NCBI RefSeq assembly: GCF_002332425.1
Contig: NZ_NRGS01000019.1
Span: 62,001-126,000, forward strand
Source of the DNA: Brachybacterium alimentarium
Lineage (GTDB): Bacteria; Actinomycetota; Actinomycetes; Actinomycetales; Dermabacteraceae
DNA length: 64,000 nt
Direction of reading: 5' to 3'
The notes under the pieces: generated by a model
The model's database searches: none
What the model was told of the DNA's origin: nothing
The model's input: the letters and a program-made list of their open reading frames with translations, nothing else
Part shown: positions 1 through 64,000 of the stretch, piece by piece
How the letters are laid out: every line of letters begins with the position of its first letter
Numbering within the stretch: the first letter of the stretch is position 1
Made by a program: the position numbers and the translations under genes

Positions 1-533
1 GCGGGTCCCTGCCTCCCGGGCTCGACGGCGACCAGCTCGCCGGCCTCGTGCAGGCGTGCCGGGAGCACGAGCGACCGGTGCTGGTGGACACCTCGGGCCC
101 GGCGCTGCTGGACGCCGCGCGCGCCGGGGCGGACGTGCTCAAGCCGAATCTCGGCGAAGCTCTCGCCGCGACCGGCGAGGACACCCCGCTGGCTGCGGCA
201 CGGGCCCTGCTCGGCCTCGGTGCCGGCACCGTCGTGTGCTCCCTCGGGGCCGACGGGATGCTCGGCGTGCACCGCGCCCCCGCGGGGGACGCCGCCTGGC
301 AGGCCGCGCCGGCCGAGGCGATCAGCGGGAACCCCACGGGGGCGGGCGATTCCGTCGTGGCCGTGCTCGCGGCCCGCCTGCTCGTGGACGCGGATCCGCT
401 GCCGGACGTCCTGCGCCATGCCGTCGCCGTGAGTGCGAGCGCCGTGACCTGCCCCGTCGCCGGGCAGATCGATCCCGGCCTCGCCGCGCAGCTCCTGCCC
501 ACCGTCTCGATCGAGGAGATCCCATGCCCCTGA
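1..533 (+). CDS. PfkB-family sugar-phosphate kinase, C-terminal part
   Basis: The gene enters from outside the window; the frame is open from base 3 and 176 codons are visible. The fragment reads as the C-terminal half of a ribokinase/PfkB-fold kinase of the 1-phosphofructokinase/tagatose-6-phosphate kinase type. Near its start is GSLPPG, followed by VLVDTSG and VLKPNLGE, the family's core strand and Asn-Glu motif. The anion-hole signature NPTGAGDS, with the catalytic Asp, lies about residues 110-117 of the fragment. Its stop overlaps the following aldolase start by 10 bases, so the two are almost certainly co-translated and catalyse consecutive kinase and aldolase steps. Whether the substrate is fructose-1-phosphate or tagatose-6-phosphate cannot be settled from this part. 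Confidence 0.85.
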   Translation, partial: GSLPPGLDGDQLAGLVQACREHERPVLVDTSGPALLDAARAGADVLKPNLGEALAATGEDTPLAAARALLGLGAGTVVCSLGADGMLGVHRAPAGDAAWQAAPAEAISGNPTGAGDSVVAVLAARLLVDADPLPDVLRHAVAVSASAVTCPVAGQIDPGLAAQLLPTVSIEEIPCP

Positions 534-1378
534 TCCCCCTGGCCCCCGCGGCCCGTGCCGCCCGTTCGCGCGGGGAGGGCCTCGCCGCGTTCAACGTGGT
601 CCATGTGGAGAACGCCGAGGCCTTCGCGTCGGCCGCTGCTCGCGCCGGCAGCCCGGTGGTGCTGCAGATCAGCCAGAACGCCGCCCGCTATCACGGCGGG
701 CTCGCCCCGATCGGGCTGGCCACCCTCGAGATCGCGCGGGCCGCGGAGGCCGACGTCGTGGTCCACCTCGACCACGCCGACGATCTCGACCTCGTGCGCG
801 AGGCGCTGGACCTCGGCGTCAGCTCGATCATGTACGACGGCTCGAAGCTGCCCGATGAGGAGAACCGGGCCCGCACCGCAGAGGTGGTGCGGGCGGCACA
901 TGACCTCGGGGTGAGCGTCGAGGCGGAGCTCGGCGAGGTGGGCGGGAAGGACGGCGTGCACTCCCCCACCGCCCGCACGGACCCGGCCGAGGCCGCCCGC
1001 TTCGTCGCGGACACCGGGGTGGACCTGCTCGCCGTCGCCGTCGGCACCTCCCATGCGATGACCGAGCGCACCGCGCTGCTCGACCTCGCACTGATCGAGG
1101 AGATCGCCTCCGCCGTGGAGGTGCCGCTGGTGCTGCACGGCTCCTCGGGCGTGGCCGACGCCGACATCCAGGCCGCGATCCGCGCGGGGATGACAAAGAT
1201 CAACGTCTCCACCCATCTGAACACCGTGTTCACCGGAGCCGTGCGGGAGCTGCTGGAGACGAATCCGGACGTGGTGGACACCCGCACGTGGATGCGGGCG
1301 GGGCGCGAGGCGGGCGCCGAGGAGGCGGCGCGGCTGATGACCCTGTTCCGGGACGCGAAGGCGGGGGTGCCCGCCTGA
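524..1378 (+). CDS. Class II fructose/tagatose-bisphosphate aldolase
   Basis: The product has 284 aa and is a zinc-dependent class II aldolase of the Fba/GatY/KbaY type, cleaving fructose- or tagatose-1,6-bisphosphate into triose phosphates. Visible motifs: HLDHADD around residues 81-87 (catalytic Asp and zinc His), YDGSKLPDEEN near 104, EAELGEVGGKD near 132, GTSHAM near 175, HGSSG at about 205 and the phosphate-binding NVST near 227. The start at 524 is chosen because it begins MPLIPLAPAARAA, aligns with the family N-terminus and lies inside the end of the upstream kinase gene. A longer open frame upstream is only a shadow. Pairing with a PfkB kinase favours the tagatose or fructose-1-phosphate route over central glycolysis. 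Confidence 0.9.
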   Translation: MPLIPLAPAARAARSRGEGLAAFNVVHVENAEAFASAAARAGSPVVLQISQNAARYHGGLAPIGLATLEIARAAEADVVVHLDHADDLDLVREALDLGVSSIMYDGSKLPDEENRARTAEVVRAAHDLGVSVEAELGEVGGKDGVHSPTARTDPAEAARFVADTGVDLLAVAVGTSHAMTERTALLDLALIEEIASAVEVPLVLHGSSGVADADIQAAIRAGMTKINVSTHLNTVFTGAVRELLETNPDVVDTRTWMRAGREAGAEEAARLMTLFRDAKAGVPA

Positions 1379-1389
1379 GAGGGCGGCTG

Positions 1390-2139
1390 CTACTGCCCGG
1401 TGAACAGGCTCAGCGCCGGGCCGAGGGTGTTCAGCAGGATGATCACGCCGACGATCCCCACGGCCCAGGAGAAGGCACTGGAGGCGTGCCGCACCGACCA
1501 GTCATGGGCCCGATCGAGGAAGGCGTCGGCCCGGCCGCCGAGCGCGGCACGGACTCCGCACAGCGCAGCGCCGGGCACGATCATCACCGCGCAGTAGCCC
1601 ACGAGTATGAGGGCTCCGTGGCCCAGCCCGACGCCCATGTCGGCGATGATCCCCATCGCGGCGAGGTACGGGATCATCGAGGCCGCCTCGATGACGCCGG
1701 CCAGCAGCGCGAGACCGATCAGCAGCGACGGACGGCCCGAGGCACGACGGGCCCGCTCCGTCCACTTCCGCGCCGAGGCCTCGGGATCACCGCCGCGCTT
1801 CGCGACCGCCTTGGGGTCGATGCGGAAGGACCACCACAGCAGGAAGCCGCCGAGCAGTGCGAGCGCGAGCATCACCACCGGGGAGTCCAGCAGGTGTCCG
1901 AAGGACTCGATCAGCGGCAGCAGCCCGGCCAGCAGGGCGATGCCCAGCGCCAGGTAGAACACGCCGATCACCGCCAGATAGAGCAGGGTGCGGCCCGCGA
2001 TACGCAGTGCCCCTCCCTGCCCCACCACGAGCAGGATCACAGGGATGACCAGTGTGCCCATCGAGGTGGAGTCCACGAGGGCGAGGAGGACCAGACCCAG
2101 GGGTCCGGCGGCATCGGGCAGTGAGTCCATGGGATCCAT
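1390..2139 (-). CDS. GAP-family integral membrane protein
   Basis: A 249-aa polytopic protein with about six hydrophobic segments: a first helix ALVDSTSMGTL...VILLVV, a pair near 60-110, a basic loop (KWTERARRASGR), then three helices ending in GIVGVIILLNTLG. The pattern matches the actinobacterial GAP family (Sap, sulfolipid-1-addressing protein). Members are thought to assist export of cell-envelope lipids, but few have been tested. The start at 2139 (MDPMDSLPDA) is chosen because sequence further upstream is Gly/Arg-rich shadow; an alternative ATG lies three codons later. It converges with the aldolase gene and is divergent from the histidine kinase at 2233. The substrate is unknown. Confidence 0.7.
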   Translation of the reverse strand: MDPMDSLPDAAGPLGLVLLALVDSTSMGTLVIPVILLVVGQGGALRIAGRTLLYLAVIGVFYLALGIALLAGLLPLIESFGHLLDSPVVMLALALLGGFLLWWSFRIDPKAVAKRGGDPEASARKWTERARRASGRPSLLIGLALLAGVIEAASMIPYLAAMGIIADMGVGLGHGALILVGYCAVMIVPGAALCGVRAALGGRADAFLDRAHDWSVRHASSAFSWAVGIVGVIILLNTLGPALSLFTGQ

Positions 2140-2232
2140 GGTTCCGCGAGCGCCCGTCGGCCGTCCTCCTCCCAAGGTGCCGACTGCGCCCGTTGGAGCG
2201 CTCCCGCGCCCGCGGCCACGTAGCCTCAGAGC

Positions 2233-3663
2233 ATGTTCGCCGACCCGCTCGAGGCCCGCGCGCACGCCTCGGCGCCCGCGCGCCGGCGGATCACGCGCCG
2301 CGATGTGCTCATGACCGCCGGCTACGCCGCGATCGTGCTGCTGCTCGCCGCCATGGGCGCACGCAACTCAGGGTTCCTCGAGAGCTGGGACGGCTGGCCG
2401 CTCTGGACCTCGGTGCTCCTGCTGCTGGTGGCCAGCGCGAGCCTGCTGTGGAGGCGACGCCTCCCGCTGCTCCCCCTCGTCGTGGCGGGCCCGTTGGCAC
2501 TGGCCGAGGTGATCGTGGGCGGGCAGGTCGCCGCCTACATGCTGCTCTTCGAGGCCTTCTTCGAACCGATCATGCACGGCTCCATGCGCCTGGCCCGCCG
2601 CACCACGGGCATCGCCATCGGCCTCGCCGTGAGCGCCCTGCTGGTCGCCGCCGGGCTCGGCGCCTCGGGACCGATGCTGCTGGTCGTGGTGCTGATCGCG
2701 ACGCTGATGGTCTCCACTCCGCTGCTGTGGGGCTGGGAGGTGCGCCATCACCGCGACGCGCGCGTCAGCGCCGAGACCCTCGCCGCCGTGGAGCATGAGC
2801 TCGCCGCCACCCGCGCCGCCCACGCCGTGGAGACCGAACGCCGCACGATCGCCCACGACCTGCACGACGTGATCGCCGGGCACCTCAGCGCCGTCTCCCT
2901 GCACACCAATCTCGCCGCCTCCCTCGAGCAGCCCGAAGCGCGCGACCGCTCCCTGCTCACCGCCCGCGACTCCGCGCACGCGGCCCTGAGGGACCTGCGC
3001 TCGATGATCGGGGTGCTCTCCACGGAGCACTCCGCCGAGCTCCCCTCCGTCACCCTGGACTGGCCGTCGCTCACCGCGCGCCTGCACGGTCGCGATCCCG
3101 ACGCGTCCGTGAGCATCGCCCCGGAGGTGGAGGACCCCTCCCGGGTGGAGCCGTCGGTGCAGGCCGCACTGCTGCGCATCGCCGCTGAGGCCTCCACCAA
3201 TGCGGTGCGCCATGGGCTCGCCCCGATCACGCTCGCGGTGCGTGTGGAGGACGAGCTGGTGACGTTCGAGCTCACGAACCGTCGAGCCGAGTCCACGGTG
3301 CCGGGCTCCGGTGTGGGCCGCGGCGCGATCGCCCATCGAGCCACCGCGGTGGGCGGCAGCGCGACCTCCGGACCGGCCCCCGACGACGGTCCGGACGCCG
3401 GCAGCTGGCGCGTGCTCGCGCTTCTGCCGACGCGTGCCGTGGGAAGCGAGCGCCCGCCGGAGCCCGACGCGAGCCGTGGGCTCGAGCCCCGCGCCGCTGG
3501 TTCCTCCCCCTCCTCGCTCTCCTCCCCCGCCCCGCTCTCCGACATCCCCACGCGCGACGGCTTCGCGCGCGACCGGACCGGGCGCGACCGAACCGGGCGC
3601 GACCGGACCGGGCACGACGCCGCGACGACATCCCCCTCGACGAATCAGGAGGTCACACCGTGA
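2233..3663 (+). CDS. NarL-type sensor histidine kinase
   Basis: A 476-aa membrane sensor kinase. The N-terminal 150 residues hold five to six hydrophobic helices and no obvious extracytoplasmic sensor domain. A HisKA_3 dimerisation domain follows, with ERRTIAHDLHDVIAGHLSAV (phospho-acceptor about His208). A short HATPase domain contains EASTNAVRHG near 320 and GSGVGRGAIAHRA near 360. The last ~75 residues are a low-complexity Pro/Ser/Arg tail ending in three RDRTG repeats, which is unusual for the family. The stop overlaps the response regulator start (GTGA), so the pair is translationally coupled. A TAGCCT hexamer sits six bases before the ATG, suggesting a leaderless mRNA. The signal is unknown; cell-envelope stress is a common role for such pairs. 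Confidence 0.88.
   Translation: MFADPLEARAHASAPARRRITRRDVLMTAGYAAIVLLLAAMGARNSGFLESWDGWPLWTSVLLLLVASASLLWRRRLPLLPLVVAGPLALAEVIVGGQVAAYMLLFEAFFEPIMHGSMRLARRTTGIAIGLAVSALLVAAGLGASGPMLLVVVLIATLMVSTPLLWGWEVRHHRDARVSAETLAAVEHELAATRAAHAVETERRTIAHDLHDVIAGHLSAVSLHTNLAASLEQPEARDRSLLTARDSAHAALRDLRSMIGVLSTEHSAELPSVTLDWPSLTARLHGRDPDASVSIAPEVEDPSRVEPSVQAALLRIAAEASTNAVRHGLAPITLAVRVEDELVTFELTNRRAESTVPGSGVGRGAIAHRATAVGGSATSGPAPDDGPDAGSWRVLALLPTRAVGSERPPEPDASRGLEPRAAGSSPSSLSSPAPLSDIPTRDGFARDRTGRDRTGRDRTGHDAATTSPSTNQEVTP
3568..3612 (+). repeat. Three 15-bp tandem coding repeats in kinase tail
   Basis: Three consecutive 15-bp units (CGCGACCGGACCGGG, the middle one with a single change) encode RDRTG three times at the end of the kinase. 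They keep the reading frame and belong to a low-complexity tail. Confidence 0.9.
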
Positions 3664-4496
3664 ACGACGCCTCGACGCCCATCCGCGTGCTGGTGGCGGA
3701 CGACCACCCCGCCGTGCGCTCGGGCCTGGTGGCTCTGCTGGACTCCGCGGCGGACATCACCGTGATCGCCGAGGCGGCCGACGGCGAAACCGCGGTCACC
3801 GCCGCCCGCGAGCACCGCCCGGACGTGGTCCTCACCGATGTCCGCATGCCGGGCGCCACCGGTATCGAGATCACTCCGCGCCTGCGCGAGACCGGCGCGA
3901 ACGTACTGGTGATCTCCGGTTTCGATCTCGACGACTATGTGCTCGGAGCACTGGCGGCAGGGGCCGACGGATACCTCGTGAAGTCCGAGGACCCCCAGCG
4001 GATCCTCGCCGCCGTGCGAGACGTGCACCGAGGCGATGCGGTGCTCTCTGCCGCAGCGACCCGAGCCGTGGTGGGCGCGCTGCGGGATCGGGGCGCAGGA
4101 ACGGGTGCGGCTCGAGAACAGCAGACGACGAGCGGACCGGAGGGACGGGGCCGGGCCGCCGTGAGGGACGCGCCTGGGCGGCACCGCCCGCACGGGGCTG
4201 AGTATGAGAGCGACCGGAACGGGGCTGAGGTGGAGAGCGCGGAGAGGACAGAGACCTCAGCGTTCGGCGGGGGCGGCCGGTCAATCGCCGCTGCCCAGGA
4301 GCCTGCACCCTCGTTCACCCCTCGTGAGGAGGACGTCCTCGCATTGGTCGCGCAGGGCCTGTCCAACCAGCAGATCGCCTCGCACCTGTTCATCGAGATC
4401 ACGACGGTGAAGTCTCATCTCTCCCATGCGCTCATGAAGCTGCAGCTGGACTCCCGGGTGCAGGCGGCGCTGTGGTGGCAGCAGCACCGGCCCTGA
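3660..4496 (+). CDS. NarL/LuxR-family response regulator
   Basis: A 278-aa regulator starting at GTG with AGGAGG about eight bases upstream and overlapping the kinase stop. The receiver domain covers residues 1-125: VLVADDHPAVR at the start, phospho-acceptor Asp near 60 in LTDVRMPG, Lys in GYLVKSED. A LuxR-type helix-turn-helix occupies about 215-275 (FTPREEDVLALVAQGLSNQQIA...TTVKSHLSHALMKL). Family members are usually about 210-220 aa; here a ~75-residue Glu/Arg/Gly-rich linker separates the domains. It is the partner of the kinase at 2233. Targets are unknown; the co-directional DHA2 exporter at 4862 is a candidate by position only. Confidence 0.9.
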   Translation: MNDASTPIRVLVADDHPAVRSGLVALLDSAADITVIAEAADGETAVTAAREHRPDVVLTDVRMPGATGIEITPRLRETGANVLVISGFDLDDYVLGALAAGADGYLVKSEDPQRILAAVRDVHRGDAVLSAAATRAVVGALRDRGAGTGAAREQQTTSGPEGRGRAAVRDAPGRHRPHGAEYESDRNGAEVESAERTETSAFGGGGRSIAAAQEPAPSFTPREEDVLALVAQGLSNQQIASHLFIEITTVKSHLSHALMKLQLDSRVQAALWWQQHRP

Positions 4497-4861
4497 CGTC
4501 TCGCAGCCCCGCACTGCCGCGCTCCCGCACTACCGCACTACCGCACTCCCGCGTCCTCGCACTCCCGCACTCCCGCGCCCTCGCGCCGTGCCTGTACCGG
4601 CCCTCACGGACAAGTGCGCGGAGGCGTGCCCGGACCGGTGGCGCGAACCGGGAATGTGGGAGCCGGGCGCGGCGTTGAGGGATGCGTACAGCACATTCCC
4701 TACGGGCGAAACCTGCACTCCATGCAAGAATCGTCCGGGTCGCGGGTCCTGCCCGTCGGCCCCACCGGAGGGTGACCTGAGTATGCTGCCCCACTGCGCA
4801 CGCGGGCGTCCTCACTGGTCCCGGCCCTCCGGTCCCTCGATGCAGAAAGCATGCCACCCCT
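4497..4861. other. Intergenic region with 8-bp tandem array
   Basis: No gene is supported here. From 4509 to 4588 ten consecutive 8-bp units follow the pattern CCGCACTM/TCGCRCYC (for example CCGCACTA twice in a row). The rest has no clear terminator. A small inverted repeat ATGC-AGAAA-GCAT lies just before the exporter start and could be an operator half-site, but this is weak. Confidence 0.6.
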
Positions 4862-6430
4862 ATGACCTCCACCCGTCAGCCCACGGGCGAGTTCCCCGCG
4901 GTCGACGCACCCGGGATCATCGCCGGAGGCGCCGCCTCCGCGGACGCCGAGTACGCCACCCGCGAGGGCGCCGACAATCCTGACACGACCGTCCGGGACG
5001 GCCGTGCCCCGGCGTCCTACAAGGTCGCCCCGATCATCGCGGTCCTGGTCGTCTCCGCGTTCGTGATGATCCTCAACGAGACCCTGCTGTCGGTCGCACT
5101 GCCCACTCTGATGGCGGACCTGTCGATCACTGCGGTGACCGCGCAGTGGCTCTCCACGGGCTTCATGCTCACCATGGCCGTCGTCATCCCCACCACCGGC
5201 TTCCTCATGAAGCGGCTCTCGGTGCGGGCCGTGTTCATCACCGCGATGCTGCTGTTCCTGGTCGGCACCGCGATCGCCATGCTCGCCCCGACCTTCCCCG
5301 TGCTGCTCGCAGCCCGCGTCGTCCAGGCCGCCGGCACCGCCATGGTGCTGCCGCTGCTGATGACCACGATCCTCGCGCTCGTCCCGATCACCGCCCGCGG
5401 CCTGGTGATGGGCCTGGTGGGCGTGGTCATCTCGGCCGCCCCGGCCCTCGGCCCCTCCATCTCCGGATTCATCCTGCAGAACTGGACGTGGCACTACCTG
5501 TTCGTGATGATGCTGCCGATCATCGTGATCGCCCTGGTCATCGGCCTGATCTTCATGCGCAACTACACCGAGCCCGAGAAGGTGCGGCTGGACGTCGTCT
5601 CCGTGATCCTCTCCGCGATCGGCTTCGGCGGCGTGATCTACGCGCTGGCCTCGATCAGCCAGATCGTCGAGGGCGAGGCCCGCCTGGTGCCGCTGCTCGT
5701 CGCCGCGGTCGGCGTGATCTCTCTCGCCGTGTTCACTGCGCGTCAGGTGCGCATGCACGCCACCGGCAAGGAGCCCCTGCTGGACCTGCGCCCCCTGAAG
5801 GTGCGCACCTTCTCGGTGTCCGTGCTGGTGATCCTGCTGGGCTTCGCGACCATGCTCGGCACCGTCGTGGCGCTGCCGCTGTACATGACCGGTTCGCTGG
5901 GCATGTCCACGCTCGACGTGGGCCTGACGATGCTGCCCGGCGCGGCAGCCTCGGGGGTGCTCGGGCCGCTCGTCGGCACTCTGTACGACCGGGTGGGACC
6001 GCGCCCGATCGTGGTGCCCGGCGCCGCGCTGATGGCGCTCGTGAGCTGGCTCGAGGTGCTCCTGCTCGATGCCGACTCCTCGCAGGGCCTGATCATCGCG
6101 CTGAACGTGCCGCTGGGCATCGGCATGGCCATGGTCATGACGCCGCTGATGGCACTGTCCCTCGGGTCGCTGCCGCGCACTCTGTACGGGCACGGTTCCG
6201 CCATCCTCAACACCCTGCAGCAGCTCGCGGGTGCGCTCGGCACGGCCGTGTTCATCGCCCTGCTCACCCTCGGCTCCGTCGTCGCGGCAGAATCCGGAGC
6301 GTCCGCGACCATCGCCCAGGCCAGCGGCGCCTCCTGGGCGTTCGCCTTCGGCGGCGTCATGACCACGATCGCCGTGGTGCTCGGCGCGACGCTCAAGAGC
6401 AACCCGGCTGAGGTCGAGCAGGCCGCCTGA
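4862..6430 (+). CDS. DHA2-family MFS multidrug exporter
   Basis: A 522-aa major facilitator of the EmrB/QacA drug:H+ antiporter-2 class. A ~55-residue hydrophilic N-terminus is followed by 14 predicted membrane helices starting at APIIAVLVVSAFVMILNETL. Typical features are LSVALPTLMADL in helix 1-2, QWLSTGFMLTMAVVIPTTGFL, and motif C-like ISAAPALGPSISGFI near residues 195-210. Members export hydrophobic drugs, dyes or antiseptics. No regulator is directly attached; the upstream two-component pair is on the same strand but 365 bases away. No strong Shine-Dalgarno sequence precedes the ATG; internal starts remain possible. Confidence 0.9.
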   Translation: MTSTRQPTGEFPAVDAPGIIAGGAASADAEYATREGADNPDTTVRDGRAPASYKVAPIIAVLVVSAFVMILNETLLSVALPTLMADLSITAVTAQWLSTGFMLTMAVVIPTTGFLMKRLSVRAVFITAMLLFLVGTAIAMLAPTFPVLLAARVVQAAGTAMVLPLLMTTILALVPITARGLVMGLVGVVISAAPALGPSISGFILQNWTWHYLFVMMLPIIVIALVIGLIFMRNYTEPEKVRLDVVSVILSAIGFGGVIYALASISQIVEGEARLVPLLVAAVGVISLAVFTARQVRMHATGKEPLLDLRPLKVRTFSVSVLVILLGFATMLGTVVALPLYMTGSLGMSTLDVGLTMLPGAAASGVLGPLVGTLYDRVGPRPIVVPGAALMALVSWLEVLLLDADSSQGLIIALNVPLGIGMAMVMTPLMALSLGSLPRTLYGHGSAILNTLQQLAGALGTAVFIALLTLGSVVAAESGASATIAQASGASWAFAFGGVMTTIAVVLGATLKSNPAEVEQAA

Positions 6431-6453
6431 GTCTCTCAGCGCCCGGCACGGCC

Positions 6454-6474
6454 GTGAGGACGTCCGGTCCTCAC
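6454..6474 (+). terminator. Stem-loop after MFS exporter
   Basis: Perfect 8-bp stem GTGAGGAC / GTCCTCAC with a five-base loop, 23 bases after the exporter stop. No long T-run follows, as is common in GC-rich actinobacteria. Confidence 0.6.
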
Positions 6475-6681
6475 CACCTTTCGGTCCTCTGCACAGCCTC
6501 ACCGCCCGTACGGCGTCGAGGTCGTGCAGGGGGCCGAATGCTTGCAGGTCGCACTCACGGTTCTCGACGCCGTTGCCGCGCCCGACCGCGCCCGACCACG
6601 CCCCGCCCGGCCCGGCCGTGCGAGACGGCTCGGACGTGCGAGACGATGGCCGTCCGATCCGAGCGAAGAGGGCGTGACCAG

Positions 6682-6873
6682 ATGGCGGACCGTGCTAAAT
6701 ATCTGACGCTCGTCGTCGCGCTCTACGCCGTGGGGATGTGCGTCCTCGTCGCAGCGGTCGCCGCTCTCTTCGACCGCGAGTTCCTGGAGGTCACGGTGAA
6801 CCTCGCACCGGCCCTCGTCATCTGCTTCCTCGGCGTGATCATCCACGGCCTGCGTCACGACCTCGACTCGTGA
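6682..6873 (+). CDS. Small two-helix membrane protein
   Basis: A 63-aa protein with two hydrophobic segments (LTLVVALYAVGMCVLVAAVA and LAPALVICFLGVIIHGL) separated by a short acidic loop, and a short charged tail. An in-frame ATG lies 15 codons upstream (MAVRSERRG), and the GAAGAGGG purine stretch would suit the start used here. It lies convergent to the DUF6226-DUF1990 gene, 12 bases apart. I do not recognise a family. Such proteins are often annotated as hypothetical in Micrococcales genomes. Confidence 0.55.
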   Translation: MADRAKYLTLVVALYAVGMCVLVAAVAALFDREFLEVTVNLAPALVICFLGVIIHGLRHDLDS

Positions 6874-6885
6874 CGGCCGGGCCGG

Positions 6886-8499
6886 CTACCGCCGCGCGGG
6901 CAGGGAGAGCGCCCGCAGATAGCGCCGCGTGATGATCTCCTGGGCGATCCGGGAGAGGGGTGCGCCGAGCCGGGCGTACCAGGTGGCGGGCTTCGAGACG
7001 ACGTCGAGATGGAAGCGCACAGTGCCGGTCGCGGTGCGAGTCACGGTGAACTGCTCGATCCCGGATTCCGGGTGCCCGGGCAGCGTGCCGTAGGCGAAGC
7101 CGGCGCGATCCGGCTCGTCGATCACCCACAGCACACGGCAGGGCACGGTGATGCGAAGCGGCCCGATCCCCACGCGCAGGTGCACCTCGGCCCCCGGCGC
7201 GGCAGGGGTGTGCGAGGCCGCGACCTGGAGCCCTGACCGACGATGCACCAACCAGCTGCGCACGGCAGAGCTCGCCCGCTCGAAGTCCATGTCGGTCACC
7301 GCAGCGCTGCGGTGCATCAGGCGGTATCCCTCCGGCGGGTTCTCCAGGGCATCGAGCGGAGCCGTGATCGCCCGTTCCGGGTCCACGAGGGTGGCATAGC
7401 TCGTCAGCGTCCCGGAGCGTCCGGGCCGGAGTCGATTGATCCGCGTTTCCAGAGGAACCGGCAGAACAGCGAGCATGATGTCCAGCAGCCGCGTCGGCCA
7501 GGGCTCCCGCAGCATCTCCTCCGTCCAGGAGGAGTCCATCGGATCGATCGGTGGGCACAGCTCCCGCGGCGTCCAGCCGTCGGCCCACGGACCGGCTGTG
7601 ACCTGGATCGGTTCCTCGAGGTCGTCCCGGCCGCTGCCGCTCGAGGCGCCGAAGGAGGTGCGCTCGCTGTGGGAATCGGACGTCACGACGGCCTCGAAGG
7701 AGCCGTCGACGATCGAGAGGATGGTCCGATCGAGCTCCTCGAGCAGCTCGCGGGAGCCGGCATCGCAGGCGTCGCACAGGCAGTCGGTGTCCTGGGCGAC
7801 CACGGCGGGCTCCCCGACGCCGACGACGAGGTCCGGGACCTCCGCGTCGCCTGCGCCGAGGTCGGTGCTGCCGGCGGCGTCGTCCGGGGCGGTGCGGGCG
7901 AGCACGAGCGGCTGCGCTCCTGGCCGACGAGGGCGCAGCACGGTGGTTCGATAGCGGTCCGCGAACGGTTCCAGGACCCAGCCGACCTGTGCGCCGTCCA
8001 TGGTCTCGACCGGGTCGGCCCACCCACGCGCGATGAGCACCTGGGTCCAGGCTTCGGCGCGGGCCCACAGGATCCGGTACTTGCCGGGGTCCAGGCAGCG
8101 GCTGTACTCCCCGTCGTGGCTGTCGCGACGCTCACCATCGGTCCCGAGATGCGGGTCCTCCCATCCGGGGGTGTCGGCGCCGGTCACCGCGAAGGCTGCC
8201 TCGACGTCGTCGAGCAGCGTGATGACCTGCTCGCTCAGGGGCTCGTCGGCGTATGTCGGATCGCCCTCGGCGGTGAGCACAGGATCGCCCTCGGCAGCGG
8301 GCATAGGGTCACGCTCGGCAGCGGGCATGGCGCCGCCCTCGCCAGCAAGTGTGGGGCCAACCTTAGCCGCACGCATGGGGCCGCCCCCGGCAGCAGGCAT
8401 GGGTTCACGCTCGGAAGCCCGCATGGGACCGCTCTCGGCGCCTTCCCGGAGGGCTTCGTTCAGCTCATGCCACCAGAGCGGCGCGGACGGGGAGGTCAT
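6886..8499 (-). CDS. DUF6226-DUF1990 fusion protein with octapeptide repeats
   Basis: A 537-aa product built of three parts. Residues ~20-85 carry eight octapeptide repeats of the type AERDPMPA. Residues ~90-370 resemble DUF6226 (YSRCLDPGKYRILWARAEAW, TQVLIARGWADP) and include CLCDACDAG. Residues ~380-537 are a clear DUF1990 domain: GYRLMHRSAAV, SWLVHRRSGLQVAAS, FAYGTLPGHPESGIEQF and a C-terminal RRYLRALSLPARR. Both domains are usually separate actinobacterial proteins of unknown function; DUF1990 is a compact START/SRPBCC-like beta fold by general appearance, which is inference. The ATG at 8499 has TACGTT five bases upstream, fitting a leaderless transcript. The longer frame to 8724 lacks support. 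Confidence 0.75.
   Translation of the reverse strand: MTSPSAPLWWHELNEALREGAESGPMRASEREPMPAAGGGPMRAAKVGPTLAGEGGAMPAAERDPMPAAEGDPVLTAEGDPTYADEPLSEQVITLLDDVEAAFAVTGADTPGWEDPHLGTDGERRDSHDGEYSRCLDPGKYRILWARAEAWTQVLIARGWADPVETMDGAQVGWVLEPFADRYRTTVLRPRRPGAQPLVLARTAPDDAAGSTDLGAGDAEVPDLVVGVGEPAVVAQDTDCLCDACDAGSRELLEELDRTILSIVDGSFEAVVTSDSHSERTSFGASSGSGRDDLEEPIQVTAGPWADGWTPRELCPPIDPMDSSWTEEMLREPWPTRLLDIMLAVLPVPLETRINRLRPGRSGTLTSYATLVDPERAITAPLDALENPPEGYRLMHRSAAVTDMDFERASSAVRSWLVHRRSGLQVAASHTPAAPGAEVHLRVGIGPLRITVPCRVLWVIDEPDRAGFAYGTLPGHPESGIEQFTVTRTATGTVRFHLDVVSKPATWYARLGAPLSRIAQEIITRRYLRALSLPARR
8243..8434 (-). repeat. Eight 24-bp tandem coding repeats
   Basis: Eight head-to-tail 24-bp units, each encoding eight residues (consensus AEGDPMPA-like) within the DUF6226-DUF1990 gene. 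The units differ by several substitutions but keep length exactly, so the frame is protected. Confidence 0.88.
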
Positions 8500-8690
8500 C
8501 CTGCGAACGTACAGCGAAGCACGCACAGGGCTCCACATCTTTGCAGTGGCCGAGCTGCGGCTCGTTCCGCCCGGGCGCGTTTCCCTGCACCCGCTCGCCC
8601 CGACCGCGCACTTCCCTGCGCCAGCCGGCCCGGCCCGGCCCGCGCGTTTCCCTGCGCCAGCTCGCCTCAACGCGCACCCGATCGCCTCTA

Positions 8691-8741
8691 CCCCGGGGAA
8701 GTAGGCGGAATAGCACCGTCTCAACGCCTATTTCCCCGGGG
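8691..8741. repeat. 17-bp inverted repeat
   Basis: Arms CCCCGGGGAAGTAGGCG (8691-8707) and CGCCTATTTCCCCGGGG (8725-8741) match at 16 of 17 positions around a 17-base spacer. It lies between two minus-strand genes. It could be a weak terminator for the DAHP synthase transcript or a protein-binding site; there is no adjoining T-run. Confidence 0.75.
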
Positions 8742-8750
8742 TGCTCAGGC

Positions 8751-9000
8751 CGGTCGCGCCAGCCGCTCCACGCGCAGCCAGGTCGGCCGCGCCAGCCGCT
8801 CCACGCGCAGCCAGGCCGGTCGCGCCAGCCGCTCCACGCGCAGCCAGGCCGGCCGCGCCACGCACGGGCCGACCAGCTGCTCCGTGCACGGCCCGACCAG
8901 CCGCTCCGCGCGCAGCCAGGCCAGCCTCTCCGCGCATGGCCCCGCTGGCCAGCTGCTCCGCGCACAGCCGGGCCAGCCGTGCCGCGCGCAGCCCGGCGCG
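8751..9000. repeat. 33-bp minisatellite
   Basis: Three near-identical 33-bp units at 8751-8783, 8784-8816 and 8817-8849 (core GCCGCTCCACGCGCAGCCAG) are followed by about 150 bp of progressively diverged copies up to the DAHP synthase stop. The period is a multiple of three, which keeps several frames open, but no start signal is present. Confidence 0.85.
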
Positions 9001-9004
9001 CAGG

Positions 9005-10138
9005 TCAGCTCCTGTCACGGCGTCGCCGGACTCCCCCGGCGAGCGCCCGCAGCACACCCTCGGTGGTCTCCCATGCCATGCACTTGTCGGTCACCGACTG
9101 GCCGCGCACGAGCCCGTCGGGGCCCGAGTCCACGTCGAGGGTCTGCGCGCCGGCGACGAGGTTGCTCTCGAGCATGACCCCGGCGACCGCTGCGCCGTCC
9201 ACCGCGATCTGGTCGGCGAGCATCGTGGCGACCTCGGCCTGGCGCACGTGGTCCTTGCCGGAGTTGCCGTGGCTGGCGTCGATCACGAGCCGCGCCGGCA
9301 GACCCTGCGCGGCGAGGCGGTCGGCGGCGGTGCGCACCGGCGCCGGGCCCCAGTTCGGGCCGTCGGTCCCGCCTCGGAGGATCAGGTTCGCGTCGGCGTT
9401 GCCGGTGGTGGAGACCAGGCTCGCCCGCCCGTCGGCCCCGATCCCGAGGAAGGACTGCGGTGCCGAGGCCGCCGCGACCGCGTCGAGCGCGACCTGGATG
9501 GCTCCGTCGGTGCCGTTCTTGAAGCCGATCGGCATCGACAGTCCCGAGGCGAGCTGGCGGTGGATCTGGGATTCGGTGGTGCGGGCCCCGATCGCACCCC
9601 AGCTGATGAGATCCGCGATGTACTGCGGGCTGATCGGTTCGAGGAACTCGGTGGCGCAGGGCAGGCCGAGCGCGGTCACCTCGCGCAGGAAAGCACGGGC
9701 CGTGCGCAGGCCGCCCTCGATGTCGTGGCTGCCGTTGAGGTGCGGGTCGTTGATCAGACCCTTCCAGCCGATGGTGGTGCGCGGCTTCTCGAAGTAGGTG
9801 CGCATCACCAGCAGCAGGTCATCGCCCATCTCCGCCTGGACGCCGGCGAGCAGGCGGGCGTAGTCGAGCCCGGCCTCGGGGTCGTGGATGGAGCAGGGGC
9901 CGACGACCACCAGCAGGCGGTCGTCCTCGCCGGAGAGCACCGCTCGGACGGCGTCGCGGTGGCCTGCGATCTGGTCGGCGTGCTCCGGTCGCAGGGGCAG
10001 CTCGGCGAGCAGCTCGTGCGGGGTGGGCAGCGGCGTGAGGCTCGAGATGTGCCGGTCGGACGTGCTGACCGGGGCCGACGAGGTGGGATCCTGCGAGGCG
10101 CTGGCCTGCGCGGTGGATGCGGTGTCGAGAATCGTCAT
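9005..10138 (-). CDS. aroF: DAHP synthase, class I (aromatic pathway entry)
   Basis: A 377-aa 3-deoxy-D-arabino-heptulosonate-7-phosphate synthase of the class I (AroF/AroG/AroH) family, condensing phosphoenolpyruvate and erythrose-4-phosphate at the entry to the shikimate pathway. A Ser/Thr-rich N-terminal ~40 residues precede VVVGPCSIHDP (metal Cys near residue 80), MRTYFEKPRTTIGWKG, GARTTESQIHRQLASGL, PIGFKNGTDG and IDASHGNSGKDH. RBS AAGGA lies about 11 bases before the ATG. A leaderless aromatic-rich peptide and a stem-loop precede it, so expression is probably controlled by ribosome-mediated attenuation. The exact isozyme letter cannot be derived from sequence; AroF is used loosely. Confidence 0.93.
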   Translation of the reverse strand: MTILDTASTAQASASQDPTSSAPVSTSDRHISSLTPLPTPHELLAELPLRPEHADQIAGHRDAVRAVLSGEDDRLLVVVGPCSIHDPEAGLDYARLLAGVQAEMGDDLLLVMRTYFEKPRTTIGWKGLINDPHLNGSHDIEGGLRTARAFLREVTALGLPCATEFLEPISPQYIADLISWGAIGARTTESQIHRQLASGLSMPIGFKNGTDGAIQVALDAVAAASAPQSFLGIGADGRASLVSTTGNADANLILRGGTDGPNWGPAPVRTAADRLAAQGLPARLVIDASHGNSGKDHVRQAEVATMLADQIAVDGAAVAGVMLESNLVAGAQTLDVDSGPDGLVRGQSVTDKCMAWETTEGVLRALAGGVRRRRDRS

Positions 10139-10195
10139 GGGTCCTGTCCTTGGGGAGGGGCGGACCCGATGCTCAGAGCCCGCCGGGAATGGCGA

Positions 10196-10219
10196 AGGGC
10201 AGAGCGGATGCTCTGCCCT
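10196..10219 (-). terminator. Attenuator stem-loop upstream of aroF
   Basis: Perfect 10-bp stem (arms AGGGCAGAGC and GCTCTGCCCT on the transcript) with loop ATCC, 24 bases after the leader-peptide stop and about 57 bases before the aroF ATG. A flanking CAGAGCCGCC just upstream can pair with GGCGGGCTCTG just downstream, and its CAGAGC can also compete for GCTCTG in the stem. Mutually exclusive folds are therefore possible, as an attenuator needs. No T-run follows, so a translational mode cannot be excluded. Confidence 0.7.
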
Positions 10220-10243
10220 GGCGGCTCTGAAGGGGTGGGGACG

Positions 10244-10303
10244 CTATGGCATCGCCGGCCCCTCCAGGGCCGACTTCGCATAGGTAAACCACCGATTCAT
10301 CAT
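10244..10303 (-). CDS. Aromatic leader peptide (attenuator) of aroF
   Basis: A 19-residue open frame, MMNRWFTYAKSALEGPAMP, placing Trp, Phe and Tyr within four residues directly after the start. This is what a ribosome sensing charged aromatic tRNAs would read. It lies 105 bases upstream of aroF on the same strand, starts exactly where transcription is predicted to begin (leaderless) and is followed by a strong stem-loop. It resembles in principle the AroR leader peptide described upstream of aroF in Corynebacterium glutamicum. The function is inferred from architecture. Confidence 0.75.
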   Translation of the reverse strand: MMNRWFTYAKSALEGPAMP

Positions 10304-10309
10304 GCGGGG

Positions 10310-10346
10310 ACTGTACCCCGGATGCGCGTCCTGTCGAATCGACAGG
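10310..10346 (-). promoter_or_regulatory. Leaderless promoter with palindrome for aroF leader
   Basis: On the minus strand TTCGAC (10333-10338) and TACAGT (10310-10315) are separated by 17 bp, with six bases between TACAGT and the leader-peptide ATG. Transcription would thus start at or next to the ATG. A palindrome CCTGTCGAATCGACAGG (10330-10346, 8-bp arms, odd centre) covers the -35 box and is a candidate operator. Confidence 0.6.
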
Positions 10347-10531
10347 TCATCGGGTGGTCCCGCAGCACATCGCGCACGGTGCTCGGCGCCTCGTGGCCCG
10401 ACCTCTCGGTCCGGCTCGGAAACACGGCAGGACAGCCTCCGATCCTGGGCAGACCAGGAGAAACGGCCTATGGTGGAGGAAGGGTCCATCGCCGGACCGG
10501 CGGGGACCGTCGTTCATTGGAGGGTAGTCCC

Positions 10532-12481
10532 ATGCCGAGCACCATCGCTCAGAAGCTCATCGCCTCTCACCTCGTCGATGGCGATCTCGCCCCCGGGTCC
10601 GAGATCGGCCTGAAGGTCGACCAGACCCTCACCCAGGACGCCACCGGCACCATGGTGATGCTGGAGCTCGAAGCGATGGGGCTGGACCGGATCCGCACCG
10701 AGCTGTCGGTCCAGTACGTCGACCACAACCTGTTGCAGACCGACGAGAAGAACCCCGACGACCACCTCTTCCTGCAGTCCGCGGCCGAACGGTACGGGCT
10801 GTGGTTCTCCAAGGCCGGCAACGGCGTCTCCCACCCGGTGCACCAGGCTCACTTCGGCCGCCCCGGCGCGACGCTGATCGGCTCGGACTCCCACACCTGC
10901 GCGGCCGGAGCCCTCGGCATGCTCGCGATCGGCGTGGGCGGCCTGGAGATCGCGATGGCGATGGCCGGCCAGCCGCTGTACGTGACAATGCCGGAGATCT
11001 GGGGCGTGGAGCTGACCGGCGAGCTGCCGGACTGGGTCTCCGCGAAGGACGTGGTGCTGGAGATGCTGCGCCGCCACGGCGTCAGCGGCGGCGTGGGCCG
11101 CATCATCGAGTACCACGGCGAGGGCCTGAAGCAGCTCACCGCGATGGACCGCCACGTCATCGCGAACATGGGCGCGGAGCTGGGCGCCACCGCGACGGTG
11201 TTCCCGGCCGACGACGCCGTGCGCGACTACCTCACCGCCGTCGGCCGCGCCGACGAGTTCGAGCGCTGGGAGGCCGACGAGGGTGCCCAGTACGACCTCA
11301 CCGAGCACATCGACCTCTCCTCCCTCGAGCCGCTGATCGCGAAGCCCTCCTCCCCCGGCAACGTGGTGACCGTCGCCGAGGCCGCGGGCGAGGAGGTCTT
11401 CCAGGTGGTCGTGGGCTCTTCGGCCAACCCCGGGCTGCGGGACTTCGCGGCGGTCGCCGAGATCCTCGATGGCCAGCAGAGCCATTCCGAGGTGTCGGTG
11501 GACATCAACCCCACCTCCCGCGAGGTGCTCGCCGACCTCATCACCGGCGGCTGGCTCACCTCGCTGGTGAGCGCCGGCGCCCGGATCCACCAGTCCGGCT
11601 GCATGGGCTGCATCGGCATGGGGCAGGCGCCGGCGAGCGGCCGCAACTCCCTGCGCACCATGCCGCGGAACTTCCCCGGCCGCTCGGGCACGGAGGAGGA
11701 CGCCGTGTGGCTGTGCTCCCCCGAGACCGCAGCCGCAGCGGCGCTGACCGGGAAGATCACCGATCCGCGCACCCTCACGGAGACGCACGGCATCGCCGCT
11801 CCGCACCCGCGCATGCCCGATCGCTACGCGCACATCCCGGACATGCTCCTCGCTCCCCTGCCTGCCGAGGAGGCGGCGAAGGTCGAGCTGGTGAAGGGAC
11901 CGAACATCTCCTCCCTGCCGGACTTCGCCCCGCTCGAGGACCACCTCGAGGTCCCGGCGATCCTGGTGATGGGCGACGACGTCTCCACCGACGAGATCCT
12001 GCAGGCCGGCTCCCGGGTGCTGCCCTTCCGCAGCAACATCCCGAAGATCTCCGACTTCGCCTTCACCCGCATCGATCCCGAATATCCCGCGCGGGCCAAG
12101 GCCACCGAAGGCGGGCACGTCGTGATCGCGGGGAAGAACTACGGGCAGGGCTCCTCGCGCGAGCACGCGGTGATCGCCCCGCGGTACCTGGGCCTGAAGG
12201 CCGTGATCGCGGTGAGCTTCGCGCGGATCCACTGGCAGAACCTCGCCAACTTCGGGATCCTCGCCCTCGAGTTCGACGATCCGGCGGATCTCGAGCAGAT
12301 CACGCGCGACGACGTGGTGGTGCTCGACGGCGTGCATGAGGCGCTGCAGAGCGGCACGCAGCTGACCGCGACGATCGGCGGCCGCGAGGTGGGGGTCCAC
12401 CACCGGCTCTCGGATCGCCAGGTGGAGATGATCCTGGCCGGCGGGCGCATCCCGCTCGCCGCCCGCGAAGTGACGAGCTGA
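10532..12481 (+). CDS. Aconitate hydratase (aconitase family, ~650-aa type)
   Basis: A 649-aa aconitase-superfamily protein, probably interconverting citrate and isocitrate. The N-terminal domains carry DQTLTQDATGTMVMLELEAM, VDHN, NGVSHPVHQ and GSDSHTCAAGALGMLAIGVGG. GCMGCIGMGQAP near residues 365-376 supplies two cluster cysteines. The swivel domain has GDDVSTDEI, FRSNIP, NYGQGSSREHA and SFARIHWQNL. The position that normally gives the third Fe-S ligand (GSCTN) reads GSSANP here. The start at 10532 has GGAGGG nine bases upstream; a much longer frame upstream runs through repeats and is not coding. It is divergent from the aroF leader. The AcnA/AcnB names are avoided because this is a separate subfamily. 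Confidence 0.87.
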   Translation: MPSTIAQKLIASHLVDGDLAPGSEIGLKVDQTLTQDATGTMVMLELEAMGLDRIRTELSVQYVDHNLLQTDEKNPDDHLFLQSAAERYGLWFSKAGNGVSHPVHQAHFGRPGATLIGSDSHTCAAGALGMLAIGVGGLEIAMAMAGQPLYVTMPEIWGVELTGELPDWVSAKDVVLEMLRRHGVSGGVGRIIEYHGEGLKQLTAMDRHVIANMGAELGATATVFPADDAVRDYLTAVGRADEFERWEADEGAQYDLTEHIDLSSLEPLIAKPSSPGNVVTVAEAAGEEVFQVVVGSSANPGLRDFAAVAEILDGQQSHSEVSVDINPTSREVLADLITGGWLTSLVSAGARIHQSGCMGCIGMGQAPASGRNSLRTMPRNFPGRSGTEEDAVWLCSPETAAAAALTGKITDPRTLTETHGIAAPHPRMPDRYAHIPDMLLAPLPAEEAAKVELVKGPNISSLPDFAPLEDHLEVPAILVMGDDVSTDEILQAGSRVLPFRSNIPKISDFAFTRIDPEYPARAKATEGGHVVIAGKNYGQGSSREHAVIAPRYLGLKAVIAVSFARIHWQNLANFGILALEFDDPADLEQITRDDVVVLDGVHEALQSGTQLTATIGGREVGVHHRLSDRQVEMILAGGRIPLAAREVTS

Positions 12482-12494
12482 GCGGGGCCGAGCG

Positions 12495-13649
12495 TCAGCG
12501 TCGGGTCGCCCCGGCGGCCTTCGCCGCCGGGGCGACCCGCAGGCGCCACAGCGTGGTGATCTCCTGGCGGCGGGCCGCGTGCAGCACGTCCTTGGGGTCA
12601 TCGGCCCGGGAATGCCGGGCCGGGGTCGAGTCGGTGTCGACGACCTCCAGCCCGGACCGACGGAACATCTCCCTCAGCTGCTCGCGGCTGCGCAGGCCCA
12701 GGTGCTCGGCGAGGTCGGAGAGCACCAGCCAGCCCTCGCCGCCCGGCCGCAGGTGCTCGCCGAGCCCCTCGAGGAAGCGGCTGAGCATGCTCGAGCGCTC
12801 GTCGTAGATCGCCAGCTCGAGAGCGGACGTCGGCTCGCCCGGCAGCCAGGGCGGATTGCAGACGATCAGATCCGCCCGGCCCGGCGGGAAGAGGTCCGTC
12901 TCCAGCACCGAGACGCTGTCCTCCAGGCCCAGGCGCTGCATGTTCTCCTTCGCGCACTCCACCGCGCGGGAGTTGATGTCCGTGGCGACCACGCGGGCCG
13001 CACCGCGCTTGGCGAGGATCGCGGCCAGAACGCCGGTGCCCGTGCCGAGATCCACGGCGTCCGCTCCCCCCGGCACCTCGGGCATCGGGGCCCGGGCCAC
13101 CAGGTCGACGTACTCGGACCGCGAGGGCGAGAACACGCTGTGGCGCGGGTGGACGCGCGCGCCGAGCGCCGGGACGGGCACTCCCTGCTGGTGCCATTGG
13201 TAGGCGCTGAGCACACCCTGCAGCTCGGTGAGCGAGACCAGGGTGCGCTCCTCCAGCTCCCCGTACGCCTCCCGGCAGGCGTCGGAGACGTCCGGAGCGC
13301 GCCGCAGGGAGAGCCGTGCGCCGGGTTCGAGGAGCACGACGATCCCGCCGAGCACTTCGGCCCGTTCGGCGCGCTCGGCGCGATGCGCGCGGAACAGCGC
13401 AGCGATGTCGAGGTTCTTGGAGATCACCCGGTGATCGATGCGGCGCGAGACCGCCTTCAGCAGCTGCCGGGCACCGTGGAAATCGCCTCGCCACAACAGT
13501 CCGCTGCCGCCGCGCAGGCGGCGCAGGGCGGCGTTCGCGGTGAGGAAGTCGTTCACGATCTCGACGCGCGCGGGCGGCGGGGCGCCGTTCTCGGAGCGCC
13601 AGCGCGCCGACTGCTCGACACCGTTCTCGGACCAGCTGACCATGGACAT
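12495..13649 (-). CDS. Class I SAM-dependent methyltransferase (RsmC/HemK-like)
   Basis: A 384-aa protein with an N-terminal ~200-residue domain and a C-terminal Rossmann methyltransferase domain. VDLGTGTGVLAAILA is the SAM-binding motif, VVATDINSRAVECAKENM is motif II and NPPW is the motif typical of enzymes methylating planar amino groups (N6-adenine in rRNA, or glutamine in release factors). The two-domain layout resembles RsmC/RlmG-type rRNA guanine methyltransferases. The ATG at 13649 has GGGAGGA six bases upstream, which decides it over a longer frame. Its last codons form one arm of a strong terminator hairpin shared with the convergent aconitase gene. Confidence 0.82.
   Translation of the reverse strand: MSMVSWSENGVEQSARWRSENGAPPPARVEIVNDFLTANAALRRLRGGSGLLWRGDFHGARQLLKAVSRRIDHRVISKNLDIAALFRAHRAERAERAEVLGGIVVLLEPGARLSLRRAPDVSDACREAYGELEERTLVSLTELQGVLSAYQWHQQGVPVPALGARVHPRHSVFSPSRSEYVDLVARAPMPEVPGGADAVDLGTGTGVLAAILAKRGAARVVATDINSRAVECAKENMQRLGLEDSVSVLETDLFPPGRADLIVCNPPWLPGEPTSALELAIYDERSSMLSRFLEGLGEHLRPGGEGWLVLSDLAEHLGLRSREQLREMFRRSGLEVVDTDSTPARHSRADDPKDVLHAARRQEITTLWRLRVAPAAKAAGATRR
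12503..12538. terminator. Bidirectional terminator inside methyltransferase 3' end
   Basis: Perfect 16-bp stem GGGTCGCCCCGGCGGC / GCCGCCGGGGCGACCC with a four-base loop CTTC. It sits 22 bases after the aconitase stop and overlaps the final codons of the convergent methyltransferase gene. Confidence 0.85.
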
Positions 13650-13816
13650 ACGGATCCTCCCAGGACGCCGAGCAAGATCTCCCGTCCGGCCGTCCATCAT
13701 CTCAGAGTTCCCGCGCCGCCGTGCCGGTTGCGCATCCCGGCAGGCCCGAGCGGGTGACTGCCCCGCTTCTGCGGCCGGAACGACCGAAAGGTCTGTCGCG
13801 GGCGCCTCGTGGTTCC

Positions 13817-13860
13817 TATACTCGGCGTCACGCACGGAATTCGGCATCACGCACGGAATC
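13817..13860 (+). promoter_or_regulatory. Candidate csbD promoter and 19-bp tandem repeat
   Basis: A strong TATACT hexamer (13817-13822) is followed at once by two tandem 19-bp copies (13823-13841 and 13842-13860, core CACGCACGGAAT, 17 of 19 identical). It lies 31 bases before csbD. No convincing -35 box of the main sigma factor is seen; a stress sigma factor is possible. Confidence 0.45.
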
Positions 13861-13890
13861 CGTGGTCACCTCAACACCGGGAGGTATTCG

Positions 13891-14097
13891 ATGAACACTG
13901 ATGACAAGTTCGAGAACGCGAAGGACAAGGTCGGCGGCCAGGCCAAGGAAGGCCTCGGCAAGGTCACCGGTGACAAGGAGACCCAGGCCGAGGGCCAGGC
14001 CCAGCAGGGCAAGGCCGACGCCAAGGACAAGCTCCAGGACGCCCGCGACACCGTGAAGGGTGCGATCGACGGCGTCTTCGGCAACAAGGACAAGTGA
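13891..14097 (+). CDS. CsbD-family stress protein
   Basis: A 68-aa, highly charged, Lys/Asp/Gly/Gln-rich protein without hydrophobic segments. It follows the CsbD pattern: KFENAKDKVGGQAKEGLGKV, GDKETQAEGQAQQGKADAKD, ending DTVKGAIDGVFGNKDK. The family is small, predicted helical or partly disordered, and in Bacillus belongs to the general stress (SigB) regulon; its molecular role is not settled. GGGAGG lies six bases before the ATG. It is a single-gene unit with a strong hairpin terminator 53 bases downstream. Confidence 0.92.
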   Translation: MNTDDKFENAKDKVGGQAKEGLGKVTGDKETQAEGQAQQGKADAKDKLQDARDTVKGAIDGVFGNKDK

Positions 14098-14149
14098 CCT
14101 GCGAGAACGCATGATCTGCGCCGACCGGACCTCCGGCGCGCTCTGATCC

Positions 14150-14180
14150 GAGGGCGGCTCCACCTGGTGGGGCCGCCCTC
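14150..14180 (+). terminator. csbD terminator
   Basis: Stem GAGGGCGGC / GCCGCCCTC extended inward by CCACC / GGTGG, giving a nearly continuous ~14-bp helix after csbD. A short GTCGTCC follows. Confidence 0.75.
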
Positions 14181-14225
14181 GTCGTCCCCGGAAGGTCGGA
14201 CCCGCCCCTCGACAGGAAGTGCGCG

Positions 14226-14930
14226 ATGACGCCACGAGAGCAGGACCAGCACAGCCATTCCCTGCACAGCCGACCTCAGCGAGTCCGGGTCCAACAGTTC
14301 GGTGTCTCCCTCGACGGCATCGGCGCCGGCGAGGACCAGACGCTCGAGCGCCCCTTCGGCAGGGGACGCTTCGGAGACATCGACCCCGGCGAGCTGTTCC
14401 GCTGGGCGGGCGCGACCGCGAGCTGGACGCTGCGCACCGAGCCGGGCGGGTCACGCGGCCTGGAGGACTACCTCCTGCGCGACTACAGCCACGGGATCGG
14501 TGCCGAGATCATGGGCCGCAACAAGTTCGGCCCGGTGCGCGGCCCGTGGCCCGATGAGGACTGGACGGGCTGGTGGGGCGATGAGCCCCCGTTCCGCTGC
14601 CCCGTCTTCGTGCTCACCCACCATCGGCGACCCTCGTTCACGCTCGCCGACACCACGTTCCACTTCCTCGACGCCACCCCGCAAGAGGCGCTGCAGCAGG
14701 CGCTCACGGCGGCCGACGGGAAGGACGTGCGCATCGGAGGCGGGGTCTCCACGGTCCGCCAGTTCTTGGACGCCGACCTCATCGACGAGATGCACGTGGC
14801 GATCGCTCCGCTCGAGTTCGGCAGCGGCCTGAAGCTGTGGGACGCCCCGGAGGACCTCACCGACCGCTTCCACCTGGAGAAGATCCCTGCCCCCAGCGGC
14901 GCCACGCACTGCTTCTTCTGGCGGCGGTGA
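14226..14930 (+). CDS. DHFR-fold reductase family protein (RibD C-terminal type)
   Basis: A 234-aa member of the dihydrofolate reductase/RibD C-terminal superfamily. The hallmarks are the N-terminal FGVSLDGIGAGEDQTLERPFG, GAEIMGRNKFG in the middle, CPVFVLTHHRRPS, and the NADPH-binding IGGGVSTVRQFLDADLIDEMHV near residues 175-197. A C-terminal FGSGLKLWD is followed by GATHCFFWRR. The ~20-residue His/Gln-rich N-terminus (HSHSLHSRPQ) could be outside the fold. Family members are often annotated as dihydrofolate reductase-like but the substrates are mostly unknown. AGGAAG lies eight bases before the ATG. The gene stands alone. Confidence 0.85.
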   Translation: MTPREQDQHSHSLHSRPQRVRVQQFGVSLDGIGAGEDQTLERPFGRGRFGDIDPGELFRWAGATASWTLRTEPGGSRGLEDYLLRDYSHGIGAEIMGRNKFGPVRGPWPDEDWTGWWGDEPPFRCPVFVLTHHRRPSFTLADTTFHFLDATPQEALQQALTAADGKDVRIGGGVSTVRQFLDADLIDEMHVAIAPLEFGSGLKLWDAPEDLTDRFHLEKIPAPSGATHCFFWRR

Positions 14931-14947
14931 GCACCCGGAGCCACCTC

Positions 14948-15005
14948 GCGACGAAGTGAGCGACGAAGTGAGCGACGGGGTGAGCGACGAGGTGAGCGAC
15001 GGGGA
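14948..15005. repeat. 12-bp tandem repeat
   Basis: Nearly five units of 12 bp (GCGACGAAGTGA, with GGGG/GAGG variants) between the convergent reductase and SorC regulator genes. It is non-coding. Confidence 0.85.
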
Positions 15006-15069
15006 GCGGCGACGGGTGGGCGCGGGGATAGAGGCTGGCACGGAGGCAGTGACGCCTGCCGCGTGATGC

Positions 15070-16005
15070 TCAGCCGTCCGCGGCGAGCGCGAGCTCGGCC
15101 GAGCGGACGTCGGTGATGATCACGTGCGCGAGGCCGGCACGGAGGGTGGCGAGCACTCCGCGCTGCTTCCCCTCTCCCCCGCCGATCGCGACCCGCAACG
15201 GCACCGCGCGCAACTCCGCCTCGGGGATGCCGATGAACCGACCCTCGAGCCCGGGGACGCTGCGCCCGTAGATGTCCAGCAGGGTGGTGCCGAACTCGGC
15301 CACCACGCCGCGCTCCTCGAAGGCCTCCCGTTCCCCGTTCTCGGCGAGGACCTGCGCGAGCAGCGAGGAATCGGGCCAGCCGCCGATGGTGAGGAAGGCT
15401 TTGCGGACGTGGCGGAACCGCGCCGTCGTCTCCTTGATCGCCGGGTGGCGGAGGATCGGCGTCGCCTCCGGGTCGATGAGGATCGGCACGTACAGGGGCG
15501 CCGTCGCTGCGCCTGTCGCGCGGCCGATGTTGGAGATGACCTCGACGCCCTCCTCCAGGCGCGGCCAGCCGATGCCCGTCAGCTGGACCACGTCGGCGCT
15601 CGGGAGGGCCTCGATCTCCCGGGAGGCGAGCACGAGCGTGCGGCCCGGCGCGAAGCCGAGCACGTCGTCCTCCTGCACGGTCTCGCGGATCAAGCGGGCG
15701 GTGACCGAGGCGATCACCTCGCGCACCTCGGCGTCGTCCGTGGACCGGGTGGCCACCACCAGCGCGGACTGCAGGCCGAAGCGCTGGGCGAGCTGCGCCG
15801 AGAGATCCACGTCGATCGGCACGGACACCGTCGGGCGCACCTCGATCAGCCCCAGGTCACGGGCGCGTCGCACCATGCGTGCGGTGACGAAGCGCGACTT
15901 GCCGATCTCCTCGGCGATGTCGTTGACGGGGCGCCCGTGGGCGAGGTTCTGCATGGCGACGTAGACGTGCAGGATCTGCTGGTCCAGGGGCATCTGCGCG
16001 CTCAT
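15070..16005 (-). CDS. SorC/DeoR-family sugar-responsive transcriptional regulator
   Basis: A 311-aa regulator. The N-terminal 60 residues are a helix-turn-helix (YVAMQNLAHGRPVNDIAEEIGKSRFVTARMVRRARDLGLIEV). The rest is a sugar-phosphate-binding SorC domain (VLGFAPGRTL, VQLTGIGWP, RAVPLRVAIGGGEGKQRGVLATLRAG). Regulators of this class bind phosphorylated sugars. It is the last gene of the minus-strand block with the phosphodiesterase and ABC genes, 76 bases after the phosphodiesterase, and is the likely regulator of that block. TACCAT sits six bases before the ATG at 16005, so it may also have its own leaderless transcript. Confidence 0.88.
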   Translation of the reverse strand: MSAQMPLDQQILHVYVAMQNLAHGRPVNDIAEEIGKSRFVTARMVRRARDLGLIEVRPTVSVPIDVDLSAQLAQRFGLQSALVVATRSTDDAEVREVIASVTARLIRETVQEDDVLGFAPGRTLVLASREIEALPSADVVQLTGIGWPRLEEGVEVISNIGRATGAATAPLYVPILIDPEATPILRHPAIKETTARFRHVRKAFLTIGGWPDSSLLAQVLAENGEREAFEERGVVAEFGTTLLDIYGRSVPGLEGRFIGIPEAELRAVPLRVAIGGGEGKQRGVLATLRAGLAHVIITDVRSAELALAADG

Positions 16006-16081
16006 ACGGGCATGGTAGTTCCGCGTCCGGGCAGGCGACGGGGGCGGGAGATCATCCACGGGGCACTCTCGGCGCCGACCG

Positions 16082-16831
16082 TCAGGCAGCGCCCTCCTGC
16101 ACCTGACGCAGCCAGTCCTGAGCCAGCTCGGGGTCGTCGGCCGTGACGCCGTCGGCCCCGAAGCGCACCGCATCGCGCATGTTCTCCAGCGAGCGCATCG
16201 GCCACAGGTGCAGCTCGAGCCCGCGCTCCTTAATCTCGCGGACGTGCTCGTCGGTGAGGCCGCCGAAGCCGAGGCACAGGCGGCTCGCGCCGGTGTGCTC
16301 GACCAGGCCCTGCCAGCCGCCGTCGAACTGCTCGGCCTTGGTCATGTCGTGGCGGATCACGCCGCATGGGACCCCGGGGATCAGCTCGGCGGCCTCGCGC
16401 AGCGCGCCCTCCTTGAAGCTCGTGAGCATCGTGCGCTGCGCCTGCTCGGGGTGGCTCTCGAAGTAGCGCGCGAGGTAGGGCACGGTCTCCGGGGCTTTGA
16501 TCTCGAGCTGGATGAAGGTGCTGGTGGCGTCGTACATCTCAGCGAGGGTCACCACTCCGTGACCGGAGTCGAGCACGACCTCGCGCAGCTGCGCGAGGGT
16601 CAGCTCCCCAACCGGCCCGCGGTCGCGGGCGGAGTCGTCCCCGGCGGTGCGATCCAGCGTCCCGTCGTGCAGCAGGAACAGGTGCTCGTCGGCGCTGAGG
16701 CGCACATCCAGCTCGATCTCGTCGACCCCGATCCGCTCGGCCAGCGCGTAGCCCTCCAGGCTGTTCTCCGGCGCATGCGCCATCGCTCCGCGGTGCCCCA
16801 CGATCAGCGGCTTCCTCATCGTCTCGCTCAC
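16082..16831 (-). CDS. Glycerophosphodiester phosphodiesterase
   Basis: A 249-aa cytoplasmic enzyme (no signal peptide) of the GDPD/UgpQ family, hydrolysing glycerophosphodiesters such as glycerophosphocholine to sn-glycerol-3-phosphate and an alcohol. Motifs: VGHRGAMAHAPENSLEGY (catalytic His and substrate loop), IELDVRLSADEHLFLLHDGTLDRT (metal Glu/Asp and second His), FIQLEIKAP and a C-terminal FGADGVTADDPELAQ. The start lies six bases after the stop of the solute-binding protein gene. Tight linkage to a UgpABE-like importer supports uptake of intact phosphodiesters followed by cleavage inside the cell. Confidence 0.93.
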   Translation of the reverse strand: MSETMRKPLIVGHRGAMAHAPENSLEGYALAERIGVDEIELDVRLSADEHLFLLHDGTLDRTAGDDSARDRGPVGELTLAQLREVVLDSGHGVVTLAEMYDATSTFIQLEIKAPETVPYLARYFESHPEQAQRTMLTSFKEGALREAAELIPGVPCGVIRHDMTKAEQFDGGWQGLVEHTGASRLCLGFGGLTDEHVREIKERGLELHLWPMRSLENMRDAVRFGADGVTADDPELAQDWLRQVQEGAA

Positions 16832-16837
16832 TGCGCG

Positions 16838-18235
16838 TCACTCTCCCACTCGTTGTTCGTACTTCTCCCGGACCCGGTCGATCGCGGGTTCCAGCTCCTT
16901 CTCCATCCGTGTCAGCACCTTCTCGGCGTCCTCGCCGGCCGAGTAGACGGACTGGATGGCGTTCTGTGCCTCGACGATCGTCTCGGGGACGTAGCGTCGG
17001 GCGATGTCGGGGCCCTGGGCGATCTCCAGCTGGTCGATGCCCACCTGGTAGCGGGGATCCTCCTTCGAGCGCGCCGCGATCTCGTCGGACTCGATCGCGT
17101 CCTTGGTGCACGGCACGTAGCCGCTGCCCAGCGTCCAGTCCACGGAGGCCTGCCCGGTGCTGAGGAACTTGATGACCTCCCAGGCGGCCTGCTTCCTCTC
17201 GACCGACGCATACTTCATGATCGACAGCCCGCCGCCACCGGTGGGCACGCCCGCGGCGACCTCCTGCGGGAGGAACCCGCAGCCGAAGTCGAAGGTCGCG
17301 GCCTCCTTGATCCCGGAGAGCGTGCCGGTGGACTGCAGCAGGGTGGCGCAGGCTCCGGAGGAGAAGTCGCCGGTGCCGTCGGCCGCGAGATAGCCGGAGC
17401 CGTCCTCGTGGATGAACTTCCGGTCGTACTCGAGGGCGGCGATCGAGGCGTCGGTGGTCAGCGTCATGTCCAGGCCGTCGGAGTAGGCGCCGCCGAAGGC
17501 CCAGATCGACCCCTGGAAGTACCAGTCGTCGCCGCCGAGGTAGGCGCGCATGGCGACCGTGTTGCCCTGGAACTCGAAGCCGGTGACCTCACGGCCCCAT
17601 TCGGCCCACTCGGTGTAGGTCTCGGGAGCACGGTCCGGCAGGCCCACCGCATCGAAGATCTCGCGGTTGTAGTAGAACAGCGGCGTCGAGCGGCCGAAGG
17701 GCACCCACCAGATGTCGTCCTTGACGGTGCCCTCGGCGAGGAACCGCTCGTGGAACTCGTCGGTGTCGAACGAGGAGTCGAAGTATCCCTTGAGCGGTTC
17801 GAGCACCTCGGCGAGGTAGAAGCGGTTCCACACCACGTCGCTGAACACGACGATGTCCGGCACCTGACGTGCCTGCAGGCTCGCGGAGAGCTTGGACTCC
17901 ACGCCCTCGTAGCTGTCGAAGATCTGCACTTCGACGTAGATGTCGTCCTGGGCGGCGTGGAAGGCGTCGATGTTGGCCTGGATCACCTCGGCGTTGTGCG
18001 CGGTGTAGGCGCTCCAGATCACCACCCGCTGGCGGTCCGCGAACTCGTCGGGGACCTCGCCGCCGGGCTGTTCGAGCACGAGCCCCTCGGTGTCGCCCAG
18101 GCCGAAGCAGCCGGTGAGCATCGGGGCCCCGGCGGCCAGGAGTCCGGCGCCGAGCAGCTGCCGGCGCGAGGGGCCGCCGAGGCTCGCCGGGGTGCGGAGG
18201 CGGGTGGAGCGCCCGCGGGAACGGGTGGAAGGCAT
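16838..18235 (-). CDS. Extracellular solute-binding protein (UgpB-like)
   Basis: A 465-aa lipoprotein of the family 1 solute-binding proteins. SRRQLLGAGLLAAGAPMLTGC combines a twin-arginine-like start with a lipobox (Cys about 43). The mature part has VVIWSAYTAHNAEVIQ, LQARQVPDIVVFSD, WWVPFGRSTPLFYYNREIFDAVGLP and AWEVIKFLSTGQASVDW. The fold and the phosphodiesterase directly downstream support glycerol-3-phosphate or glycerophosphodiesters as ligand, like UgpB. The start is the ATG at 18235; upstream sequence in this frame belongs to the permease region. It is transcribed with the two permeases (29-base gap). Confidence 0.88.
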   Translation of the reverse strand: MPSTRSRGRSTRLRTPASLGGPSRRQLLGAGLLAAGAPMLTGCFGLGDTEGLVLEQPGGEVPDEFADRQRVVIWSAYTAHNAEVIQANIDAFHAAQDDIYVEVQIFDSYEGVESKLSASLQARQVPDIVVFSDVVWNRFYLAEVLEPLKGYFDSSFDTDEFHERFLAEGTVKDDIWWVPFGRSTPLFYYNREIFDAVGLPDRAPETYTEWAEWGREVTGFEFQGNTVAMRAYLGGDDWYFQGSIWAFGGAYSDGLDMTLTTDASIAALEYDRKFIHEDGSGYLAADGTGDFSSGACATLLQSTGTLSGIKEAATFDFGCGFLPQEVAAGVPTGGGGLSIMKYASVERKQAAWEVIKFLSTGQASVDWTLGSGYVPCTKDAIESDEIAARSKEDPRYQVGIDQLEIAQGPDIARRYVPETIVEAQNAIQSVYSAGEDAEKVLTRMEKELEPAIDRVREKYEQRVGE

Positions 18236-18264
18236 GGCTCTCCTCGAAGGACGGATCACGGTGC

Positions 18265-19206
18265 TCAACGGCCGTTTCCGGCGGCGGCGCCGGTGAGCCC
18301 GGAGACGATGTAGCGCTGAGCGCACAGGAAGACCAGCAGCATCGGCAGCACGACGATGAGGGTGCCGGACATCAGCACGCCCCAGTTCGTGAGGCCGTCG
18401 TTGGACTTGAGGTACATCAGGCCGATGGGCAGGGTGCGCATGTTCACCGAGTTGGTGATGATCAGCGGCCACACGAAGTTGTTCCACTCATCGATCACGG
18501 CCACCAGGGCGACGGTGGCGACCGCCGGGATCGACATCGGCAGCGTGAAGGAGAGCAGGCGGCGCAGGTGGCCGCAGCCGTCGACCTCCGCCGCCTCGAA
18601 CACCTCCGCGGGCAGCGACATGAAGTGCTGTCGCAGCAGGAACGTGCCGAAGGCCGAGGCAACACCGGGCAGGATCAGGCCCGCATAGGTGTTGATCAGG
18701 CCGAGGTTGCCCATGGTGATGTAGTTGACCAGCAGCGTCACGTGGCCGGGGACCATCAGCGCGCCGAGCATGATCACGAACAGCCATTTCTTGCCCGGGA
18801 AGGGCAGGAACGCGAAGGCGTAGGCCGCGAAGATCGCCAGCAGCACCTTCAGCGTCGCACCCACCACGGTGACGATCAGCGAGTTCTTGATGAAGGCGCC
18901 GAAGGGGGCGATCCGCCAGGCCTCGCGCATGTTGTCGACGGTGAGCTCGCTGGGCAGCCACTTCATGGGCCAGGAGTAGATGTCGCCGTTGGTCTTGAAC
19001 GAGGTCGACAGCAGCATGTACAGCGGGATCAGGAAGACCAGCCCCACGGCGAGCAGCAGCAGGTAGCCCCACCAGGTGCGCTTGAGGGTGCTGGGCCGAC
19101 GCCGGGTGCCGCGGCGGGTGACCCCGCCGCCCGGGCCCCCGTCGGCCGGGGGCTCCCCGGAGGATCCTCCGGGGGTCGAGGAGCGGGTGATCAGCGGGCT
19201 CGCCAT
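18265..19206 (-). CDS. ABC sugar/glycerophosphate permease (UgpE/MalG-like)
   Basis: A 313-aa inner-membrane permease. A ~40-residue Gly/Pro/Arg-rich cytoplasmic tail precedes six helices, starting WWGYLLLLAVGLVFLIPLYML. The EAA loop that docks the ATPase reads EVFEAAEVDGCGHLRRLLSFTLP around residues 205-227. The gene starts within the stop of the partner permease (TGATG), so the two are coupled. No ATPase gene is present in the block; actinobacterial importers of this class usually share one MsiK/UgpC-type ATPase encoded elsewhere. Confidence 0.9.
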   Translation of the reverse strand: MASPLITRSSTPGGSSGEPPADGGPGGGVTRRGTRRRPSTLKRTWWGYLLLLAVGLVFLIPLYMLLSTSFKTNGDIYSWPMKWLPSELTVDNMREAWRIAPFGAFIKNSLIVTVVGATLKVLLAIFAAYAFAFLPFPGKKWLFVIMLGALMVPGHVTLLVNYITMGNLGLINTYAGLILPGVASAFGTFLLRQHFMSLPAEVFEAAEVDGCGHLRRLLSFTLPMSIPAVATVALVAVIDEWNNFVWPLIITNSVNMRTLPIGLMYLKSNDGLTNWGVLMSGTLIVVLPMLLVFLCAQRYIVSGLTGAAAGNGR

Positions 19207-20165
19207 CAGTAATGCACCTTCTTCTCGACGAACCGGAACTGCAGGACGGTGATGAGCATGAGCAGCACGAACATCACGGTGCCGGCCGCGGCGGAGAGGC
19301 CGACGTTCGAGCGCACGAACGCCTGCTCGTAGATGAACCAGCTCAGCGTGGTGGTCGCGGAGGCGGGGCCGCCGTTGGTCATCACCGCGATGAGGTCGAA
19401 CGCCTGGAACGCCCCGATGGTCTGGGTGATCACCAGGAAGAACGTGGTGGGCGAGAGCAGCGGCAGGATGACCCGGGTGAAGGTCTGGAAGGAGCTGGCG
19501 CCGTCGAGCTTGGCCGCCTCGAGCACGTCCGTGGGCAGGCCCTGGATGCCGGCGAGGTAGACGATCGACACGAAGCCGACGCCCTTCCAGATCGACACGA
19601 TCAGCAGGGCGGGCAGCGCCCAGTTCGCGTCGGTGGTCCAGCTCGGGGACTCGGCGCCCAGGAGGTTGAACGCCACGCGGGCCAGGCCGTAGTTGGGGTC
19701 GAAGATGAACAGCCAGACCACGGCGATCGCGGCCCCGGAGACCACGTGCGGGGTGAACACGATGCCGGTGACCACTGAGGTGCCGGGCAGCTTCTTGGAG
19801 AACAGCGCGGCCAGCAGCACGCCGAGCAGCAGGCTGATGCCCACCACCACCACGACCCACACCAGGGACACCCACAGCACCTTGTGGAACGACGGCGAGG
19901 CCAGCATCGAGGTGTAGTTCGTCAGCCCCACGAACAGCGGCTCCGGTGAGATGAAGTCCCAGTTGGTGAGGCTCAGGTAGAGGTTCGCGACGATCGGCCA
20001 GTAGGCGAAGACCGCGATCAGCGCGAGGTTCGGGAAGGCGAACAGGGCGAACAGGGCGTAGCCGCGGCGGCGCCGGGAGCGGTGGGCGGGGCGGTCCGAC
20101 GCCCTCGCAGTCGGCGCCGCCGGCGCTGCGGGACGGGACGCCTCGGCACGGAGGTCGATGCTCAT
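19206..20165 (-). CDS. ABC sugar/glycerophosphate permease (UgpA/MalF-like)
   Basis: A 319-aa permease with six helices after a basic N-terminus (HRSRRRRGYALFALFAFPNL). The EAA motif DVLEAAKLDGASSFQTFTRVILP lies near residues 215-237. It is the first clear gene of the uptake operon. AGGAG lies nine bases before the ATG. A 68-codon frame upstream ends in a 4-base ATGA overlap with this start, so this gene may be translationally coupled to a leader ORF. By context it forms the heterodimeric channel for glycerol-3-phosphate or its diesters. Confidence 0.9.
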   Translation of the reverse strand: MSIDLRAEASRPAAPAAPTARASDRPAHRSRRRRGYALFALFAFPNLALIAVFAYWPIVANLYLSLTNWDFISPEPLFVGLTNYTSMLASPSFHKVLWVSLVWVVVVVGISLLLGVLLAALFSKKLPGTSVVTGIVFTPHVVSGAAIAVVWLFIFDPNYGLARVAFNLLGAESPSWTTDANWALPALLIVSIWKGVGFVSIVYLAGIQGLPTDVLEAAKLDGASSFQTFTRVILPLLSPTTFFLVITQTIGAFQAFDLIAVMTNGGPASATTTLSWFIYEQAFVRSNVGLSAAAGTVMFVLLMLITVLQFRFVEKKVHY

Positions 20166-20368
20166 GGCTGCACTCCTGCGAGGACTGCGGGGGTTGCCGG
20201 GGTTGCCGAAGCTGCGGGGGCTGCCGGGACGGGGACATCGCCCCTCCCGAGTGCGCCGGTCCTGAGGGCCCCGCCCTCAAGACTCTGGATCGCGAGACTC
20301 TGGATCGCGAGGGTCCGGAGTTCGAGGATCCCGTTCTCCGGCATCACCAGGGAACAGTTCGAGGTCAT
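20162..20368 (-). CDS. Possible short leader ORF of the ugp-like operon
   Basis: A 68-codon frame with GGAAGGAC six bases before its ATG and a stop overlapping the UgpA-like start by four bases. The peptide begins MTSNCSLVMPENGILEL, contains a perfect 15-bp duplication (20281-20295/20296-20310, giving TLAIQS-LAIQS) and ends in a Pro/Ala-rich stretch. No family is recognised. It may be a translated leader that couples expression rather than a functional protein, or the frame could be fortuitous. Confidence 0.35.
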   Translation of the reverse strand: MTSNCSLVMPENGILELRTLAIQSLAIQSLEGGALRTGALGRGDVPVPAAPAASATPATPAVLAGVQP

Positions 20369-20761
20369 GGATCGTCCTTCCGGAGCGGCAACACTCCTGC
20401 CGACTGCGGCCCGTCGTACCGTGTGGGCCCGGTCACGTCGAGAACCAGCGTAACGGCGTCGCTCCGACGTGCCAGCCCAACGCTCTTATGTGCACCGAGG
20501 ACTTCGTGAGGAGTTCACTCGGAGTTCTCCGGGGCTCCGGGTGTCCGGGTGTCCGGGTTTCCGGGGCTTGGGGCCTTCCGGTCTCCGGATCTCCAGACGG
20601 GGGCATTGCAGCGGTCCGAGCGGTCGAACTCCTTGGGAAGTCCTCCCGAAGTCCCTACGGTGGGAGGAAGAAGGTGCCGTACCCCGGGCCGGGCAGACGA
20701 GTCGCCGGTCGAGACCCGGAGCGGCGTCCCGTGCCGGCCGCCGAGCGAGGGGAGGACGACC
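20369..20761. other. Divergent intergenic region of ugp-like operon and Cys protein
   Basis: No gene is supported. A GTGTCCGGG unit recurs two to three times near 20545-20570. For the plus-strand gene at 20762, TTGGGA (20633-20638) and TACGGT (20656-20661) are 17 bp apart and form a credible promoter with a ~95-base leader. No clear SorC operator could be picked out for the minus-strand operon. Confidence 0.5.
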
Positions 20762-21220
20762 ATGCGCGACGAACACCGACAGCACGCACCTGCTTTCCCC
20801 TCCCATTGCGAAGTGCACGGATGCCACGAGCGCCCCCAGGAATGGTTCGAGACCGGGGGCCTCACCTTCGACGTCTGCCTCACGCATGGACTGCAGCTGC
20901 GCGCCGGAGAGGCGTTCACCGCGACCTCGGAGGAGGTCTTCCTGGGTTCGGAGGCGGCCTCGGATCTGCTGAGCACTCGCGCTCTGCCCACGGCGACCGG
21001 GACGGTCCTGACTCTCGTGCTGGGGCATCACGGCGTGGCGGATCAGGAGGTGCCGATCAGCATCACTCCGCAGACCCGGAAGACCCTGCTGCGGATCCTG
21101 CGTCCGGACCATGCCGGTGCGTCGGCCGACGGCGAGGGCGGCGGCGCCGAGGCCGACGGGGAGGAGCACCGCTCCGGGTCGAGCCGGCGCTCGGAGTCCC
21201 ACGACCGTCGGCGTCGCTGA
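20762..21220 (+). CDS. Hypothetical protein with Cys/His zinc-knuckle-like N-terminus
   Basis: A 152-aa soluble protein. Its N-terminal half has CEVHGCHERPQEWFETGG followed by DVCLTHGLQL, a C-x4-C ... C-x2-H arrangement that could bind zinc. The middle (GTVLTLVLGHHGVADQEVPISITPQTRKTLLRI) looks like beta strands and one helix. The last ~45 residues are Gly/Glu/Arg-rich and probably disordered. GAGGGGAGGACGACC before the ATG supplies a clear ribosome binding site and decides the start. I do not recognise the family. Confidence 0.65.
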   Translation: MRDEHRQHAPAFPSHCEVHGCHERPQEWFETGGLTFDVCLTHGLQLRAGEAFTATSEEVFLGSEAASDLLSTRALPTATGTVLTLVLGHHGVADQEVPISITPQTRKTLLRILRPDHAGASADGEGGGAEADGEEHRSGSSRRSESHDRRRR

Positions 21221-21348
21221 GCACCCGACGCCGACGCGCCGGCCGGGCCGACGGGCGGGGTGACCGGGCCAGCCGGTGAGCCGCGCCCCTGGCAGTACCG
21301 GCATGGGGCATGGTGGAAGCGTTCACGCACCCCACGAGAGGAATCGCC

Positions 21349-22110
21349 ATGACAGGCGCACTGGTCACCGGAGCATCCCGCGGGATCGGGCGGGCCACGG
21401 CGATCGCGCTCAGCGAGCGCGGTGAGCGCGTCGCCGTGCACTACGGCGCGGACTCCGCCGGCGGGCAGGAGACCCTGGACCTGCTGCACGGGAGCGGCCA
21501 CGTGCTCGTGGCGGGCGACCTCTCCGACCCCGAGAGCGCCCGGGCCGTCGTCGAGGAGGCCGCACGGGGCCTCGGACAGATCGACATCCTGGTCAACAAC
21601 GCCGGGATCGCGCCCGGCCCGAGCACCGATCACGGGGTGGAGTCGACCGACTACGACGCTTGGCAGCAGCGCTTCGCCCGGATGATCGACGTGGACCTCA
21701 CGGCGCCGGCGAACCTCACCTACCTGGTGGCACGCTCCCTCATCGCCCGCAGCGCTCCCGGGGTGGTCGTCAACGTCGGCTCGCGCGGCGCGTTCCGCGG
21801 CGAACCGGACGCCCCCGCCTACGGGGCGGCGAAGGCCGGGCTGCACGCCTTCGGCCAGTCGATGGCGGTCGCTCTGGCCCCGCACGGCATCGCCGTGGCA
21901 TCGGTGGCGCCGGGCTTCATCGGCACGGAGCGCCAGCGGGACAAGCTCGAGGGAGCAGGCGGGGACGCTCTGCGGGCGCAGAGTCCGTTCGGTCGCGTGG
22001 GGACGGCCGACGAGGTCGCCTCGGCGATCCTCTACCTCACGTCCCCCGGCGCGCAGTGGGCCTCGGGCGCGGTGCTGGACCTCAACGGGGCCTCCCACCT
22101 GCGCACCTGA
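21349..22110 (+). CDS. SDR-family oxidoreductase
   Basis: A 253-aa classical short-chain dehydrogenase/reductase. TGASRGIGRA near residues 7-16 is the NAD(P) glycine motif, VNNAGIA lies near 81-87, NVGSRGAF carries the catalytic Ser and YGAAKAG the Tyr-x3-Lys pair. PGFIGTERQRDK and the C-terminal GAVLDLNGASHLRT complete the fold. The arrangement resembles 3-oxoacyl-ACP reductase (FabG) homologues, but the substrate cannot be given. GAGAGGA lies six bases before the ATG; a hairpin terminator follows 19 bases after the stop. Confidence 0.9.
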   Translation: MTGALVTGASRGIGRATAIALSERGERVAVHYGADSAGGQETLDLLHGSGHVLVAGDLSDPESARAVVEEAARGLGQIDILVNNAGIAPGPSTDHGVESTDYDAWQQRFARMIDVDLTAPANLTYLVARSLIARSAPGVVVNVGSRGAFRGEPDAPAYGAAKAGLHAFGQSMAVALAPHGIAVASVAPGFIGTERQRDKLEGAGGDALRAQSPFGRVGTADEVASAILYLTSPGAQWASGAVLDLNGASHLRT

Positions 22111-22129
22111 CTGCCGCTTCCCCACGAAG

Positions 22130-22160
22130 GACCCGCGGACCGCGTGCGGACCGGCGGGTC
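22130..22160 (+). terminator. Stem-loop after SDR gene
   Basis: Outer arms GACCCGC / GCGGGTC with an inner CCGC-GT-GCGG pairing form one long imperfect hairpin between the convergent SDR and lipoprotein genes. Confidence 0.65.
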
Positions 22161-22196
22161 ATCGCGTCGGCGAAGGCAGTCGTCGTTCCGGCGATA

Positions 22197-22811
22197 TCAG
22201 TCGTCGTCGCCCTGCAGGCAGGTCACGGTGCCGTCGACCACGGCGCCCCCGATGCTCGCCTCGTCGAAGCTCACGGTGCCGTCCTCGGCCGTGATGTCTG
22301 CCGTCGAGCTGCTCTTCTCGGGCTCGCCCCGATTGTTCATCTTGACCATGGCGAACTCGCCCGGGGTGACCTTGACCATCGGCAGACCGGACTGACTCTT
22401 GATCACGACGTTCCGGATCGAGCCGCCTCCCCCACTGCAGCGCACGATGTCCGGCGTGATCTCCGCGTCCTCACCGTCCAGCGAGATCGTCAGGGTGTCC
22501 GTCGCCGTGTCCGGTTCCTCGGCCGTCTCCGAGTCATCGCCCGCATCCGCGTCCGCGCCCGAGTCCTCGCCCTTCGGGTCATCCGCCGACTCGCCGGCGG
22601 ACTCCTCGGCGTCGGCCCCGTCGGCAGAGTCCGAGTCAGCGCCCCCGTCGGAGGGGGCGGGGTCCTCGGACGATTCGACGGCCGGGTTGGAGTCGGCACC
22701 GCCGTCGCTGCCGGGCGCATCGGTCCCGTCCTGCGCCTGTCCGCAGGCGGCGAGCGTGAAGGTCAGTGCGGCGGCTGCGGTGGCGCAGCGGAGGAGGATC
22801 GAACGAGTCAT
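22197..22811 (-). CDS. Secreted lipoprotein with acidic linker, LpqH-like core
   Basis: A 204-aa lipoprotein. LLRCATAAAALTFTLAAC is a lipoprotein signal with lipobox LAAC (Cys about 23). Residues 24-105 are an extremely Asp/Glu/Ser/Ala/Gly-rich linker, probably disordered and spanning the cell wall. The C-terminal ~95 residues form a compact domain with two cysteines (IVRCSGGGGS and DGTVTCLQ), probably a disulfide, and beta-strand spacing reminiscent of the mycobacterial LpqH/19-kDa antigen fold. That similarity is inferred from pattern only. A TATACG hexamer six bases before the ATG suggests a leaderless mRNA. Confidence 0.75.
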   Translation of the reverse strand: MTRSILLRCATAAAALTFTLAACGQAQDGTDAPGSDGGADSNPAVESSEDPAPSDGGADSDSADGADAEESAGESADDPKGEDSGADADAGDDSETAEEPDTATDTLTISLDGEDAEITPDIVRCSGGGGSIRNVVIKSQSGLPMVKVTPGEFAMVKMNNRGEPEKSSSTADITAEDGTVSFDEASIGGAVVDGTVTCLQGDDD

Positions 22812-23001
22812 GATCGACGTATAGCACGGCCGGCTCCTGCTCAGCATTCCGCTCCCCGGTGCTTCGGCTCTCCGGGTGAGGGACGCCCCAACCGGGGCGG
22901 GAGCTGGAGCGGCTCAGCCGGGGTTCGAGCATCTGGTCCCGGCGGCGACGTCGGCCGGGACCTACGGCGCGGATACAGCCGAAAGGCGCGTCGGCTCAGA
23001 C

Positions 23002-23319
23002 TCAGATGTCGTCCTCGTAGGCGGGGCCTCCCTCATTTTCCCAGTTCTCGATCCGCTTCACGTTGCGCGCCGAGAACTTGCGGCGCACCCCGTATCCGCC
23101 GTCGGCATCCTCGGCGATGAACTGGGCACCGTAGTGCTCCAGCGTCGCCCAGAGCTCGGCGAGCTGGTCGCTGTCGAGATCGATGACGCCCCGTTCGAAG
23201 CTCCGCAGCTGGTCGGGCTCCACGCCGGCCCGCTGAGCGATCAGGTCGGGGGAGATCTGCGTGAGGGCGCGAGCGGCCCGGGCGAGATCACCGGTGAGCA
23301 GAGGAAGTGAGTGTTCCAT
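23002..23319 (-). CDS. XRE-like helix-turn-helix protein
   Basis: A 105-aa protein with an N-terminal helix-turn-helix (LTQISPDLIAQRAGVEPDQLRSFERG) and a C-terminal portion GYGVRRKFSARNVKRIENWENEGGPAYEDD. The latter is typical of a small actinobacterial family of single-domain DNA-binding proteins. It acts presumably as a transcription regulator; the target is unknown. The start at 23319 (MEHSLPLL) is preferred; an in-frame ATG seven codons upstream also exists and neither has a strong ribosome binding site. Confidence 0.7.
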   Translation of the reverse strand: MEHSLPLLTGDLARAARALTQISPDLIAQRAGVEPDQLRSFERGVIDLDSDQLAELWATLEHYGAQFIAEDADGGYGVRRKFSARNVKRIENWENEGGPAYEDDI

Positions 23320-23389
23320 GCCACCATTCTCGCCGACCATTCGTGGAAGTCCAGCGGGAAGCGGTCCGGCTCTTCCGTGCCGGCCCTGC

Positions 23390-24283
23390 TCAGCCGATCG
23401 CGCCGACGGTCGCCTGCGCTATCCGCTCGTAGACGGGCAGCACGGCCTCACGCGAGTCACCGAGAATATTGAAGCCGTGCCCGACGTCGGGCAGGTCGAT
23501 GTGCTCCAGGAGTGCACCGTCGGCCTCCAGTCTCGCGGCATAGCGGACGGCCTCCTCGCGGAGGATGTCCCTCTGCGCCGTGACCACCAGGGCCGGCGCA
23601 ATGCCGGTGAGCGAGGCGGTGTCGCGCGTGCCCGCAGGCGAGCAGAGGCGATCCGCGCGCTGCGCCTCCTCGGGGCAGTAGACGCGGTCGAAGATCGGCC
23701 CCATCCGTGCCAGGAACGCCTCCTTGCCCGCAGTCCTCTTGCGACGGGCAGGCACGGTGAGATCCAGCGCCGGATACATCAGCACCTGCAGGGAGACGCG
23801 CGGCCCACCGTTCTCGAGAGCGAGACGGGAGGCGCCGGCGGCGAGCGATCCGCCGGCGGACTGGCCACCGATCGCGATCTTGGCGCCATTCCAAGGGCGG
23901 CCGGGCTCCGCCGCCCAGAGCGCCGCGTCGTAGGCCTGCTCGACAGGGCCCGGGAACCGCAGCTGCGGGGCGGGCGTGTAGTCGATGTTCACGACGCTCA
24001 CCTCGGCGGTGGCCGCGACGAAACGGCACAGCGCATCGTCCTGCTCCGGATGGCGCATCACGAAGCCGCCGCCGTGCAGGTTCAGGTAGACCCCCGCGCC
24101 GCTCGGGCCGCCGGGCGGTGAGTACAGCACGGCCGGGATCTCTCCGTGCCGCGTGGGGATCGTGAGGGACTCAGTGCGAGCCGGCAGCTCCTCGAACGCG
24201 ATCTCGGGAGCGATGCGGGGCGCTCCCGGCGCACGCTGGGCGAGCTTGGCGAGGGCATCGGCGAGACGCCGCGGAACGGCCAT
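23390..24283 (-). CDS. Alpha/beta hydrolase, hormone-sensitive-lipase type esterase
   Basis: A 297-aa soluble esterase of the HSL (family IV) group. HGGGF near residues 70-74 forms the oxyanion hole, GQSAGG near 139-144 holds the nucleophilic Ser, and the downstream QRDILREEAVRYA and GHGFNILG carry the catalytic Asp and His. The N-terminal ~40 residues form the cap region usual for the family. It likely hydrolyses short-chain acyl esters in the cytoplasm. The gene is single, on the minus strand, with the ATG at 24283. Confidence 0.9.
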   Translation of the reverse strand: MAVPRRLADALAKLAQRAPGAPRIAPEIAFEELPARTESLTIPTRHGEIPAVLYSPPGGPSGAGVYLNLHGGGFVMRHPEQDDALCRFVAATAEVSVVNIDYTPAPQLRFPGPVEQAYDAALWAAEPGRPWNGAKIAIGGQSAGGSLAAGASRLALENGGPRVSLQVLMYPALDLTVPARRKRTAGKEAFLARMGPIFDRVYCPEEAQRADRLCSPAGTRDTASLTGIAPALVVTAQRDILREEAVRYAARLEADGALLEHIDLPDVGHGFNILGDSREAVLPVYERIAQATVGAIG

Positions 24284-24481
24284 GTGGGCTCCTGTTCTGG
24301 GTGAGCAAGGCAGGGATCACGAGCTCTCCGAGCGTACTGGTCGAGCATGCGCGTGATGACGGGGGCCAGGGTGAGAGCCGCCGCGCAGGTGCTCGGCCAG
24401 AACGGAACCGGTCCGCCGGCGTCGGTGTGTGCGTCCTACTGCAGGCCGGTCCCGCTGCGTGCGCGTTCCAACCGCTCGTCC

Positions 24482-25369
24482 TTACTGCTGGGAGCCCGAG
24501 CCTCCCTGCGCTGACCCGCCGCTTCCGCCGTCCGTGGTCGTGCCGCTCCCCTGCGGTGCGGAGTCGCCGTTCTGCTCGGCCGGGGCCTGGGTCTGCTGCG
24601 GGGCGTCGCCCTCGTCCTGTGTGGAGCGGTCGTCCTGCTGCGTGTCCGTGTCGTCGGTGGTGCTGTCCGGTTGCTCGGTCGCAGGAGCGCCGTCCTCCTG
24701 CTGCTCTGTGCCGGTGCCGTCCTGCTGATCGCGGTCGGTCGTCGAGGAGTCATCGCGCGGCGCGACCGTGTCGTTGCCGGTGACGGACCGCTGGATCTGC
24801 CCCGTGCCCGGGGAGAGCTCTGTGCCGAGCACGCGCTGGATGCCGAAGACGGCGGCGAGACCGACCAGGGCGATCACCGCGGCCAGAACGGCGATCTTCA
24901 CGATCCTGCGCTGACGCGAGGGGGCGTCGTCGGGCGCGCTCCCTGCCGAGAGATCCCCGAGCCCGAGAGCAGCGGCGTCACGGTCGCGATCCACGGCCCG
25001 CGAGCCGGTGCGCGAGGAGTGGACGCTCTGCGAGCGCGCGGGCGCAGCGAGCTTCGGGCCCTTGGCGGCGACCTTCTTCAACGTCAGCCGGCTGCGGTTG
25101 ACGGAATCGGTGTAGAGGGCGAGCGCGGTCGCCGAGACCACGGACGTGAGTGCGGCTCCGACGACGGTGCCGGCGATCCCGAGCTGGCCGCCGACGACGG
25201 TCGCCGTGGCGGCGGCCGCACCGCTGGCCACGAGACCTGTGGGCGAGAGCTTCTTGACCTGCAGCTCCGAGTCCTCGCCCGAGCGCCCGCCGGATGCCGG
25301 ACGCTCCGGATCCTCGGGCGCAGCAGGAGGACGGGCGGAGTGATGCGCAGAGGAGGCCATGAAGCTCAT
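24482..25369 (-). CDS. Membrane protein with disordered Gln/Asp/Thr-rich exterior tail
   Basis: A 295-aa protein. Residues 1-45 are polar; 46-92 are two adjacent Ala/Val/Gly-rich hydrophobic stretches (LVASGAAAATATVVGGQLG, GAALTSVVSATALALY). A basic cytoplasmic loop follows and a third helix lies near 157-180 (IVKIAVLAAVIALVGLAAVFG). The last ~110 residues are Asp/Gln/Thr/Ser/Gly-rich with no predicted fold and are probably extracellular. I do not recognise a domain. The start at 25369 could equally be the ATG three codons later. Function unknown. Confidence 0.6.
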   Translation of the reverse strand: MSFMASSAHHSARPPAAPEDPERPASGGRSGEDSELQVKKLSPTGLVASGAAAATATVVGGQLGIAGTVVGAALTSVVSATALALYTDSVNRSRLTLKKVAAKGPKLAAPARSQSVHSSRTGSRAVDRDRDAAALGLGDLSAGSAPDDAPSRQRRIVKIAVLAAVIALVGLAAVFGIQRVLGTELSPGTGQIQRSVTGNDTVAPRDDSSTTDRDQQDGTGTEQQEDGAPATEQPDSTTDDTDTQQDDRSTQDEGDAPQQTQAPAEQNGDSAPQGSGTTTDGGSGGSAQGGSGSQQ

Positions 25370-25939
25370 CCTGGTCGGATGGTTCCGAGTTCCCCCTGAC
25401 TATCCTCAGAGCTGGCTGGGAGACAGACATATTGCCCGCTGACCTGCGGTGACACCCGAGATGGTGAGTGTCACAGGCAGTGTTGCCGGTCTCTTCGGTC
25501 CGGAGTTCGGTCTGGACGGAGATCGGCGCAGGCCATTGCGCCCTTCCAGAGCCGCGCGCATGCTGGCCAGCTGATGACCGGACGTCATCGATGCCTGCCG
25601 GGGCCTGGGGATACCGGTGGTGCGCTGGCCGAGCGGGAGAGGACGCGGTGCGCTGGGTCGAATACACGAACTACGCCGGCGATACCGAGATGACCCGACT
25701 GCGCGTGGCCGACGGGATCGACGAGCCGCGAGCGGTGCCGATCTGGGGCATCGGCAACGAGGTGTAAGGGCCGTGGGAGATGGGCCATTGCAGCGCCGAG
25801 CAGTATGCGCAGAGGCGCAGCAGGCCGGTAATACAGTTGTGCGCGTCTCGTCGACGAGACCGGGCCGGTGAACGGGATGGTCGCTGGCTGATCCGAGCTG
25901 GCGTCGCCGCCCGACGGCATCCACGAATACCCTTGCCAC
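25370..25939. other. Gene-free stretch around GH51 remnant
   Basis: Apart from the GH51 remnant at 25581-25840, no gene is supported. A TACCCT hexamer at 25928-25933 ends six bases before the histidine kinase ATG and is its probable -10 element (leaderless). Confidence 0.5.
25581..25840 (+). pseudogene. Decayed remnant of a GH51 alpha-L-arabinofuranosidase
   Basis: Two pieces of a GH51-like protein lie in different frames. The first (25581-25637) reads DVIDACRGLGIPVVRWPSG, matching the RYPGGNF region of GH51 enzymes. It is joined directly to a second piece in another frame (25639-25764), EDAVRWVEYTNYAG...LRVADGIDEPRAVPIWGIGNEV, matching the VEYCN...GxGNE acid/base region. A TAA stop follows, and beyond it the same frame continues GPWEMGHCSAEQYAQR, as in intact enzymes. 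An internal deletion with frameshift plus a nonsense codon explain this. It is not expressed as an enzyme. Confidence 0.7.
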
Positions 25940-26773
25940 ATGTCAGGCGACGTGCTTCAGCTCGCAGGGTGGCAGCTCGCCGCCCTGCTGCTGGCCGTCC
26001 TCCTGCTGGGAGCTCTCGTCGGCGGCGGAGCAATAGCCCTGGGTGAGCGCCAGCGGTCGAGGTCGCCGGGCGGCCACAAGAAGTCCGGAACGGGCCCTCC
26101 TGAGAAGCACTCCGCCCGAGTCCTCTCCCACGAGATCCGCACTCCCCTCACACTGGTGAAGGGTGCTGCCGATCTGCTCGCAGAGGAGACCCCCGGGCCG
26201 TTGAACTCCACACAGCGCTACTTCGTCGACACGATCGTGGACAACACCTCTCTGGTGGTGAGCATGGCCGAGGACTTCCTTCTCGAAGCCAGACTGGACG
26301 CCGGCAGGCCGACGCTGGACCGCACTGCGGTCGACATCCGCGCACTGGTCCGAGAGACGGTGCTGGAACTGAGGCGGATCAGGAGCACGCCCCTCCATCT
26401 GGACAGCAGGGGCGGCCCCCTCGTCCTGGACGTCGACCGCGCGATGATCCGGCAGGTGCTGTGGAATCTGATCAACAACGCAGTCCGCCACGCAGGGCCC
26501 GAGGCCGAAGTGACTGTTCGAGTGGACGTGACCACCGAAGGAACCACCATTGCCGTCTCCGACGACGGAGCGGGGATGAGCCCGGATCAACGCGCGGATC
26601 TGTTCGCTCCGGAGACCAGCGGCCACCCTCAGGGCACCGGGCTCGGCATGGGAGTGATCCGCCAGATCGTCGACGCGCACGATGGACGCGTCGTCATCGA
26701 TTCGTTCATACGCCGTGGCACTCGCATCCTGGTGGTGCTGCCTTGGCCCTCGCAGGAGGAGAGCCATGACTGA
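25940..26773 (+). CDS. Sensor histidine kinase (HisKA), island sensor
   Basis: A 277-aa kinase with a single N-terminal hydrophobic stretch (LAALLLAVLLLGALVGGGAIAL), hence almost no extracytoplasmic domain. The phospho-acceptor is His64 in VLSHEIRTPLTLVKG. ATP-binding motifs are WNLINNAVRHAG, VSDDGAGMS and GTGLGMGVIRQIVDAHDG. It overlaps the response regulator by eight bases. With no sensor domain of its own, it probably takes its signal from a partner, for example the binding protein or the antiporter of the same locus, as HptA and UhpC do in known sugar-phosphate systems. That is inference. Confidence 0.88.
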   Translation: MSGDVLQLAGWQLAALLLAVLLLGALVGGGAIALGERQRSRSPGGHKKSGTGPPEKHSARVLSHEIRTPLTLVKGAADLLAEETPGPLNSTQRYFVDTIVDNTSLVVSMAEDFLLEARLDAGRPTLDRTAVDIRALVRETVLELRRIRSTPLHLDSRGGPLVLDVDRAMIRQVLWNLINNAVRHAGPEAEVTVRVDVTTEGTTIAVSDDGAGMSPDQRADLFAPETSGHPQGTGLGMGVIRQIVDAHDGRVVIDSFIRRGTRILVVLPWPSQEESHD

Positions 26774-27512
26774 CCCCACGATCTCGCCGAAGGGAGACGC
26801 CCCCTTGGTGCTCGTCGTCGACGACGAAGTGCAGATGACAGCGATCATCTCGTTCGCTCTGGAGACTCAAGGGCTTCGCACCCTCACTGCGCCCGACGCT
26901 CCTTCGGCACGCACGCTGCTCGAGGCCGAACCGATCGAACTCGTCGTACTCGACGTCATGCTGCCGGGCGAGAGCGGCATCGACCTGTGCAGATCATTGC
27001 GGGACACATCTGACGTGCCGGTCATCCTCCTCACGGCGCTCGGCGAGGTGGACGACCGCGTCGCCGGCCTCACTGCGGGTGCGGACGACTACCTCACGAA
27101 GCCGTTCAGCCCACGCGAGCTCGCACTGCGGGCGCAGGCGATTCTGCGACGCTCCACCGGTTCGACGATGCTCACCGGCCCTACCGGCCAGGTGCTGCAG
27201 TGCGGTGCTCTCCGCGTGGACCGTGAACGAGGCAGCGCGAGCTGGGACGGCGTCGACCTCGACCTGCCGGAGACCGAGCTGCGGCTGCTGGGCCGCCTCG
27301 CGCAGGATGCGGGCCGTGCCGTTCCTCTGCGCACGCTTCTCCAGGAGGTCTGGGGCACGAGCCGCGCTGAAGGAGGCCGCGACATGGTGAAATCGATGAT
27401 CTACCGGCTTCGCCAGCAGATGCGTGCCCAGGGCGCCCCCACAGACCTCATCGAGGCCGTCCGCGGCCAGGGGTACCGGGTTCGGGTCCTCCCCGCGAAT
27501 CACCCGCGCTGA
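26766..27512 (+). CDS. OmpR/PhoB-family response regulator, island regulator
   Basis: A 248-aa regulator. The receiver domain has LVLVVDDEVQM, phospho-acceptor Asp63 in VLDVMLPGESG and the switch LTAL plus Lys in DDYLTKPFSP. The C-terminal winged helix carries GVDLDLPETELRLLGRLA, LLQEVWG and MIYRLRQQM...VRGQGYRVR. It is coupled to the kinase by overlap. Direct 10-bp repeats 4-33 bases downstream of its stop, upstream of the antiporter gene, are plausible binding sites. Known sugar-phosphate sensors (UhpA, HptR) belong to other regulator families, so the OmpR type here is a difference. Confidence 0.9.
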   Translation: MTDPTISPKGDAPLVLVVDDEVQMTAIISFALETQGLRTLTAPDAPSARTLLEAEPIELVVLDVMLPGESGIDLCRSLRDTSDVPVILLTALGEVDDRVAGLTAGADDYLTKPFSPRELALRAQAILRRSTGSTMLTGPTGQVLQCGALRVDRERGSASWDGVDLDLPETELRLLGRLAQDAGRAVPLRTLLQEVWGTSRAEGGRDMVKSMIYRLRQQMRAQGAPTDLIEAVRGQGYRVRVLPANHPR

Positions 27513-27515
27513 TCT

Positions 27516-27545
27516 CGTCACCGATCGTCACCGAACGCCACCCCA
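27516..27545 (+). promoter_or_regulatory. Three direct 10-bp repeats, candidate OmpR-type operator
   Basis: CGTCACCGAT, CGTCACCGAA and CGCCACCCCA follow one another at an exact 10-bp step. Head-to-tail 10-11-bp repeats are the usual binding pattern of OmpR/PhoB regulators, and the array lies between the regulator and the antiporter. Confidence 0.5.
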
Positions 27546-27604
27546 CGGTTACCTCGATCTCGGCAGGCTGATGGGCACGGGCGTGAGTGCTGCAACGAAG
27601 CACG

Positions 27605-27628
27605 AGCCCTGGGGAGACCCGGGGCTTT
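27605..27628 (+). terminator. Stem-loop upstream of antiporter gene
   Basis: A 9-bp stem AGCCCTGGG / CCCGGGGCT (one G-U) with loop GAGA, followed by TTT. It may end the two-component transcript or act in the antiporter leader, 38 bases before the ATG. Confidence 0.5.
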
Positions 27629-27665
27629 CCTGTCGCCCGTTCCTCCCCGATGACGAAGGAGAACG

Positions 27666-29090
27666 ATGACTGCCCCCACGAAGCGCCGCGGGTTCCTCTC
27701 GGCCCCACCGCCGAAGCCGCGCCTCGATGACGCAGAGGTGAAGCGGCTCTATCCCCGCCGCCGCGTGAATGTGTTCCTCGGGATCTTCCTCGGCTATGCC
27801 GGGTTCTATCTGATCCGGAACAACGTCTCGCTCGTGGCGCCGCTCCTGATGGAGGACAAGGGGCTGAGCACCCTCGGCATCGGCCTGATCGCCAATGCCG
27901 TGCTCTTCGCCTACGGGCTCTCGAAGTTCTTCATGGCCACGGTCTCGGACCGTTCCAACGCCCGCTATTTCCTTCCCATCGGGCTCGCCCTCTCGGCGCT
28001 GACCAACCTCTTCGTCGCTTTCGTGCCGTGGGTCTCCGGGACCATCGCTGTCTTCGCCACGGTGATGTTCATCAACGGCTGGTTCCAGGGCATGGGATGG
28101 CCGGCCTCGGGGCGGGTGCTCGTCCACTGGTTCTCGACCAATGAGCGAGGATGGAAGACGTCCATCTGGAACACCGCGCACAATGTGGGCGCAGCCGGCC
28201 TGGGCGTCGCAGCGGCAGCGGCCTTGGCCTGGACCGCAGACGATTGGCGCGCTGCTTTCTGGTTCCCGGCAGTCATCGCCCTGGCCGTCGCCGTCGTCGC
28301 GTTCTTCCTGATCCGCGACACCCCGGAATCCGAAGGCCTGCCACCCATCGAGGAGCATCGCGACGACCCCGCGAAGGTCGAGATCGACGAAGACTCCGAC
28401 GAACAGCCGTCCATGTGGCAGTTCATCCTCAAGCATGTCCTCACCAGCCGAGTGATCGTGCTGCTGGCGGTCGCCAACGTCTTCGTCTATGCACTGCGTT
28501 ACGGAGTGCTGAACTGGATCACCGTCTACCTCGCGGACACTCGCGGGGCGGAGGTCTCCGACGGCATCACGGGCTTCGTGGTGTTCGAGCTCGCCGGCAT
28601 CGTCGGCACCCTCCTGTGCGGCTGGGTCTCGGACACGCTCTTCCGCGGATACCGTGCCGGCACCGGCATGCTGTTCATGGCTCTGACGGCAGTGGCACTC
28701 GTCGCCTACTGGCAGGTGCCCGTCTCCGCTCCTCTCTGGATCTCGATCGCCCTGGTAGCGGTCATCGGCGGCCTCATCTACGGCCCGGTCATGCTCATCG
28801 GTCTGCAGGCCATCGATCTCTCGCCACGCCAGGTCGCTGGGACTGCGGCCGGCTTCACCGGGCTTTTCGGGTACCTGCTGGGCGCGACGCTCGCGTCCTC
28901 CGGCGTGGGCCTGATGGTGCAAGAGTTCGGCTGGGACGTCTCGTTCGCCGTCCTGACAGCGTGCGCACTGCTCGTCGTCGGCATCATGTGGCTGATCGGC
29001 AAGGACGAGAAGGTGCTGATGCGGGCTCGCGAGGAGAAGCGCCTGGCCGCTGAAGCAGCGGCGGCCGACGGCACCGCCTCCGAGAGCTGA
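27666..29090 (+). CDS. Organophosphate:phosphate antiporter (GlpT/UhpT/PgtP family)
   Basis: A 474-aa MFS protein of the OPA family with 12 helices; members exchange sugar phosphates, glycerol-3-phosphate or phosphoglycerates for inorganic phosphate. Both phosphate-binding arginines known from GlpT/UhpT are recognisable: R51 in GFYLIRNNVSL (helix 1) and R278 in VYALRYGVLNW (helix 7). GWFQGMGWPASGRVLVHWFS in helix 4 and WNTAHNVGAAG in helix 5 are also family-typical. GAAGGAGA precedes the ATG. The next gene, a binding protein, follows after 24 bases. The exact substrate is unresolved; UhpC-like sensor duty is a second possibility. Confidence 0.9.
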   Translation: MTAPTKRRGFLSAPPPKPRLDDAEVKRLYPRRRVNVFLGIFLGYAGFYLIRNNVSLVAPLLMEDKGLSTLGIGLIANAVLFAYGLSKFFMATVSDRSNARYFLPIGLALSALTNLFVAFVPWVSGTIAVFATVMFINGWFQGMGWPASGRVLVHWFSTNERGWKTSIWNTAHNVGAAGLGVAAAAALAWTADDWRAAFWFPAVIALAVAVVAFFLIRDTPESEGLPPIEEHRDDPAKVEIDEDSDEQPSMWQFILKHVLTSRVIVLLAVANVFVYALRYGVLNWITVYLADTRGAEVSDGITGFVVFELAGIVGTLLCGWVSDTLFRGYRAGTGMLFMALTAVALVAYWQVPVSAPLWISIALVAVIGGLIYGPVMLIGLQAIDLSPRQVAGTAAGFTGLFGYLLGATLASSGVGLMVQEFGWDVSFAVLTACALLVVGIMWLIGKDEKVLMRAREEKRLAAEAAAADGTASES

Positions 29091-29114
29091 GGACTGGCCT
29101 ACGCTCAGGGAGTC

Positions 29115-30149
29115 ATGACTACTCCCCGTCGCTCACCGCGCGCCACCTGTGCGCTGCTGGTGCTCGCACTGCTCGCACTCGTCGGCTGCACGGCGAGCGA
29201 CGGGGACTGGCCCGTGGACCACGACCTCGCAGTTCTCTGCTCCAATGACGCCGAGATCTGCCGGGCGTGGACCCGAACGTTCTCGGAGCGCACCGGGTAC
29301 GACGTGACCACCGTGCGACTGCCCACTTCGGAGGCGCTCGAGCGCATCCGCCATGGCGAGGACCTCCCCGAGTTCGACGTCTGGCACGGAGGCGGCTCCG
29401 AGATGTACGTCGAAGCCGCCGACGAAGGCCTGCTCGCCTCCTACCGTTCCGGGGAGTCCGAAGGAATCCCCGCCGCCTTTCAGGACACCGAGAACCGCTG
29501 GAGCGGCGTGTACTCCTCGATGTTGGCCTTCTGCGTGGCGCCGCAGGCGGTCGCGGAACTCGGGACCGACATCCCTCACACCTGGGACGACCTGCTCGAC
29601 CCTGCCTTGAAGGGACAGATCAGCACGGCGTCACCCCGAACCTCCGGGACCGCCTACACGGCGATGTCGCTGCAGATCGACCGACTCGGCGCGGACGCCG
29701 GTCGCGGATACCTCGCAGACCTCTACGGGCAGGTCCTCCAATTCACACGATCCGGTACTGCGCCTGCACAGGTGGTGGCACGCGGCGAGGCCGCCGTCGC
29801 CATCACCTTCGCGCCCTACTGCGACGCCGCGCGCGCCGACGGCAGCCAGGTCGACGTGGTGCTTCCCGACGACGCGACAGAGTACGAGGTCGGGGCGGTC
29901 GCCGTGCTCGCCGATGCACCGCATCCTGAGGCCGCTCGGGACTACCTCGACTTCGCGCTCTCGGCCGATGGGCAGCAAGCCGGCGCGACGAGCGGCATCG
30001 AACAGATCCCGACCCGGTCGGACCTGCCCGACAACCTTGCTGAGATCCTGGCAGATGGCTCCTATCCGGTGATCGGCGCCTCGCTCACCGAGCGCTCCGC
30101 ACGACGGGACGCACTCCTGGCGTGGTTCTCGGAAGAGGTCGAGCGGTGA
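29115..30149 (+). CDS. ABC solute-binding lipoprotein (AfuA/FbpA-like)
   Basis: A 344-aa lipoprotein: a basic N-terminus, hydrophobic core and lipobox LVGC (Cys25). The mature protein is of the Fe3+/phosphonate/sugar-phosphate binding family: FSERTGYDVTTVRLPTSEALERI, PEFDVWHGGGSEMYVEA, IPHTWDDLLDPALKGQI, SPRTSGTAY and AVAITFAPYC. It lacks the paired tyrosines expected for ferric-iron binding by FbpA, and its WHGGG loop resembles AfuA/PgtC-like proteins. Its stop overlaps the permease start (GTGA). In this context a phosphorylated sugar or organophosphate is the likely ligand. Confidence 0.82.
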   Translation: MTTPRRSPRATCALLVLALLALVGCTASDGDWPVDHDLAVLCSNDAEICRAWTRTFSERTGYDVTTVRLPTSEALERIRHGEDLPEFDVWHGGGSEMYVEAADEGLLASYRSGESEGIPAAFQDTENRWSGVYSSMLAFCVAPQAVAELGTDIPHTWDDLLDPALKGQISTASPRTSGTAYTAMSLQIDRLGADAGRGYLADLYGQVLQFTRSGTAPAQVVARGEAAVAITFAPYCDAARADGSQVDVVLPDDATEYEVGAVAVLADAPHPEAARDYLDFALSADGQQAGATSGIEQIPTRSDLPDNLAEILADGSYPVIGASLTERSARRDALLAWFSEEVER

Positions 30150-31759
30150 GCCGCATCTGGTACCGCTGGGCAGCGGCCTCCTCCCTCGTCATCTGCAGTG
30201 CGGGAGCGGTGCTCGTCGTCGGCTGGCCGGTGCTGCGCATGCTGGCGGAAGCGATCTCAGCCGTGGCGACTACCCGAGCCTTTCCCGGGCTCGGGCACAC
30301 GATGGCGGTCTCCTCTGCACTCGCTCTCACGGTGACCGTGATCGGCACCGTGCTGGCCTTTGCCCTGGCTCTGACCGCCCGCACGCTCCGCCCGGGGTGG
30401 AGACACCTGCTCGACGCAGTCCTCGGCGGGCTCCTGCTGGTGCCTCCCTACGTCGTCGCAGCATCGGTCGTCGCCGTCGGCGGGCGGGCAGGCCTGCTCA
30501 CCGCGATGCTTCCCGATGTCTACGGAGGCCTGGGAATGACGTCTGCGATGGTCGTGGCGCACCTTCCGATCCCTTATCTGACGATCAGAATGGCTTGGCG
30601 CGTGGTGGACCCCCGGCTGGTCGAGATGGGAAGGGTCAACGGCGCGCGCGCCGCGACGGTGGTCCGTCTCGTCCTGCTGCCGCCCTTGCGCAGGCCACTC
30701 GCGATCGCGGCCGCGCTGCTGTTCGTCTCTGCTCTGTCGGACCCGTCGATCCCCGCTGTACTGCGCGGCCGGGTGCCGACACTCGCGCACACCGCCTACA
30801 TCGAAGTGATCGCCTGGGGTGGAGAGGGCACTGCTGCCCTCATCGCCGTCCTGCTCACCCTGCCCGTTCTTCCCGTCCTGCTGGCGCTGTGGCGCGGACG
30901 CGATCCGAACGCGCTCGCCGACCATTGGCAGGGGCTCAGCCCCAGCCCCAGGCTCGTACTGCCCCGTTCGGTCCTCGTGCAGGCCTGTCGGGCGCTGAGT
31001 GTCCTCGTCCTGGCCATCGTGCTGACGCTGGCGCTGGCTGCACTGATCACGATGTTCCGGGCGAGAGGATCGTTGCTCACACCGATGATGATGGGCGCCA
31101 TCGGTTCGACCGTGCGATATGCGGTGGCAGCGCTTCTCCTGTCGGTCCCGGTGGGTCTGATGACGGCGTGGGCCTCCGGTCGAGGGAGCACGCGGCTCGC
31201 CCGCAACGTCGATCTTCTCCAGACGTCATTGCTGCTGATGCCCGGCACGACCCTCGGCATCGCCATCTTCCTGGCCTACGGGCTCGGGACGCGCACGCCT
31301 CTCGGAGAGCTGCCGGCGCTGGTCGGCGGCGCGTCGCTCGCATCCGGGTCTGTGGCGATCGTGGCCGTCTTCATGGCACCGGCCGTGCCGATGGTGCACT
31401 TGGCCGCACGTGCCGGGCAACGCCAGGTTCCCGTCCCCGTGCTCGAGACCGCCAGGGTGCTCGGTGCCGGCCGGCGACGTGTCGCCGTCGGCCTCTTCCT
31501 GCCGCAGACCGGAGCGCTTGTCGCCGCAACCGGGGCCGCCGTGGTCGCGCGGAACATCGTGTCGGTCGCCCCCGTGGTCTTCGTGTCCACGCCTGATGCG
31601 CCGATGGTGGCTTCTTTCGCTCTCGACCTGCTCGATCGAGCTGCGCTTGAGCAGACTTTCGCTCTTGCTGCGGTCGTCGCCCTCCTGGTGGGCGGGGCGA
31701 GCGCTCTGGTGGCTGGTGCAAGTGCCACAGTTCTCGGAGCACGCAGGAGGCCCGCATGA
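30146..31759 (+). CDS. Two-domain ABC permease (AfuB/FbpB-like)
   Basis: A 537-aa permease with about 12 helices formed by two fused binding-protein-dependent transport domains. Each half has an ATPase-docking EAA loop: MGRVNGARAATVVRLVLLPP near residue 165 and ETARVLGAGRRRVAVGLFLP near 435. The start is the GTG at 30146 overlapping the upstream stop; sequence before it in this frame belongs to the binding-protein gene. Its stop overlaps the ATPase start (ATGA). The fused layout is typical of iron, aminoethylphosphonate and hexose-phosphate importers. Confidence 0.9.
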   Translation: MSRIWYRWAAASSLVICSAGAVLVVGWPVLRMLAEAISAVATTRAFPGLGHTMAVSSALALTVTVIGTVLAFALALTARTLRPGWRHLLDAVLGGLLLVPPYVVAASVVAVGGRAGLLTAMLPDVYGGLGMTSAMVVAHLPIPYLTIRMAWRVVDPRLVEMGRVNGARAATVVRLVLLPPLRRPLAIAAALLFVSALSDPSIPAVLRGRVPTLAHTAYIEVIAWGGEGTAALIAVLLTLPVLPVLLALWRGRDPNALADHWQGLSPSPRLVLPRSVLVQACRALSVLVLAIVLTLALAALITMFRARGSLLTPMMMGAIGSTVRYAVAALLLSVPVGLMTAWASGRGSTRLARNVDLLQTSLLLMPGTTLGIAIFLAYGLGTRTPLGELPALVGGASLASGSVAIVAVFMAPAVPMVHLAARAGQRQVPVPVLETARVLGAGRRRVAVGLFLPQTGALVAATGAAVVARNIVSVAPVVFVSTPDAPMVASFALDLLDRAALEQTFALAAVVALLVGGASALVAGASATVLGARRRPA

Positions 31760-32817
31760 CAGCACACTCCGGACTGCATCTGAGCGGAGTCGCCGGGGTC
31801 GATCTGCAGGTTCACCCCGGCGAGATGGTGGCGCTGATCGGCCCGTCGGGCTCCGGGAAGACCACTCTGCTGCGACGCGTCGCAGGACTCGAGCCGCTCC
31901 CGGCAGGCACGGTGTCCATCAGCGGCCGCGACATGGCGCGGGTGCCGGTGGAGCATCGGCCTGCGACGATGATGTTCGAGACTCCGGTGCTGTTCCCTCA
32001 GCTCACGGTCTCGGGGAACATCGCGTTCGCGGTAGGGCGTGGCGACGGGGGGCTCTCGGCGGCGGACGCACTCGACGTGGCCCTGACGTCCTTGGACCTC
32101 CGCACGCTTGCCGATCGCCTTCCCCACGAGCTCTCCGCCGGTCAGCGTCAGCGGGTCGCGCTCGCTCGGGCCCTCGTCCGCCAGCCCAGAGTGATGCTGT
32201 TCGACGAGCCTCTCGCGCATGTGGATCCTGCCGCTCGTGGCGGGTTGCTCCAGGAGATCTCGCGGATACACCGGCGAATGGGCAGCGCATCTCTGCTCGT
32301 CACCCATGACTGGTCTGACGCTCTCGCCGTGGCCGACCGTATCGCCGTGATGCGGGACGGGGTGATCGTGCAGGTCGACACTCCACGCGAGGTCTACTCC
32401 CATCCGGCGAGCGCCTGGATCGCCACTCGCGTCGGCATACCCAATTTCTTGTCCGCACAGGTCGACGGCCTCGTCGAAGACCAGGACGGGCACCGCGTGC
32501 GGGTGAGCATCCTGGGGGCGCACTGGGACGTCCCCGCATCGTCTGAACTGCGACGCGTGGGAGAGCGCTGCATCGTGCTCGGGCACCCCCACGCGTTCAC
32601 GATGGTGCGAGTCGCGGACCGCCGAGACGTCGATCCCCGGCTCGGTCACGTCCTCGCGACGACCTTCGGCGGCGACCACGTCGACCATGACGTCGAGACC
32701 GACGCGGGGACACTCGTCATCCGCCGTCCGCTGGGCCCGAGGGACGAGCCCTGGCCTCCGGGAACGGCGGTCGAGGTCGGTCTCCTCCCCGAGGCCGTAT
32801 GGGCGGTCGCGGGGTGA
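31756..32817 (+). CDS. ABC transporter ATPase (AfuC/FbpC-like)
   Basis: A 353-aa ATPase completing the importer. Walker A is GPSGSGKTT (residues 30-38), the signature reads LSAGQ (126-130), Walker B is VMLFDEP (Asp150-Glu151) and the switch His is at 184 (LLVTHDW). The last ~110 residues form a TOBE-like regulatory domain. The Q-loop usually reads FQ before the LFP motif; here it is MMFETPVLFPQ with Glu75 in place of Gln, which may alter coupling. N-terminally it is shorter than usual, with strand 1 reduced to HSGLHLSGVAG. The stop lies 52 bases before the convergent acetyltransferase gene. Confidence 0.88.
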   Translation: MTAHSGLHLSGVAGVDLQVHPGEMVALIGPSGSGKTTLLRRVAGLEPLPAGTVSISGRDMARVPVEHRPATMMFETPVLFPQLTVSGNIAFAVGRGDGGLSAADALDVALTSLDLRTLADRLPHELSAGQRQRVALARALVRQPRVMLFDEPLAHVDPAARGGLLQEISRIHRRMGSASLLVTHDWSDALAVADRIAVMRDGVIVQVDTPREVYSHPASAWIATRVGIPNFLSAQVDGLVEDQDGHRVRVSILGAHWDVPASSELRRVGERCIVLGHPHAFTMVRVADRRDVDPRLGHVLATTFGGDHVDHDVETDAGTLVIRRPLGPRDEPWPPGTAVEVGLLPEAVWAVAG

Positions 32818-32850
32818 AGAAAAAAGGGCGGCGGTGATGGAAACGGCCGC
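32818..32850 (-). terminator. Terminator of the acetyltransferase gene
   Basis: On the minus strand GCGGC ... GCCGC forms a short stem followed by CC and a T-run (plus-strand A-run 32820-32825). It lies between two convergent genes. Confidence 0.6.
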
Positions 32851-32869
32851 GGACAGTGGGTCGGCGAGC

Positions 32870-33736
32870 TCAGGCCCTCTCGCGCAGTCTCTCGCCGAGC
32901 GCCTGCGCGGTCGAGGCGTCCATCGGCACGCCGAGGTCTGCCACGGCGTCGACGGCCTGGCTCGCGATGAGCTCCTCGTGCAGGGTCCGCTGACCGGGGC
33001 GGCGGATCGTGCGAGCAGCGCTGGTGACCGTGACATGCCCGTCCTCGACGAAGCGACTCACCACGAGCTGTGACTGGAACGGACCGGAGCCCGGCATCGT
33101 CGAGGTGATGTGGTGACCGCCGGTCACGTCGGCCGGCATGACCGGCAGCTGATCGGTGACGTGCTGGAGATCCTCGCCGCGCCGCAGCTCCCACTGCTCC
33201 ATGTCTCCGGCGTCACCGGCGTCACCGATCCGGGAGAAGTGCATCGACAGGGCCCCGAACCATTCCTCGCGCCGGGCTCCGTCCTCACGCAGGAGCGGGC
33301 CGGTGAGCGAGAGGCCGAAGCCGGGATCCATCACCCACCACCGGCCGTCCAGCTCTACGTCCAGCGACATGTGGGTGCGGCTGTTGGTCGCGGAATGGAC
33401 ACGGCCCAGCCGGCGCCGCACCGACATCCCGAGCCGCTCGAGCACCCCAGCCATCAGCTGGACGTGCTCGAAGCAGTAGCCGCCCACGCCCTCGTGCAGC
33501 ATCCGGCGGGCCACGGTCCCTGGGTCGACCCCGGGGTGGCGCCCCAGGAGCACGTCGATGTTGCTGAAGGGGAAGGTGCGCACGTGCGCAAGGTGGATGC
33601 GTTCGAGGAGATCGAGATCTGGGGCGTCCTCCGCTGCGCCCAGCTCGGCCTCCACCCCGATCCGCTCCAGGTAGAGGGCAGGATCGAACTCTCCGATGCC
33701 CCAGTCGACGCCGTGCTCCGATGCAAAATGGCTCAC
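32870..33736 (-). CDS. Arylamine N-acetyltransferase
   Basis: A 288-aa NAT-family enzyme transferring acetyl from acetyl-CoA to arylamines, hydrazines or natural amines. The Cys-His-Asp triad is complete: Cys88 in GVGGYCFEHV, His122 in SRTHMSLDV and Asp137 in WWVMDPGFG. The usual RGGYCFE motif has Val in place of Arg. IHLAHVRTFPFSNIDVLLGR in the N-terminal helical domain is family-typical. The start is GTG at 33736. In other actinobacteria NAT genes occur both in steroid and in antibiotic (ansamycin) pathways; here it stands alone, so no pathway can be assigned. Confidence 0.92.
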   Translation of the reverse strand: MSHFASEHGVDWGIGEFDPALYLERIGVEAELGAAEDAPDLDLLERIHLAHVRTFPFSNIDVLLGRHPGVDPGTVARRMLHEGVGGYCFEHVQLMAGVLERLGMSVRRRLGRVHSATNSRTHMSLDVELDGRWWVMDPGFGLSLTGPLLREDGARREEWFGALSMHFSRIGDAGDAGDMEQWELRRGEDLQHVTDQLPVMPADVTGGHHITSTMPGSGPFQSQLVVSRFVEDGHVTVTSAARTIRRPGQRTLHEELIASQAVDAVADLGVPMDASTAQALGERLRERA

Positions 33737-34057
33737 GCCCCGAGCGTCTCACGCCGGGGAGGAGCGTGGCGATGCCCCGTGGCTGCGGTGAGCGTCAGCC
33801 GCCACGATGGTGCTCAGCGAATCCTGTCAGCAGGCACCAGCCCCAGGTGAGCGGGAAGGAGCACAAGGAGCACATGGTCCGCTGCGCATAGCCCTCGGAA
33901 CGGTCGATGCGGACCACCGTACAGGCCCCACGCGCGCGACGACCGCGCGGTCCGGAACGGGCCGAAGGTCCGTCGGATCGCCCCGGACGACGGCATAGTG
34001 TCGACAGCACCACCCCTGGGCACCCCGCGCCCAGCGGCCCTCGGAGAGGAGACAGGC
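33737..34057. other. Gene-poor gap with a zinc-finger gene stump
   Basis: No complete gene. The only coding-like signal is the minus-strand stump at 33795-33917. The oxidase ribosome binding site GGAGAGGAGA lies at the right edge. Confidence 0.5.
33795..33917 (-). pseudogene. Stump of an FBP-type treble-clef zinc-finger protein
   Basis: A 40-codon stretch reads VVRIDRSEGYAQRTMCSLCS and then diverges to a stop. The R-x-D-x-S-x-G-x-A-x-RTMCSLC segment matches the start of the C-terminal treble-clef zinc finger of the FBP (elongation factor G-binding/FusB-like) family. The second Cys pair and the N-terminal domain are missing. It is probably the remainder of a deleted gene; a short unannotated protein is less likely. 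Confidence 0.45.
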
Positions 34058-35476
34058 ATGGCGATGACGGCACCGCGGGACCCGGCCCCCGATGCGCGGC
34101 CGGCTCTCGAACGGCTGCGCGCGCGCCTCGAGGGCACTCTGCTCGAGCCGGGCGAGCCCGGCTACGACGCCGCCCGCGCGGTCTGGAACGGCATGATCGA
34201 CCGGTTCCCGCGAGCGATCGTGCGCGCCGGCTCCGTGGCGGACATCGCCCCCACGGTGGAGGTCGCCCGGGAGACCGGGCTTCGCCTCGCGGTGCGCGGC
34301 GGGGGCCACAACATGGCGGGCCACGGCACCGTCGATGACGGGATCGTGCTGGATCTCGGCGGTCTCACCTCCGTGGAGGTCGATCCGAGCACGTCCCTGG
34401 TGACGGTCGCGCCCGGTGCGCGCGGCGCCGACGTGGACGCGGCGACCAGCGTGCACGGGCTCGCGGTGCCGCTGGGTGCGGTGAGCCTGCCCGGCGTCGC
34501 CGGCCTGACCCTCGGTGGCGGCGTCGGCTGGCTGACACGACCTGCGGGCCTGGCGCTGGACCGCCTGGTGCAGGCGGAGGTGGTCACTGCCGACGGGCGG
34601 CGCCTGGAGGCGAGCGCGGAGCAGAATCCTGAACTGTTCTGGGGGCTGCGCGGTGGCGGCGGGAACTTCGGGGTCGTCTCCTCGTTCACGTTCCGCGCGG
34701 TGCCGATACCGCCCGAGGTCCTCGGTGCGACGTTCTCCTATCGGCCCGAGCACTGGCGTCGGGCGCTGACGGCGTTCGAGCGGTGGAGCAGGCAGCTGCC
34801 CGATGAGCTGGCCTCGATCCTCACGCTCACGGTGCTGCCCGAGCGCCTCGGCAAGGGCGATGCGCCGTGGCTGCTGATCCGCTGCGCCTATGTCGGGGAC
34901 GATCATCGCCGGGGGCAACGGATCCTGGGCCGGCTGCGTCGGGCCGCGCCGCCCGACGACGAGGAGGTGGGCCCGGTGGCCTGGCCTCGTTGGCAGAGCG
35001 CCCAGGACGACACCTTCCCGGCCGGTGCCCGCGGCTTCTGGCACAACGTGGCGTTCTCAGAGATGGACGAGGACGCCATCGACCAGATCGTCACGTACGC
35101 CGGAGGACTCACCAGGCGCGGGACCGGGATCGACATCCATCATCTCGGCGGCGTCTTCGCCCGGGTGCCGGAGGAGGCCACGGCCTTCCCCAATCGCTCC
35201 CCTCGCTTCTGGATGAGCATCTACGGCTTCTGGCGAGACCCCGCCGACGATGCCTCGCACCTCGCCTTCGCCCGCCGCTCCCAGGGCGCGATGAGGTTCC
35301 TCTCCGAGCGCGGTGAGTACGTCAACTTCCTGGGCCCCGAGGACTCCGGCCCGATCACCGACTTCACCCGCCGCGTCTACGGGGCGCAGAAGTACGCCCA
35401 GCTGGTGCGGGTCAAGCAGCGTTACGACCCGCAGAACCTGTTCCGCCAGAACCACAACGTGGGGCCGGAGGGCTAG
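34058..35476 (+). CDS. FAD-linked oxidase of the berberine-bridge type
   Basis: A 472-aa flavoprotein. The FAD-binding domain has AVRGGGHNMAGHG near residues 80-90 (the His normally linked covalently to FAD) and LTLGGGVGWLTRPAGLALD near 150-168. The usual second attachment Cys is not seen, so attachment is probably single. The C-terminal berberine domain ends YGAQKYAQLVRVKQRYDP-QNLF, the classical closing motif. Such oxidases act on sugars, alcohols or plant-like secondary metabolites using oxygen. GGAGAGGAG lies about nine bases before the ATG at 34058. No signal peptide; cytoplasmic. Substrate unknown. Confidence 0.9.
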   Translation: MAMTAPRDPAPDARPALERLRARLEGTLLEPGEPGYDAARAVWNGMIDRFPRAIVRAGSVADIAPTVEVARETGLRLAVRGGGHNMAGHGTVDDGIVLDLGGLTSVEVDPSTSLVTVAPGARGADVDAATSVHGLAVPLGAVSLPGVAGLTLGGGVGWLTRPAGLALDRLVQAEVVTADGRRLEASAEQNPELFWGLRGGGGNFGVVSSFTFRAVPIPPEVLGATFSYRPEHWRRALTAFERWSRQLPDELASILTLTVLPERLGKGDAPWLLIRCAYVGDDHRRGQRILGRLRRAAPPDDEEVGPVAWPRWQSAQDDTFPAGARGFWHNVAFSEMDEDAIDQIVTYAGGLTRRGTGIDIHHLGGVFARVPEEATAFPNRSPRFWMSIYGFWRDPADDASHLAFARRSQGAMRFLSERGEYVNFLGPEDSGPITDFTRRVYGAQKYAQLVRVKQRYDPQNLFRQNHNVGPEG

Positions 35477-35528
35477 AAACCGCCAGGAGCGCCGGGCCGA
35501 CGGTCTCGTCGACGCCGGGCGTTCGCCC

Positions 35529-35559
35529 CGGCGGCGTGCTCCGCGTGAGCACGCCGCCG
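35529..35559. terminator. Bidirectional terminator
   Basis: Perfect 13-bp stem CGGCGGCGTGCTC / GAGCACGCCGCCG with loop CGCGT, between the convergent oxidase and glyoxalase-like genes. Confidence 0.85.
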
Positions 35560-35581
35560 TCGATCGGGAGGCGGAGCCGCC

Positions 35582-36235
35582 TCAGATCTCGATCTCGCGG
35601 CCGTCCTCGGTGCGCAGCGTCAGCACGAAGCGCGAGCCGCGGCCCTCGTGGATCTCGGCGACGCCGTCGCCGAGGCCGAGCGCGTCGGTAGCCTTCTGCT
35701 GCGCCTCGGGCTTGACCTCGATGCGCTCGAAGGAGACCAGCTCGATCGACGGCAGGTCACCCACGAGGCCCGGGTGCTCGGTGGCGCCCCAGTCGATGAG
35801 GAAGGGCACGGCGAAGTTGCGGGGAGCCTGCGCCTGCGTGAGACGCCAGGTCAGCTCCGTGCCGTCCGGCGACTGGCGGGGGAGCTCCTCGACGTCGCCG
35901 GGGTCGAAGCCCTCGGCGCGGGCGCGCTCGACGACCTGATCGATGCCCTCGGGGTGCACGGCATAGGTGATGAGGGTGGGCTTCTTCAGACGGTTGATGC
36001 TGAAGGTCTTGGGCAGCTCCTCGTCCTCGCGGTCGGGGTCCGGACCGATCAGCTCGAGGTAGTGCGGGCGCGGCTCGCCGTTCACGGTGAGGGCGACCAG
36101 GGCGTTGGCGGTGCCGGTGGGATGGGTCCCTCCGGGCACGGGTGTGACACCGGTGAGCTCGCGGAACCAGTCGACGCTCTCGGCGAGGTCGGGACCGGCG
36201 ATGACGATGTGGTCGAGCAGGTGGGGCAGGCTCAT
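35582..36235 (-). CDS. Glyoxalase-like (VOC, Glyoxalase_3) domain protein
   Basis: A 217-aa protein of the vicinal oxygen chelate superfamily. The N-terminus HLLDHIVIAGPDLAESVDWFRELTGVTPVPGGTH and PHYLELIGPDPD match the Glyoxalase_3 (PF13468-type) pattern, with His and Glu as potential metal ligands. The second half carries LTWRLTQAQAPRNFAVPFLIDWGATEHPG, also typical. Function unknown; proteins of this group are annotated only as glyoxalase-like. AAGGAC lies six bases before the ATG. It converges with the oxidase gene across a strong terminator. Confidence 0.85.
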   Translation of the reverse strand: MSLPHLLDHIVIAGPDLAESVDWFRELTGVTPVPGGTHPTGTANALVALTVNGEPRPHYLELIGPDPDREDEELPKTFSINRLKKPTLITYAVHPEGIDQVVERARAEGFDPGDVEELPRQSPDGTELTWRLTQAQAPRNFAVPFLIDWGATEHPGLVGDLPSIELVSFERIEVKPEAQQKATDALGLGDGVAEIHEGRGSRFVLTLRTEDGREIEI

Positions 36236-36412
36236 GAGAAGTCCTTCTTACGGGTGGGGGCTCGGGGGTATCGAGGAAGAGTTGGGGTGTGCTCAGCACG
36301 GGAAGGCGGTGCCTTCGGAATCTCGGACGGATTCGAGTGGCGGCGGCTTCGAGGGGTTCCGTGCCGCTGCGAGTCGGGGTGCGGTGATCCTGGCGCTGCA
36401 CGGCTCTGCAGT

Positions 36413-38239
36413 CTAACGGTGCCCTCCGGTGGTCTGATCGTCGAGCCGGAGCCCCCGGTAGCGGTTCACGGCGGCGTGGACCTCGAGCGGGCGCGGCCGT
36501 GCGAGATGCCCCGGGTGCCCACGGTACGGGGAGAGCACGTCCAGGCCCTCGGCGTCGAGTCGGGCGAAGAGCGCGGTGATCTCCGCGCCGAGCGTGCGGC
36601 GGGTCCGGGGAGCGGGGCCCGGCTCCCCCAACCCGTCCGGCGCCCTCACGCCACTCGGCTCCCCCGCGGCGCCCGGATCCCCGGGCGCACCCGGCCCGCT
36701 CTGTGCGCCCGGGCCGTTCGGTGCGCCCGGCACGTTCTTCCCCTGCTCGTCGGCCAGACGATCCAGGGCGCAGGCGATGGCCTGTGTCTGGGCGGCGTCG
36801 ACCAGCTGGGACACGGCGGAGAGATCGATGTGCTCGTGCCCGAAGCGGATGGCCCCGCGCCCGCGCGCCGTCGCGGGCTTCTTCTTCCCCGGCGGGTTCA
36901 GGGTTCCGTCGGCCGGAACCCTGCTGCGGGGCGCTGCGAACACGGTCGCGTCGGGCTGCGGTGATGGAGTGCCCGCGAGCTCGTGCGCCTGATCGGTGAC
37001 GTCGTGGGGCACGTACTCGTCCAGAGCGATCACGTGGTCGGCGACGTCGAAGAAGGCACCGGACCCTCCGGCCACCAGCACGGTCGAGACGCCACGCTCG
37101 GTGAGCAGTGGGCGGACGCGTTCGACGAACGGGGTGATGGGTTCGCGCTCGGCGGGGATCAGGGCGCGCATACGCTCGTCGCGGATCATGAAGTTGGTCG
37201 CCGAGGTGTCCTCGTCGATGAGCAGCGCCGAGGCGCCGGCGTCGATCGCCTCGACGAGAGCGGCGGCCTGCGAGGTCGAGCCCGAGGCGTCGGCGGTGGA
37301 GAAGCTGCGGGTATCGATCCCGGACGGCAGGCCGCTGATGAAGGGCGAGATGTCGACCCCGGTCACGGCGCGACCGTCCTCGGCGCGGACGGCGGCGGCG
37401 TCGCCCCGGGTGATCACCCAGTCGCGGCCGTCGCCCGCGAGGTGCGGGTAGACGCCCCGTTCGAGGGCGCGCAGCAGCGTGGATTTGCCATGGTATCCGC
37501 CGCCGACGATGACCGTGACGCCTTCGGGGACACCCATCCCGCTCACATGGCGGCCGCTGGGCAGGTCGAACCCGACCCGCAGGGACTCCGGGCTGTGGAA
37601 CGGGACCGCTCCCTCCGGGAGCGGGAGGTCGGAATCACCGGAGCGGCGAGGGAGGATCGAACCGTCGCCCACGAAGGCCACCAGTCGGTGGCCTTCCAGC
37701 TGGTCGCGCAGGGCCTCCTGGTCGCGATGCAGGTCCACGTGCGCGCGCAGAGCCTCAGCATCGAGCCGCGCATGGACCAGGGTTTCCTCGGCGATCTGCG
37801 GAAGGCTCTCGGTGAGCAGGCGGAGGGCAGACCGGCCGCGCACCCGGCGACCGGAGGCAGGAAGCTGGACGGTGATCCGCGCTTCGACGGCGTCGTCGGT
37901 GAGGGCGACGCTGGTGCGCTCGAGGACCTCCTGCTGCGGAGCCCCGACGCTGACGCCCTCGACCGACCGCAGGTCAGCGGCGACGGCCCGGGCCAGGAAG
38001 TCGGTGGTCGCGACCCGGCCATGGCGGTCATCGAGGAGGTCCTCGGGGATCCCGGCAGCGGTGCGGCCGACGATCAGGCGCATCAGGGACGGCGGGGCGA
38101 AGGGATCCACCTGCACGTGATCGACGACGAGACGGCACGAGCCGAGGTCGTAGCTGCCCCGCAGCTGCTTGTAGGAGCCGTATCCGCGGCCGTCGATCGA
38201 GGTCAGGAGCTGTTCGAGGGTGGCGGCATCTGCGGTCAT
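36413..38239 (-). CDS. ABC-class ATPase-domain protein (MRB1590-like family)
   Basis: A 608-aa soluble protein of the predicted ABC-class ATPase family (PF09818-type). Residues 5-45 hold LLTSIDGRGYGSYKQLRGSY, the hallmark N-terminus. Walker A is VGGGYHGKSTLLRALERGVYPH near 250-270. LPSGIDTRSFSTADASGSTSQAA replaces a classical signature, and ALLIDEDTSATNFMIRD is Walker B. The trypanosomal homologue MRB1590 takes part in RNA editing; bacterial roles are unclear and no transporter is linked. Near residue 500 a Gly-x-Pro-rich (collagen-like) insert of about 45 residues interrupts the C-terminal region. Two starts are possible (38263 and 38239); GAAAGG favours the latter. Confidence 0.88.
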   Translation of the reverse strand: MTADAATLEQLLTSIDGRGYGSYKQLRGSYDLGSCRLVVDHVQVDPFAPPSLMRLIVGRTAAGIPEDLLDDRHGRVATTDFLARAVAADLRSVEGVSVGAPQQEVLERTSVALTDDAVEARITVQLPASGRRVRGRSALRLLTESLPQIAEETLVHARLDAEALRAHVDLHRDQEALRDQLEGHRLVAFVGDGSILPRRSGDSDLPLPEGAVPFHSPESLRVGFDLPSGRHVSGMGVPEGVTVIVGGGYHGKSTLLRALERGVYPHLAGDGRDWVITRGDAAAVRAEDGRAVTGVDISPFISGLPSGIDTRSFSTADASGSTSQAAALVEAIDAGASALLIDEDTSATNFMIRDERMRALIPAEREPITPFVERVRPLLTERGVSTVLVAGGSGAFFDVADHVIALDEYVPHDVTDQAHELAGTPSPQPDATVFAAPRSRVPADGTLNPPGKKKPATARGRGAIRFGHEHIDLSAVSQLVDAAQTQAIACALDRLADEQGKNVPGAPNGPGAQSGPGAPGDPGAAGEPSGVRAPDGLGEPGPAPRTRRTLGAEITALFARLDAEGLDVLSPYRGHPGHLARPRPLEVHAAVNRYRGLRLDDQTTGGHR

Positions 38240-38367
38240 CTGCGCATCCGGCCTTTCGCGCATCGGGGGCTGGTCGTCGACGATCTGCGGGCTCGTCCGT
38301 CGCCCGCGCGATCGTCGGTCACGTGCATCGTCAACAGTCCCTGCATCGTCTCAGCCACGCACGCCAT

Positions 38368-39088
38368 TCAGAACTCGCCATCGAGCACCCGCAGGACGTC
38401 GTCGGACCGAAAGACCTCCGAGCGACGGTATCGACCCGTTCCAGGAACGAGGATTCCCCTGTCGACCAGCCTTTCCACCGCACAGTGCGCGGCCACTCGC
38501 GAGACACCCAGGTGATCGGCGATGAAGGCTGCTGTGACGACCGGCTGCTCGCGCAGCAGGGGCAGGATCCGCTGCGCTGACGAGCCGGAGCGCAGCCCAC
38601 CTGCCTTCTCCTCGAGCAGGGCATCCAGGGCCCAAACCTTCTCTTGAACGCTGCGTACGTGCTCGCAGGCCTCTTCTGCCACGGCGGCGAAATAGCACAC
38701 CCACTCGTCAAGCGCGGCGATGGCGTCGCCCGGGGAATCAGTACGGAACGCGCTGAGGCAATCCACGTACTCGCGTTCGCGGGCACGGATCACCGTGGAG
38801 ATGGGCAGCACGCCGGCAGGAACACTCCCCCGCGTTCGAGCACTGCGTGCACGATCGCTCGCCCGGTTCGACCGTTGCCGTCCTCGAAGGGGTGGATGCT
38901 CTCGAACTGGACGTGGGCGATGGCGGCGAGGAGCAGCGGATGCCCCCTGACTCGTTCAGGTACTGACAGAGATCCTCGACCAGTGGCGCGACCAGACGGG
39001 GAGGGGGCGCGACGTGGTCAGCCCGGAGTGTGTCCCGCCCACCGATCCAGACGTCGACCTGGCGCAGCCCGGGCACCGCACCGCCCAC
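38368..39088 (-). pseudogene. Frameshifted Fic-family AMP-transferase gene
   Basis: Three pieces of one Fic protein lie in successive frames. About 39088-38960 gives LRQVDVWIGGRDTLRADHVAPPP and LVEDLCQYLNES. About 38950-38800 in a second frame gives AAIAHVQFESI, then the intact catalytic motif HPFEDGNGRTGR. 38811-38368 in a third frame gives LPISTVIRAREREYVDCLSAFR and a C-terminal winged helix (IADHLGVSRVAAHCAVERLVDRG). Two small indels therefore interrupt the gene, and the N-terminal regulatory helix is not recognisable. The last segment has its own ATG and could be made alone, but it lacks the active site. Confidence 0.75.
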
Positions 39089-39244
39089 GGCCAGGCCTCA
39101 GCGTGCTGCACACCGGCCGGTGTCCGAGACACTTTGACCAGCTGCAGAGTCTGCACACGGTCGGAGGGTCGCTCGCGGGCACGATCCGCTGCATGGTCCT
39201 GCGATCGGGCCGACCCGTCGACCTTGCGCCCCTACAGTTGCCGC

Positions 39245-39922
39245 ATGCCTTCTGTGCCCGACCCCTCGGCGACCACCGCGGCCGACGTCCCCTCCGACTC
39301 CCCCGTCGGAGATACGCCGCCGATCGACGCGGTGATCCCGCACCGTCCCACCGAGGACGTGCTGGGGGTGCTCACCGGGACCTTCCTCGCCTCGCTCGGC
39401 CTGTACTTCCTGCAGACGGCGGGCGCCGTCACCGGCGGCACGGCGGGCCTGGCGCTGCTGCTCACGCATGCCCTGTCCACCCCGTTCGCGGTGCTGTTCG
39501 CGCTGGTGAACCTGCCGTTCTTCGCCCTAGCGTGGTGGAAGAAGGGATGGGTGTTCACGGTGAAGACGGCCATCTGCGTGGGGCTGATCTCCGTGTTCAG
39601 CCCGATCCACCCGCAGTTCCTCCCTCTGGACGAGGTGCCGCTGCCGTACGCGGTGATCGGCGGCAACCTGCTGGTGGGCGTGGGCCTGCTGATCATCTTC
39701 CGCCACGGCGCGAGCCTCGGCGGGTTCAACATCCTCGCCCTGATCCTCCAGGAGCGCGCGGGCCTGCGCGCCGGCTACGTGCAGATGGCCCTGGACGTCG
39801 CCGTCATCCTGCTGTCCCTGCTGGTGCTCGACATCCCTCGGGTGCTGCTCTCCGCCCTGGGCGGCGTGATCCTGAACGTGGTGCTCGCGCTGAATCATCG
39901 GCCGGGGCGGTATCGGGCGTGA
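39245..39922 (+). CDS. YitT-family membrane protein
   Basis: A 225-aa membrane protein with five to six helices after a ~40-residue Pro/Ser/Asp-rich N-terminus. GVLTGTFLASLGLYFLQTAGAVTGGTAGLALLL is the characteristic first repeat of the YitT (DUF161) family, and FRHGASLGGFNILALIL is the second. The short form lacks the cytoplasmic C-terminal DUF2179 domain. Function is not established. A TACAGT hexamer six bases before the ATG implies a leaderless transcript. Confidence 0.88.
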   Translation: MPSVPDPSATTAADVPSDSPVGDTPPIDAVIPHRPTEDVLGVLTGTFLASLGLYFLQTAGAVTGGTAGLALLLTHALSTPFAVLFALVNLPFFALAWWKKGWVFTVKTAICVGLISVFSPIHPQFLPLDEVPLPYAVIGGNLLVGVGLLIIFRHGASLGGFNILALILQERAGLRAGYVQMALDVAVILLSLLVLDIPRVLLSALGGVILNVVLALNHRPGRYRA

Positions 39923-40008
39923 GGTGAGGTGCGGGGCGCCCTCACGTCGTCGCCGTCGGCGTCGGAGCTGGTCGTCGCGGTCGAATCTCTCGTAGCCTGC
40001 CGTCGTAG

Positions 40009-41439
40009 TCAGTCCTCGGATCGGGCCGGTGCGAGGACCGTGGCGGCAAGGATCCGGGCGACGGACGAGAAGGACTCGAGGCCCGTGCCAGGCTCCCGCT
40101 TCTGCGCCGTGAGGCTGCGCAGAAGCGCGACGGCGGGAAGGTCTCGGATGCTCGAGAACCCGACCGGACCGTCGCCGACCCGCCATCCGCGCTGGGTGAG
40201 CTCCTCGCCGATATCGTCGAAGGAGACGTCCCGCCCGGGACGGGTGCTCGCCACATGGAGCAGCAGCAGCGCGGTCGCGTCGCGCGCGAAACCCGCTTTC
40301 TCCGGGATCAGCGACTCGACCAGCAGCTCCCATACGGTGCGAGGGTCCCTGGCCACGCCGGCGGCGCGACGGGTGGGCAGCAGCCTCCTCTTGAACTTGC
40401 GCAGCAGCTTCACGCTCTGGAGCGCCTCGCGCAGAGCGAGCACGTGGACTGCGAGGGTCTCCCGATTGTTCTTGCCGTACCAGGTGTCCTGATCGGGCAC
40501 GATGTCGCTCGCCGCGACCACCACGTCCGGCGCCATGTAGCCCGCCTGGGTGAGGGGGATACCGCCGTCGTCCGCGCGATGTAGGAACCACAGCACAGGG
40601 CCCAGGGCCGTCTGGAGCTCGTCGTCCCCAGGGGCCTCTGGGGCACTGGCCACCTCGATGAGGCGCAGCGAGACCTCGAACGCGGCGGGCGTGCCCTCGA
40701 GCAGCGCGAGGACATCCGCGAGCGCCGGGTGCACCTCGTGCGTCGCTACGCCGCGCGCCTCTGCCTCGAGAGCCTGATTCAGCCCCTCGAGGTCGAAGTA
40801 GGAAGGATCCGGCAGCACCTCGGCGAGGCTCTCGGCATCGGTGATGCCGCCGCTGTCCTCCGGCGGGGCGGCGCGGCGGCCACCGATCGCCCGGGCCCGT
40901 GGCGTGTCCTCGGACGCCTCCCGCACGGACTCGACACGAATCTTCAGTTCCCAATCGTCCCCGTAGTCGTACACGTATCCGATCTGGTCCCCGGGCTGCT
41001 GCAACAGCTCGCCGAGGTGCACCTCATCGGCCGGGATCCCCTCGTCCTCACCCTCGTCGACGTCGAACGGGCACAGGAACAGCTGGGAGGTCCGATCGAA
41101 GGGGTGGCCCCCCGCGGCGAAGCGCCAGAGGTGGTAGCCCGCCCAGCCGAATGCGACCTGGAGCATGTCGTGGACCTCGGCGAGGGTGAGGTCACTGCGA
41201 AGCTCGAGCCGACGCCAGATGGGCGGGGCCGCGTGGTGGAGGTCAACGCGCACCGTGATCGCCTGGCAGGTCGATGGCGCCGGACGCCGCAGGTCAGGGC
41301 GACCTGCTCGAGGGGCGGCGATGGTTGCGGCACCCCTCAGCTGATCGACCACGGCGGGAAGGTCATCGGGTTCGAGCCCCGCGATGATCTCGCGGAAGAG
41401 GGCCAGATCTGGATCGTCGGCTCCGGTTTCTGAGGTCAT
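40009..41439 (-). CDS. Plasmid pRiA4b ORF-3-like family protein
   Basis: A 476-aa protein. Residues ~60-230 form a clear pRiA4b ORF-3-like (IS1096 TnpR-like) domain: ITVRVDLHHAAPPIWRRLEL, LAEVHDMLQVAFGWAGYHLW, FGYVYDYGDDWELKIRVE-like GYVYDYGDDWELKIRVE. The C-terminal half, about 230 residues, is helical without a recognised domain. The domain is common in chromosomes and plasmids; its biochemical role is unknown although it occurs in some IS1096-type elements. No transposase is present nearby. TACGAT six bases before the ATG suggests a leaderless mRNA. Confidence 0.85.
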   Translation of the reverse strand: MTSETGADDPDLALFREIIAGLEPDDLPAVVDQLRGAATIAAPRAGRPDLRRPAPSTCQAITVRVDLHHAAPPIWRRLELRSDLTLAEVHDMLQVAFGWAGYHLWRFAAGGHPFDRTSQLFLCPFDVDEGEDEGIPADEVHLGELLQQPGDQIGYVYDYGDDWELKIRVESVREASEDTPRARAIGGRRAAPPEDSGGITDAESLAEVLPDPSYFDLEGLNQALEAEARGVATHEVHPALADVLALLEGTPAAFEVSLRLIEVASAPEAPGDDELQTALGPVLWFLHRADDGGIPLTQAGYMAPDVVVAASDIVPDQDTWYGKNNRETLAVHVLALREALQSVKLLRKFKRRLLPTRRAAGVARDPRTVWELLVESLIPEKAGFARDATALLLLHVASTRPGRDVSFDDIGEELTQRGWRVGDGPVGFSSIRDLPAVALLRSLTAQKREPGTGLESFSSVARILAATVLAPARSED

Positions 41440-41550
41440 GCGGACATCGTACGAAGAAGAGGGTCGGCCAGATGGCGGGTGGCCGTCGGCTCCGACGCGT
41501 AGCCTTCGGGGCGAAGCAAGTTACCGAGCAGCGAAGGGCATCTCCCGACC

Positions 41551-42564
41551 ATGACCAGCATCGACCGAGAGTTCATCGATTCCCTGCCCAAGGCGGAGCT
41601 GCATCTGCACATCGAGGGCACGCTGGAGCCGGAGCTGAAGCTGGAACTCGCCCGTCGCAACGGCGTGGAGATCGGGCAATCCACGGTCGAGGAGGTCCGC
41701 GCGACCTACGCGTTCACCGACCTCACGAGCTTCCTGTCGGTCTACTACCCGGCGATGGAGGTGCTGGTCACCGAGCAGGACTTCCATGACCTGGCCATCG
41801 CGTACCTGCGCCGCGCCGCGGCCGACGGCGTGGTCCGGGCCGAGATCTTCTTCGACCCGCAGGCGCACACCAGCCGCGGCGTCCCCTTCAGCACGGTCAT
41901 CGACGGGCTGTGGTCCGCCGTCCAGGAAGCTCCCGCCCTGGGCGTGGACGCGGCCCTGATCATGTGCTTCCTGCGGGACCACAGCGCGGACTCCGCGCGC
42001 GAGACTCTGGAGGCCTCACTCCCCTACCGCGATCGCATCGTCGGCGTGGGCCTGGATTCCGACGAGCGCGGCAATCCGCCGGAGAAGTTCGCCGACGTGT
42101 TCGCCGCCGCGAAGGAGGCCGGCTACCGGCTGACGATGCACTGCGACATCGACCAGGAGCAGTCGATCGCGAACATCGCGACCGTCCTGCACTCCATCGG
42201 TGTGGAGCGCATCGACCACGGCACCAACATCCTGGAGGACCCTGCCCTCGTCGCCGAGGCGAAGCAGCACGGCATCGGCTTCACCTGCTGCCCGTTGTCG
42301 AACTCCTTCGTGACCGAGGAGATGAAGAGCCGCGAGATCGCCACGCTGCTGCGCGACGGCCTGAAGGTCTCCATCGCCTCCGATGACCCTGCCTACTTCG
42401 GCGGGTACGTCGGGGACAACATCGCGGCCCTCGCCGAGGCACAGCAGCTCTCCCGAGACGAGGTGGTCCAGCTGGCCCGCAATTCGCTCGAGATCAGCTG
42501 GGCCGACGACACCCGCATCCAGGAGTGGCTGCGCCGGCTGGAGAACGCCGCCTCGGCGAGGTGA
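41551..42564 (+). CDS. Adenosine/adenine deaminase family protein
   Basis: A 337-aa TIM-barrel aminohydrolase. PKAELHLHIEGTLEPEL supplies the zinc histidines (His18, His20), FFDPQAHTSRGV and GVGLDSDERGNPPEKF are typical of the adenine deaminase subgroup, and SDDPAYFGGY near residue 275 holds the metal Asp pair. The motif that normally reads HAGEE, with the proton-donor Glu, reads MHCDIDQEQS here, so an Asp may replace Glu or the substrate may differ. RIDHGTNILED is the usual fourth motif. GAAGGGC precedes the ATG. Adenosine, adenine or a modified purine are all possible substrates. Confidence 0.85.
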   Translation: MTSIDREFIDSLPKAELHLHIEGTLEPELKLELARRNGVEIGQSTVEEVRATYAFTDLTSFLSVYYPAMEVLVTEQDFHDLAIAYLRRAAADGVVRAEIFFDPQAHTSRGVPFSTVIDGLWSAVQEAPALGVDAALIMCFLRDHSADSARETLEASLPYRDRIVGVGLDSDERGNPPEKFADVFAAAKEAGYRLTMHCDIDQEQSIANIATVLHSIGVERIDHGTNILEDPALVAEAKQHGIGFTCCPLSNSFVTEEMKSREIATLLRDGLKVSIASDDPAYFGGYVGDNIAALAEAQQLSRDEVVQLARNSLEISWADDTRIQEWLRRLENAASAR

Positions 42565-42651
42565 GCGCGATGCCTCCGTCCCCCTCTTCGTCACCGGCGC
42601 TCGGCCGGCGCCGTGCGCGAACAGGATCGCGGCGGCCCGGCCGGCGACGCC

Positions 42652-43512
42652 TCAGAACGTCGAGCGCCACTCCCGAATGATGCGGACGACCTCGTCGAGG
42701 TGGGATTCGAGGAGGAAGTGACCGCCATCGAGGAGCTCGACGCGGGCGTGCGGGGCATCGCGCAGGAAGGCTCGCGCACCGTCGGGCCCGAAGATGAGGT
42801 CGTTGCGTCCCCAGACGGCGAGCACCGGAACGCCGCTCTCCCGCAGCCAGGCGTGCACCTCGGGGTAGAGCGACCGGTTGCTGGGGTAGTCGGCGAAGAG
42901 GGCGAGCTGAGCACGGTCCACACCGGGACGGGCGAACAGCGCGAGGTCGTGCTCCCACGCCTCGGGGGCGACCAGGCTCGGGTCGGGCACCCCGTGGAGG
43001 TATTGCCATTCCACGGCCTCCCGCCCCAGGGCGCTGCGCACCGCCGCCTCGTACTCGAGGGTCGGATGCTCGGCGTACGCCCAGACGGGACCCCAGAACT
43101 CCGGGACGAATCCGTCCTCATAGGCGTTCCCGTTCTGCGTGATCACACCGGCCACGGCGTGCGGATCGGCGAGCGCGAGGCGCCACCCGATCGGTGCCCC
43201 GTAGTCCTGGACGTAGAGGGTGTAGCGGTCGACGCCGAGGGTCTCGAGGAACGATCGGGTCACGTCCGCGAGATTGTCGAAGGTGTACTCGAACTCGTCG
43301 GCGGAGGGCGCCGAGGAGCGACCGTAGCCGATGTGGTCCGGCGCGATCACGCGGTACCGACCCGCGAGGGCAGGGATGAGGTGGCGGAACATGTGTGAGC
43401 TGGTGGGGAACCCGTGGAGCAGCAGGAGGACGGGCGCATCCTGCGGGCCGGCCTCGCGGTAGAAGACCTCCAGCCCGTCGACGACGACGATGCGGTGATG
43501 TACAGGAACCAT
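42652..43512 (-). CDS. Alpha/beta hydrolase (haloalkane dehalogenase/epoxide hydrolase-like)
   Basis: A 286-aa hydrolase. LLHGFPTSSHMFRHLIP is the oxyanion-hole HGxP motif, YVQDYGAPIGWRLAL holds an Asp nucleophile (as in dehalogenases and epoxide hydrolases rather than Ser esterases), VWGRNDLIFGP the acid and DGGHFLLESH the catalytic His. AAGGGG lies eight bases before the ATG. It is divergent from a CGNR regulator with a shared palindrome in between, so it is the probable target of that regulator. Substrate unknown; detoxification is a reasonable guess. Confidence 0.88.
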   Translation of the reverse strand: MVPVHHRIVVVDGLEVFYREAGPQDAPVLLLLHGFPTSSHMFRHLIPALAGRYRVIAPDHIGYGRSSAPSADEFEYTFDNLADVTRSFLETLGVDRYTLYVQDYGAPIGWRLALADPHAVAGVITQNGNAYEDGFVPEFWGPVWAYAEHPTLEYEAAVRSALGREAVEWQYLHGVPDPSLVAPEAWEHDLALFARPGVDRAQLALFADYPSNRSLYPEVHAWLRESGVPVLAVWGRNDLIFGPDGARAFLRDAPHARVELLDGGHFLLESHLDEVVRIIREWRSTF

Positions 43513-43530
43513 GCCTAACCCCTTACGTGG

Positions 43531-43558
43531 TTGATACTGGTTAGCGTGACGCTAGCAT
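43531..43558. promoter_or_regulatory. Divergent promoter region with 13-bp palindrome
   Basis: For the plus strand TTGATA (43531-43536) and TAGCAT (43553-43558) are 16 bp apart. A perfect palindrome TAGCGTGACGCTA (43542-43554) overlaps the spacer and -10 box and lies only 30 bases from the hydrolase ATG, suiting a repressor that controls both directions. Confidence 0.5.
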
Positions 43559-43626
43559 GGGCTCACCAGGCGGGCCAGCCCGTGCGGGACGACGGCGAGC
43601 GAGACACGCTCGGGAGGAGGCACACG

Positions 43627-44136
43627 GTGATCGAGGACGAGGATCTGCTGCTGGAACTGCTGAACAGCACACCCGTGGTGGCGGGCCGGTCCACGGAGGC
43701 GCTGACCGGGGAGACCGCGCGCGCTTTCGCGAACCGTCATGCAGGCACCGGCTCCGCGCACGAACTGGCGGCCCTGCACAGGATGCGCAGCTGCTTGCAG
43801 GATGTCGTGCGCACGGTCGACGGCGCCGAGGACGCTCTGGCGGCTGCGCTTGAGGGCGCAGCGCTGCGTCCCGTCGTCACCGTGCACGGCATCGACTGGG
43901 ACGTCGATGCGCCGGAGGATGACCGCCTCGCCGTCCGTGCAGCGCTCGCCTGGTCCCGCGCGCAGGAAACCGCGCCGGGTCGTCTCCGGCCCTGCGCCAA
44001 TGACGAATGCGCCCTGTTCCTCCTGGACCGCAGCCGGCCGGGCACGGCCAAGTGGTGCTCGATGGCGGAATGCGGAAATCGCATGAAGGCTCGCGCCTTC
44101 GCGAACCGTCGGCGGAAACAGCGGCCGACGAGCTGA
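43627..44136 (+). CDS. CGNR zinc-finger regulator
   Basis: A 169-aa protein with an N-terminal ABATE-type domain and a C-terminal CGNR zinc finger: RLRPCANDECALFLLDRSRPGTAKWC, then AECGNRMKARAFANRRRKQ, giving four zinc cysteines and the CGNR motif. The family is considered stress-responsive DNA-binding regulators. The GTG at 43627 is chosen because GGGAGGAGG lies just upstream; a frame to 43531 would run through the promoter. It is divergent from the hydrolase at 42652 and probably represses it and itself. Confidence 0.85.
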   Translation: MIEDEDLLLELLNSTPVVAGRSTEALTGETARAFANRHAGTGSAHELAALHRMRSCLQDVVRTVDGAEDALAAALEGAALRPVVTVHGIDWDVDAPEDDRLAVRAALAWSRAQETAPGRLRPCANDECALFLLDRSRPGTAKWCSMAECGNRMKARAFANRRRKQRPTS

Positions 44137-44185
44137 GCCGAGCACCAGGCGGATCGGAGCTCGGGCGATCAGGCACGGATGACCC

Positions 44186-45505
44186 TCACCCCGGGGCCTG
44201 CTCCTGCTCCCAGCGCGCGGCACGCTCCCGGTACGCCGTCAGATCCTGCTCCAGAGCCACTGCGATCTCCGGGACGTCGGCTGAGATGTCGACGCTCTCC
44301 TGCGGGTCCGCCTCGAGGTCGTACAGCGCCCGCTCCACGGTGGCCGGCGGATCCATGCCCTCCCGGGCATCCTCGACGAGCTTGTACCGCCCTCGGCGCA
44401 CCGCGTACTGCCCCTGATAGGTCCAGATGACGCTGCGCTCAGGGAGCTCCTGATTCTCATCGCTCAGCGCATCGAGCAGAGAGATGCCATCGGCCTCCGA
44501 GAGCGCGGGCTCCGTGCCGTCGACGGCGTGCAGCACCGTTGGCAGAACGTCCATCATCACTCCCACCTGGTCGAACTCGGCGCCGGCGGGGAGGCGGGCG
44601 GGCCAGGAGACGATGCCGGGCACGCGGATGCCGCCCTCGAACACGGAGCCCTTCGACCCGCGCAAGCCTCCCGAGGAGCCGCCGGTGTAGGAGACCTCCT
44701 CGCCGTCGAGCCAGTTCCTGCTCTCGCGGGAGGGCCCGTTGTCCGAGCTCATCAGCACCAGCGTGTTCTCGCGGGTTCCGGACTCCTCGAGCGCACGGAG
44801 GATCTCCCCGACGGCGTCGTCCATCGCGGCGATCATCGCCGCCGTCTCCTGACGCCCGGGAGGAAGGTGCGCCACGCGCTCCATGTGCTCAGCGGGAGCG
44901 TGCATCGGGTAGTGGGGAGCGTTGAACGGGACGTAGCAGAAGAAGGGGCCCTCCGGTGCGGAACGGGCGATGAACTCGGAGGCCCGGTCGCCGATGACGG
45001 TGGTCAGGTACTCGCCGTTCCGCCACACCTCGTCCTCCCCGTCCCAGAGGTCGTGGACGGGGTTGTGGCCGCCCCAGTAGAAGATGTGGGAGTAGTAGTC
45101 CACGCAGCCTGCCCGGAACCCGAAGGTCTCGTCGAAGCCGTAATGGGCGGGCGCGTAATCGGAGTCCGCCCCGAGGTGCCACTTGCCGAAGAGTCCGGTG
45201 CGATAGCCACGGTCGCGCAGGTGTGACGCGAGGGTCGGCTGAGCAGGAAGGCCCGGGGTGTGCCGGGTACCGCCGAGGATCGATTCGACGCCGGCATGCG
45301 CGGGGTACTTGCCTGTCAGCAACGAGGCTCTGGACGGGGAGCACACCGGGGAGTTGGAGTACCACTGCGGGAGTTTGACCCCGTCCCGGCACAGGGCGTC
45401 CAGATGCGGGGTGGGGATGTCGTCGGCGCCGAAGCAGCCGAGGTCTCCCCAGCCGAGGTCATCGGCGTAGAGGATCACGACGTTCGGACGGCGGGTCTCG
45501 TGCAT
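44186..45505 (-). CDS. Arylsulfatase-type sulfatase
   Basis: A 439-aa alkaline-phosphatase-superfamily sulfatase. YADDLGWGDLG holds metal aspartates (15-16). The formylglycine site is Cys55 in SPVCSPSRASLLTGKYP, the full CxPSR signature that needs a formylglycine-generating enzyme from elsewhere. GKWHLG and SSDNGPSRES give the remaining metal and substrate residues. No signal peptide is visible, so it acts in the cytoplasm on imported sulfated sugars or esters. The gene begins two bases after a truncated permease stop, showing that it once closed an ABC importer operon under the LacI repressor upstream. Confidence 0.92.
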   Translation of the reverse strand: MHETRRPNVVILYADDLGWGDLGCFGADDIPTPHLDALCRDGVKLPQWYSNSPVCSPSRASLLTGKYPAHAGVESILGGTRHTPGLPAQPTLASHLRDRGYRTGLFGKWHLGADSDYAPAHYGFDETFGFRAGCVDYYSHIFYWGGHNPVHDLWDGEDEVWRNGEYLTTVIGDRASEFIARSAPEGPFFCYVPFNAPHYPMHAPAEHMERVAHLPPGRQETAAMIAAMDDAVGEILRALEESGTRENTLVLMSSDNGPSRESRNWLDGEEVSYTGGSSGGLRGSKGSVFEGGIRVPGIVSWPARLPAGAEFDQVGVMMDVLPTVLHAVDGTEPALSEADGISLLDALSDENQELPERSVIWTYQGQYAVRRGRYKLVEDAREGMDPPATVERALYDLEADPQESVDISADVPEIAVALEQDLTAYRERAARWEQEQAPG

Positions 45506-45507
45506 GG

Positions 45508-45715
45508 TCACTCCTTCACAGCTCCTGCGGTCATGCCGGCCACGAGCCGGCGCTGCAGGAGGGAGAACAGCAGGATGGTGGGCAGGGCGGCGAGCACCGA
45601 AGCGGCCATCACCACGCCCCAGTCGGTCCCGTACTCGCCGAAGAGTCCGGCGATCCCCACCTGCACGGTCTTCAGTGACGACGGCCGGGGATAGAACAAC
45701 ACTAGGCCGAAATGA
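45508..45715 (-). pseudogene. C-terminal stump of a MalG-type sugar permease
   Basis: The last ~68 codons, beginning PSSLKTVQVGIAGLFGEYGTDWGVVMAASV and ending RRLVAGMTAGAVKE, are exactly the C-terminal two helices of a carbohydrate ABC permease. Upstream the frame loses similarity and no EAA loop or other helices exist. A deletion removed the rest of the importer between the LacI gene and this stump. Confidence 0.8.
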
Positions 45716-45846
45716 CCGCTGGCGAGAAGCGAGATCCCCCTGCTGCGGAGGCGTGCGCTTGCCGGGCATGACGGGACACGGCTCCACCCGCGAAAAGAGA
45801 TGCGCCACTGCCTCACGATCTCCGGCGGCGAGCACCCATAGCAGGT

Positions 45847-46929
45847 TCACTCACGCGGCACTCCCGTTGAACTTCGCAGGATGAGCTGAGGTGGAGGCTC
45901 GCTGATGAACTCATCATGGGGGGCACGGGCTCCGTTGATCCCGGCACCGGCCTTTCCTCCCTGCCTGCTCGCACCCTTGGCTACGCGCGCATCGATCTCG
46001 TCGATCAACACCCGTGCGGCGGCGGCGCCGAGTGCCTGAAGAGGCAGTCTCACGGTGGTGAGCGCGACCGCAAGGTGCTCGAGGAACCATGAGTCATGGA
46101 CCCCGACCACGGAGAGCTCACCCGGCACCGTGACTGCCGCATCTCGGAACCCCGACAGCACGCCCGCTGCGGTCACCGCGTTGGCGACCACCACCGCCGT
46201 CGGCAGCCGTGGTCGATCCAGCAGGTCCTCGGCTGCAGCACGCCCCGCCGCAGCGGACCACTCGGCGTGCATGACGTCCGCGGTCTCGACGAGTCCGGCC
46301 GTCTCGAGAGCACGGCAGTAGCCGGATTGACGACGGTCCGACGTCTCGGAGCCTGCCGGTCCCGCGATGAAGGTGATCTCTCGATGCCCGAGATCCAGCA
46401 GATGCTGCACGGCGAGCGCAGCCGCAGCGGCGTCGTCGACCCGCACTGTCGACACGGCGCCGCCGTGATCGGCGTTGACGAGCACCGCAGGTACCGAGCG
46501 GGAGACGGCTTCGAGCAGGAGATCCTCGTGGCCATACCCACTATGGAGGATCACGCCGTCCAGGCGTCCGCGAGCAAGGAAAGCGTGCAGCTGACTGTCG
46601 TTCTGCGTGAGCTCCTCCGCCTCGGCGAGCAGGGTCACGTACCCCGATTCGGCGCAGCGTGCCTGTGCGCCACGGAGCACATCAACATTGATCGGACTGT
46701 CCAGTCCGTGCATGACCAGGCCGATGGCGCCCGTCCGGGCACCCCGCAGCGATCGCGCCAAACTGTGCGGCACGTATCCGAGCCTCTGCGCGGCGATACG
46801 AACCCTCTCCCGAGTGTCCTCTCGGGCGCGGACGCTGGGATCAGCATTGAGCACCCGCGAGGCGATCGCCGGCGAGACGCCGGCCTCCTGCGCGACGTCG
46901 CGCAGCGTCGGGGAAGCGCCGGGAGTCAT
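45847..46929 (-). CDS. LacI-family transcriptional repressor
   Basis: A 360-aa LacI-type regulator. The helix-turn-helix reads TLRDVAQEAGVSPAIASRVLNADPSV and the hinge AAQRLGYVPHSLARSLRGART. A periplasmic-binding-like effector domain follows (IGLVMHGLDS, GVILHSGYG, FIAGPAGSETSDRRQSGY, TTVRLPLQALG). A TACGGT hexamer six bases before the ATG at 46929 supports that start and a leaderless transcript; a GTG 11 codons upstream is the alternative. It lies divergent to the FAD oxidoreductase-ABC operon and upstream of the permease stump and sulfatase, and likely controls both. Confidence 0.9.
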   Translation of the reverse strand: MTPGASPTLRDVAQEAGVSPAIASRVLNADPSVRAREDTRERVRIAAQRLGYVPHSLARSLRGARTGAIGLVMHGLDSPINVDVLRGAQARCAESGYVTLLAEAEELTQNDSQLHAFLARGRLDGVILHSGYGHEDLLLEAVSRSVPAVLVNADHGGAVSTVRVDDAAAAALAVQHLLDLGHREITFIAGPAGSETSDRRQSGYCRALETAGLVETADVMHAEWSAAAGRAAAEDLLDRPRLPTAVVVANAVTAAGVLSGFRDAAVTVPGELSVVGVHDSWFLEHLAVALTTVRLPLQALGAAAARVLIDEIDARVAKGASRQGGKAGAGINGARAPHDEFISEPPPQLILRSSTGVPRE

Positions 46930-46955
46930 GGAAGCACCGTAACCGGATGTGGGGG

Positions 46956-47003
46956 TTGACACACCTCCATCATGCCACTACGTTTTTGGAAAATCGATTG
47001 TTC
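46956..47003 (+). promoter_or_regulatory. Promoter and candidate LacI operator for FAD oxidoreductase operon
   Basis: TTGACA (46956-46961) and TACGTT (46979-46984) are 17 bp apart, the best sigma-70-type promoter in the window. Just downstream, over the predicted start point, lies GGAAAATCGATTGTTC (46988-47003) with the CG-centred palindrome AATCGATT, the shape of a LacI-family operator. The leader to the ATG at 47222 would be about 230 bases. Confidence 0.65.
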
Positions 47004-47221
47004 ACCAATTGTTTCCCGCCTCGCCCGCCGAAGTGCGCGGTGCGACCCAGGCAGTTCAGCGGGCGGGCCATCCCTTCCTCGCCGGCCATCGGCCTCGAGG
47101 AGTCCCTGGCCGCACCTCGCGGTCAGGGCTGCCCGAGCCACTCACCCGTCCGAACCTCTCGAAGCGCCTTTCTCGAGGCGCCCTACCGAATCCCGAGCAC
47201 CACAGGAGCTGGAAGACCACC

Positions 47222-48634
47222 ATGCGACCCGCATTGCGCGAGAAAACGACCGACTACGACGTGGCGGTGATCGGTGGCGGACCCGGCGGTCTGCCGGCCG
47301 CCATCGCCGCCGCCAGAGACGGTGCCCGCACCGTCCTCGTCGAACGCACGGCCGCGCTCGGCGGCGCCGCTGCCTCCGGGCTCGGCATCCTCGGCTACCT
47401 GGACCGGTCCGGGAACAAGGCACTGGGCGGCATCGCCCAGGAAGTGATCGATCGGCTGATGGCGATCGGCGGCTCACCGGGGCACTTCCGCTGCCCGGTG
47501 CACAACTCGATCACTCCGGTCTCGCCTGATCTCGTGAAGATCGTGGCTGTGCAGATGTGCCAGGAGGCCGGAGTCGACATCCTCTTCGAGCATGAGCTGC
47601 TCGAGGTCGATGTCGATGAGTCCGGCACGATGCGCTCCGTCACTGTGTACGGGAAGCTCATGATGACCCGGATCAGCGCGAAGGTGTTCATCGACGGCAC
47701 GGGAGACGGTGACGTCGCCTACCTGGCCGGGGTCCCGCACACCCTCGGCCAGGACGGCACGCAGACCATGCAGCCCTCCACTCTCATGTTCACCGTGACG
47801 AACTTCGACCTCGAGCGCTTCTGGGACTTCCTCGACGAGCACCCCGAGGAGATGGGGATCAAGGAGGCTTACGCCGCGGGGTACGACGTCGACTTCCTGC
47901 GCCGCACCCGCGGCCACTGCTACATCGGGCTGACGGCCCGCGTCGCGAGCGCCCGTGAGGCAGGAGCCTTCACGATTCCCCGCAACCAGTTCATCTACAT
48001 TGCCACCGCCTCGGAGCGTCTGCTCGCGATCAACACCTCTCGGGTGATCCGGATCGACGCCTCCGACCCGGTCGAGCTGTCCAAGGGCCTGGAGACCGGC
48101 TACTCCCAGGTCTGGGAGCTCGTGCAGTTCATGCGCGAGAACATGCCCGGATTCGAGGAGGTGGAGATCTCACAGATCGCTCCGGCACTGGGCATCAGGG
48201 AGACCCGTCACTTCGCCGGCGAGGAACGGCTGACGATGGACTCGCTCTACTCGGAGGCCACGAGCGAACGCGCGATCGCACTGTCGGCCTACAACATCGA
48301 CGTCCACTCCGGGACCGGCGACGGCATCGACCTGCACGTGGTCGAGCATCCCTTCGGCATCCCCTTCGGTGCACTGCTGCCCCAGGCCGTGGACGGACTG
48401 CTGCTGAGCGGTCGCACCATCTCCGTCGACTCGACGGTGTTCGCCGCGGCCCGGGTGATGGGCACCTGCATGGCGATTGCCGAGGCCGCGGGGATCGCTG
48501 CCGCGCTGGCCGTCCGCGACGGCGGCGCTCCCAAGGACGTCGATGTCGTGGAGCTGCGCGAGGAGCTCGGGGCGAAGGGCGCCATCCTGCCGGGAGCACG
48601 CGCTCCCCAGCCCGCCGGAGCGGTCGCTCCCTGA
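47222..48634 (+). CDS. FAD-dependent oxidoreductase
   Basis: A 470-aa flavoprotein of the FAD_oxidored (PF12831-like) family. The N-terminal Rossmann motif is VAVIGGGPGGLPAAIAAARDG, followed by VERTAALGGAAASGLG. FIDGTGDGDVAYLAGV is the second FAD motif and LLLSGRTISVDSTVFAAARVMGTCMAIAEAAG the C-terminal FAD-contact segment. No Fe-S cysteine cluster is present. The substrate is unknown; in carbohydrate loci such proteins are thought to oxidise sugars or cyclitols. It is the first gene of the plus-strand operon with the ABC importer (53-base gap). Confidence 0.85.
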   Translation: MRPALREKTTDYDVAVIGGGPGGLPAAIAAARDGARTVLVERTAALGGAAASGLGILGYLDRSGNKALGGIAQEVIDRLMAIGGSPGHFRCPVHNSITPVSPDLVKIVAVQMCQEAGVDILFEHELLEVDVDESGTMRSVTVYGKLMMTRISAKVFIDGTGDGDVAYLAGVPHTLGQDGTQTMQPSTLMFTVTNFDLERFWDFLDEHPEEMGIKEAYAAGYDVDFLRRTRGHCYIGLTARVASAREAGAFTIPRNQFIYIATASERLLAINTSRVIRIDASDPVELSKGLETGYSQVWELVQFMRENMPGFEEVEISQIAPALGIRETRHFAGEERLTMDSLYSEATSERAIALSAYNIDVHSGTGDGIDLHVVEHPFGIPFGALLPQAVDGLLLSGRTISVDSTVFAAARVMGTCMAIAEAAGIAAALAVRDGGAPKDVDVVELREELGAKGAILPGARAPQPAGAVAP

Positions 48635-48687
48635 TCCGCGATGCCTACCGCCGGGCCTCGCCCGGGGGCTCCTGAGAGGAGACGACG

Positions 48688-49998
48688 ATGTCTGCACCAC
48701 CACCCACCACCCGACGGCGGTTCCTGGTCGGAGCGCCTGCAGCGCTTGCGGTCGGCGCCGCGAGCGCATGCGGTGGCAGCCGATCAGCGCCGAATGAGCT
48801 GACCATGTGGACGTTCCTCGACCCAGCCGGGAAAAGCGGCCGTGAGCGAGTGCTCGCCTCCCTGCTCGAATCCTACGAGGAGAGGACGGGCATCCACGTC
48901 CAGGTCGAGGTGCAGCAGTGGGACACGATGACCCAGCAGTTCCTCGCCGCCGATGTCAGCTCCAGCGCACCGGACATCATGTGGCTCGCCCTCGATCAGG
49001 TCGCTACAGCCGTCGAGCAGGGCGCGCTCGCGGACCTGAGCACCCTCGCCTTCGGAGACCTTCCGGACGAGCAGCTCGCCGATCTTCGGGACGTCTATTG
49101 GGACTCCATGGAGCATGAGGACGGCTCTGTCTACGGGGTGGTGCACTCGCGGAACTACTTCGGGATCCTGTACCGCGCGGATCTGTTGGCCGCAGCAGGC
49201 GCGGATCCAGCCGAGATCTTCACCTGGGACGACCTCGAGACCACGGCCGGGCAGCTGAGGGCTCCCTCCGCGGGAAGATGGGGACTGGCGCAAGCCTTCG
49301 CGACGTCCTTCGCCGACCCCCAGATCCTCGCCGCCCGGATCATGGAGCTGCAGGGGTCGATGTTCACTGCCGACGGGGCCCCGCAGTGGTCCACTCCACC
49401 CGGCGTGGACGCGTTGGGGTTCCAGTCCGCGTTCATCACCGATGCGCACGTGACGTCACAGGATTCGGTGCGGCTGACCGCGGAGGACCTCTACGAGCTC
49501 TTCTCCGCCGGGCAGGCATCGATGATCAACGGGGCGAGTTCTCGTGTCGCCGAGATGCAGGAGCAGGTCGGGGCCGAGAACGTTGGCTTCCTGCACTATC
49601 CCTCGCAGACAGGCGACTCGCCGTCCCCCGGCAATCTCGCGGGGTGGTCCGTCGGTGTATGGGCCGGGAGCGAGAAGGCCGAGCAAGCCGCGGACTTCGT
49701 CGCGCACCTCTCCAGCCCGGAGGCCGACGAGCTGTGGCTGCTCGAGGGCCAGCAGCCTCCTCTCTACTCCTCGACCGCCGCGGTGAACAGCGACTTCCTC
49801 GCAGAGCCCGAGAACTCCTTCCTGACCACCGTCCTCGAGGGCACCCGGGAGTTCGGCTGGCTGCCGCCGCTGACCGCCGCGACGGTGGGTTGGAGAGAAG
49901 CACTCAACGGTGCGGTGCAGAAGGTCCTGCTTGGCCAGAGCACTGCCGCCGACGCAATGGAGGCGGCCGAGCTGGAGTTCGGGGGTGGACGGCGATGA
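48688..49998 (+). CDS. Sugar ABC solute-binding protein
   Basis: A 436-aa lipoprotein. TTRRRFLVGAPAALAVGAASAC combines a twin-arginine signal with a lipobox (Cys about 31). The mature part has LTMWTFLDPAGKSGRERVLASL, SSSAPDIMWLALDQVATAVE, YFGILYRADLLAAAGADP and GNLAGWSVGVWAGSEKAEQAADFVAHLSSPEA, typical of family 1 sugar-binding proteins. Its stop overlaps the first permease start (ATGA). Ligand unknown; the sulfatase and oxidoreductase nearby suggest an unusual or sulfated carbohydrate. Confidence 0.9.
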   Translation: MSAPPPTTRRRFLVGAPAALAVGAASACGGSRSAPNELTMWTFLDPAGKSGRERVLASLLESYEERTGIHVQVEVQQWDTMTQQFLAADVSSSAPDIMWLALDQVATAVEQGALADLSTLAFGDLPDEQLADLRDVYWDSMEHEDGSVYGVVHSRNYFGILYRADLLAAAGADPAEIFTWDDLETTAGQLRAPSAGRWGLAQAFATSFADPQILAARIMELQGSMFTADGAPQWSTPPGVDALGFQSAFITDAHVTSQDSVRLTAEDLYELFSAGQASMINGASSRVAEMQEQVGAENVGFLHYPSQTGDSPSPGNLAGWSVGVWAGSEKAEQAADFVAHLSSPEADELWLLEGQQPPLYSSTAAVNSDFLAEPENSFLTTVLEGTREFGWLPPLTAATVGWREALNGAVQKVLLGQSTAADAMEAAELEFGGGRR

Positions 49999-50924
49999 CC
50001 GAAGCGACCCTGCGGCCCTCCTCCGCGCGGAGCTCAGGAGCGAGCGGTTCGGCGGTTGCGCCCCGTCGGCAGCGCCGCGACCTGTTCGGTCTGCTCTACA
50101 TCGCGCCGGTGATGCTCGTGCTGCTGGTGGTGCTGATCCTTCCGGCGCTCTTCGCCGTGGTCTACAGCCTGCTGGAGCTGAAGTCCGTGCGGCCCGTCGG
50201 TTTCGCGGGTCTGGAGAACTATCGGGAGGTGTTCAGCAACCCAGCGATCGCGGCAGTGCTGGTACGGACCCTGGTCTTTGCGGTGATCACCGTGGCGCTG
50301 ACGCTCGCCGTCGCGCTCGCAGTGGCGGTGTTCCTGGACCGGCTCACCGCTCGGCGAGCGACCCTCGTGCAGATCCTCGTAATCCTGCCCTGGGTCATCT
50401 CCACCATCGTCGGGGCGCTCCTGTTCCGATGGTTCTTCGTCACTGATATCAGCCCCGGCGTGTATCTGCTCAGCCAACTGGGCATCGAGGCAAAGCCCTT
50501 GACCGATCCGACGCTGTCGATGATCTCGCTGATCCTGGTCGCGATGTGGCGCACCCTCGGGTTCGCCGTCCTGTTGCTTATCGCCGGGCTCAAAGCAGTT
50601 CCCGGCGAGTTCTACGAGGCGGCGACCGTGGACGGGGCCTCCGGCTGGCAGCAGTTCCGACTGATCACACTACCCATGATCAAGACTTCGCTGACAATCA
50701 CCACGGTCGTTCTCACCATGAGCAACCTCAACAATGTAGAAGCGCCCCTGGTGACCACGGGCGGTGGGCCGGGCGAGGCGACCCAGATCCTGCCCCTGAC
50801 CATCTACCAGCAGGCATTCACCCACTTCGACTTCGCTGGCGGCGCTGCACTGGCCGCGGTCGCGCTGGTGCTGAACGTGGGACTGGTGTTCGCGTACCTG
50901 CGACTGGCGAAATGGAGTGTGTGA
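49995..50924 (+). CDS. Sugar ABC permease (MalF-like)
   Basis: A 309-aa permease with a basic N-terminus and six helices (LFGLLYIAPVMLVLLVVLILPALFAVVYSL first). The EAA loop EFYEAATVDGASGWQQFRLITLP lies near residues 203-225. It overlaps the binding-protein gene by four bases and the next permease by one. As for the ugp-like operon, no ATPase gene is present, pointing to a shared MsiK-type ATPase. Confidence 0.92.
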   Translation: MTEATLRPSSARSSGASGSAVAPRRQRRDLFGLLYIAPVMLVLLVVLILPALFAVVYSLLELKSVRPVGFAGLENYREVFSNPAIAAVLVRTLVFAVITVALTLAVALAVAVFLDRLTARRATLVQILVILPWVISTIVGALLFRWFFVTDISPGVYLLSQLGIEAKPLTDPTLSMISLILVAMWRTLGFAVLLLIAGLKAVPGEFYEAATVDGASGWQQFRLITLPMIKTSLTITTVVLTMSNLNNVEAPLVTTGGGPGEATQILPLTIYQQAFTHFDFAGGAALAAVALVLNVGLVFAYLRLAKWSV

Positions 50925-51787
50925 TGACCGTCCGGACTGCAGATCCCCGGCCCCGAGGGGCCGACGCGCGCACTCTGCGCATCGTCCTGCTGGGGTGCGC
51001 GGCGCTGGTGATGCTGGTGAACGTGGCTCCCGTGCTGTGGGGTGTCGCCACCTCGGTGAAGCCCGCCGAAGAGATCTTCACCTTCCCGCCCACCCTGCTT
51101 GGCGGCTTCACCACGGAGCACTACGCACAGGTTCTCGACGGCTCGTTCGTACGCAACCTGATGAACAGCCTGGCCTACGCCATGACGGCAACCGCGGTGG
51201 CGGTGGCGATCGGCGCCTTCGCCGCCTATGCCTTCGACCGCTTCCGTTTTCCCTGTCGTCAGATGCTGTTCGGGGTGATCGTCGCGTGCGTGCCGCTGTC
51301 GATGGGTGCTGCGGTGCTGGTGATCCCTAACTACCTGTACTTCGCCACCCTGGGCCTGCTCGATACGCCGGTGATCCTGCCCCTGCTGTATCTGGGCTAC
51401 AACCTGCCGATGGCGGTATGGATCCTCAAGGGAGCAATGGAGGGGATCCCGGTGGAGCTCGATGAGGCGGCGACGATCGACGGCGCGTCACGTTTGCGCA
51501 CCTTCGCCTCGGTGATCCTGCCGCTGTGCCGCCCGAGCATGGCCGCAGCGAGCCTGTTCGTGTTCATCGGTGCCTGGAACGAGTTCGTGGCCGGATCGGT
51601 CATGGTCAACTCCTCGGAGTACCGCCCCGTCCAGGTCGCTGTCTATCAGTTCATCAGCGCCTTCGGACGCCAGTGGGGGCCTCTCACCGCGAGCGCCGCA
51701 TTGGCGCTGCTGCCGGTGCTGATCCTCGTGACGCTCTTCGGGCGGCATCTGGTGGCCGGGATGATGCGTGGTGCGGTGAAGGGGTGA
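50924..51787 (+). CDS. Sugar ABC permease (MalG-like)
   Basis: A 287-aa permease with six helices. ELDEAATIDGASRLRTFASVILP near residues 178-200 is the EAA loop, and the C-terminus LVAGMMRGAVKG is typical. The start at 50924 shares one base with the preceding stop; TGGAG lies about eight bases upstream. The C-terminus closely resembles the permease stump at 45508, which came from a related but separate importer. Confidence 0.92.
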   Translation: MTVRTADPRPRGADARTLRIVLLGCAALVMLVNVAPVLWGVATSVKPAEEIFTFPPTLLGGFTTEHYAQVLDGSFVRNLMNSLAYAMTATAVAVAIGAFAAYAFDRFRFPCRQMLFGVIVACVPLSMGAAVLVIPNYLYFATLGLLDTPVILPLLYLGYNLPMAVWILKGAMEGIPVELDEAATIDGASRLRTFASVILPLCRPSMAAASLFVFIGAWNEFVAGSVMVNSSEYRPVQVAVYQFISAFGRQWGPLTASAALALLPVLILVTLFGRHLVAGMMRGAVKG

Positions 51788-51934
51788 GGCCGAAGCGGGA
51801 CAGATCACGGTGCCGACGCCGCCCCGGTCCTCGCCGGGCGGCGCGGCGCATGTCCACCTCTCTCTGTAAGGCGCTGATCCGCTGACGACCTCTGAAGCAC
51901 CGTGTGCAGCGGCACCCGTGCGAAGATCGGTTCC

Positions 51935-52684
51935 ATGGCCAATCGCTCCAAGTTCCGCACGCTGCTGGATGACCTGCGCCAACAGATCGAAGCCATGCCC
52001 GTGGGGACACCCGTCCCTAGCGAACGCGCACTGGCCGCGGAGTCCGGCGTCTCCCGGATGACAGCGCGCCGGGCCCTCGACGAGCTGACCCGCGAGGGCC
52101 GGCTGGTGCGAGAGGTGGGTCGTGGCTCCTTCGTGGCACGGCCGGCGGTGAGCCTGCCGCTCCATCTGACTGGGTTCACCGAGGACATGACCTCGCGGGG
52201 GATCAGGGCGAGCTCACGGGTGCTGCGAATCGCCGAGGAGCCAGCGGATGCCCTCTCGGCGGCGCACCTCGGCCTTGCCGAAGGCTCACCCGTGATCCGG
52301 CTCGACCGCGTGCGCTTGGCCGATGACCGTCCGATGGCGATCGAGCGGACTACATTGGACGCGAGCGTCGTCCCCGGCGTAGCCAAGGTCGATTTCACAG
52401 TCAGGTCCTTGTACGGCGAGCTGGAGGAGCGCTACGGAGTGCTCTTCGACGCCGGCGAGCAGACGATCCGGGCCGCGATCGTGCGACCGCAGGACGCTGC
52501 CGAGCTCGGCGTCGAAGAAGGCTCGGCGGTGCTCGAGTTCGTGCGCGTCTCGGGGCGCGGTGGTCGGTTGATCGAGCGGACCGTCTCGACCTATCCGGGC
52601 GACCGTTTCGAGCTGTCCGCTCAGATCGCGCCCGTCACAGCTCAGGAATCCGGGGGGCGAAGCGCTCTACGAGCGCGGCGTTGA
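51935..52684 (+). CDS. GntR-family regulator with UTRA domain
   Basis: A 249-aa regulator. The winged helix reads PVPSERALAAESGVSRMTARRALDELTREGRLVREVGRGSFVA; the effector domain is of the UTRA type (LHLTGFTEDMTSRGIRASSRVL, VIRLDRVRLADDRPMAIERTTL, VLEFVRVSGRGGRLIERTVSTYPGDRFEL). UTRA regulators bind small metabolites such as sugar phosphates. It follows the importer on the same strand by 147 bases but its 3' end overlaps the convergent SIS gene by 50 bases. It may therefore regulate the PTS-SIS operon or the importer; GlcNAc-phosphate-like ligands are possible. Confidence 0.9.
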   Translation: MANRSKFRTLLDDLRQQIEAMPVGTPVPSERALAAESGVSRMTARRALDELTREGRLVREVGRGSFVARPAVSLPLHLTGFTEDMTSRGIRASSRVLRIAEEPADALSAAHLGLAEGSPVIRLDRVRLADDRPMAIERTTLDASVVPGVAKVDFTVRSLYGELEERYGVLFDAGEQTIRAAIVRPQDAAELGVEEGSAVLEFVRVSGRGGRLIERTVSTYPGDRFELSAQIAPVTAQESGGRSALRARR

Positions 52685-53336
52685 ACTCATCGGTCCCGCC
52701 GACGTTCGCGCTCTTCCAGCGCGGCACGTCCGGGGCGATTGTGTCGATCTGACGAAGGATCGCCGCCCATAGAGAGGCCGTGATGATGGTGGACGCCGGA
52801 GCGGTGACCGGGGCCTCCGGCGGCCAGGTCACGTCTCCAGCGGGCACCGCGGTGTCCAGCACGATGTCGGAGATCTCGAACAGTCGATCCTCGGATCGTT
52901 TCGGGGCGGCGGCGCTTGCCGAGACCGAGGTCATCGAGATGACCCGCGCCCCGACGTCACGGGCATAGCGGGCGATCTCCACGGGATAGGGGTTGACCCC
53001 GGAGTTGGAGAAGATCAGCACGGTGTCGCTGCCGGTGATCCCGGCGCGCTGCGCGACCTCCGTGCCGAGGCCCGCCTGGCGCTCGGCGGCTGTCGAGCCG
53101 AGTGCCCCGGCCAGAGGCAGGATGCTCTGGTCCCACAGGGGGCGCACGAAGGCGAGGCCACCGGCACGGAAGAAGGTCTCCATCACGGCGGCTAAGGAGT
53201 GTCCGGCGCCGGCGGCGTAGAGCAGAGCGCCGCTGCGGGCCGAAGCCGCGATCGCCTCGGCTGCCTCGAGCAGAGCCCCGTGATTGTCCTTCACGACGCG
53301 CGAGACCAGGGCGGTGAGGTCGTCGATCATCGCCAT
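52635..53336 (-). CDS. SIS-domain sugar-phosphate-binding protein (UPF0309-like)
   Basis: A 233-aa single SIS-domain protein. LLYAAGAGHSLAAVMETFFRAGGLAFVRPL and VLIFSNSGVNPYPVEIARYARDVGARVISMTSVSAS are the two sugar-phosphate-binding loops (Ser/Gly-rich). The layout is that of the UPF0309/YckI-like group rather than MurQ or GlmS. It probably isomerises or processes the phosphosugar delivered by the PTS permease. Its start overlaps the PTS gene end by ten bases (53327-53336), so the two are co-translated. Confidence 0.87.
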   Translation of the reverse strand: MAMIDDLTALVSRVVKDNHGALLEAAEAIAASARSGALLYAAGAGHSLAAVMETFFRAGGLAFVRPLWDQSILPLAGALGSTAAERQAGLGTEVAQRAGITGSDTVLIFSNSGVNPYPVEIARYARDVGARVISMTSVSASAAAPKRSEDRLFEISDIVLDTAVPAGDVTWPPEAPVTAPASTIITASLWAAILRQIDTIAPDVPRWKSANVGGTDEFNAALVERFAPRIPEL

Positions 53337-55132
53337 CCCTCCTTCTCCAGTGCGTCGAGGATCCGTCCCTCGACGTGGTCGACATTGATGAAGTTGTCGA
53401 TCGGGACCATGACCGGGGCGATGTCGCCGAGCTCCTCGAGATAGGTCTGCTGGGCGACCACCATGTCCGGCTGCTCGCCGCGCGCAGATCCGACGTCGGT
53501 GTGGCGCAGGGTCGCGTCGACGCCCATCCGATCGAAGGCCTTCTCCGCCGTGGTGCGGAGGATCAGGCTCGACCCCATGCCGGCCCCGCAGACAGCGAGG
53601 ACGTCGAGCGGGGTGGGGCGGGCATTCGAGCTCAGCGTGGTACTGACAGGCTCGGTCAGGGTGTCTGCACCATCGGCACCATCGGTGGCTACCCCGACAG
53701 CAGTGGGAACGCGATCCCCGGACGGAGGCGCAGGAGTTTGTTCGGGGGCGGGCAGACGCCGACCAAGAACCACGAGCACCACGATGGTCACGGCCAGCAC
53801 GATCGCGGCGATCACCCAGATGGCCCAGGCACCGAGCGGTGCGAAGAGCGAGCCGAGGCCGATGAGCGCCCAGCCCACGGCGTACCAGTCGGCATCGGCG
53901 AGGGTCGCGAGCTCCGGGGCGGTCCCGGCGTACAGGCTCCAGCCGATGGCCTGGCCCACGGCGAGCACGACCCCGTTGAGGACGCCGCCGAAGATCGCCC
54001 CGCGCCAGCCGGCCACGGCGTTGCCGAACACGCCGCCGGCGCCGCCGCCGAAGAACAGCATGATCATCGGGGGTACCAGCACGAACCAGCCTGTGGCCGC
54101 GAAGATCCCCATGAGCACGAGGAACACGAAGGTCGAGGCGAGGAAGCCGATCATGACCGACGTGGGGGCGCGGGTGAAGACGACCGGGAGGTCCAGGGCG
54201 GGCTTCGTACCCGGCAGGGCCTTCTCGGACAGTCCCTTGAAGGCCGGGACGATCTCCGCGAGGAACATGCGCACACCGAACAGCAGGATCGCGATGCCGG
54301 CCGCGAAGCGGAGAGCCTGCAGGATGGCCCAGACCCAGGGCAGCACGGTGGCGTCGCCCATCTGCTCCTGGACCACGCCGGAGTCGGCGAAGAGGATCGC
54401 GACCAGCATGATCACGCCGATGATGGTGGCGGTGGAGACGTTGATGTCCTTGAAGAACGAGACCGGCTTGGGCAGGCGCACCTTCTCGGAGTCGTGCTTG
54501 GCGGGGTCGCCGAGCTTGAGAGCGCGTGCGCCGTAGCCGGACGCGATCGCGATCAGGGAATCGGTGTGGGCCAGGCCCACCTCCTCGTCCCCCATCACCT
54601 TGCGCATGAGCGGCGCGGTCCACAGGGGCTGCAGCACCCAATAGCAGCCGATGAGGATGGAGCCGACGCCGGCCAGTGCCCAGCGGTTCACGTCACCGAA
54701 GGCCTCAACGAGACTCGCGGCGATCACCACGCTCATCCAGTACATGAGGTGACCGGTGAGGTACACGAACCGGGCCGCCGGGAAGATGCGCACGAGCGCC
54801 AGGTGGACGACGAAGCCGCCCGCGATGATCAGCGGCACCACAGAACCGGAACCAGCGCTGAACTCGGCGAGCGTCGAGGTGGCCTCCGGCGGATCGAGGC
54901 CCATGGCGCTGGAGACGATGACCTGGAAGCTTGACAGGCCTCCGGTGAAGATCTCGACGCCGATGTTGAGGATGACCACGCCGATGGTGGCGCGCAGCGC
55001 GCCGGCGACGACCTCGTCGAACGGCTTGCGCTGCAGGATGAGTCCCACCAGCGCGATCAGTCCGATAAGGATCGACACCTGCGCGAACAGGTTGTCGGTG
55101 ATGACGCGTACGACCTCTTCGAACGTACCCAT
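53327..55132 (-). CDS. PTS ascorbate/pentitol-type EIIC-EIIB fusion permease
   Basis: A 601-aa phosphotransferase permease. Residues 1-440 are a UlaA/SgaT-type EIIC with about ten helices (VSILIGLIALVGLILQRKPFDEVVAGALRATIGVVIL, TGHLMYWMSV, FGGGAGGVFGNAVAGWRGAIFGG). A Pro/Thr linker leads to a C-terminal EIIB domain with the phospho-Cys about 515 in LAVCGAGMGSSLILR. No EIIA gene is adjacent, so an EIIA from elsewhere must serve it. The substrate could be L-ascorbate or another sugar acid or polyol; the SIS partner argues for an aldose or amino-sugar product. Confidence 0.9.
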   Translation of the reverse strand: MGTFEEVVRVITDNLFAQVSILIGLIALVGLILQRKPFDEVVAGALRATIGVVILNIGVEIFTGGLSSFQVIVSSAMGLDPPEATSTLAEFSAGSGSVVPLIIAGGFVVHLALVRIFPAARFVYLTGHLMYWMSVVIAASLVEAFGDVNRWALAGVGSILIGCYWVLQPLWTAPLMRKVMGDEEVGLAHTDSLIAIASGYGARALKLGDPAKHDSEKVRLPKPVSFFKDINVSTATIIGVIMLVAILFADSGVVQEQMGDATVLPWVWAILQALRFAAGIAILLFGVRMFLAEIVPAFKGLSEKALPGTKPALDLPVVFTRAPTSVMIGFLASTFVFLVLMGIFAATGWFVLVPPMIMLFFGGGAGGVFGNAVAGWRGAIFGGVLNGVVLAVGQAIGWSLYAGTAPELATLADADWYAVGWALIGLGSLFAPLGAWAIWVIAAIVLAVTIVVLVVLGRRLPAPEQTPAPPSGDRVPTAVGVATDGADGADTLTEPVSTTLSSNARPTPLDVLAVCGAGMGSSLILRTTAEKAFDRMGVDATLRHTDVGSARGEQPDMVVAQQTYLEELGDIAPVMVPIDNFINVDHVEGRILDALEKEGWR

Positions 55133-55431
55133 GTGCGGCCTCCTCGGCGGTACGGCCCGGCGCGGCTACCGGGACTGGCCGCAATGGTATAGCCCACTTG
55201 TCCATGGAGGCAACGGCGGCTCGGCAAGTCAGCTTCCAGGAGCGGCAGTCGTCATGAAGTGGAGGAATGAGATGTCTGCTCCCGTGAGTTCCGGCGGCCT
55301 CACACGTCAGGCCGTAGCCACAGGATCGCTGCGCGAAGGCACCGCGTTCCCCGGCCCAGGCGAACTATGGCGCGCGACCCCCGCCGCGTCTGTCACACGC
55401 GCCAGGGTCTACGTCTGAGCTCTCGATTCGC
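55133..55431. other. Intergenic region upstream of PTS operon
   Basis: About 300 bases between two minus-strand genes. Only a doubtful plus-strand small frame (55272-55418) is seen; no convincing promoter could be assigned. Confidence 0.4.
55272..55418 (+). CDS. Doubtful 48-codon ORF
   Basis: An ATG preceded by GGAGGAATGAG opens a 48-codon frame (MSAPVSSGGLTRQAVATG...). The ribosome binding site is good but codon use and composition are uninformative and no family is recognised. It could be a small protein or a fragment of a lost gene. Confidence 0.2.
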   Translation: MSAPVSSGGLTRQAVATGSLREGTAFPGPGELWRATPAASVTRARVYV

Positions 55432-58400
55432 TCAGAGGCGGCCATCGCGATAGAGCCGCAGCAGCAGCTCCTGGACGTCCGGCGTGTATTCGAGGGAGAC
55501 GTACGTGGAGCCGTCGGTCTTGGTCCGCTCGACCTCCACCACGCCCAGCAGGCCGGCGAGCCGAGTGGGTGCCCACTCCCCCGGCCTGCCGGTGAGGACC
55601 CCCGCCGCGGCGAGGCGGGGGTTGAGATCGGCAGCGATCAGGCCGGCGTCCTCCTCGTGGAGCACGCCGGCGTCCTTCCAGGCTCGGATCACCACGGATA
55701 ACGTTCCCTGGGCTGTCGTCGCCGCGGCCTCGACAGCCACGACGTGCTCCTCGACGCTCTGGTCCTCGGCCGGTTCCCCCTCAATCCGCTGGCCCTCAGC
55801 CTGGACCGTGTCGTTCCGCTGGTCGTCAGCCTCGACGGTCAAGGCTTCCTCCCCGGCGTCCTCTGCCGCGGGCATCTCGACTGCCGCCCGCTGCGCGAAC
55901 CGGGACATCACGCTGAACACTCTGCCGGTGTTCCAACGGTTCGGCGCCGCAAAGACGACGAGAAGGTCCTTCGCACGAGAGACCGCGACATTCATGAGTT
56001 CGGGGTTGACGTCGATGAAGCCCGCCTGCGCACTGCCGGTTCCATAGACGGCGGAGAACAGGATGATCGGCCGCTCCGCGCCCTGCAGGCGGTGCGCCGT
56101 CCCGACGGTGATCTTCCCTGCGAGGTCGGCGGGGAGATCTCCCGATGGGCCCGCGGCGCGGGCTGCCGTACGGATCTCCCGGGTGATCACGTCCGCCTGT
56201 GCGGCGAACGGTGTGACGACGCCGATGAGCTCTGCCGCGGCGACCTTCTTCTCGGTCTCGTTCTGCTGGTGGTGGTAGAGGTCGAAGAAGCTCGCATAGT
56301 TCTTAACGATCCATGCGGCGATCGCCTGCGCCTCCGGCTCATTGACGCGGCTGGAGCCCTGGCGGGTGTCCTGTGAATCGGGGACGTCAACCCATTCGAA
56401 CGCCGCTCGGGTGCCGTGGAGCGGCGAGGAAACCGCGGGGCGCTTGGGCTCCAGCAGCCCGTCGTAGAGCAGGTCGTTGCTGAATCCGATGACGTCCGGG
56501 TGGCAGCGGAAATGCTCGCGCAGCAGCAGCCCGGGCTCGCCGTCGCCGAAGCTCCACCTGGAGGCATGGCTCGCGGCGCGCATGAGGCTCGAGGGCGCGG
56601 AGCAGGTCATGCCCCGTTCGCGCAGGCCGTCGGCCCACTCCCCTGCCTGGATGCCGGCACCCTCGGCGATCTCCCGGTCGGTCTCCTCGTCGAGGGACCA
56701 CACCGGGGAGAGCTGCTTCTCGTCGCCGACCACGAGCGCACGCTGCGCCAGGGCGAGGGCCGGCAGGCCGAGCGGGGTATCGACCTGACCGGCCTCGTCG
56801 ACGATGAGCAGATCGATGCGGCCCACGTCGAAGGCGCGCGGCTCACCCGGTCTCGTGTAGCGGCCGAAGAATCTCGGCACCTGATAGAGCGTCATGACGA
56901 AGCACGGGGTGAGCGACGCCGCCTGGGGCCAGACGCGCGGCAGGACATCCCCGGTGCTCTTGAACCTTTCGTCCTTGTCCAGGTGGTCGGCGAGCAGCCA
57001 CTCCGCCTCGAAGTAGTGCACGGCGAGCCAGAACTCCGCGTAGCGGAGGGTCACGTCGAGCGTTCTGTCGAGCTCGTCGAGAGTCGTGCAGTCTCGCAGC
57101 TGCGAGAGAGCGTCGAGTTCGCGCAGGTGTTCGCACGCCTCCGCCGCAGCGCACAGCTGCAGGTAGTCCTCGCTGCGCCCGTCGGCGCTCATGGCCTCCA
57201 GGAGGGCGACGCGATATCCGTCGATCTCCGTGAGCGCGTCATGGATCCAGGCTTGGACGCGCTTCGGGGCGTCGATACCGCCGAAGAAGTCCTTCACGGC
57301 GGCGAGGAAGTGATTGCGGGCCCCGACGAGGTACTCCGCGCTGCTGTAGGCCGCGTAGAGCTCGCTGCGGTCCTTCTGCTCGACGAGGTGCTGCTTCTTC
57401 GCCTGGGCGAGCTTGCCTCTCGCCGGACAGTAGACGGCGAGCGAGCGCAGCGGTTCCTCGGTCGCTTCGCCCTCGCGCTCCTGCGGGAGCCACCGCCGGT
57501 CCAGGCTCCCGGGATCGGTCTTCGTCACGGAGGCGAACGAGGAGATGATGTTCGTGACGGCCTGGTTGTTGGTGGAGGTGCCCACGATGACCGGAGCGTC
57601 CTCCTCGGCCAGGGCGCGACGGGTGAGCAGACCGGCCACGATGGCTTGCAGCATCGTCGTCTTGCCGGTCCCCGGGGGCCCGCTCACCGCGGTCACCTCG
57701 CCATCCCCGCCCTGGAGGAACGCGTGGACGGCGCGACGCTGCGAGGCGGTGAGCGGATGCTCGTCGCTCATGGAGCCGCAGGCCGACCGGCCAGCGAAGA
57801 GCAGCCCGTCACCGTCGTGGATCCGTGATTCCGGGATCCGGGGGCCGTCCCAGCCCTGGGCCATCTGCTCCAGGATCGGAGGCAGGTCCGGTTCCCGGTC
57901 GAGGGCGGCGTAGACGTCGAGGAGACCGCCCACGGCATTGATGCGCTGGTGCTCCTGGATGTAGCAGGTCTCGTGCTCGACGGTGCGGTCGTGCTCTGCG
58001 TGCTGCTCGGCGAAGACCGCGATCGACGTGCCCGAGACCTTCTGGACCATCGTCCCGGCGAGCGTCATCGCGTCGGCGATGCTCTCGCACCGGGAGATCT
58101 CGGCGCCGAGCTCGGTCAGCGCGAACTTCCAGAAGCTGCGGAGCGGACCGACCATGATCTCGCGATCGGTCACCGACGGGTCGGACAGGCGCTCGGCCGG
58201 GATCCAGGGGGAAGTCCCCGTCTCGAGCTGAGGCTCCAGCCGGCCGTCTCGGAACAGGGTCGCCGCGAGCAGCACGAGTCCGTGCTGGACGCCTCCGCGC
58301 TCCTCGGGCACCGAGGCGAGCGAGATGGCCACGGGGATCGAGGCCTCCCGGGGTTTCTTCGACTCGGAGCTCTTCCGCGCCCGGTCATGCCGTTCGAACA

Positions 58401-58569
58401 GCGCCTCGGCATGCTCCGCCGTGAGCGAGCCTGAGGCGATCTGCTCCCGGGGCGTCGCGACGAACGCGGAGGCGTCGCGGAAGGTCACCTCTTCCAGCGG
58501 CTCGCGGTGCAGGACCTGCGCGAAGTAGTCCATGACCGTGCTCGTGTCCGTCATCGTGCTCGCGTTCAC
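55432..58569 (-). CDS. SF1 helicase, UPF1/Dna2-like (AAA_11/AAA_12)
   Basis: A 1045-aa superfamily 1 helicase-like ATPase. The N-terminal ~290 residues have no recognised domain. Motifs: VSGPPGTGKTTMLQ (Lys about 303), LLIVDEAGQVDTPL, LREHFRCHPDVIGFSN, GVVTPFAAQADVITREI, VGTAHRLQGAERPIILFSAVYG and MNVAVSRAKDLLVVFA. A ~250-residue charged insert separates motif I from motif II. The last ~200 residues are acidic and end in a small winged-helix-like domain. The GTG at 58569 has AAAGGGGG eight bases upstream; an ATG five codons later is the alternative. Such helicases act on RNA or DNA ends and often occur in defence loci; the adjacent HEPN gene fits that. Confidence 0.85.
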   Translation of the reverse strand: MNASTMTDTSTVMDYFAQVLHREPLEEVTFRDASAFVATPREQIASGSLTAEHAEALFERHDRARKSSESKKPREASIPVAISLASVPEERGGVQHGLVLLAATLFRDGRLEPQLETGTSPWIPAERLSDPSVTDREIMVGPLRSFWKFALTELGAEISRCESIADAMTLAGTMVQKVSGTSIAVFAEQHAEHDRTVEHETCYIQEHQRINAVGGLLDVYAALDREPDLPPILEQMAQGWDGPRIPESRIHDGDGLLFAGRSACGSMSDEHPLTASQRRAVHAFLQGGDGEVTAVSGPPGTGKTTMLQAIVAGLLTRRALAEEDAPVIVGTSTNNQAVTNIISSFASVTKTDPGSLDRRWLPQEREGEATEEPLRSLAVYCPARGKLAQAKKQHLVEQKDRSELYAAYSSAEYLVGARNHFLAAVKDFFGGIDAPKRVQAWIHDALTEIDGYRVALLEAMSADGRSEDYLQLCAAAEACEHLRELDALSQLRDCTTLDELDRTLDVTLRYAEFWLAVHYFEAEWLLADHLDKDERFKSTGDVLPRVWPQAASLTPCFVMTLYQVPRFFGRYTRPGEPRAFDVGRIDLLIVDEAGQVDTPLGLPALALAQRALVVGDEKQLSPVWSLDEETDREIAEGAGIQAGEWADGLRERGMTCSAPSSLMRAASHASRWSFGDGEPGLLLREHFRCHPDVIGFSNDLLYDGLLEPKRPAVSSPLHGTRAAFEWVDVPDSQDTRQGSSRVNEPEAQAIAAWIVKNYASFFDLYHHQQNETEKKVAAAELIGVVTPFAAQADVITREIRTAARAAGPSGDLPADLAGKITVGTAHRLQGAERPIILFSAVYGTGSAQAGFIDVNPELMNVAVSRAKDLLVVFAAPNRWNTGRVFSVMSRFAQRAAVEMPAAEDAGEEALTVEADDQRNDTVQAEGQRIEGEPAEDQSVEEHVVAVEAAATTAQGTLSVVIRAWKDAGVLHEEDAGLIAADLNPRLAAAGVLTGRPGEWAPTRLAGLLGVVEVERTKTDGSTYVSLEYTPDVQELLLRLYRDGRL

Positions 58570-58807
58570 CGCAGGCCCCCTTTGCAGCCGTGCGCACCAC
58601 CGTTGTGCGCCTCGCCCACTCCTCGGGAGCCGACGTCCGGTCATCCCGTGCCAGTACACCACCACGATCTGCTAGGGCTGCGCAATGCTCGCTGCAAGAA
58701 GCTATGTAGATGCCACGCAAATTCGTGAAGTCCCCGCCAGCCCTTCCCCGGCACACGCGCAGGCGCAGGCGCAGGCGCAGGCGCAGGCGCCATCATGACC
58801 TCTACAT
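58570..58807. repeat. Junction with 6-bp GCGCAG repeat
   Basis: Five perfect GCGCAG units (58757-58786) lie 20 bases from the CBS-HEPN stop, exactly where base composition changes from GC-rich to clearly AT-richer. No gene is seen in this gap. Confidence 0.75.
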
Positions 58808-59839
58808 TTAGTCCTCGCCAACGTGACGCAACCAATTTAAAGTGTGCCCAATCGCCTGTGCCGAATCTTCTGCGACAGGTTCCCCAAAATGCATGATGGC
58901 ATTACGCACAACACGCACCTTCTCAAGCGTTTTCACGCAGACGTCTTGGTCGAATGGCAATTCAAGGCGAGCCCAGACCCTCTTGTCGCCCAAGGCCTTA
59001 ACATACTCGCCGAAGGTCATATCGGTTGCGCCATTGAACTCCTCAACATCGCCATCCCTAAGGTACTCCCTGAGCGTGGGGAGCGGCAACCTATCCAACA
59101 GCTGACGAATTCTTGCCTCAATCTCACCAATCCGGATATACGGCCCCGCGTTCAACTGGAACGCGCCGGCAAGATCGCTCGCAGTCAAGATCCCCACAAT
59201 CACGCCATCCGGATCACGATAATAAATGAACTCGTCTTCAATGATGCGCGGCACCAAGTCAATTAGGTCTGCGGAAGACTCTGCGACAAAATACCCCTCG
59301 ACTTTCGCCTCCTTCGCCAGCTTGGCCTTCCCCTCCCTACGCGCTGCCGCAATGCTCGCCCAGGTCACCGTCCCCTTGAGGTGATCGCGCTTGCCAGTCA
59401 GGATGGGGAGCTGACTAAACTCGTGCATAATCATGGTCGTCTCAACTTTTTCGAGGCTCCATTCAGGCCCAACATAATAGAGCGTCCGGCCACTTGTATT
59501 TAGAGCCGACACCGGCAGTCCCGCCGCGCTACGTCGCGAGCGCTCGTCACGAATGTCCGAAATCACAACAGAACCATAGTAGTCCGCCAGCTCTACAGGA
59601 GGCGAAACCACAAGGCCTCGCTCTTTAAGTGCTGTTTCGATTCTTGAGACTCCACGCCTACCGCGCCTCTCATACCCCACCAAGCCGATTAGCATCGACG
59701 TCTTAATGCGCCAGGGCTCATCTGCCTTAACTAAATCGAGCAGGTCGGCCAACCCTTCGGCATCATCCCACATCTTCTGGGTAAAAATTCGAGGTTGGGA
59801 CGCCGCCTTAGGACGATCATTCGATGCAACTTCGGTCAT
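58808..59839 (-). CDS. CBS-domain protein with C-terminal HEPN
   Basis: A 343-aa protein. The N-terminal ~130 residues have no assigned domain. Two CBS motifs follow: LEKVETTMIMHEFSQLPILTG...GTVTWASIA near 135-170 and FIYYRDPDGVIVGILTASDLAGAF near 205-230. The C-terminal ~90 residues (MTFGEYVKAL...) form a HEPN-like four-helix unit with VVRNAIMHF: Arg312-Asn ... His317 is the RNase-type Rx4H motif. CBS pairs bind adenine nucleotides, so a nucleotide-gated ribonuclease is plausible. The gene is strikingly lower in GC than its neighbours, with ATT/AAT codons, and is probably acquired. Confidence 0.72.
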   Translation of the reverse strand: MTEVASNDRPKAASQPRIFTQKMWDDAEGLADLLDLVKADEPWRIKTSMLIGLVGYERRGRRGVSRIETALKERGLVVSPPVELADYYGSVVISDIRDERSRRSAAGLPVSALNTSGRTLYYVGPEWSLEKVETTMIMHEFSQLPILTGKRDHLKGTVTWASIAAARREGKAKLAKEAKVEGYFVAESSADLIDLVPRIIEDEFIYYRDPDGVIVGILTASDLAGAFQLNAGPYIRIGEIEARIRQLLDRLPLPTLREYLRDGDVEEFNGATDMTFGEYVKALGDKRVWARLELPFDQDVCVKTLEKVRVVRNAIMHFGEPVAEDSAQAIGHTLNWLRHVGED

Positions 59840-60732
59840 TAGTCAACCTTTCGCAGCCAAAATTAAGAGTTCCGCCCGAACCGTAGAAACTCGTGCCGAG
59901 CTTGCTCTAGACACTACATGCTAAGTGCCGACTCTAGCTATGTTGGACTTGGCGCTGTCGGCGTCGCTGCGAAGGCGTGTGAGGTCGGGGCAGGTGGTGT
60001 CAGGTCGGCCGGAATTGCGGTGATGGACCCAGTCCACGATCGTTTCGCGCCGCATAGTTTCGGAACTGTAGGGGTCGACATGGAAGCCTTCGTCGGCGAC
60101 AAACCGCTGCTAGCGCTCGATCTTCCCGCTGTGTCGGCGTGTGCAGTTTCTCGTGCTCTGATGCCGGGTGGTGACCGAGTTGGGGCCCTCCTGGACGGCA
60201 CGTCAGCCCGTAGAACTAAGTACCGGCCGACGAAATCGCCGCGATGATCGTGGCGATGGAGTCCGGCACGGTGACGATGGCCCACTGCCCAATGCCTCAG
60301 AACGAGCAGCACGCCGAGTAGAGGCTCGGCTGGAGGGAGACCCTGCGCGGCCGCGGATCTGCTCCGCCCCTTTTCGACGGATTCCTCCGGCCCGCGCAGG
60401 CGCGCGGTAGTTACGCCCGCCCCTACGGCGGGCCGAACATGTGGATCTCGCGCATCGTGAACGGCGAGCCGTACGTCCGCGAGGAAGTCCGCCTGTGAGT
60501 GCAGAACTCCCCCAACGAGCTCGGCTTCGGACCGAATGCAGCTGCTTGTTCGCTCGCCGCCCGCCGCACCCGGCGGACATTGCCATCGCACCGAGCACGG
60601 CGTTCCACGGTCCGACGCCCACCCTCTCGACTCTCGAATCAGTCGCCGGGCGATGGCCCGCTCCGACCTGGCACCGACGGGACGGGGCGGACGATGCACG
60701 TCGCCCGCCCCGTCGGTCTGTATCGGTTGCTG
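59840..60732. other. Degenerate region with gene debris
   Basis: No intact gene in ~890 bases. On the minus strand, about 60110-59930 reads QRFVADEGFHVDPYSSETM...CPDLTRLRSDADSAKSNIA without a start. On the plus strand 60220-60320 reads VPADEIAAMIVAMESGTV...HAE with a stop, and 60325-60498 ends GGPNMWISRIVNGEPYVREE. All have coding-like composition but stops or missing ends; none could be assigned to a family. The low-GC signature ends near 59935. Confidence 0.5.
60681..60714 (-). terminator. Terminator of ectoine hydroxylase gene
   Basis: Perfect 10-bp stem GACGGGGCGG / CCGCCCCGTC with a short inner ACG/CGT pairing, starting 19 bases after the ectD stop on the minus strand. Confidence 0.75.
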
Positions 60733-61629
60733 TCAGCTCAGCGGCTGCGCGTCCCGGTGCGCGATGTGGTCCGGGCGCGGCGCGGACGCCGCGTATGGCG
60801 TCTCGAGCGTGTTCTCGACGCTGTTGAACACCAGGAAGATGTTCGAGCGCGGGAACGGGGTAATGTTATTGCCCGAGCCGTGCATGATGTTCGCGTCGAA
60901 CCAGAGGGCGGAACCCGCCGGCCCGGTGAACTGATCGATGCCGTGGCGGTGCGCCATCTCGGTGATGACCTCCTCGGAGGGCACCCCGACCTTCTGCTCC
61001 TTGAGCGATGACTTGTGGTTGTCCTCGGGGGTCTCCCCCAGGCTCGGCACGAAGGTGCGGTGCGAACCGGGCATCACCATGAGCCCGCCGTTGTAGGGGA
61101 AGTTGGGCGTCAGCGCGATCGAGCAGCTGACCGCACGGGGCGCGGGCATGCCGTCCTCCGCGTGCCAGGTCTCGAAGTCGGAGTGCCAGTAGAAGCCGCT
61201 GCCCTTGAAGCCGGGCATGTAGTTGATGCGGGTCTGGTGCAGGTACACGTCCGAGCCCAGCAGCTGACGGGCACGGTCCAGCAGGCGAGGATCGCGAGAG
61301 AGGCGATCGATCAGTTCGCTGAGCTGCTGGACGGCGAAGATCGAGCGGACCTCGCCGGAGACGCGTTCGGTGACCACGCGCTCGTCGCCGCGCAGCGACG
61401 GATCGGAGGTGAGGCGGTCCAGCTCCGCCCGGTAGGTCTCCACCTCCTCGCCGGTGAGGAACTCGGGCAGGATCGTGAAGCCGCGCTGGTCGTGGTCGCG
61501 CAGCGCGTCGGCGTCGAAGGGGCCGTCATCGGCGCTCCCCCACACCGTCGGGTGCTCACGGGCGAAGGGCTCCTTCGCCTCGGTGAGTCGCGTGAGGTAG
61601 AGATCGTCGGTCATGGTCGCCGTGGACAA
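60733..61629 (-). CDS. ectD: Ectoine hydroxylase
   Basis: A 298-aa Fe(II)/2-oxoglutarate dioxygenase of the EctD type (phytanoyl-CoA dioxygenase superfamily), converting ectoine to 5-hydroxyectoine. The EctD signature FYWHSDFETWHAEDGMP gives the first His-x-Asp iron pair, IMHGSGNN the distal His, and NFPYNGGLMVMPGSHRTFVPSLGETP the substrate/2-oxoglutarate region. AAAGGA lies seven bases before a TTG at 61629, which I take as start; the ATG at 61614 (MTDDLYLTRL) is an alternative. ectABC are not in the window, so ectoine is made or imported from elsewhere. Confidence 0.9.
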   Translation of the reverse strand: MSTATMTDDLYLTRLTEAKEPFAREHPTVWGSADDGPFDADALRDHDQRGFTILPEFLTGEEVETYRAELDRLTSDPSLRGDERVVTERVSGEVRSIFAVQQLSELIDRLSRDPRLLDRARQLLGSDVYLHQTRINYMPGFKGSGFYWHSDFETWHAEDGMPAPRAVSCSIALTPNFPYNGGLMVMPGSHRTFVPSLGETPEDNHKSSLKEQKVGVPSEEVITEMAHRHGIDQFTGPAGSALWFDANIMHGSGNNITPFPRSNIFLVFNSVENTLETPYAASAPRPDHIAHRDAQPLS

Positions 61630-61801
61630 ATGGTTTCCTTTCCTCGAGCGGTCTCGGACTGCCGGCACGCCCGCAGTCGCAAGTCCGACCGAGGACATGC
61701 CGACGCCGGGCGGTGAACCCGGCTCACTGCCGACCGTACCTGCCTTCGCGGAAGTGTTCTACCTGGTCGTCGCGTCGCGGTGGCGTTCCCGCGGGAACGC
61801 C

Positions 61802-62131
61802 TCATCCGAGGCCGGGGACGAACTGGATCACTAGCCCTAGCAGGGCGATGGCCATCCCGCCGATGCGGGTGCCGATCACGAGCCTCCGCCGGCGCGGGTC
61901 CATCAGCTCCGCGACGCCGAGAGCACCCATGAGCCCTGCGAACACCAGCAGCGGGCCGTTGGTCAGGGCGGCGTCGGTGAACGCCCGGATCACCAGGGAG
62001 GCAGTCAGCAGCAGGCCGAACCCGATCGTCATGGCGTGGGCGTTACCGCTGGGGCGCGGCGGGCCGGTCAGCTCCTCGCGCAGCATCGGTCGCGAGGCGG
62101 CGCCGGTCCGGGCTGGGGTGTGGTCCTGCAC
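61802..62131 (-). CDS. Small membrane protein
   Basis: A 109-aa protein with a ~35-residue polar N-terminus and three hydrophobic helices (MTIGFGLLLTASLVIRAF, PLLVFAGLMGALGVAEL, IGGMAIALLGLVIQFVPG) separated by a very basic turn (DPRRRRLV). The start is GTG with GGAAGGAGAGGA upstream. No known family. It does not overlap its neighbours and has no clear partner. Confidence 0.6.
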   Translation of the reverse strand: MQDHTPARTGAASRPMLREELTGPPRPSGNAHAMTIGFGLLLTASLVIRAFTDAALTNGPLLVFAGLMGALGVAELMDPRRRRLVIGTRIGGMAIALLGLVIQFVPGLG

Positions 62132-62417
62132 CGTCCTCTCCTTCCGCGGAGGCGGGCCAGTCTACGCATCCGGGCACAGGCGGCCCGGGTCGCGGACGGC
62201 AGCAACCGCCCTGGCGGCGGTGCCACCGGCCGGGTGCGGGATCCTCTTCCAGGTGCAGGCCGCTGATGAACGGAAAGAAGTCGCCGCCGCTGAGACAGTA
62301 TCCCCCGCGTGATCCTCCGCTTCCAAGCAGCGCCTTGACGAGGGCGTGAGCACCGCTACGGGGAGGCCGCGCTGCCTCGGGACGCTCTCGTGAAGGCCGG
62401 GGCGCGGTTCGCACCGC
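62132..62417. other. Intergenic region
   Basis: About 285 bases with no supported gene, terminator or repeat. Confidence 0.4.
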
Positions 62418-63671
62418 TCACCGCCGACCATACGTCTCCGCATACGAAGGAGCTGCCGGCCGTTCGATCCCTGCGTCCGCCCAGGCCTTCTTGGCGGCGC
62501 GCTTGAGGGCCTCGTTGCACTCGCCCGAACAGACCCAGCGCTCGAGGAACATCCAGAACACGTCGTCGCCGAACGGTCCGCTGCAGCGCACGCACTGGGT
62601 GTCTGCTGCTGCGCGCCCCTCCGGGTGCCGCAGTGCGGCACGCAGCCACTCCGAATAGCCGTCGGCCGAGCCGGTCGCCACTCGTCCCTGCTCGACGACG
62701 TACGCGGGCAGCCAGCTCGAGCGGGAAGCGGCCCGCTGAGCCCGGGTCGCCGCCTCGAGAGCCTCCCGGCCCACCGCGAGCCTCTCGTGCAGATCGTCCT
62801 CGGTCCAGATCTCGATTTCCTGCCCGCCCTCCGCGAGTGCCATGGCCTTCATGAGCTTTCGGGACATCGTCGCGCCCGGCCGGAAGGTGCGCGGGTCGAG
62901 GTCGCCGCTGACGAGGATCGTCGTCTTCTTCGTGACCGAGGTCTGGCACGCAGCGCCGAAATGCTCGACCAGCGCGTGGGCCTCGTCGCGGGTCGAGAGT
63001 GTCAGCTTGCCGGTGAAGACGATGCTCTCCCCGGCGAGGACATCCGATGCCGTCAGGGACGAGAAATCCCCGGTGGCGCGGGTACCTTCCCCCGCGGCAC
63101 GCCCACTGCAGCGGGCCAGGATGGCGAGCTCGGGAAGGCTGCCGACCCCGGCCCGGTCGCCGAGCGCGACGGCGATGCGTGCCGCCTGCACAGCGTCCGC
63201 GTGCGCTTCATGGTGCGTGAGCTCCTCGAGCTCCAGCGCCGCGGCGACGAACGGCAGGGAGTAGGAGCCCAACGTGAGGAGCCGTCGGGCGATCAGCAGC
63301 GTGTCGTACCAGGTGACCTCCGGCCAATCGAGGTCGAAAGCGCTGCAGGTCTGGTGCAGCACCGAGCGATCGAACGGAGCATTGTGCGCCAGCAGATCGT
63401 CACCGCCCACGAACCCCATCACCTCGGCGAACACACGGTCCCAGCCCGGGGCATCGGCCACCTGCTCCGGGGTGATCCCGTGGATCCCCACGTTCATGCG
63501 GTGGAAGTCGTCGAGCCCCTGCGGCGGCTTGATCAGCCAGGAGGCCGAGTCGATGACGGCCCCGTCGCGCACCTTCGCGACGCCGACAGCGCATGCCGAA
63601 CCACGCGCCGGGTTCGCGGTCTCGAAGTCGATGGCGGTGAAATCGAGCGAGGAACGATGTGAGGTCTCCAT
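62418..63671 (-). CDS. DEDDh 3'-5' exonuclease with BRCT domain
   Basis: A 417-aa protein. The N-terminal ~170 residues are a DnaQ/epsilon-type exonuclease: DFETAN (Asp15, Glu17), LLAHNAPFDRSVL (second Asp) and HHEAHADAVQAARI (His and Asp). Around 225-310 a BRCT domain follows (ESIVFTGKLTLSTRDEAHALVEHFGAACQTSVTKKTTILVSGD). The C-terminus holds a small cysteine cluster (CVRCSGPFGDDVFWMFLERWVCSGEC), perhaps zinc-binding. The combination is common in actinobacterial DNA-repair exonucleases. The ATG at 63671 has TACGGT seven bases upstream. Confidence 0.88.
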   Translation of the reverse strand: METSHRSSLDFTAIDFETANPARGSACAVGVAKVRDGAVIDSASWLIKPPQGLDDFHRMNVGIHGITPEQVADAPGWDRVFAEVMGFVGGDDLLAHNAPFDRSVLHQTCSAFDLDWPEVTWYDTLLIARRLLTLGSYSLPFVAAALELEELTHHEAHADAVQAARIAVALGDRAGVGSLPELAILARCSGRAAGEGTRATGDFSSLTASDVLAGESIVFTGKLTLSTRDEAHALVEHFGAACQTSVTKKTTILVSGDLDPRTFRPGATMSRKLMKAMALAEGGQEIEIWTEDDLHERLAVGREALEAATRAQRAASRSSWLPAYVVEQGRVATGSADGYSEWLRAALRHPEGRAAADTQCVRCSGPFGDDVFWMFLERWVCSGECNEALKRAAKKAWADAGIERPAAPSYAETYGRR

Positions 63672-63766
63672 GACCAGGACCGTAGCCCTCGAGGGGGACG
63701 TTCCGGCCCGGACCAGCCGCGGGAGCGCGGGCCCCCTGGACCTCCTCGCCTCGGTACCATCGACCC

Positions 63767-64000
63767 ATGCCAGGGGGAGACGCGGAACTTTCGGAGACGC
63801 ACGAGGAGGCGGTGCTCTCGCGCGTCGCCGCACGCGCCGCACAGGGGGACGCCGCCGCACTCGACGAACTCATCGAATCCCTGGACCGCTCCCGGACCGT
63901 GCATCGCATGGTGGGGTCGATGCTCCTGGACCAGCACGCCGTCGATGACGTCTCCCAGGAGGTGCTCATCTCGATCATCGGGTCGATCGGGCAGTACCGG
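63767..64000 (+). CDS. ECF-type RNA polymerase sigma factor, N-terminal part
   Basis: The first 78 codons of a sigma-70-family protein run off the window end. ARAAQGDAAALDELIESLDRSR and MLLDQHAVDDVSQEVLISIIGSI match region 2 of extracytoplasmic-function sigma factors. Region 4 lies outside. TACCAT six bases before the ATG suggests a leaderless transcript. It is divergent from the exonuclease-BRCT gene. Confidence 0.8.
   Translation, partial: MPGGDAELSETHEEAVLSRVAARAAQGDAAALDELIESLDRSRTVHRMVGSMLLDQHAVDDVSQEVLISIIGSIGQYR

Follow-up and report, generated by a model that had tools for sequence, protein, structure and literature searches.

The type I DAHP synthase gene (aroF) of Brachybacterium alimentarium was found to be preceded by a short leader ORF that carries codons for aromatic amino acids. 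The leader is real and beyond chance: it was present at all 20 aroF loci found among 38 Brachybacterium genomes (own genome counted in), which is the conservation upstream of aroF in congeners that the original prediction had put forward as a check. By sequence comparison, it is a member of an actinobacterial family of leaders that is widespread ahead of type I DAHP synthase genes. The leader and the RNA that follows it probably form a ribosome-mediated attenuator of aroF that monitors charged tRNAs for Tyr, Phe, and Trp and acts on the ribosome-binding site. Aromatic amino acid synthesis begins with DAHP synthase, and output of the aroF enzyme probably rises when aromatic amino acids are short. 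The stretch of DNA analyzed, referred to here as the window, comprised 64,000 nucleotides of B. alimentarium (NZ_NRGS01000019.1, positions 62,001 to 126,000).

Features of the locus are listed in Table 1. The 19-codon minus-strand frame with W-F-T-Y, as well as the perfect 10-bp stem-loop behind it with flanks able to re-pair, had been described in the original prediction, and both were present when read directly from the sequence; the sensor codons of the window's leader are TGG TTT ACC TAT. The combination of a leader peptide, aromatic codons, and alternative pairing ahead of an aromatic-pathway gene was also backed by comparison, in that a conserved short ORF with codons for the pathway products was present close to the putatively regulated gene. 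Segments D, E, and F were included in the span first described (positions 10139 to 10346) and were left undescribed in its text. The genome (G000) contains one type I DAHP synthase (the aroF of the window) and one type II enzyme (C19 and C7), which makes aroF one of a pair of isoenzymes. The 966 bases ahead of the type II match of this genome contained no short ORF with at least two aromatic codons. The type I gene was unmatched in 18 of the 38 genus genomes, some of which are incomplete.

Table 1. Features of the aroF leader region, in window positions, and of the leaders upstream of the tyrS paralogue
Feature	Position	Strand	Remarks
aroF, type I DAHP synthase	9005..10138	minus	PF00793, TIGR00034
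Segment F (GGACCC)	10139..10144	minus	Directly before aroF start codon (ATG)
Probable Shine-Dalgarno sequence of aroF (AAGGA)	10147..10151	minus	In loop of E:F
Segment E (GGGTCCGCC)	10159..10167	minus	Can pair with D (on) or F (off)
Segment D (GGCGGGCTCTG)	10174..10184	minus	Can pair with A (off) or E (on)
Hairpin B:C (AGGGCAGAGC-ATCC-GCTCTGCCCT)	10196..10219	minus	Perfect 10-bp stem, compatible with both states
Segment A (CCCTTCAGAGCC)	10223..10234	minus	After leader stop; can pair with segment 2 or D
Leader ORF (MMNRWFTYAKSALEGPAMP)	10244..10303	minus	ATG at 10303, TAG at 10246-10244, 19 codons; read directly and by comparison
Segment 2 (GGCCCTGGAGGG)	10260..10271	minus	Inside leader codons after aromatic cluster; can pair with A or self-fold as hairpin P1
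-10 hexamer TACAGT	10310..10315	minus	6 nt before leader ATG; present at 20 of 20 genus loci
Possible -35 TTCGAC	10333..10338	minus	17 nt from TACAGT; sequence not conserved
Palindrome, 17 bp (CCTGTCGATTCGACAGG)	10346..10330		Overlaps the -35
tyrS leaders	L250-L257 (and L243-L246)		Genomes G007, G009, G018, G020, G023, G024, G028, G037

Within the genus, leader peptides followed the pattern M-x-x-R-[W/R]-x-x-Y-x-x-[S/P]-A-[L/P]-E-G-P, with aromatic cores W-F-[T/S]-Y (13 leaders), W-Q-F-Y (3), W-Q-V-Y (2), R-F-I-Y (1), and R-Y-A-Y (1). Tyrosine (TAT) was retained in all 20 of these leaders, tryptophan in 18, and phenylalanine in 17, and the aromatic codons were retained while the flanking residues varied. 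Across all usable leaders, the predicted conservation of the W-F-T-Y codons held for tyrosine, which was invariant (122 of 122), and less well for tryptophan (107) and phenylalanine (115), which vary. The occurrence of all three aromatic residues in one leader, first thought to be unusual, is instead the rule among the sequences compared (101 of 123 leaders as called). In one locus (L028, positions 2638 to 2820), a one-base insertion after the aromatic codons produced the peptide tail SLCSGGARV and left the RNA segments, including segment 2, intact; this insertion could be a sequencing error.

The spread of such leaders was assessed with an objective scan of 235 upstream regions for ORFs of 12 to 30 codons that contained at least three W, F, or Y codons within six consecutive codons near the start and ended before the gene, with the reverse strand as the control. 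Of 63 further loci, 60 were taken in; the other three, all second copies in family f4, were omitted. Passes on the forward versus the reverse strand numbered 17 versus 1 of 20 loci in the genus, 47 versus 1 of 49 in the other families of the order without family f4, 33 versus 0 of 53 in the class, and 23 versus 1 of 30 among named actinobacteria. Family f4 gave 2 versus 2 of 33. Among named nonactinobacterial loci, 14 of 50 passed on the forward strand versus 9 of 50 on the reverse strand, and for this reason no claim is made outside the actinobacteria. Three genus leaders (L009, L015, and L017) were under the scan cutoff yet were present by direct comparison. Of the 20 misses in the class, 17 were the loci of family f35, one (L185) had masked upstream bases, and two had leaders under the cutoff (L207 and L216). 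In families f4 and f35, aroF was present without the leader, a point against the proposed attenuator. Named carriers included loci of Arthrobacter, Microbacterium, Streptomyces, Glycomyces, Mycolicibacterium, Gordonia, Nocardia, and Pseudonocardia, and scan misses included loci of Nocardiopsis (L111 and L125) and of the Bifidobacterium family (L151 and L164). Family f22 carried the gene in 170 of 201 genomes, and 19 of 20 hand-picked loci passed the scan; leaders in three small f22 genomes began MRMWRFYF, MRNWRFYF, and MSVQRFYF. Short aromatic ORFs were also seen upstream of betaproteobacterial aroF relatives (L172, L182, and L148), such as MSAKFYFYFFWHLKPLADREGES in Burkholderia sp. 8Y, with an overall nonactinobacterial rate near that of the reverse-strand control.

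Downstream of the aromatic codons, the RNA can be arranged in an ON set (2:A, B:C, and D:E) or an OFF set (A:D, B:C, and E:F), and two mutually exclusive conserved pairings that share a segment (2:A versus A:D) were present as pairing potential. Across 46 aligned leaders of the ALEGP type, 95.2% of cells were paired in the ON set and 94.3% in the OFF set, compared with 32 to 62% and 21 to 56%, respectively, when partners were slid by 1 to 3 columns; E:F was the weakest helix (84.9% paired). Cells changed on both sides numbered 36 in each set versus 14.2 and 13.4 in shuffles, a value reached by 0 of 500. Pairs changed on both sides numbered six per set, with 39 and 13 of the 500 shuffles, respectively, attaining as many, and over both sets the counts of pairs and pair types changed on both sides were matched by 13 to 93 of 500 shuffles. 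The double changes were mostly in B:C. The flank of 2:A added one pair of columns (35:91; CG in 24 leaders and UA in 20, with zero mismatches among ungapped rows), at which a leader codon change from TCG to TTG was matched past the stop codon. In 16 rows, none from the genus and mostly of the Arthrobacter type, one base of E was changed such that D:E gained a GC pair in place of GU; the aligned E:F pair was lost in 15 of these rows, some of which have an alternative E:F outside the alignment. This change lends comparative support to D:E as a functional helix. In 117 of 122 leaders, the distance from the start of the last aromatic codon to segment 2 was 8 nt (85 leaders) or 11 nt (32 leaders), a spacing at which a stalled ribosome would reach the competing segment if its footprint has the generally known length, and the core of A lay a median of 16 nt past the leader stop codon. 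A motif resembling CUUCG[CU]CAUU recurred after B:C in many groups (window positions 10196 to 10186 and equivalents) and in folds can pair its CGCC with GGCG of D or its GCCA with the Trp codon region UGGU.

By comparison of sequences, covariation is strong for 2:A, and 2:A and B:C show the strongest signal of all helices. Cores of 2:A were aligned without gaps in 122 of 123 leaders, with cells that represent sequences and not independent events and with invariant core positions that are uninformative; L009, in which the leader was miscalled (its leader is MQNRRFIYARSAPEGPATV), was dropped from the pair counts. At least five positions had two or more frequent pair types (such as UA 51/CG 41/GC 7, CG 66/UA 34, GC 50/AU 42/UA 6, and GC 47/UA 35/CG 7). 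At the first, third, and fourth of these positions, pairing with the own partner was 0.83, 0.81, and 0.76, respectively, versus 0.54, 0.48, and 0.34 with partners from other groups. In 113 of 122 leaders, segment 2 paired better with its own A than with the A of others on average. In a duplex-energy matrix, the values were -35.0 for cognate, -30.0 for shuffled, and -29.8 for other-group partners, and the cognate value was the lower one in 112 of 123; because GC content diluted its signal, the matrix was replaced by these position-wise counts.

Folding with RNAalifold and no structure supplied recovered both proposed sets, the ON set in two lineages and the OFF set in a third. The 46 leaders gave 2:A, B:C, and D:E, with four added pairs that joined the Trp codon region to the motif behind B:C. 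Seven of eight leaders of a genus with R-W-Y-W cores gave the same three helices; leader bases also formed three pairs with the GACC ahead of the start codon, so that F was not free in this fold. Ten of 17 hand-picked f22 leaders gave P1, A:D, B:C, and E:F, with D, E, and F sequences that differ (GGGCACC, GGTGCCC, and GGCACC). Covariation terms were near zero in the f22 and R-W-Y-W folds because these sets are closely related.

In the proposed mechanism, a ribosome waiting at the aromatic codons, with the last of them in its A site, would overlap segment 2 at its first few bases (footprint length from general knowledge); it would break hairpin P1 and leave 2:A partly undisturbed, so that segment 2 could still capture A. 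With A held by segment 2, D would be free to pair with E, F would be single stranded, and aroF would be translated. When aromatic amino acids are plentiful, the ribosome would pass, A would pair with D around hairpin B:C, and E would pair with F, closing the aroF start region. Hairpin B:C, located between A and D, would hold RNA polymerase during this choice and is possibly a pause site or a weak terminator. The region had been called a complete attenuation module; the codons, the leader, and the alternative pairing stand, whereas "complete" in the classical sense goes beyond what the comparison supports, as the 10-bp hairpin fits both states, its U tail is weak in the genus, and the conserved pairing runs to the aroF start region.

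The switch was modeled by ribosome-mask, truncation, and forced-helix folding, all at equilibrium on the 46 ALEGP-type leaders. In transcripts ending before D, the probability of 2:A exceeded 0.5 in 46 of 46 leaders with a stall at the first aromatic codon, in 29 of 46 with a stall at the last aromatic codon, in 43 of 46 with the ribosome absent, and in 0 of 46 with the leader masked through its stop. At full length, a stall at the last aromatic codon favored downstream pairing of A (0.87) over its pairing with segment 2 (0.08), and masking of only the stop-codon footprint left A paired with segment 2 (0.89). Because 2:A persists with the stop footprint masked or with no ribosome, the off state would rely on P1, trailing ribosomes, or kinetics. 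Equilibrium folding alone therefore fails to give the switch; for the model to hold, synthesis order, P1, and trailing ribosomes must play a part.

At the downstream end, D:E formed in 44 of 46 leaders (20 of 20 in the genus) when A was unavailable and the transcript ended before F. At full-length equilibrium, E:F usually beat D:E (probability of D:E, 0.16; genus, 0.09), and opening of the start region was 0.52 with D free versus 0.51 with D blocked. In 42 of 46 leaders, forcing D:E left the start region more open than blocking D did. When 2:A was forced instead of A:D at full length, the Shine-Dalgarno sequence was more open in 22 of 46 leaders (3 rows undefined) and in 12 of 20 genus leaders, with a mean genus difference of 0.001. 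Start-site opening under stall versus passed masks was 0.52 versus 0.47 and was higher in 30 of 46. Full-length equilibrium folds, whether with ribosome masks or with 2:A or A:D forced, thus gave no on/off separation at the ribosome-binding site. A translation-level output is favored in this model; its action on the ribosome-binding site is the least secure part and would need kinetic trapping.

The lack of change at the ribosome-binding site in equilibrium folds is a point in favor of the main rival, transcription attenuation, in which the same amino acids would be sensed and the output would be premature termination at B:C (or Rho-dependent termination). The available portions of two papers (PMC4046766, PMC11802643) present the aroF leader of Corynebacterium glutamicum as an attenuator of transcription whose attenuator transcripts were detected. 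B:C is a strong and conserved stem that shows the most covariation, and in family f22 the 10 nt behind it contain a mean of 5.5 U (17 of 17 leaders). Against this, the tail in the genus has a mean of 3.1 U in 10 nt, and B:C is compatible with both 2:A and A:D, so that nothing in the anatomy found switches it. Termination at B:C would also leave the conservation of D, E, and F unexplained. Termination at or after B:C is possible, above all in family f22, and as the general account of these leaders it is considered unlikely, though to be taken seriously.

Conservation of both the peptide and the RNA would also be expected of a constitutively translated upstream ORF, or of an RNA element that binds its ligand directly, without sensing of aminoacyl-tRNA. 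Such an explanation is improbable, given that the aromatic codons are kept amid changing flanks, that their spacing to segment 2 is fixed, and that no Rfam family, T-box or other, matched at its gathering score in the window and six relatives. A low-threshold Rfam search of the region returned five matches, each far under its gathering score.

Main control by a repressor bound at the palindrome is scarcely credible, for although the palindrome overlaps the -35, it was found at 1 of 20 genus loci, the window's own, and the additional repressor once suggested for this site is likewise not supported. The promoter proposed with it, TTCGAC-17-TACAGT with transcription starting on the ATG, fared better: TACAGT is shared by the genus and places the probable start at the start codon, whereas TTCGAC was found only in the window's own genome of the 20. 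More widely, 106 of 122 leaders had a TANNNT no more than 18 nt ahead of their called start, versus a mean of 2.0 in displaced windows, and it was separated from the start codon by 6 nt in 37 leaders and by 7 nt in 60. Because TANNNT lies mostly 6 to 7 nt before the start codon, transcription probably starts at or beside the leader start codon, giving a leaderless message.

Codon choice was compared between the aroF coding stretches and the leaders of the same 78 loci, with the L009 leader left out. In the coding stretches, UAU was used 8 times versus 354 for UAC (of 362) and UUU 3 times versus 527 for UUC (of 530). In the leaders, the corresponding counts were 99 versus 6 (of 105) and 64 versus 8 (of 72). 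The difference was significant for each amino acid (Fisher test, P < 1e-70 each, on sequences that are not independent). Part of the bias toward U-ending codons may come from RNA structure, since UUUAUC pairs inside the f22 leader hairpin.

Neshat et al. reportedly described in 2014 the AroR leader of aroF in C. glutamicum, which is said to have a leaderless start. AroR and the window's leader are alike in that a leader peptide with aromatic codons lies ahead of a DAHP synthase gene. As far as its published description is available, AroR differs in being transcriptional and in having F-Y-F codons, whereas the window has W-F-T-Y, a tyrosine that is invariant in the family, and pairings conserved to the aroF start codon. 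The R-F-Y-F leaders of the three small f22 genomes match the F-Y-F of AroR by that partial description, and the sequences of these three contain segment 2 and A. Antibiotic-responsive translational attenuators of erm and cat genes work by ribosome stalling in a leader, which frees a closed ribosome-binding site. The aroF leader differs from these in its longer relay and its amino acid codons, and its release step is inferred.

The C. glutamicum leader, in the portions of the reports available, has F-Y-F codons and responds to Phe limitation (PMC4046766, PMC11802643), with Tyr availability having no effect (PMC11802643). According to the accessible text of Seliverstov et al. (2005; PMC1262725), their survey revealed no conserved RNA structures ahead of actinobacterial Phe or Tyr operons. 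The actinobacterial trp, leu, and ilv attenuators, as presented in parts of two sources (PMC1262725, PMC8079986), likewise have short ORFs, regulatory codons, and alternative hairpins, and many are leaderless; they differ from the aroF leader in responding to other amino acids. Eight leaders are listed for Streptomyces lividans, none of them for the aromatic entry (aro) or tyrS in the available part of that paper (PMC8079986), and trp, ilvB, and leu leaders are given for Corynebacterium diphtheriae in a further partly available source (PMC5784534). A translation-level output was proposed in the same phylum for the actinobacterial ileS T-box with a Shine-Dalgarno sequestor, in the available text of PMC1262725, as it is here for the aroF leader. 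The T-box differs in binding tRNA directly, and the aroF leader had no T-box match in Rfam. In the full-text literature searched, as far as its texts were available, the C. glutamicum leader was the only aroF leader described after 2005, and no description was found of the wider leader family, the relay, or a tyrS leader.

The occurrence of such leaders at type I genes across actinobacteria, together with a similar one at a tyrS paralogue, makes it testable whether a strand-exchange relay lets an amino acid leader peptide act on translation and whether sensing is sharpened by U-ending codons, which are very rare in the enzyme genes; the leaders may also be of use to engineers of aromatic production. 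A broader reading is put forward tentatively, as a real possibility: an old actinobacterial five-segment relay (2-A-D-E-F) would pass the ribosome position on a leaderless message through three strand exchanges to the aroF ribosome-binding site, with slowly decoded UAU/UUU codons as sensors, and would have been put to a second use at a gene for a tyrosyl-tRNA synthetase in those same genomes. In four genomes, a covariance model of the aroF leader gave weak matches ahead of a tyrS paralogue (E values of 6e-4 to 7e-3); of six weak second matches inspected, four lay before tyrS and two elsewhere. The paralogue was matched (E value cutoff of 1e-15) in 8 of 38 genus genomes, all eight of which also contain aroF, and at this cutoff the window's own genome had no match. 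All eight have, ahead of the paralogue, its own short and probably leaderless Tyr leader, which includes a TAT codon (D-Y in seven and T-Y in one) and has TANNNT just upstream. In these tyrS leaders, of which MHLRLDYPHGSDASRVIVRVPLP is an example, segments 2 and A and hairpin B:C were recognizable by eye in a similar order.
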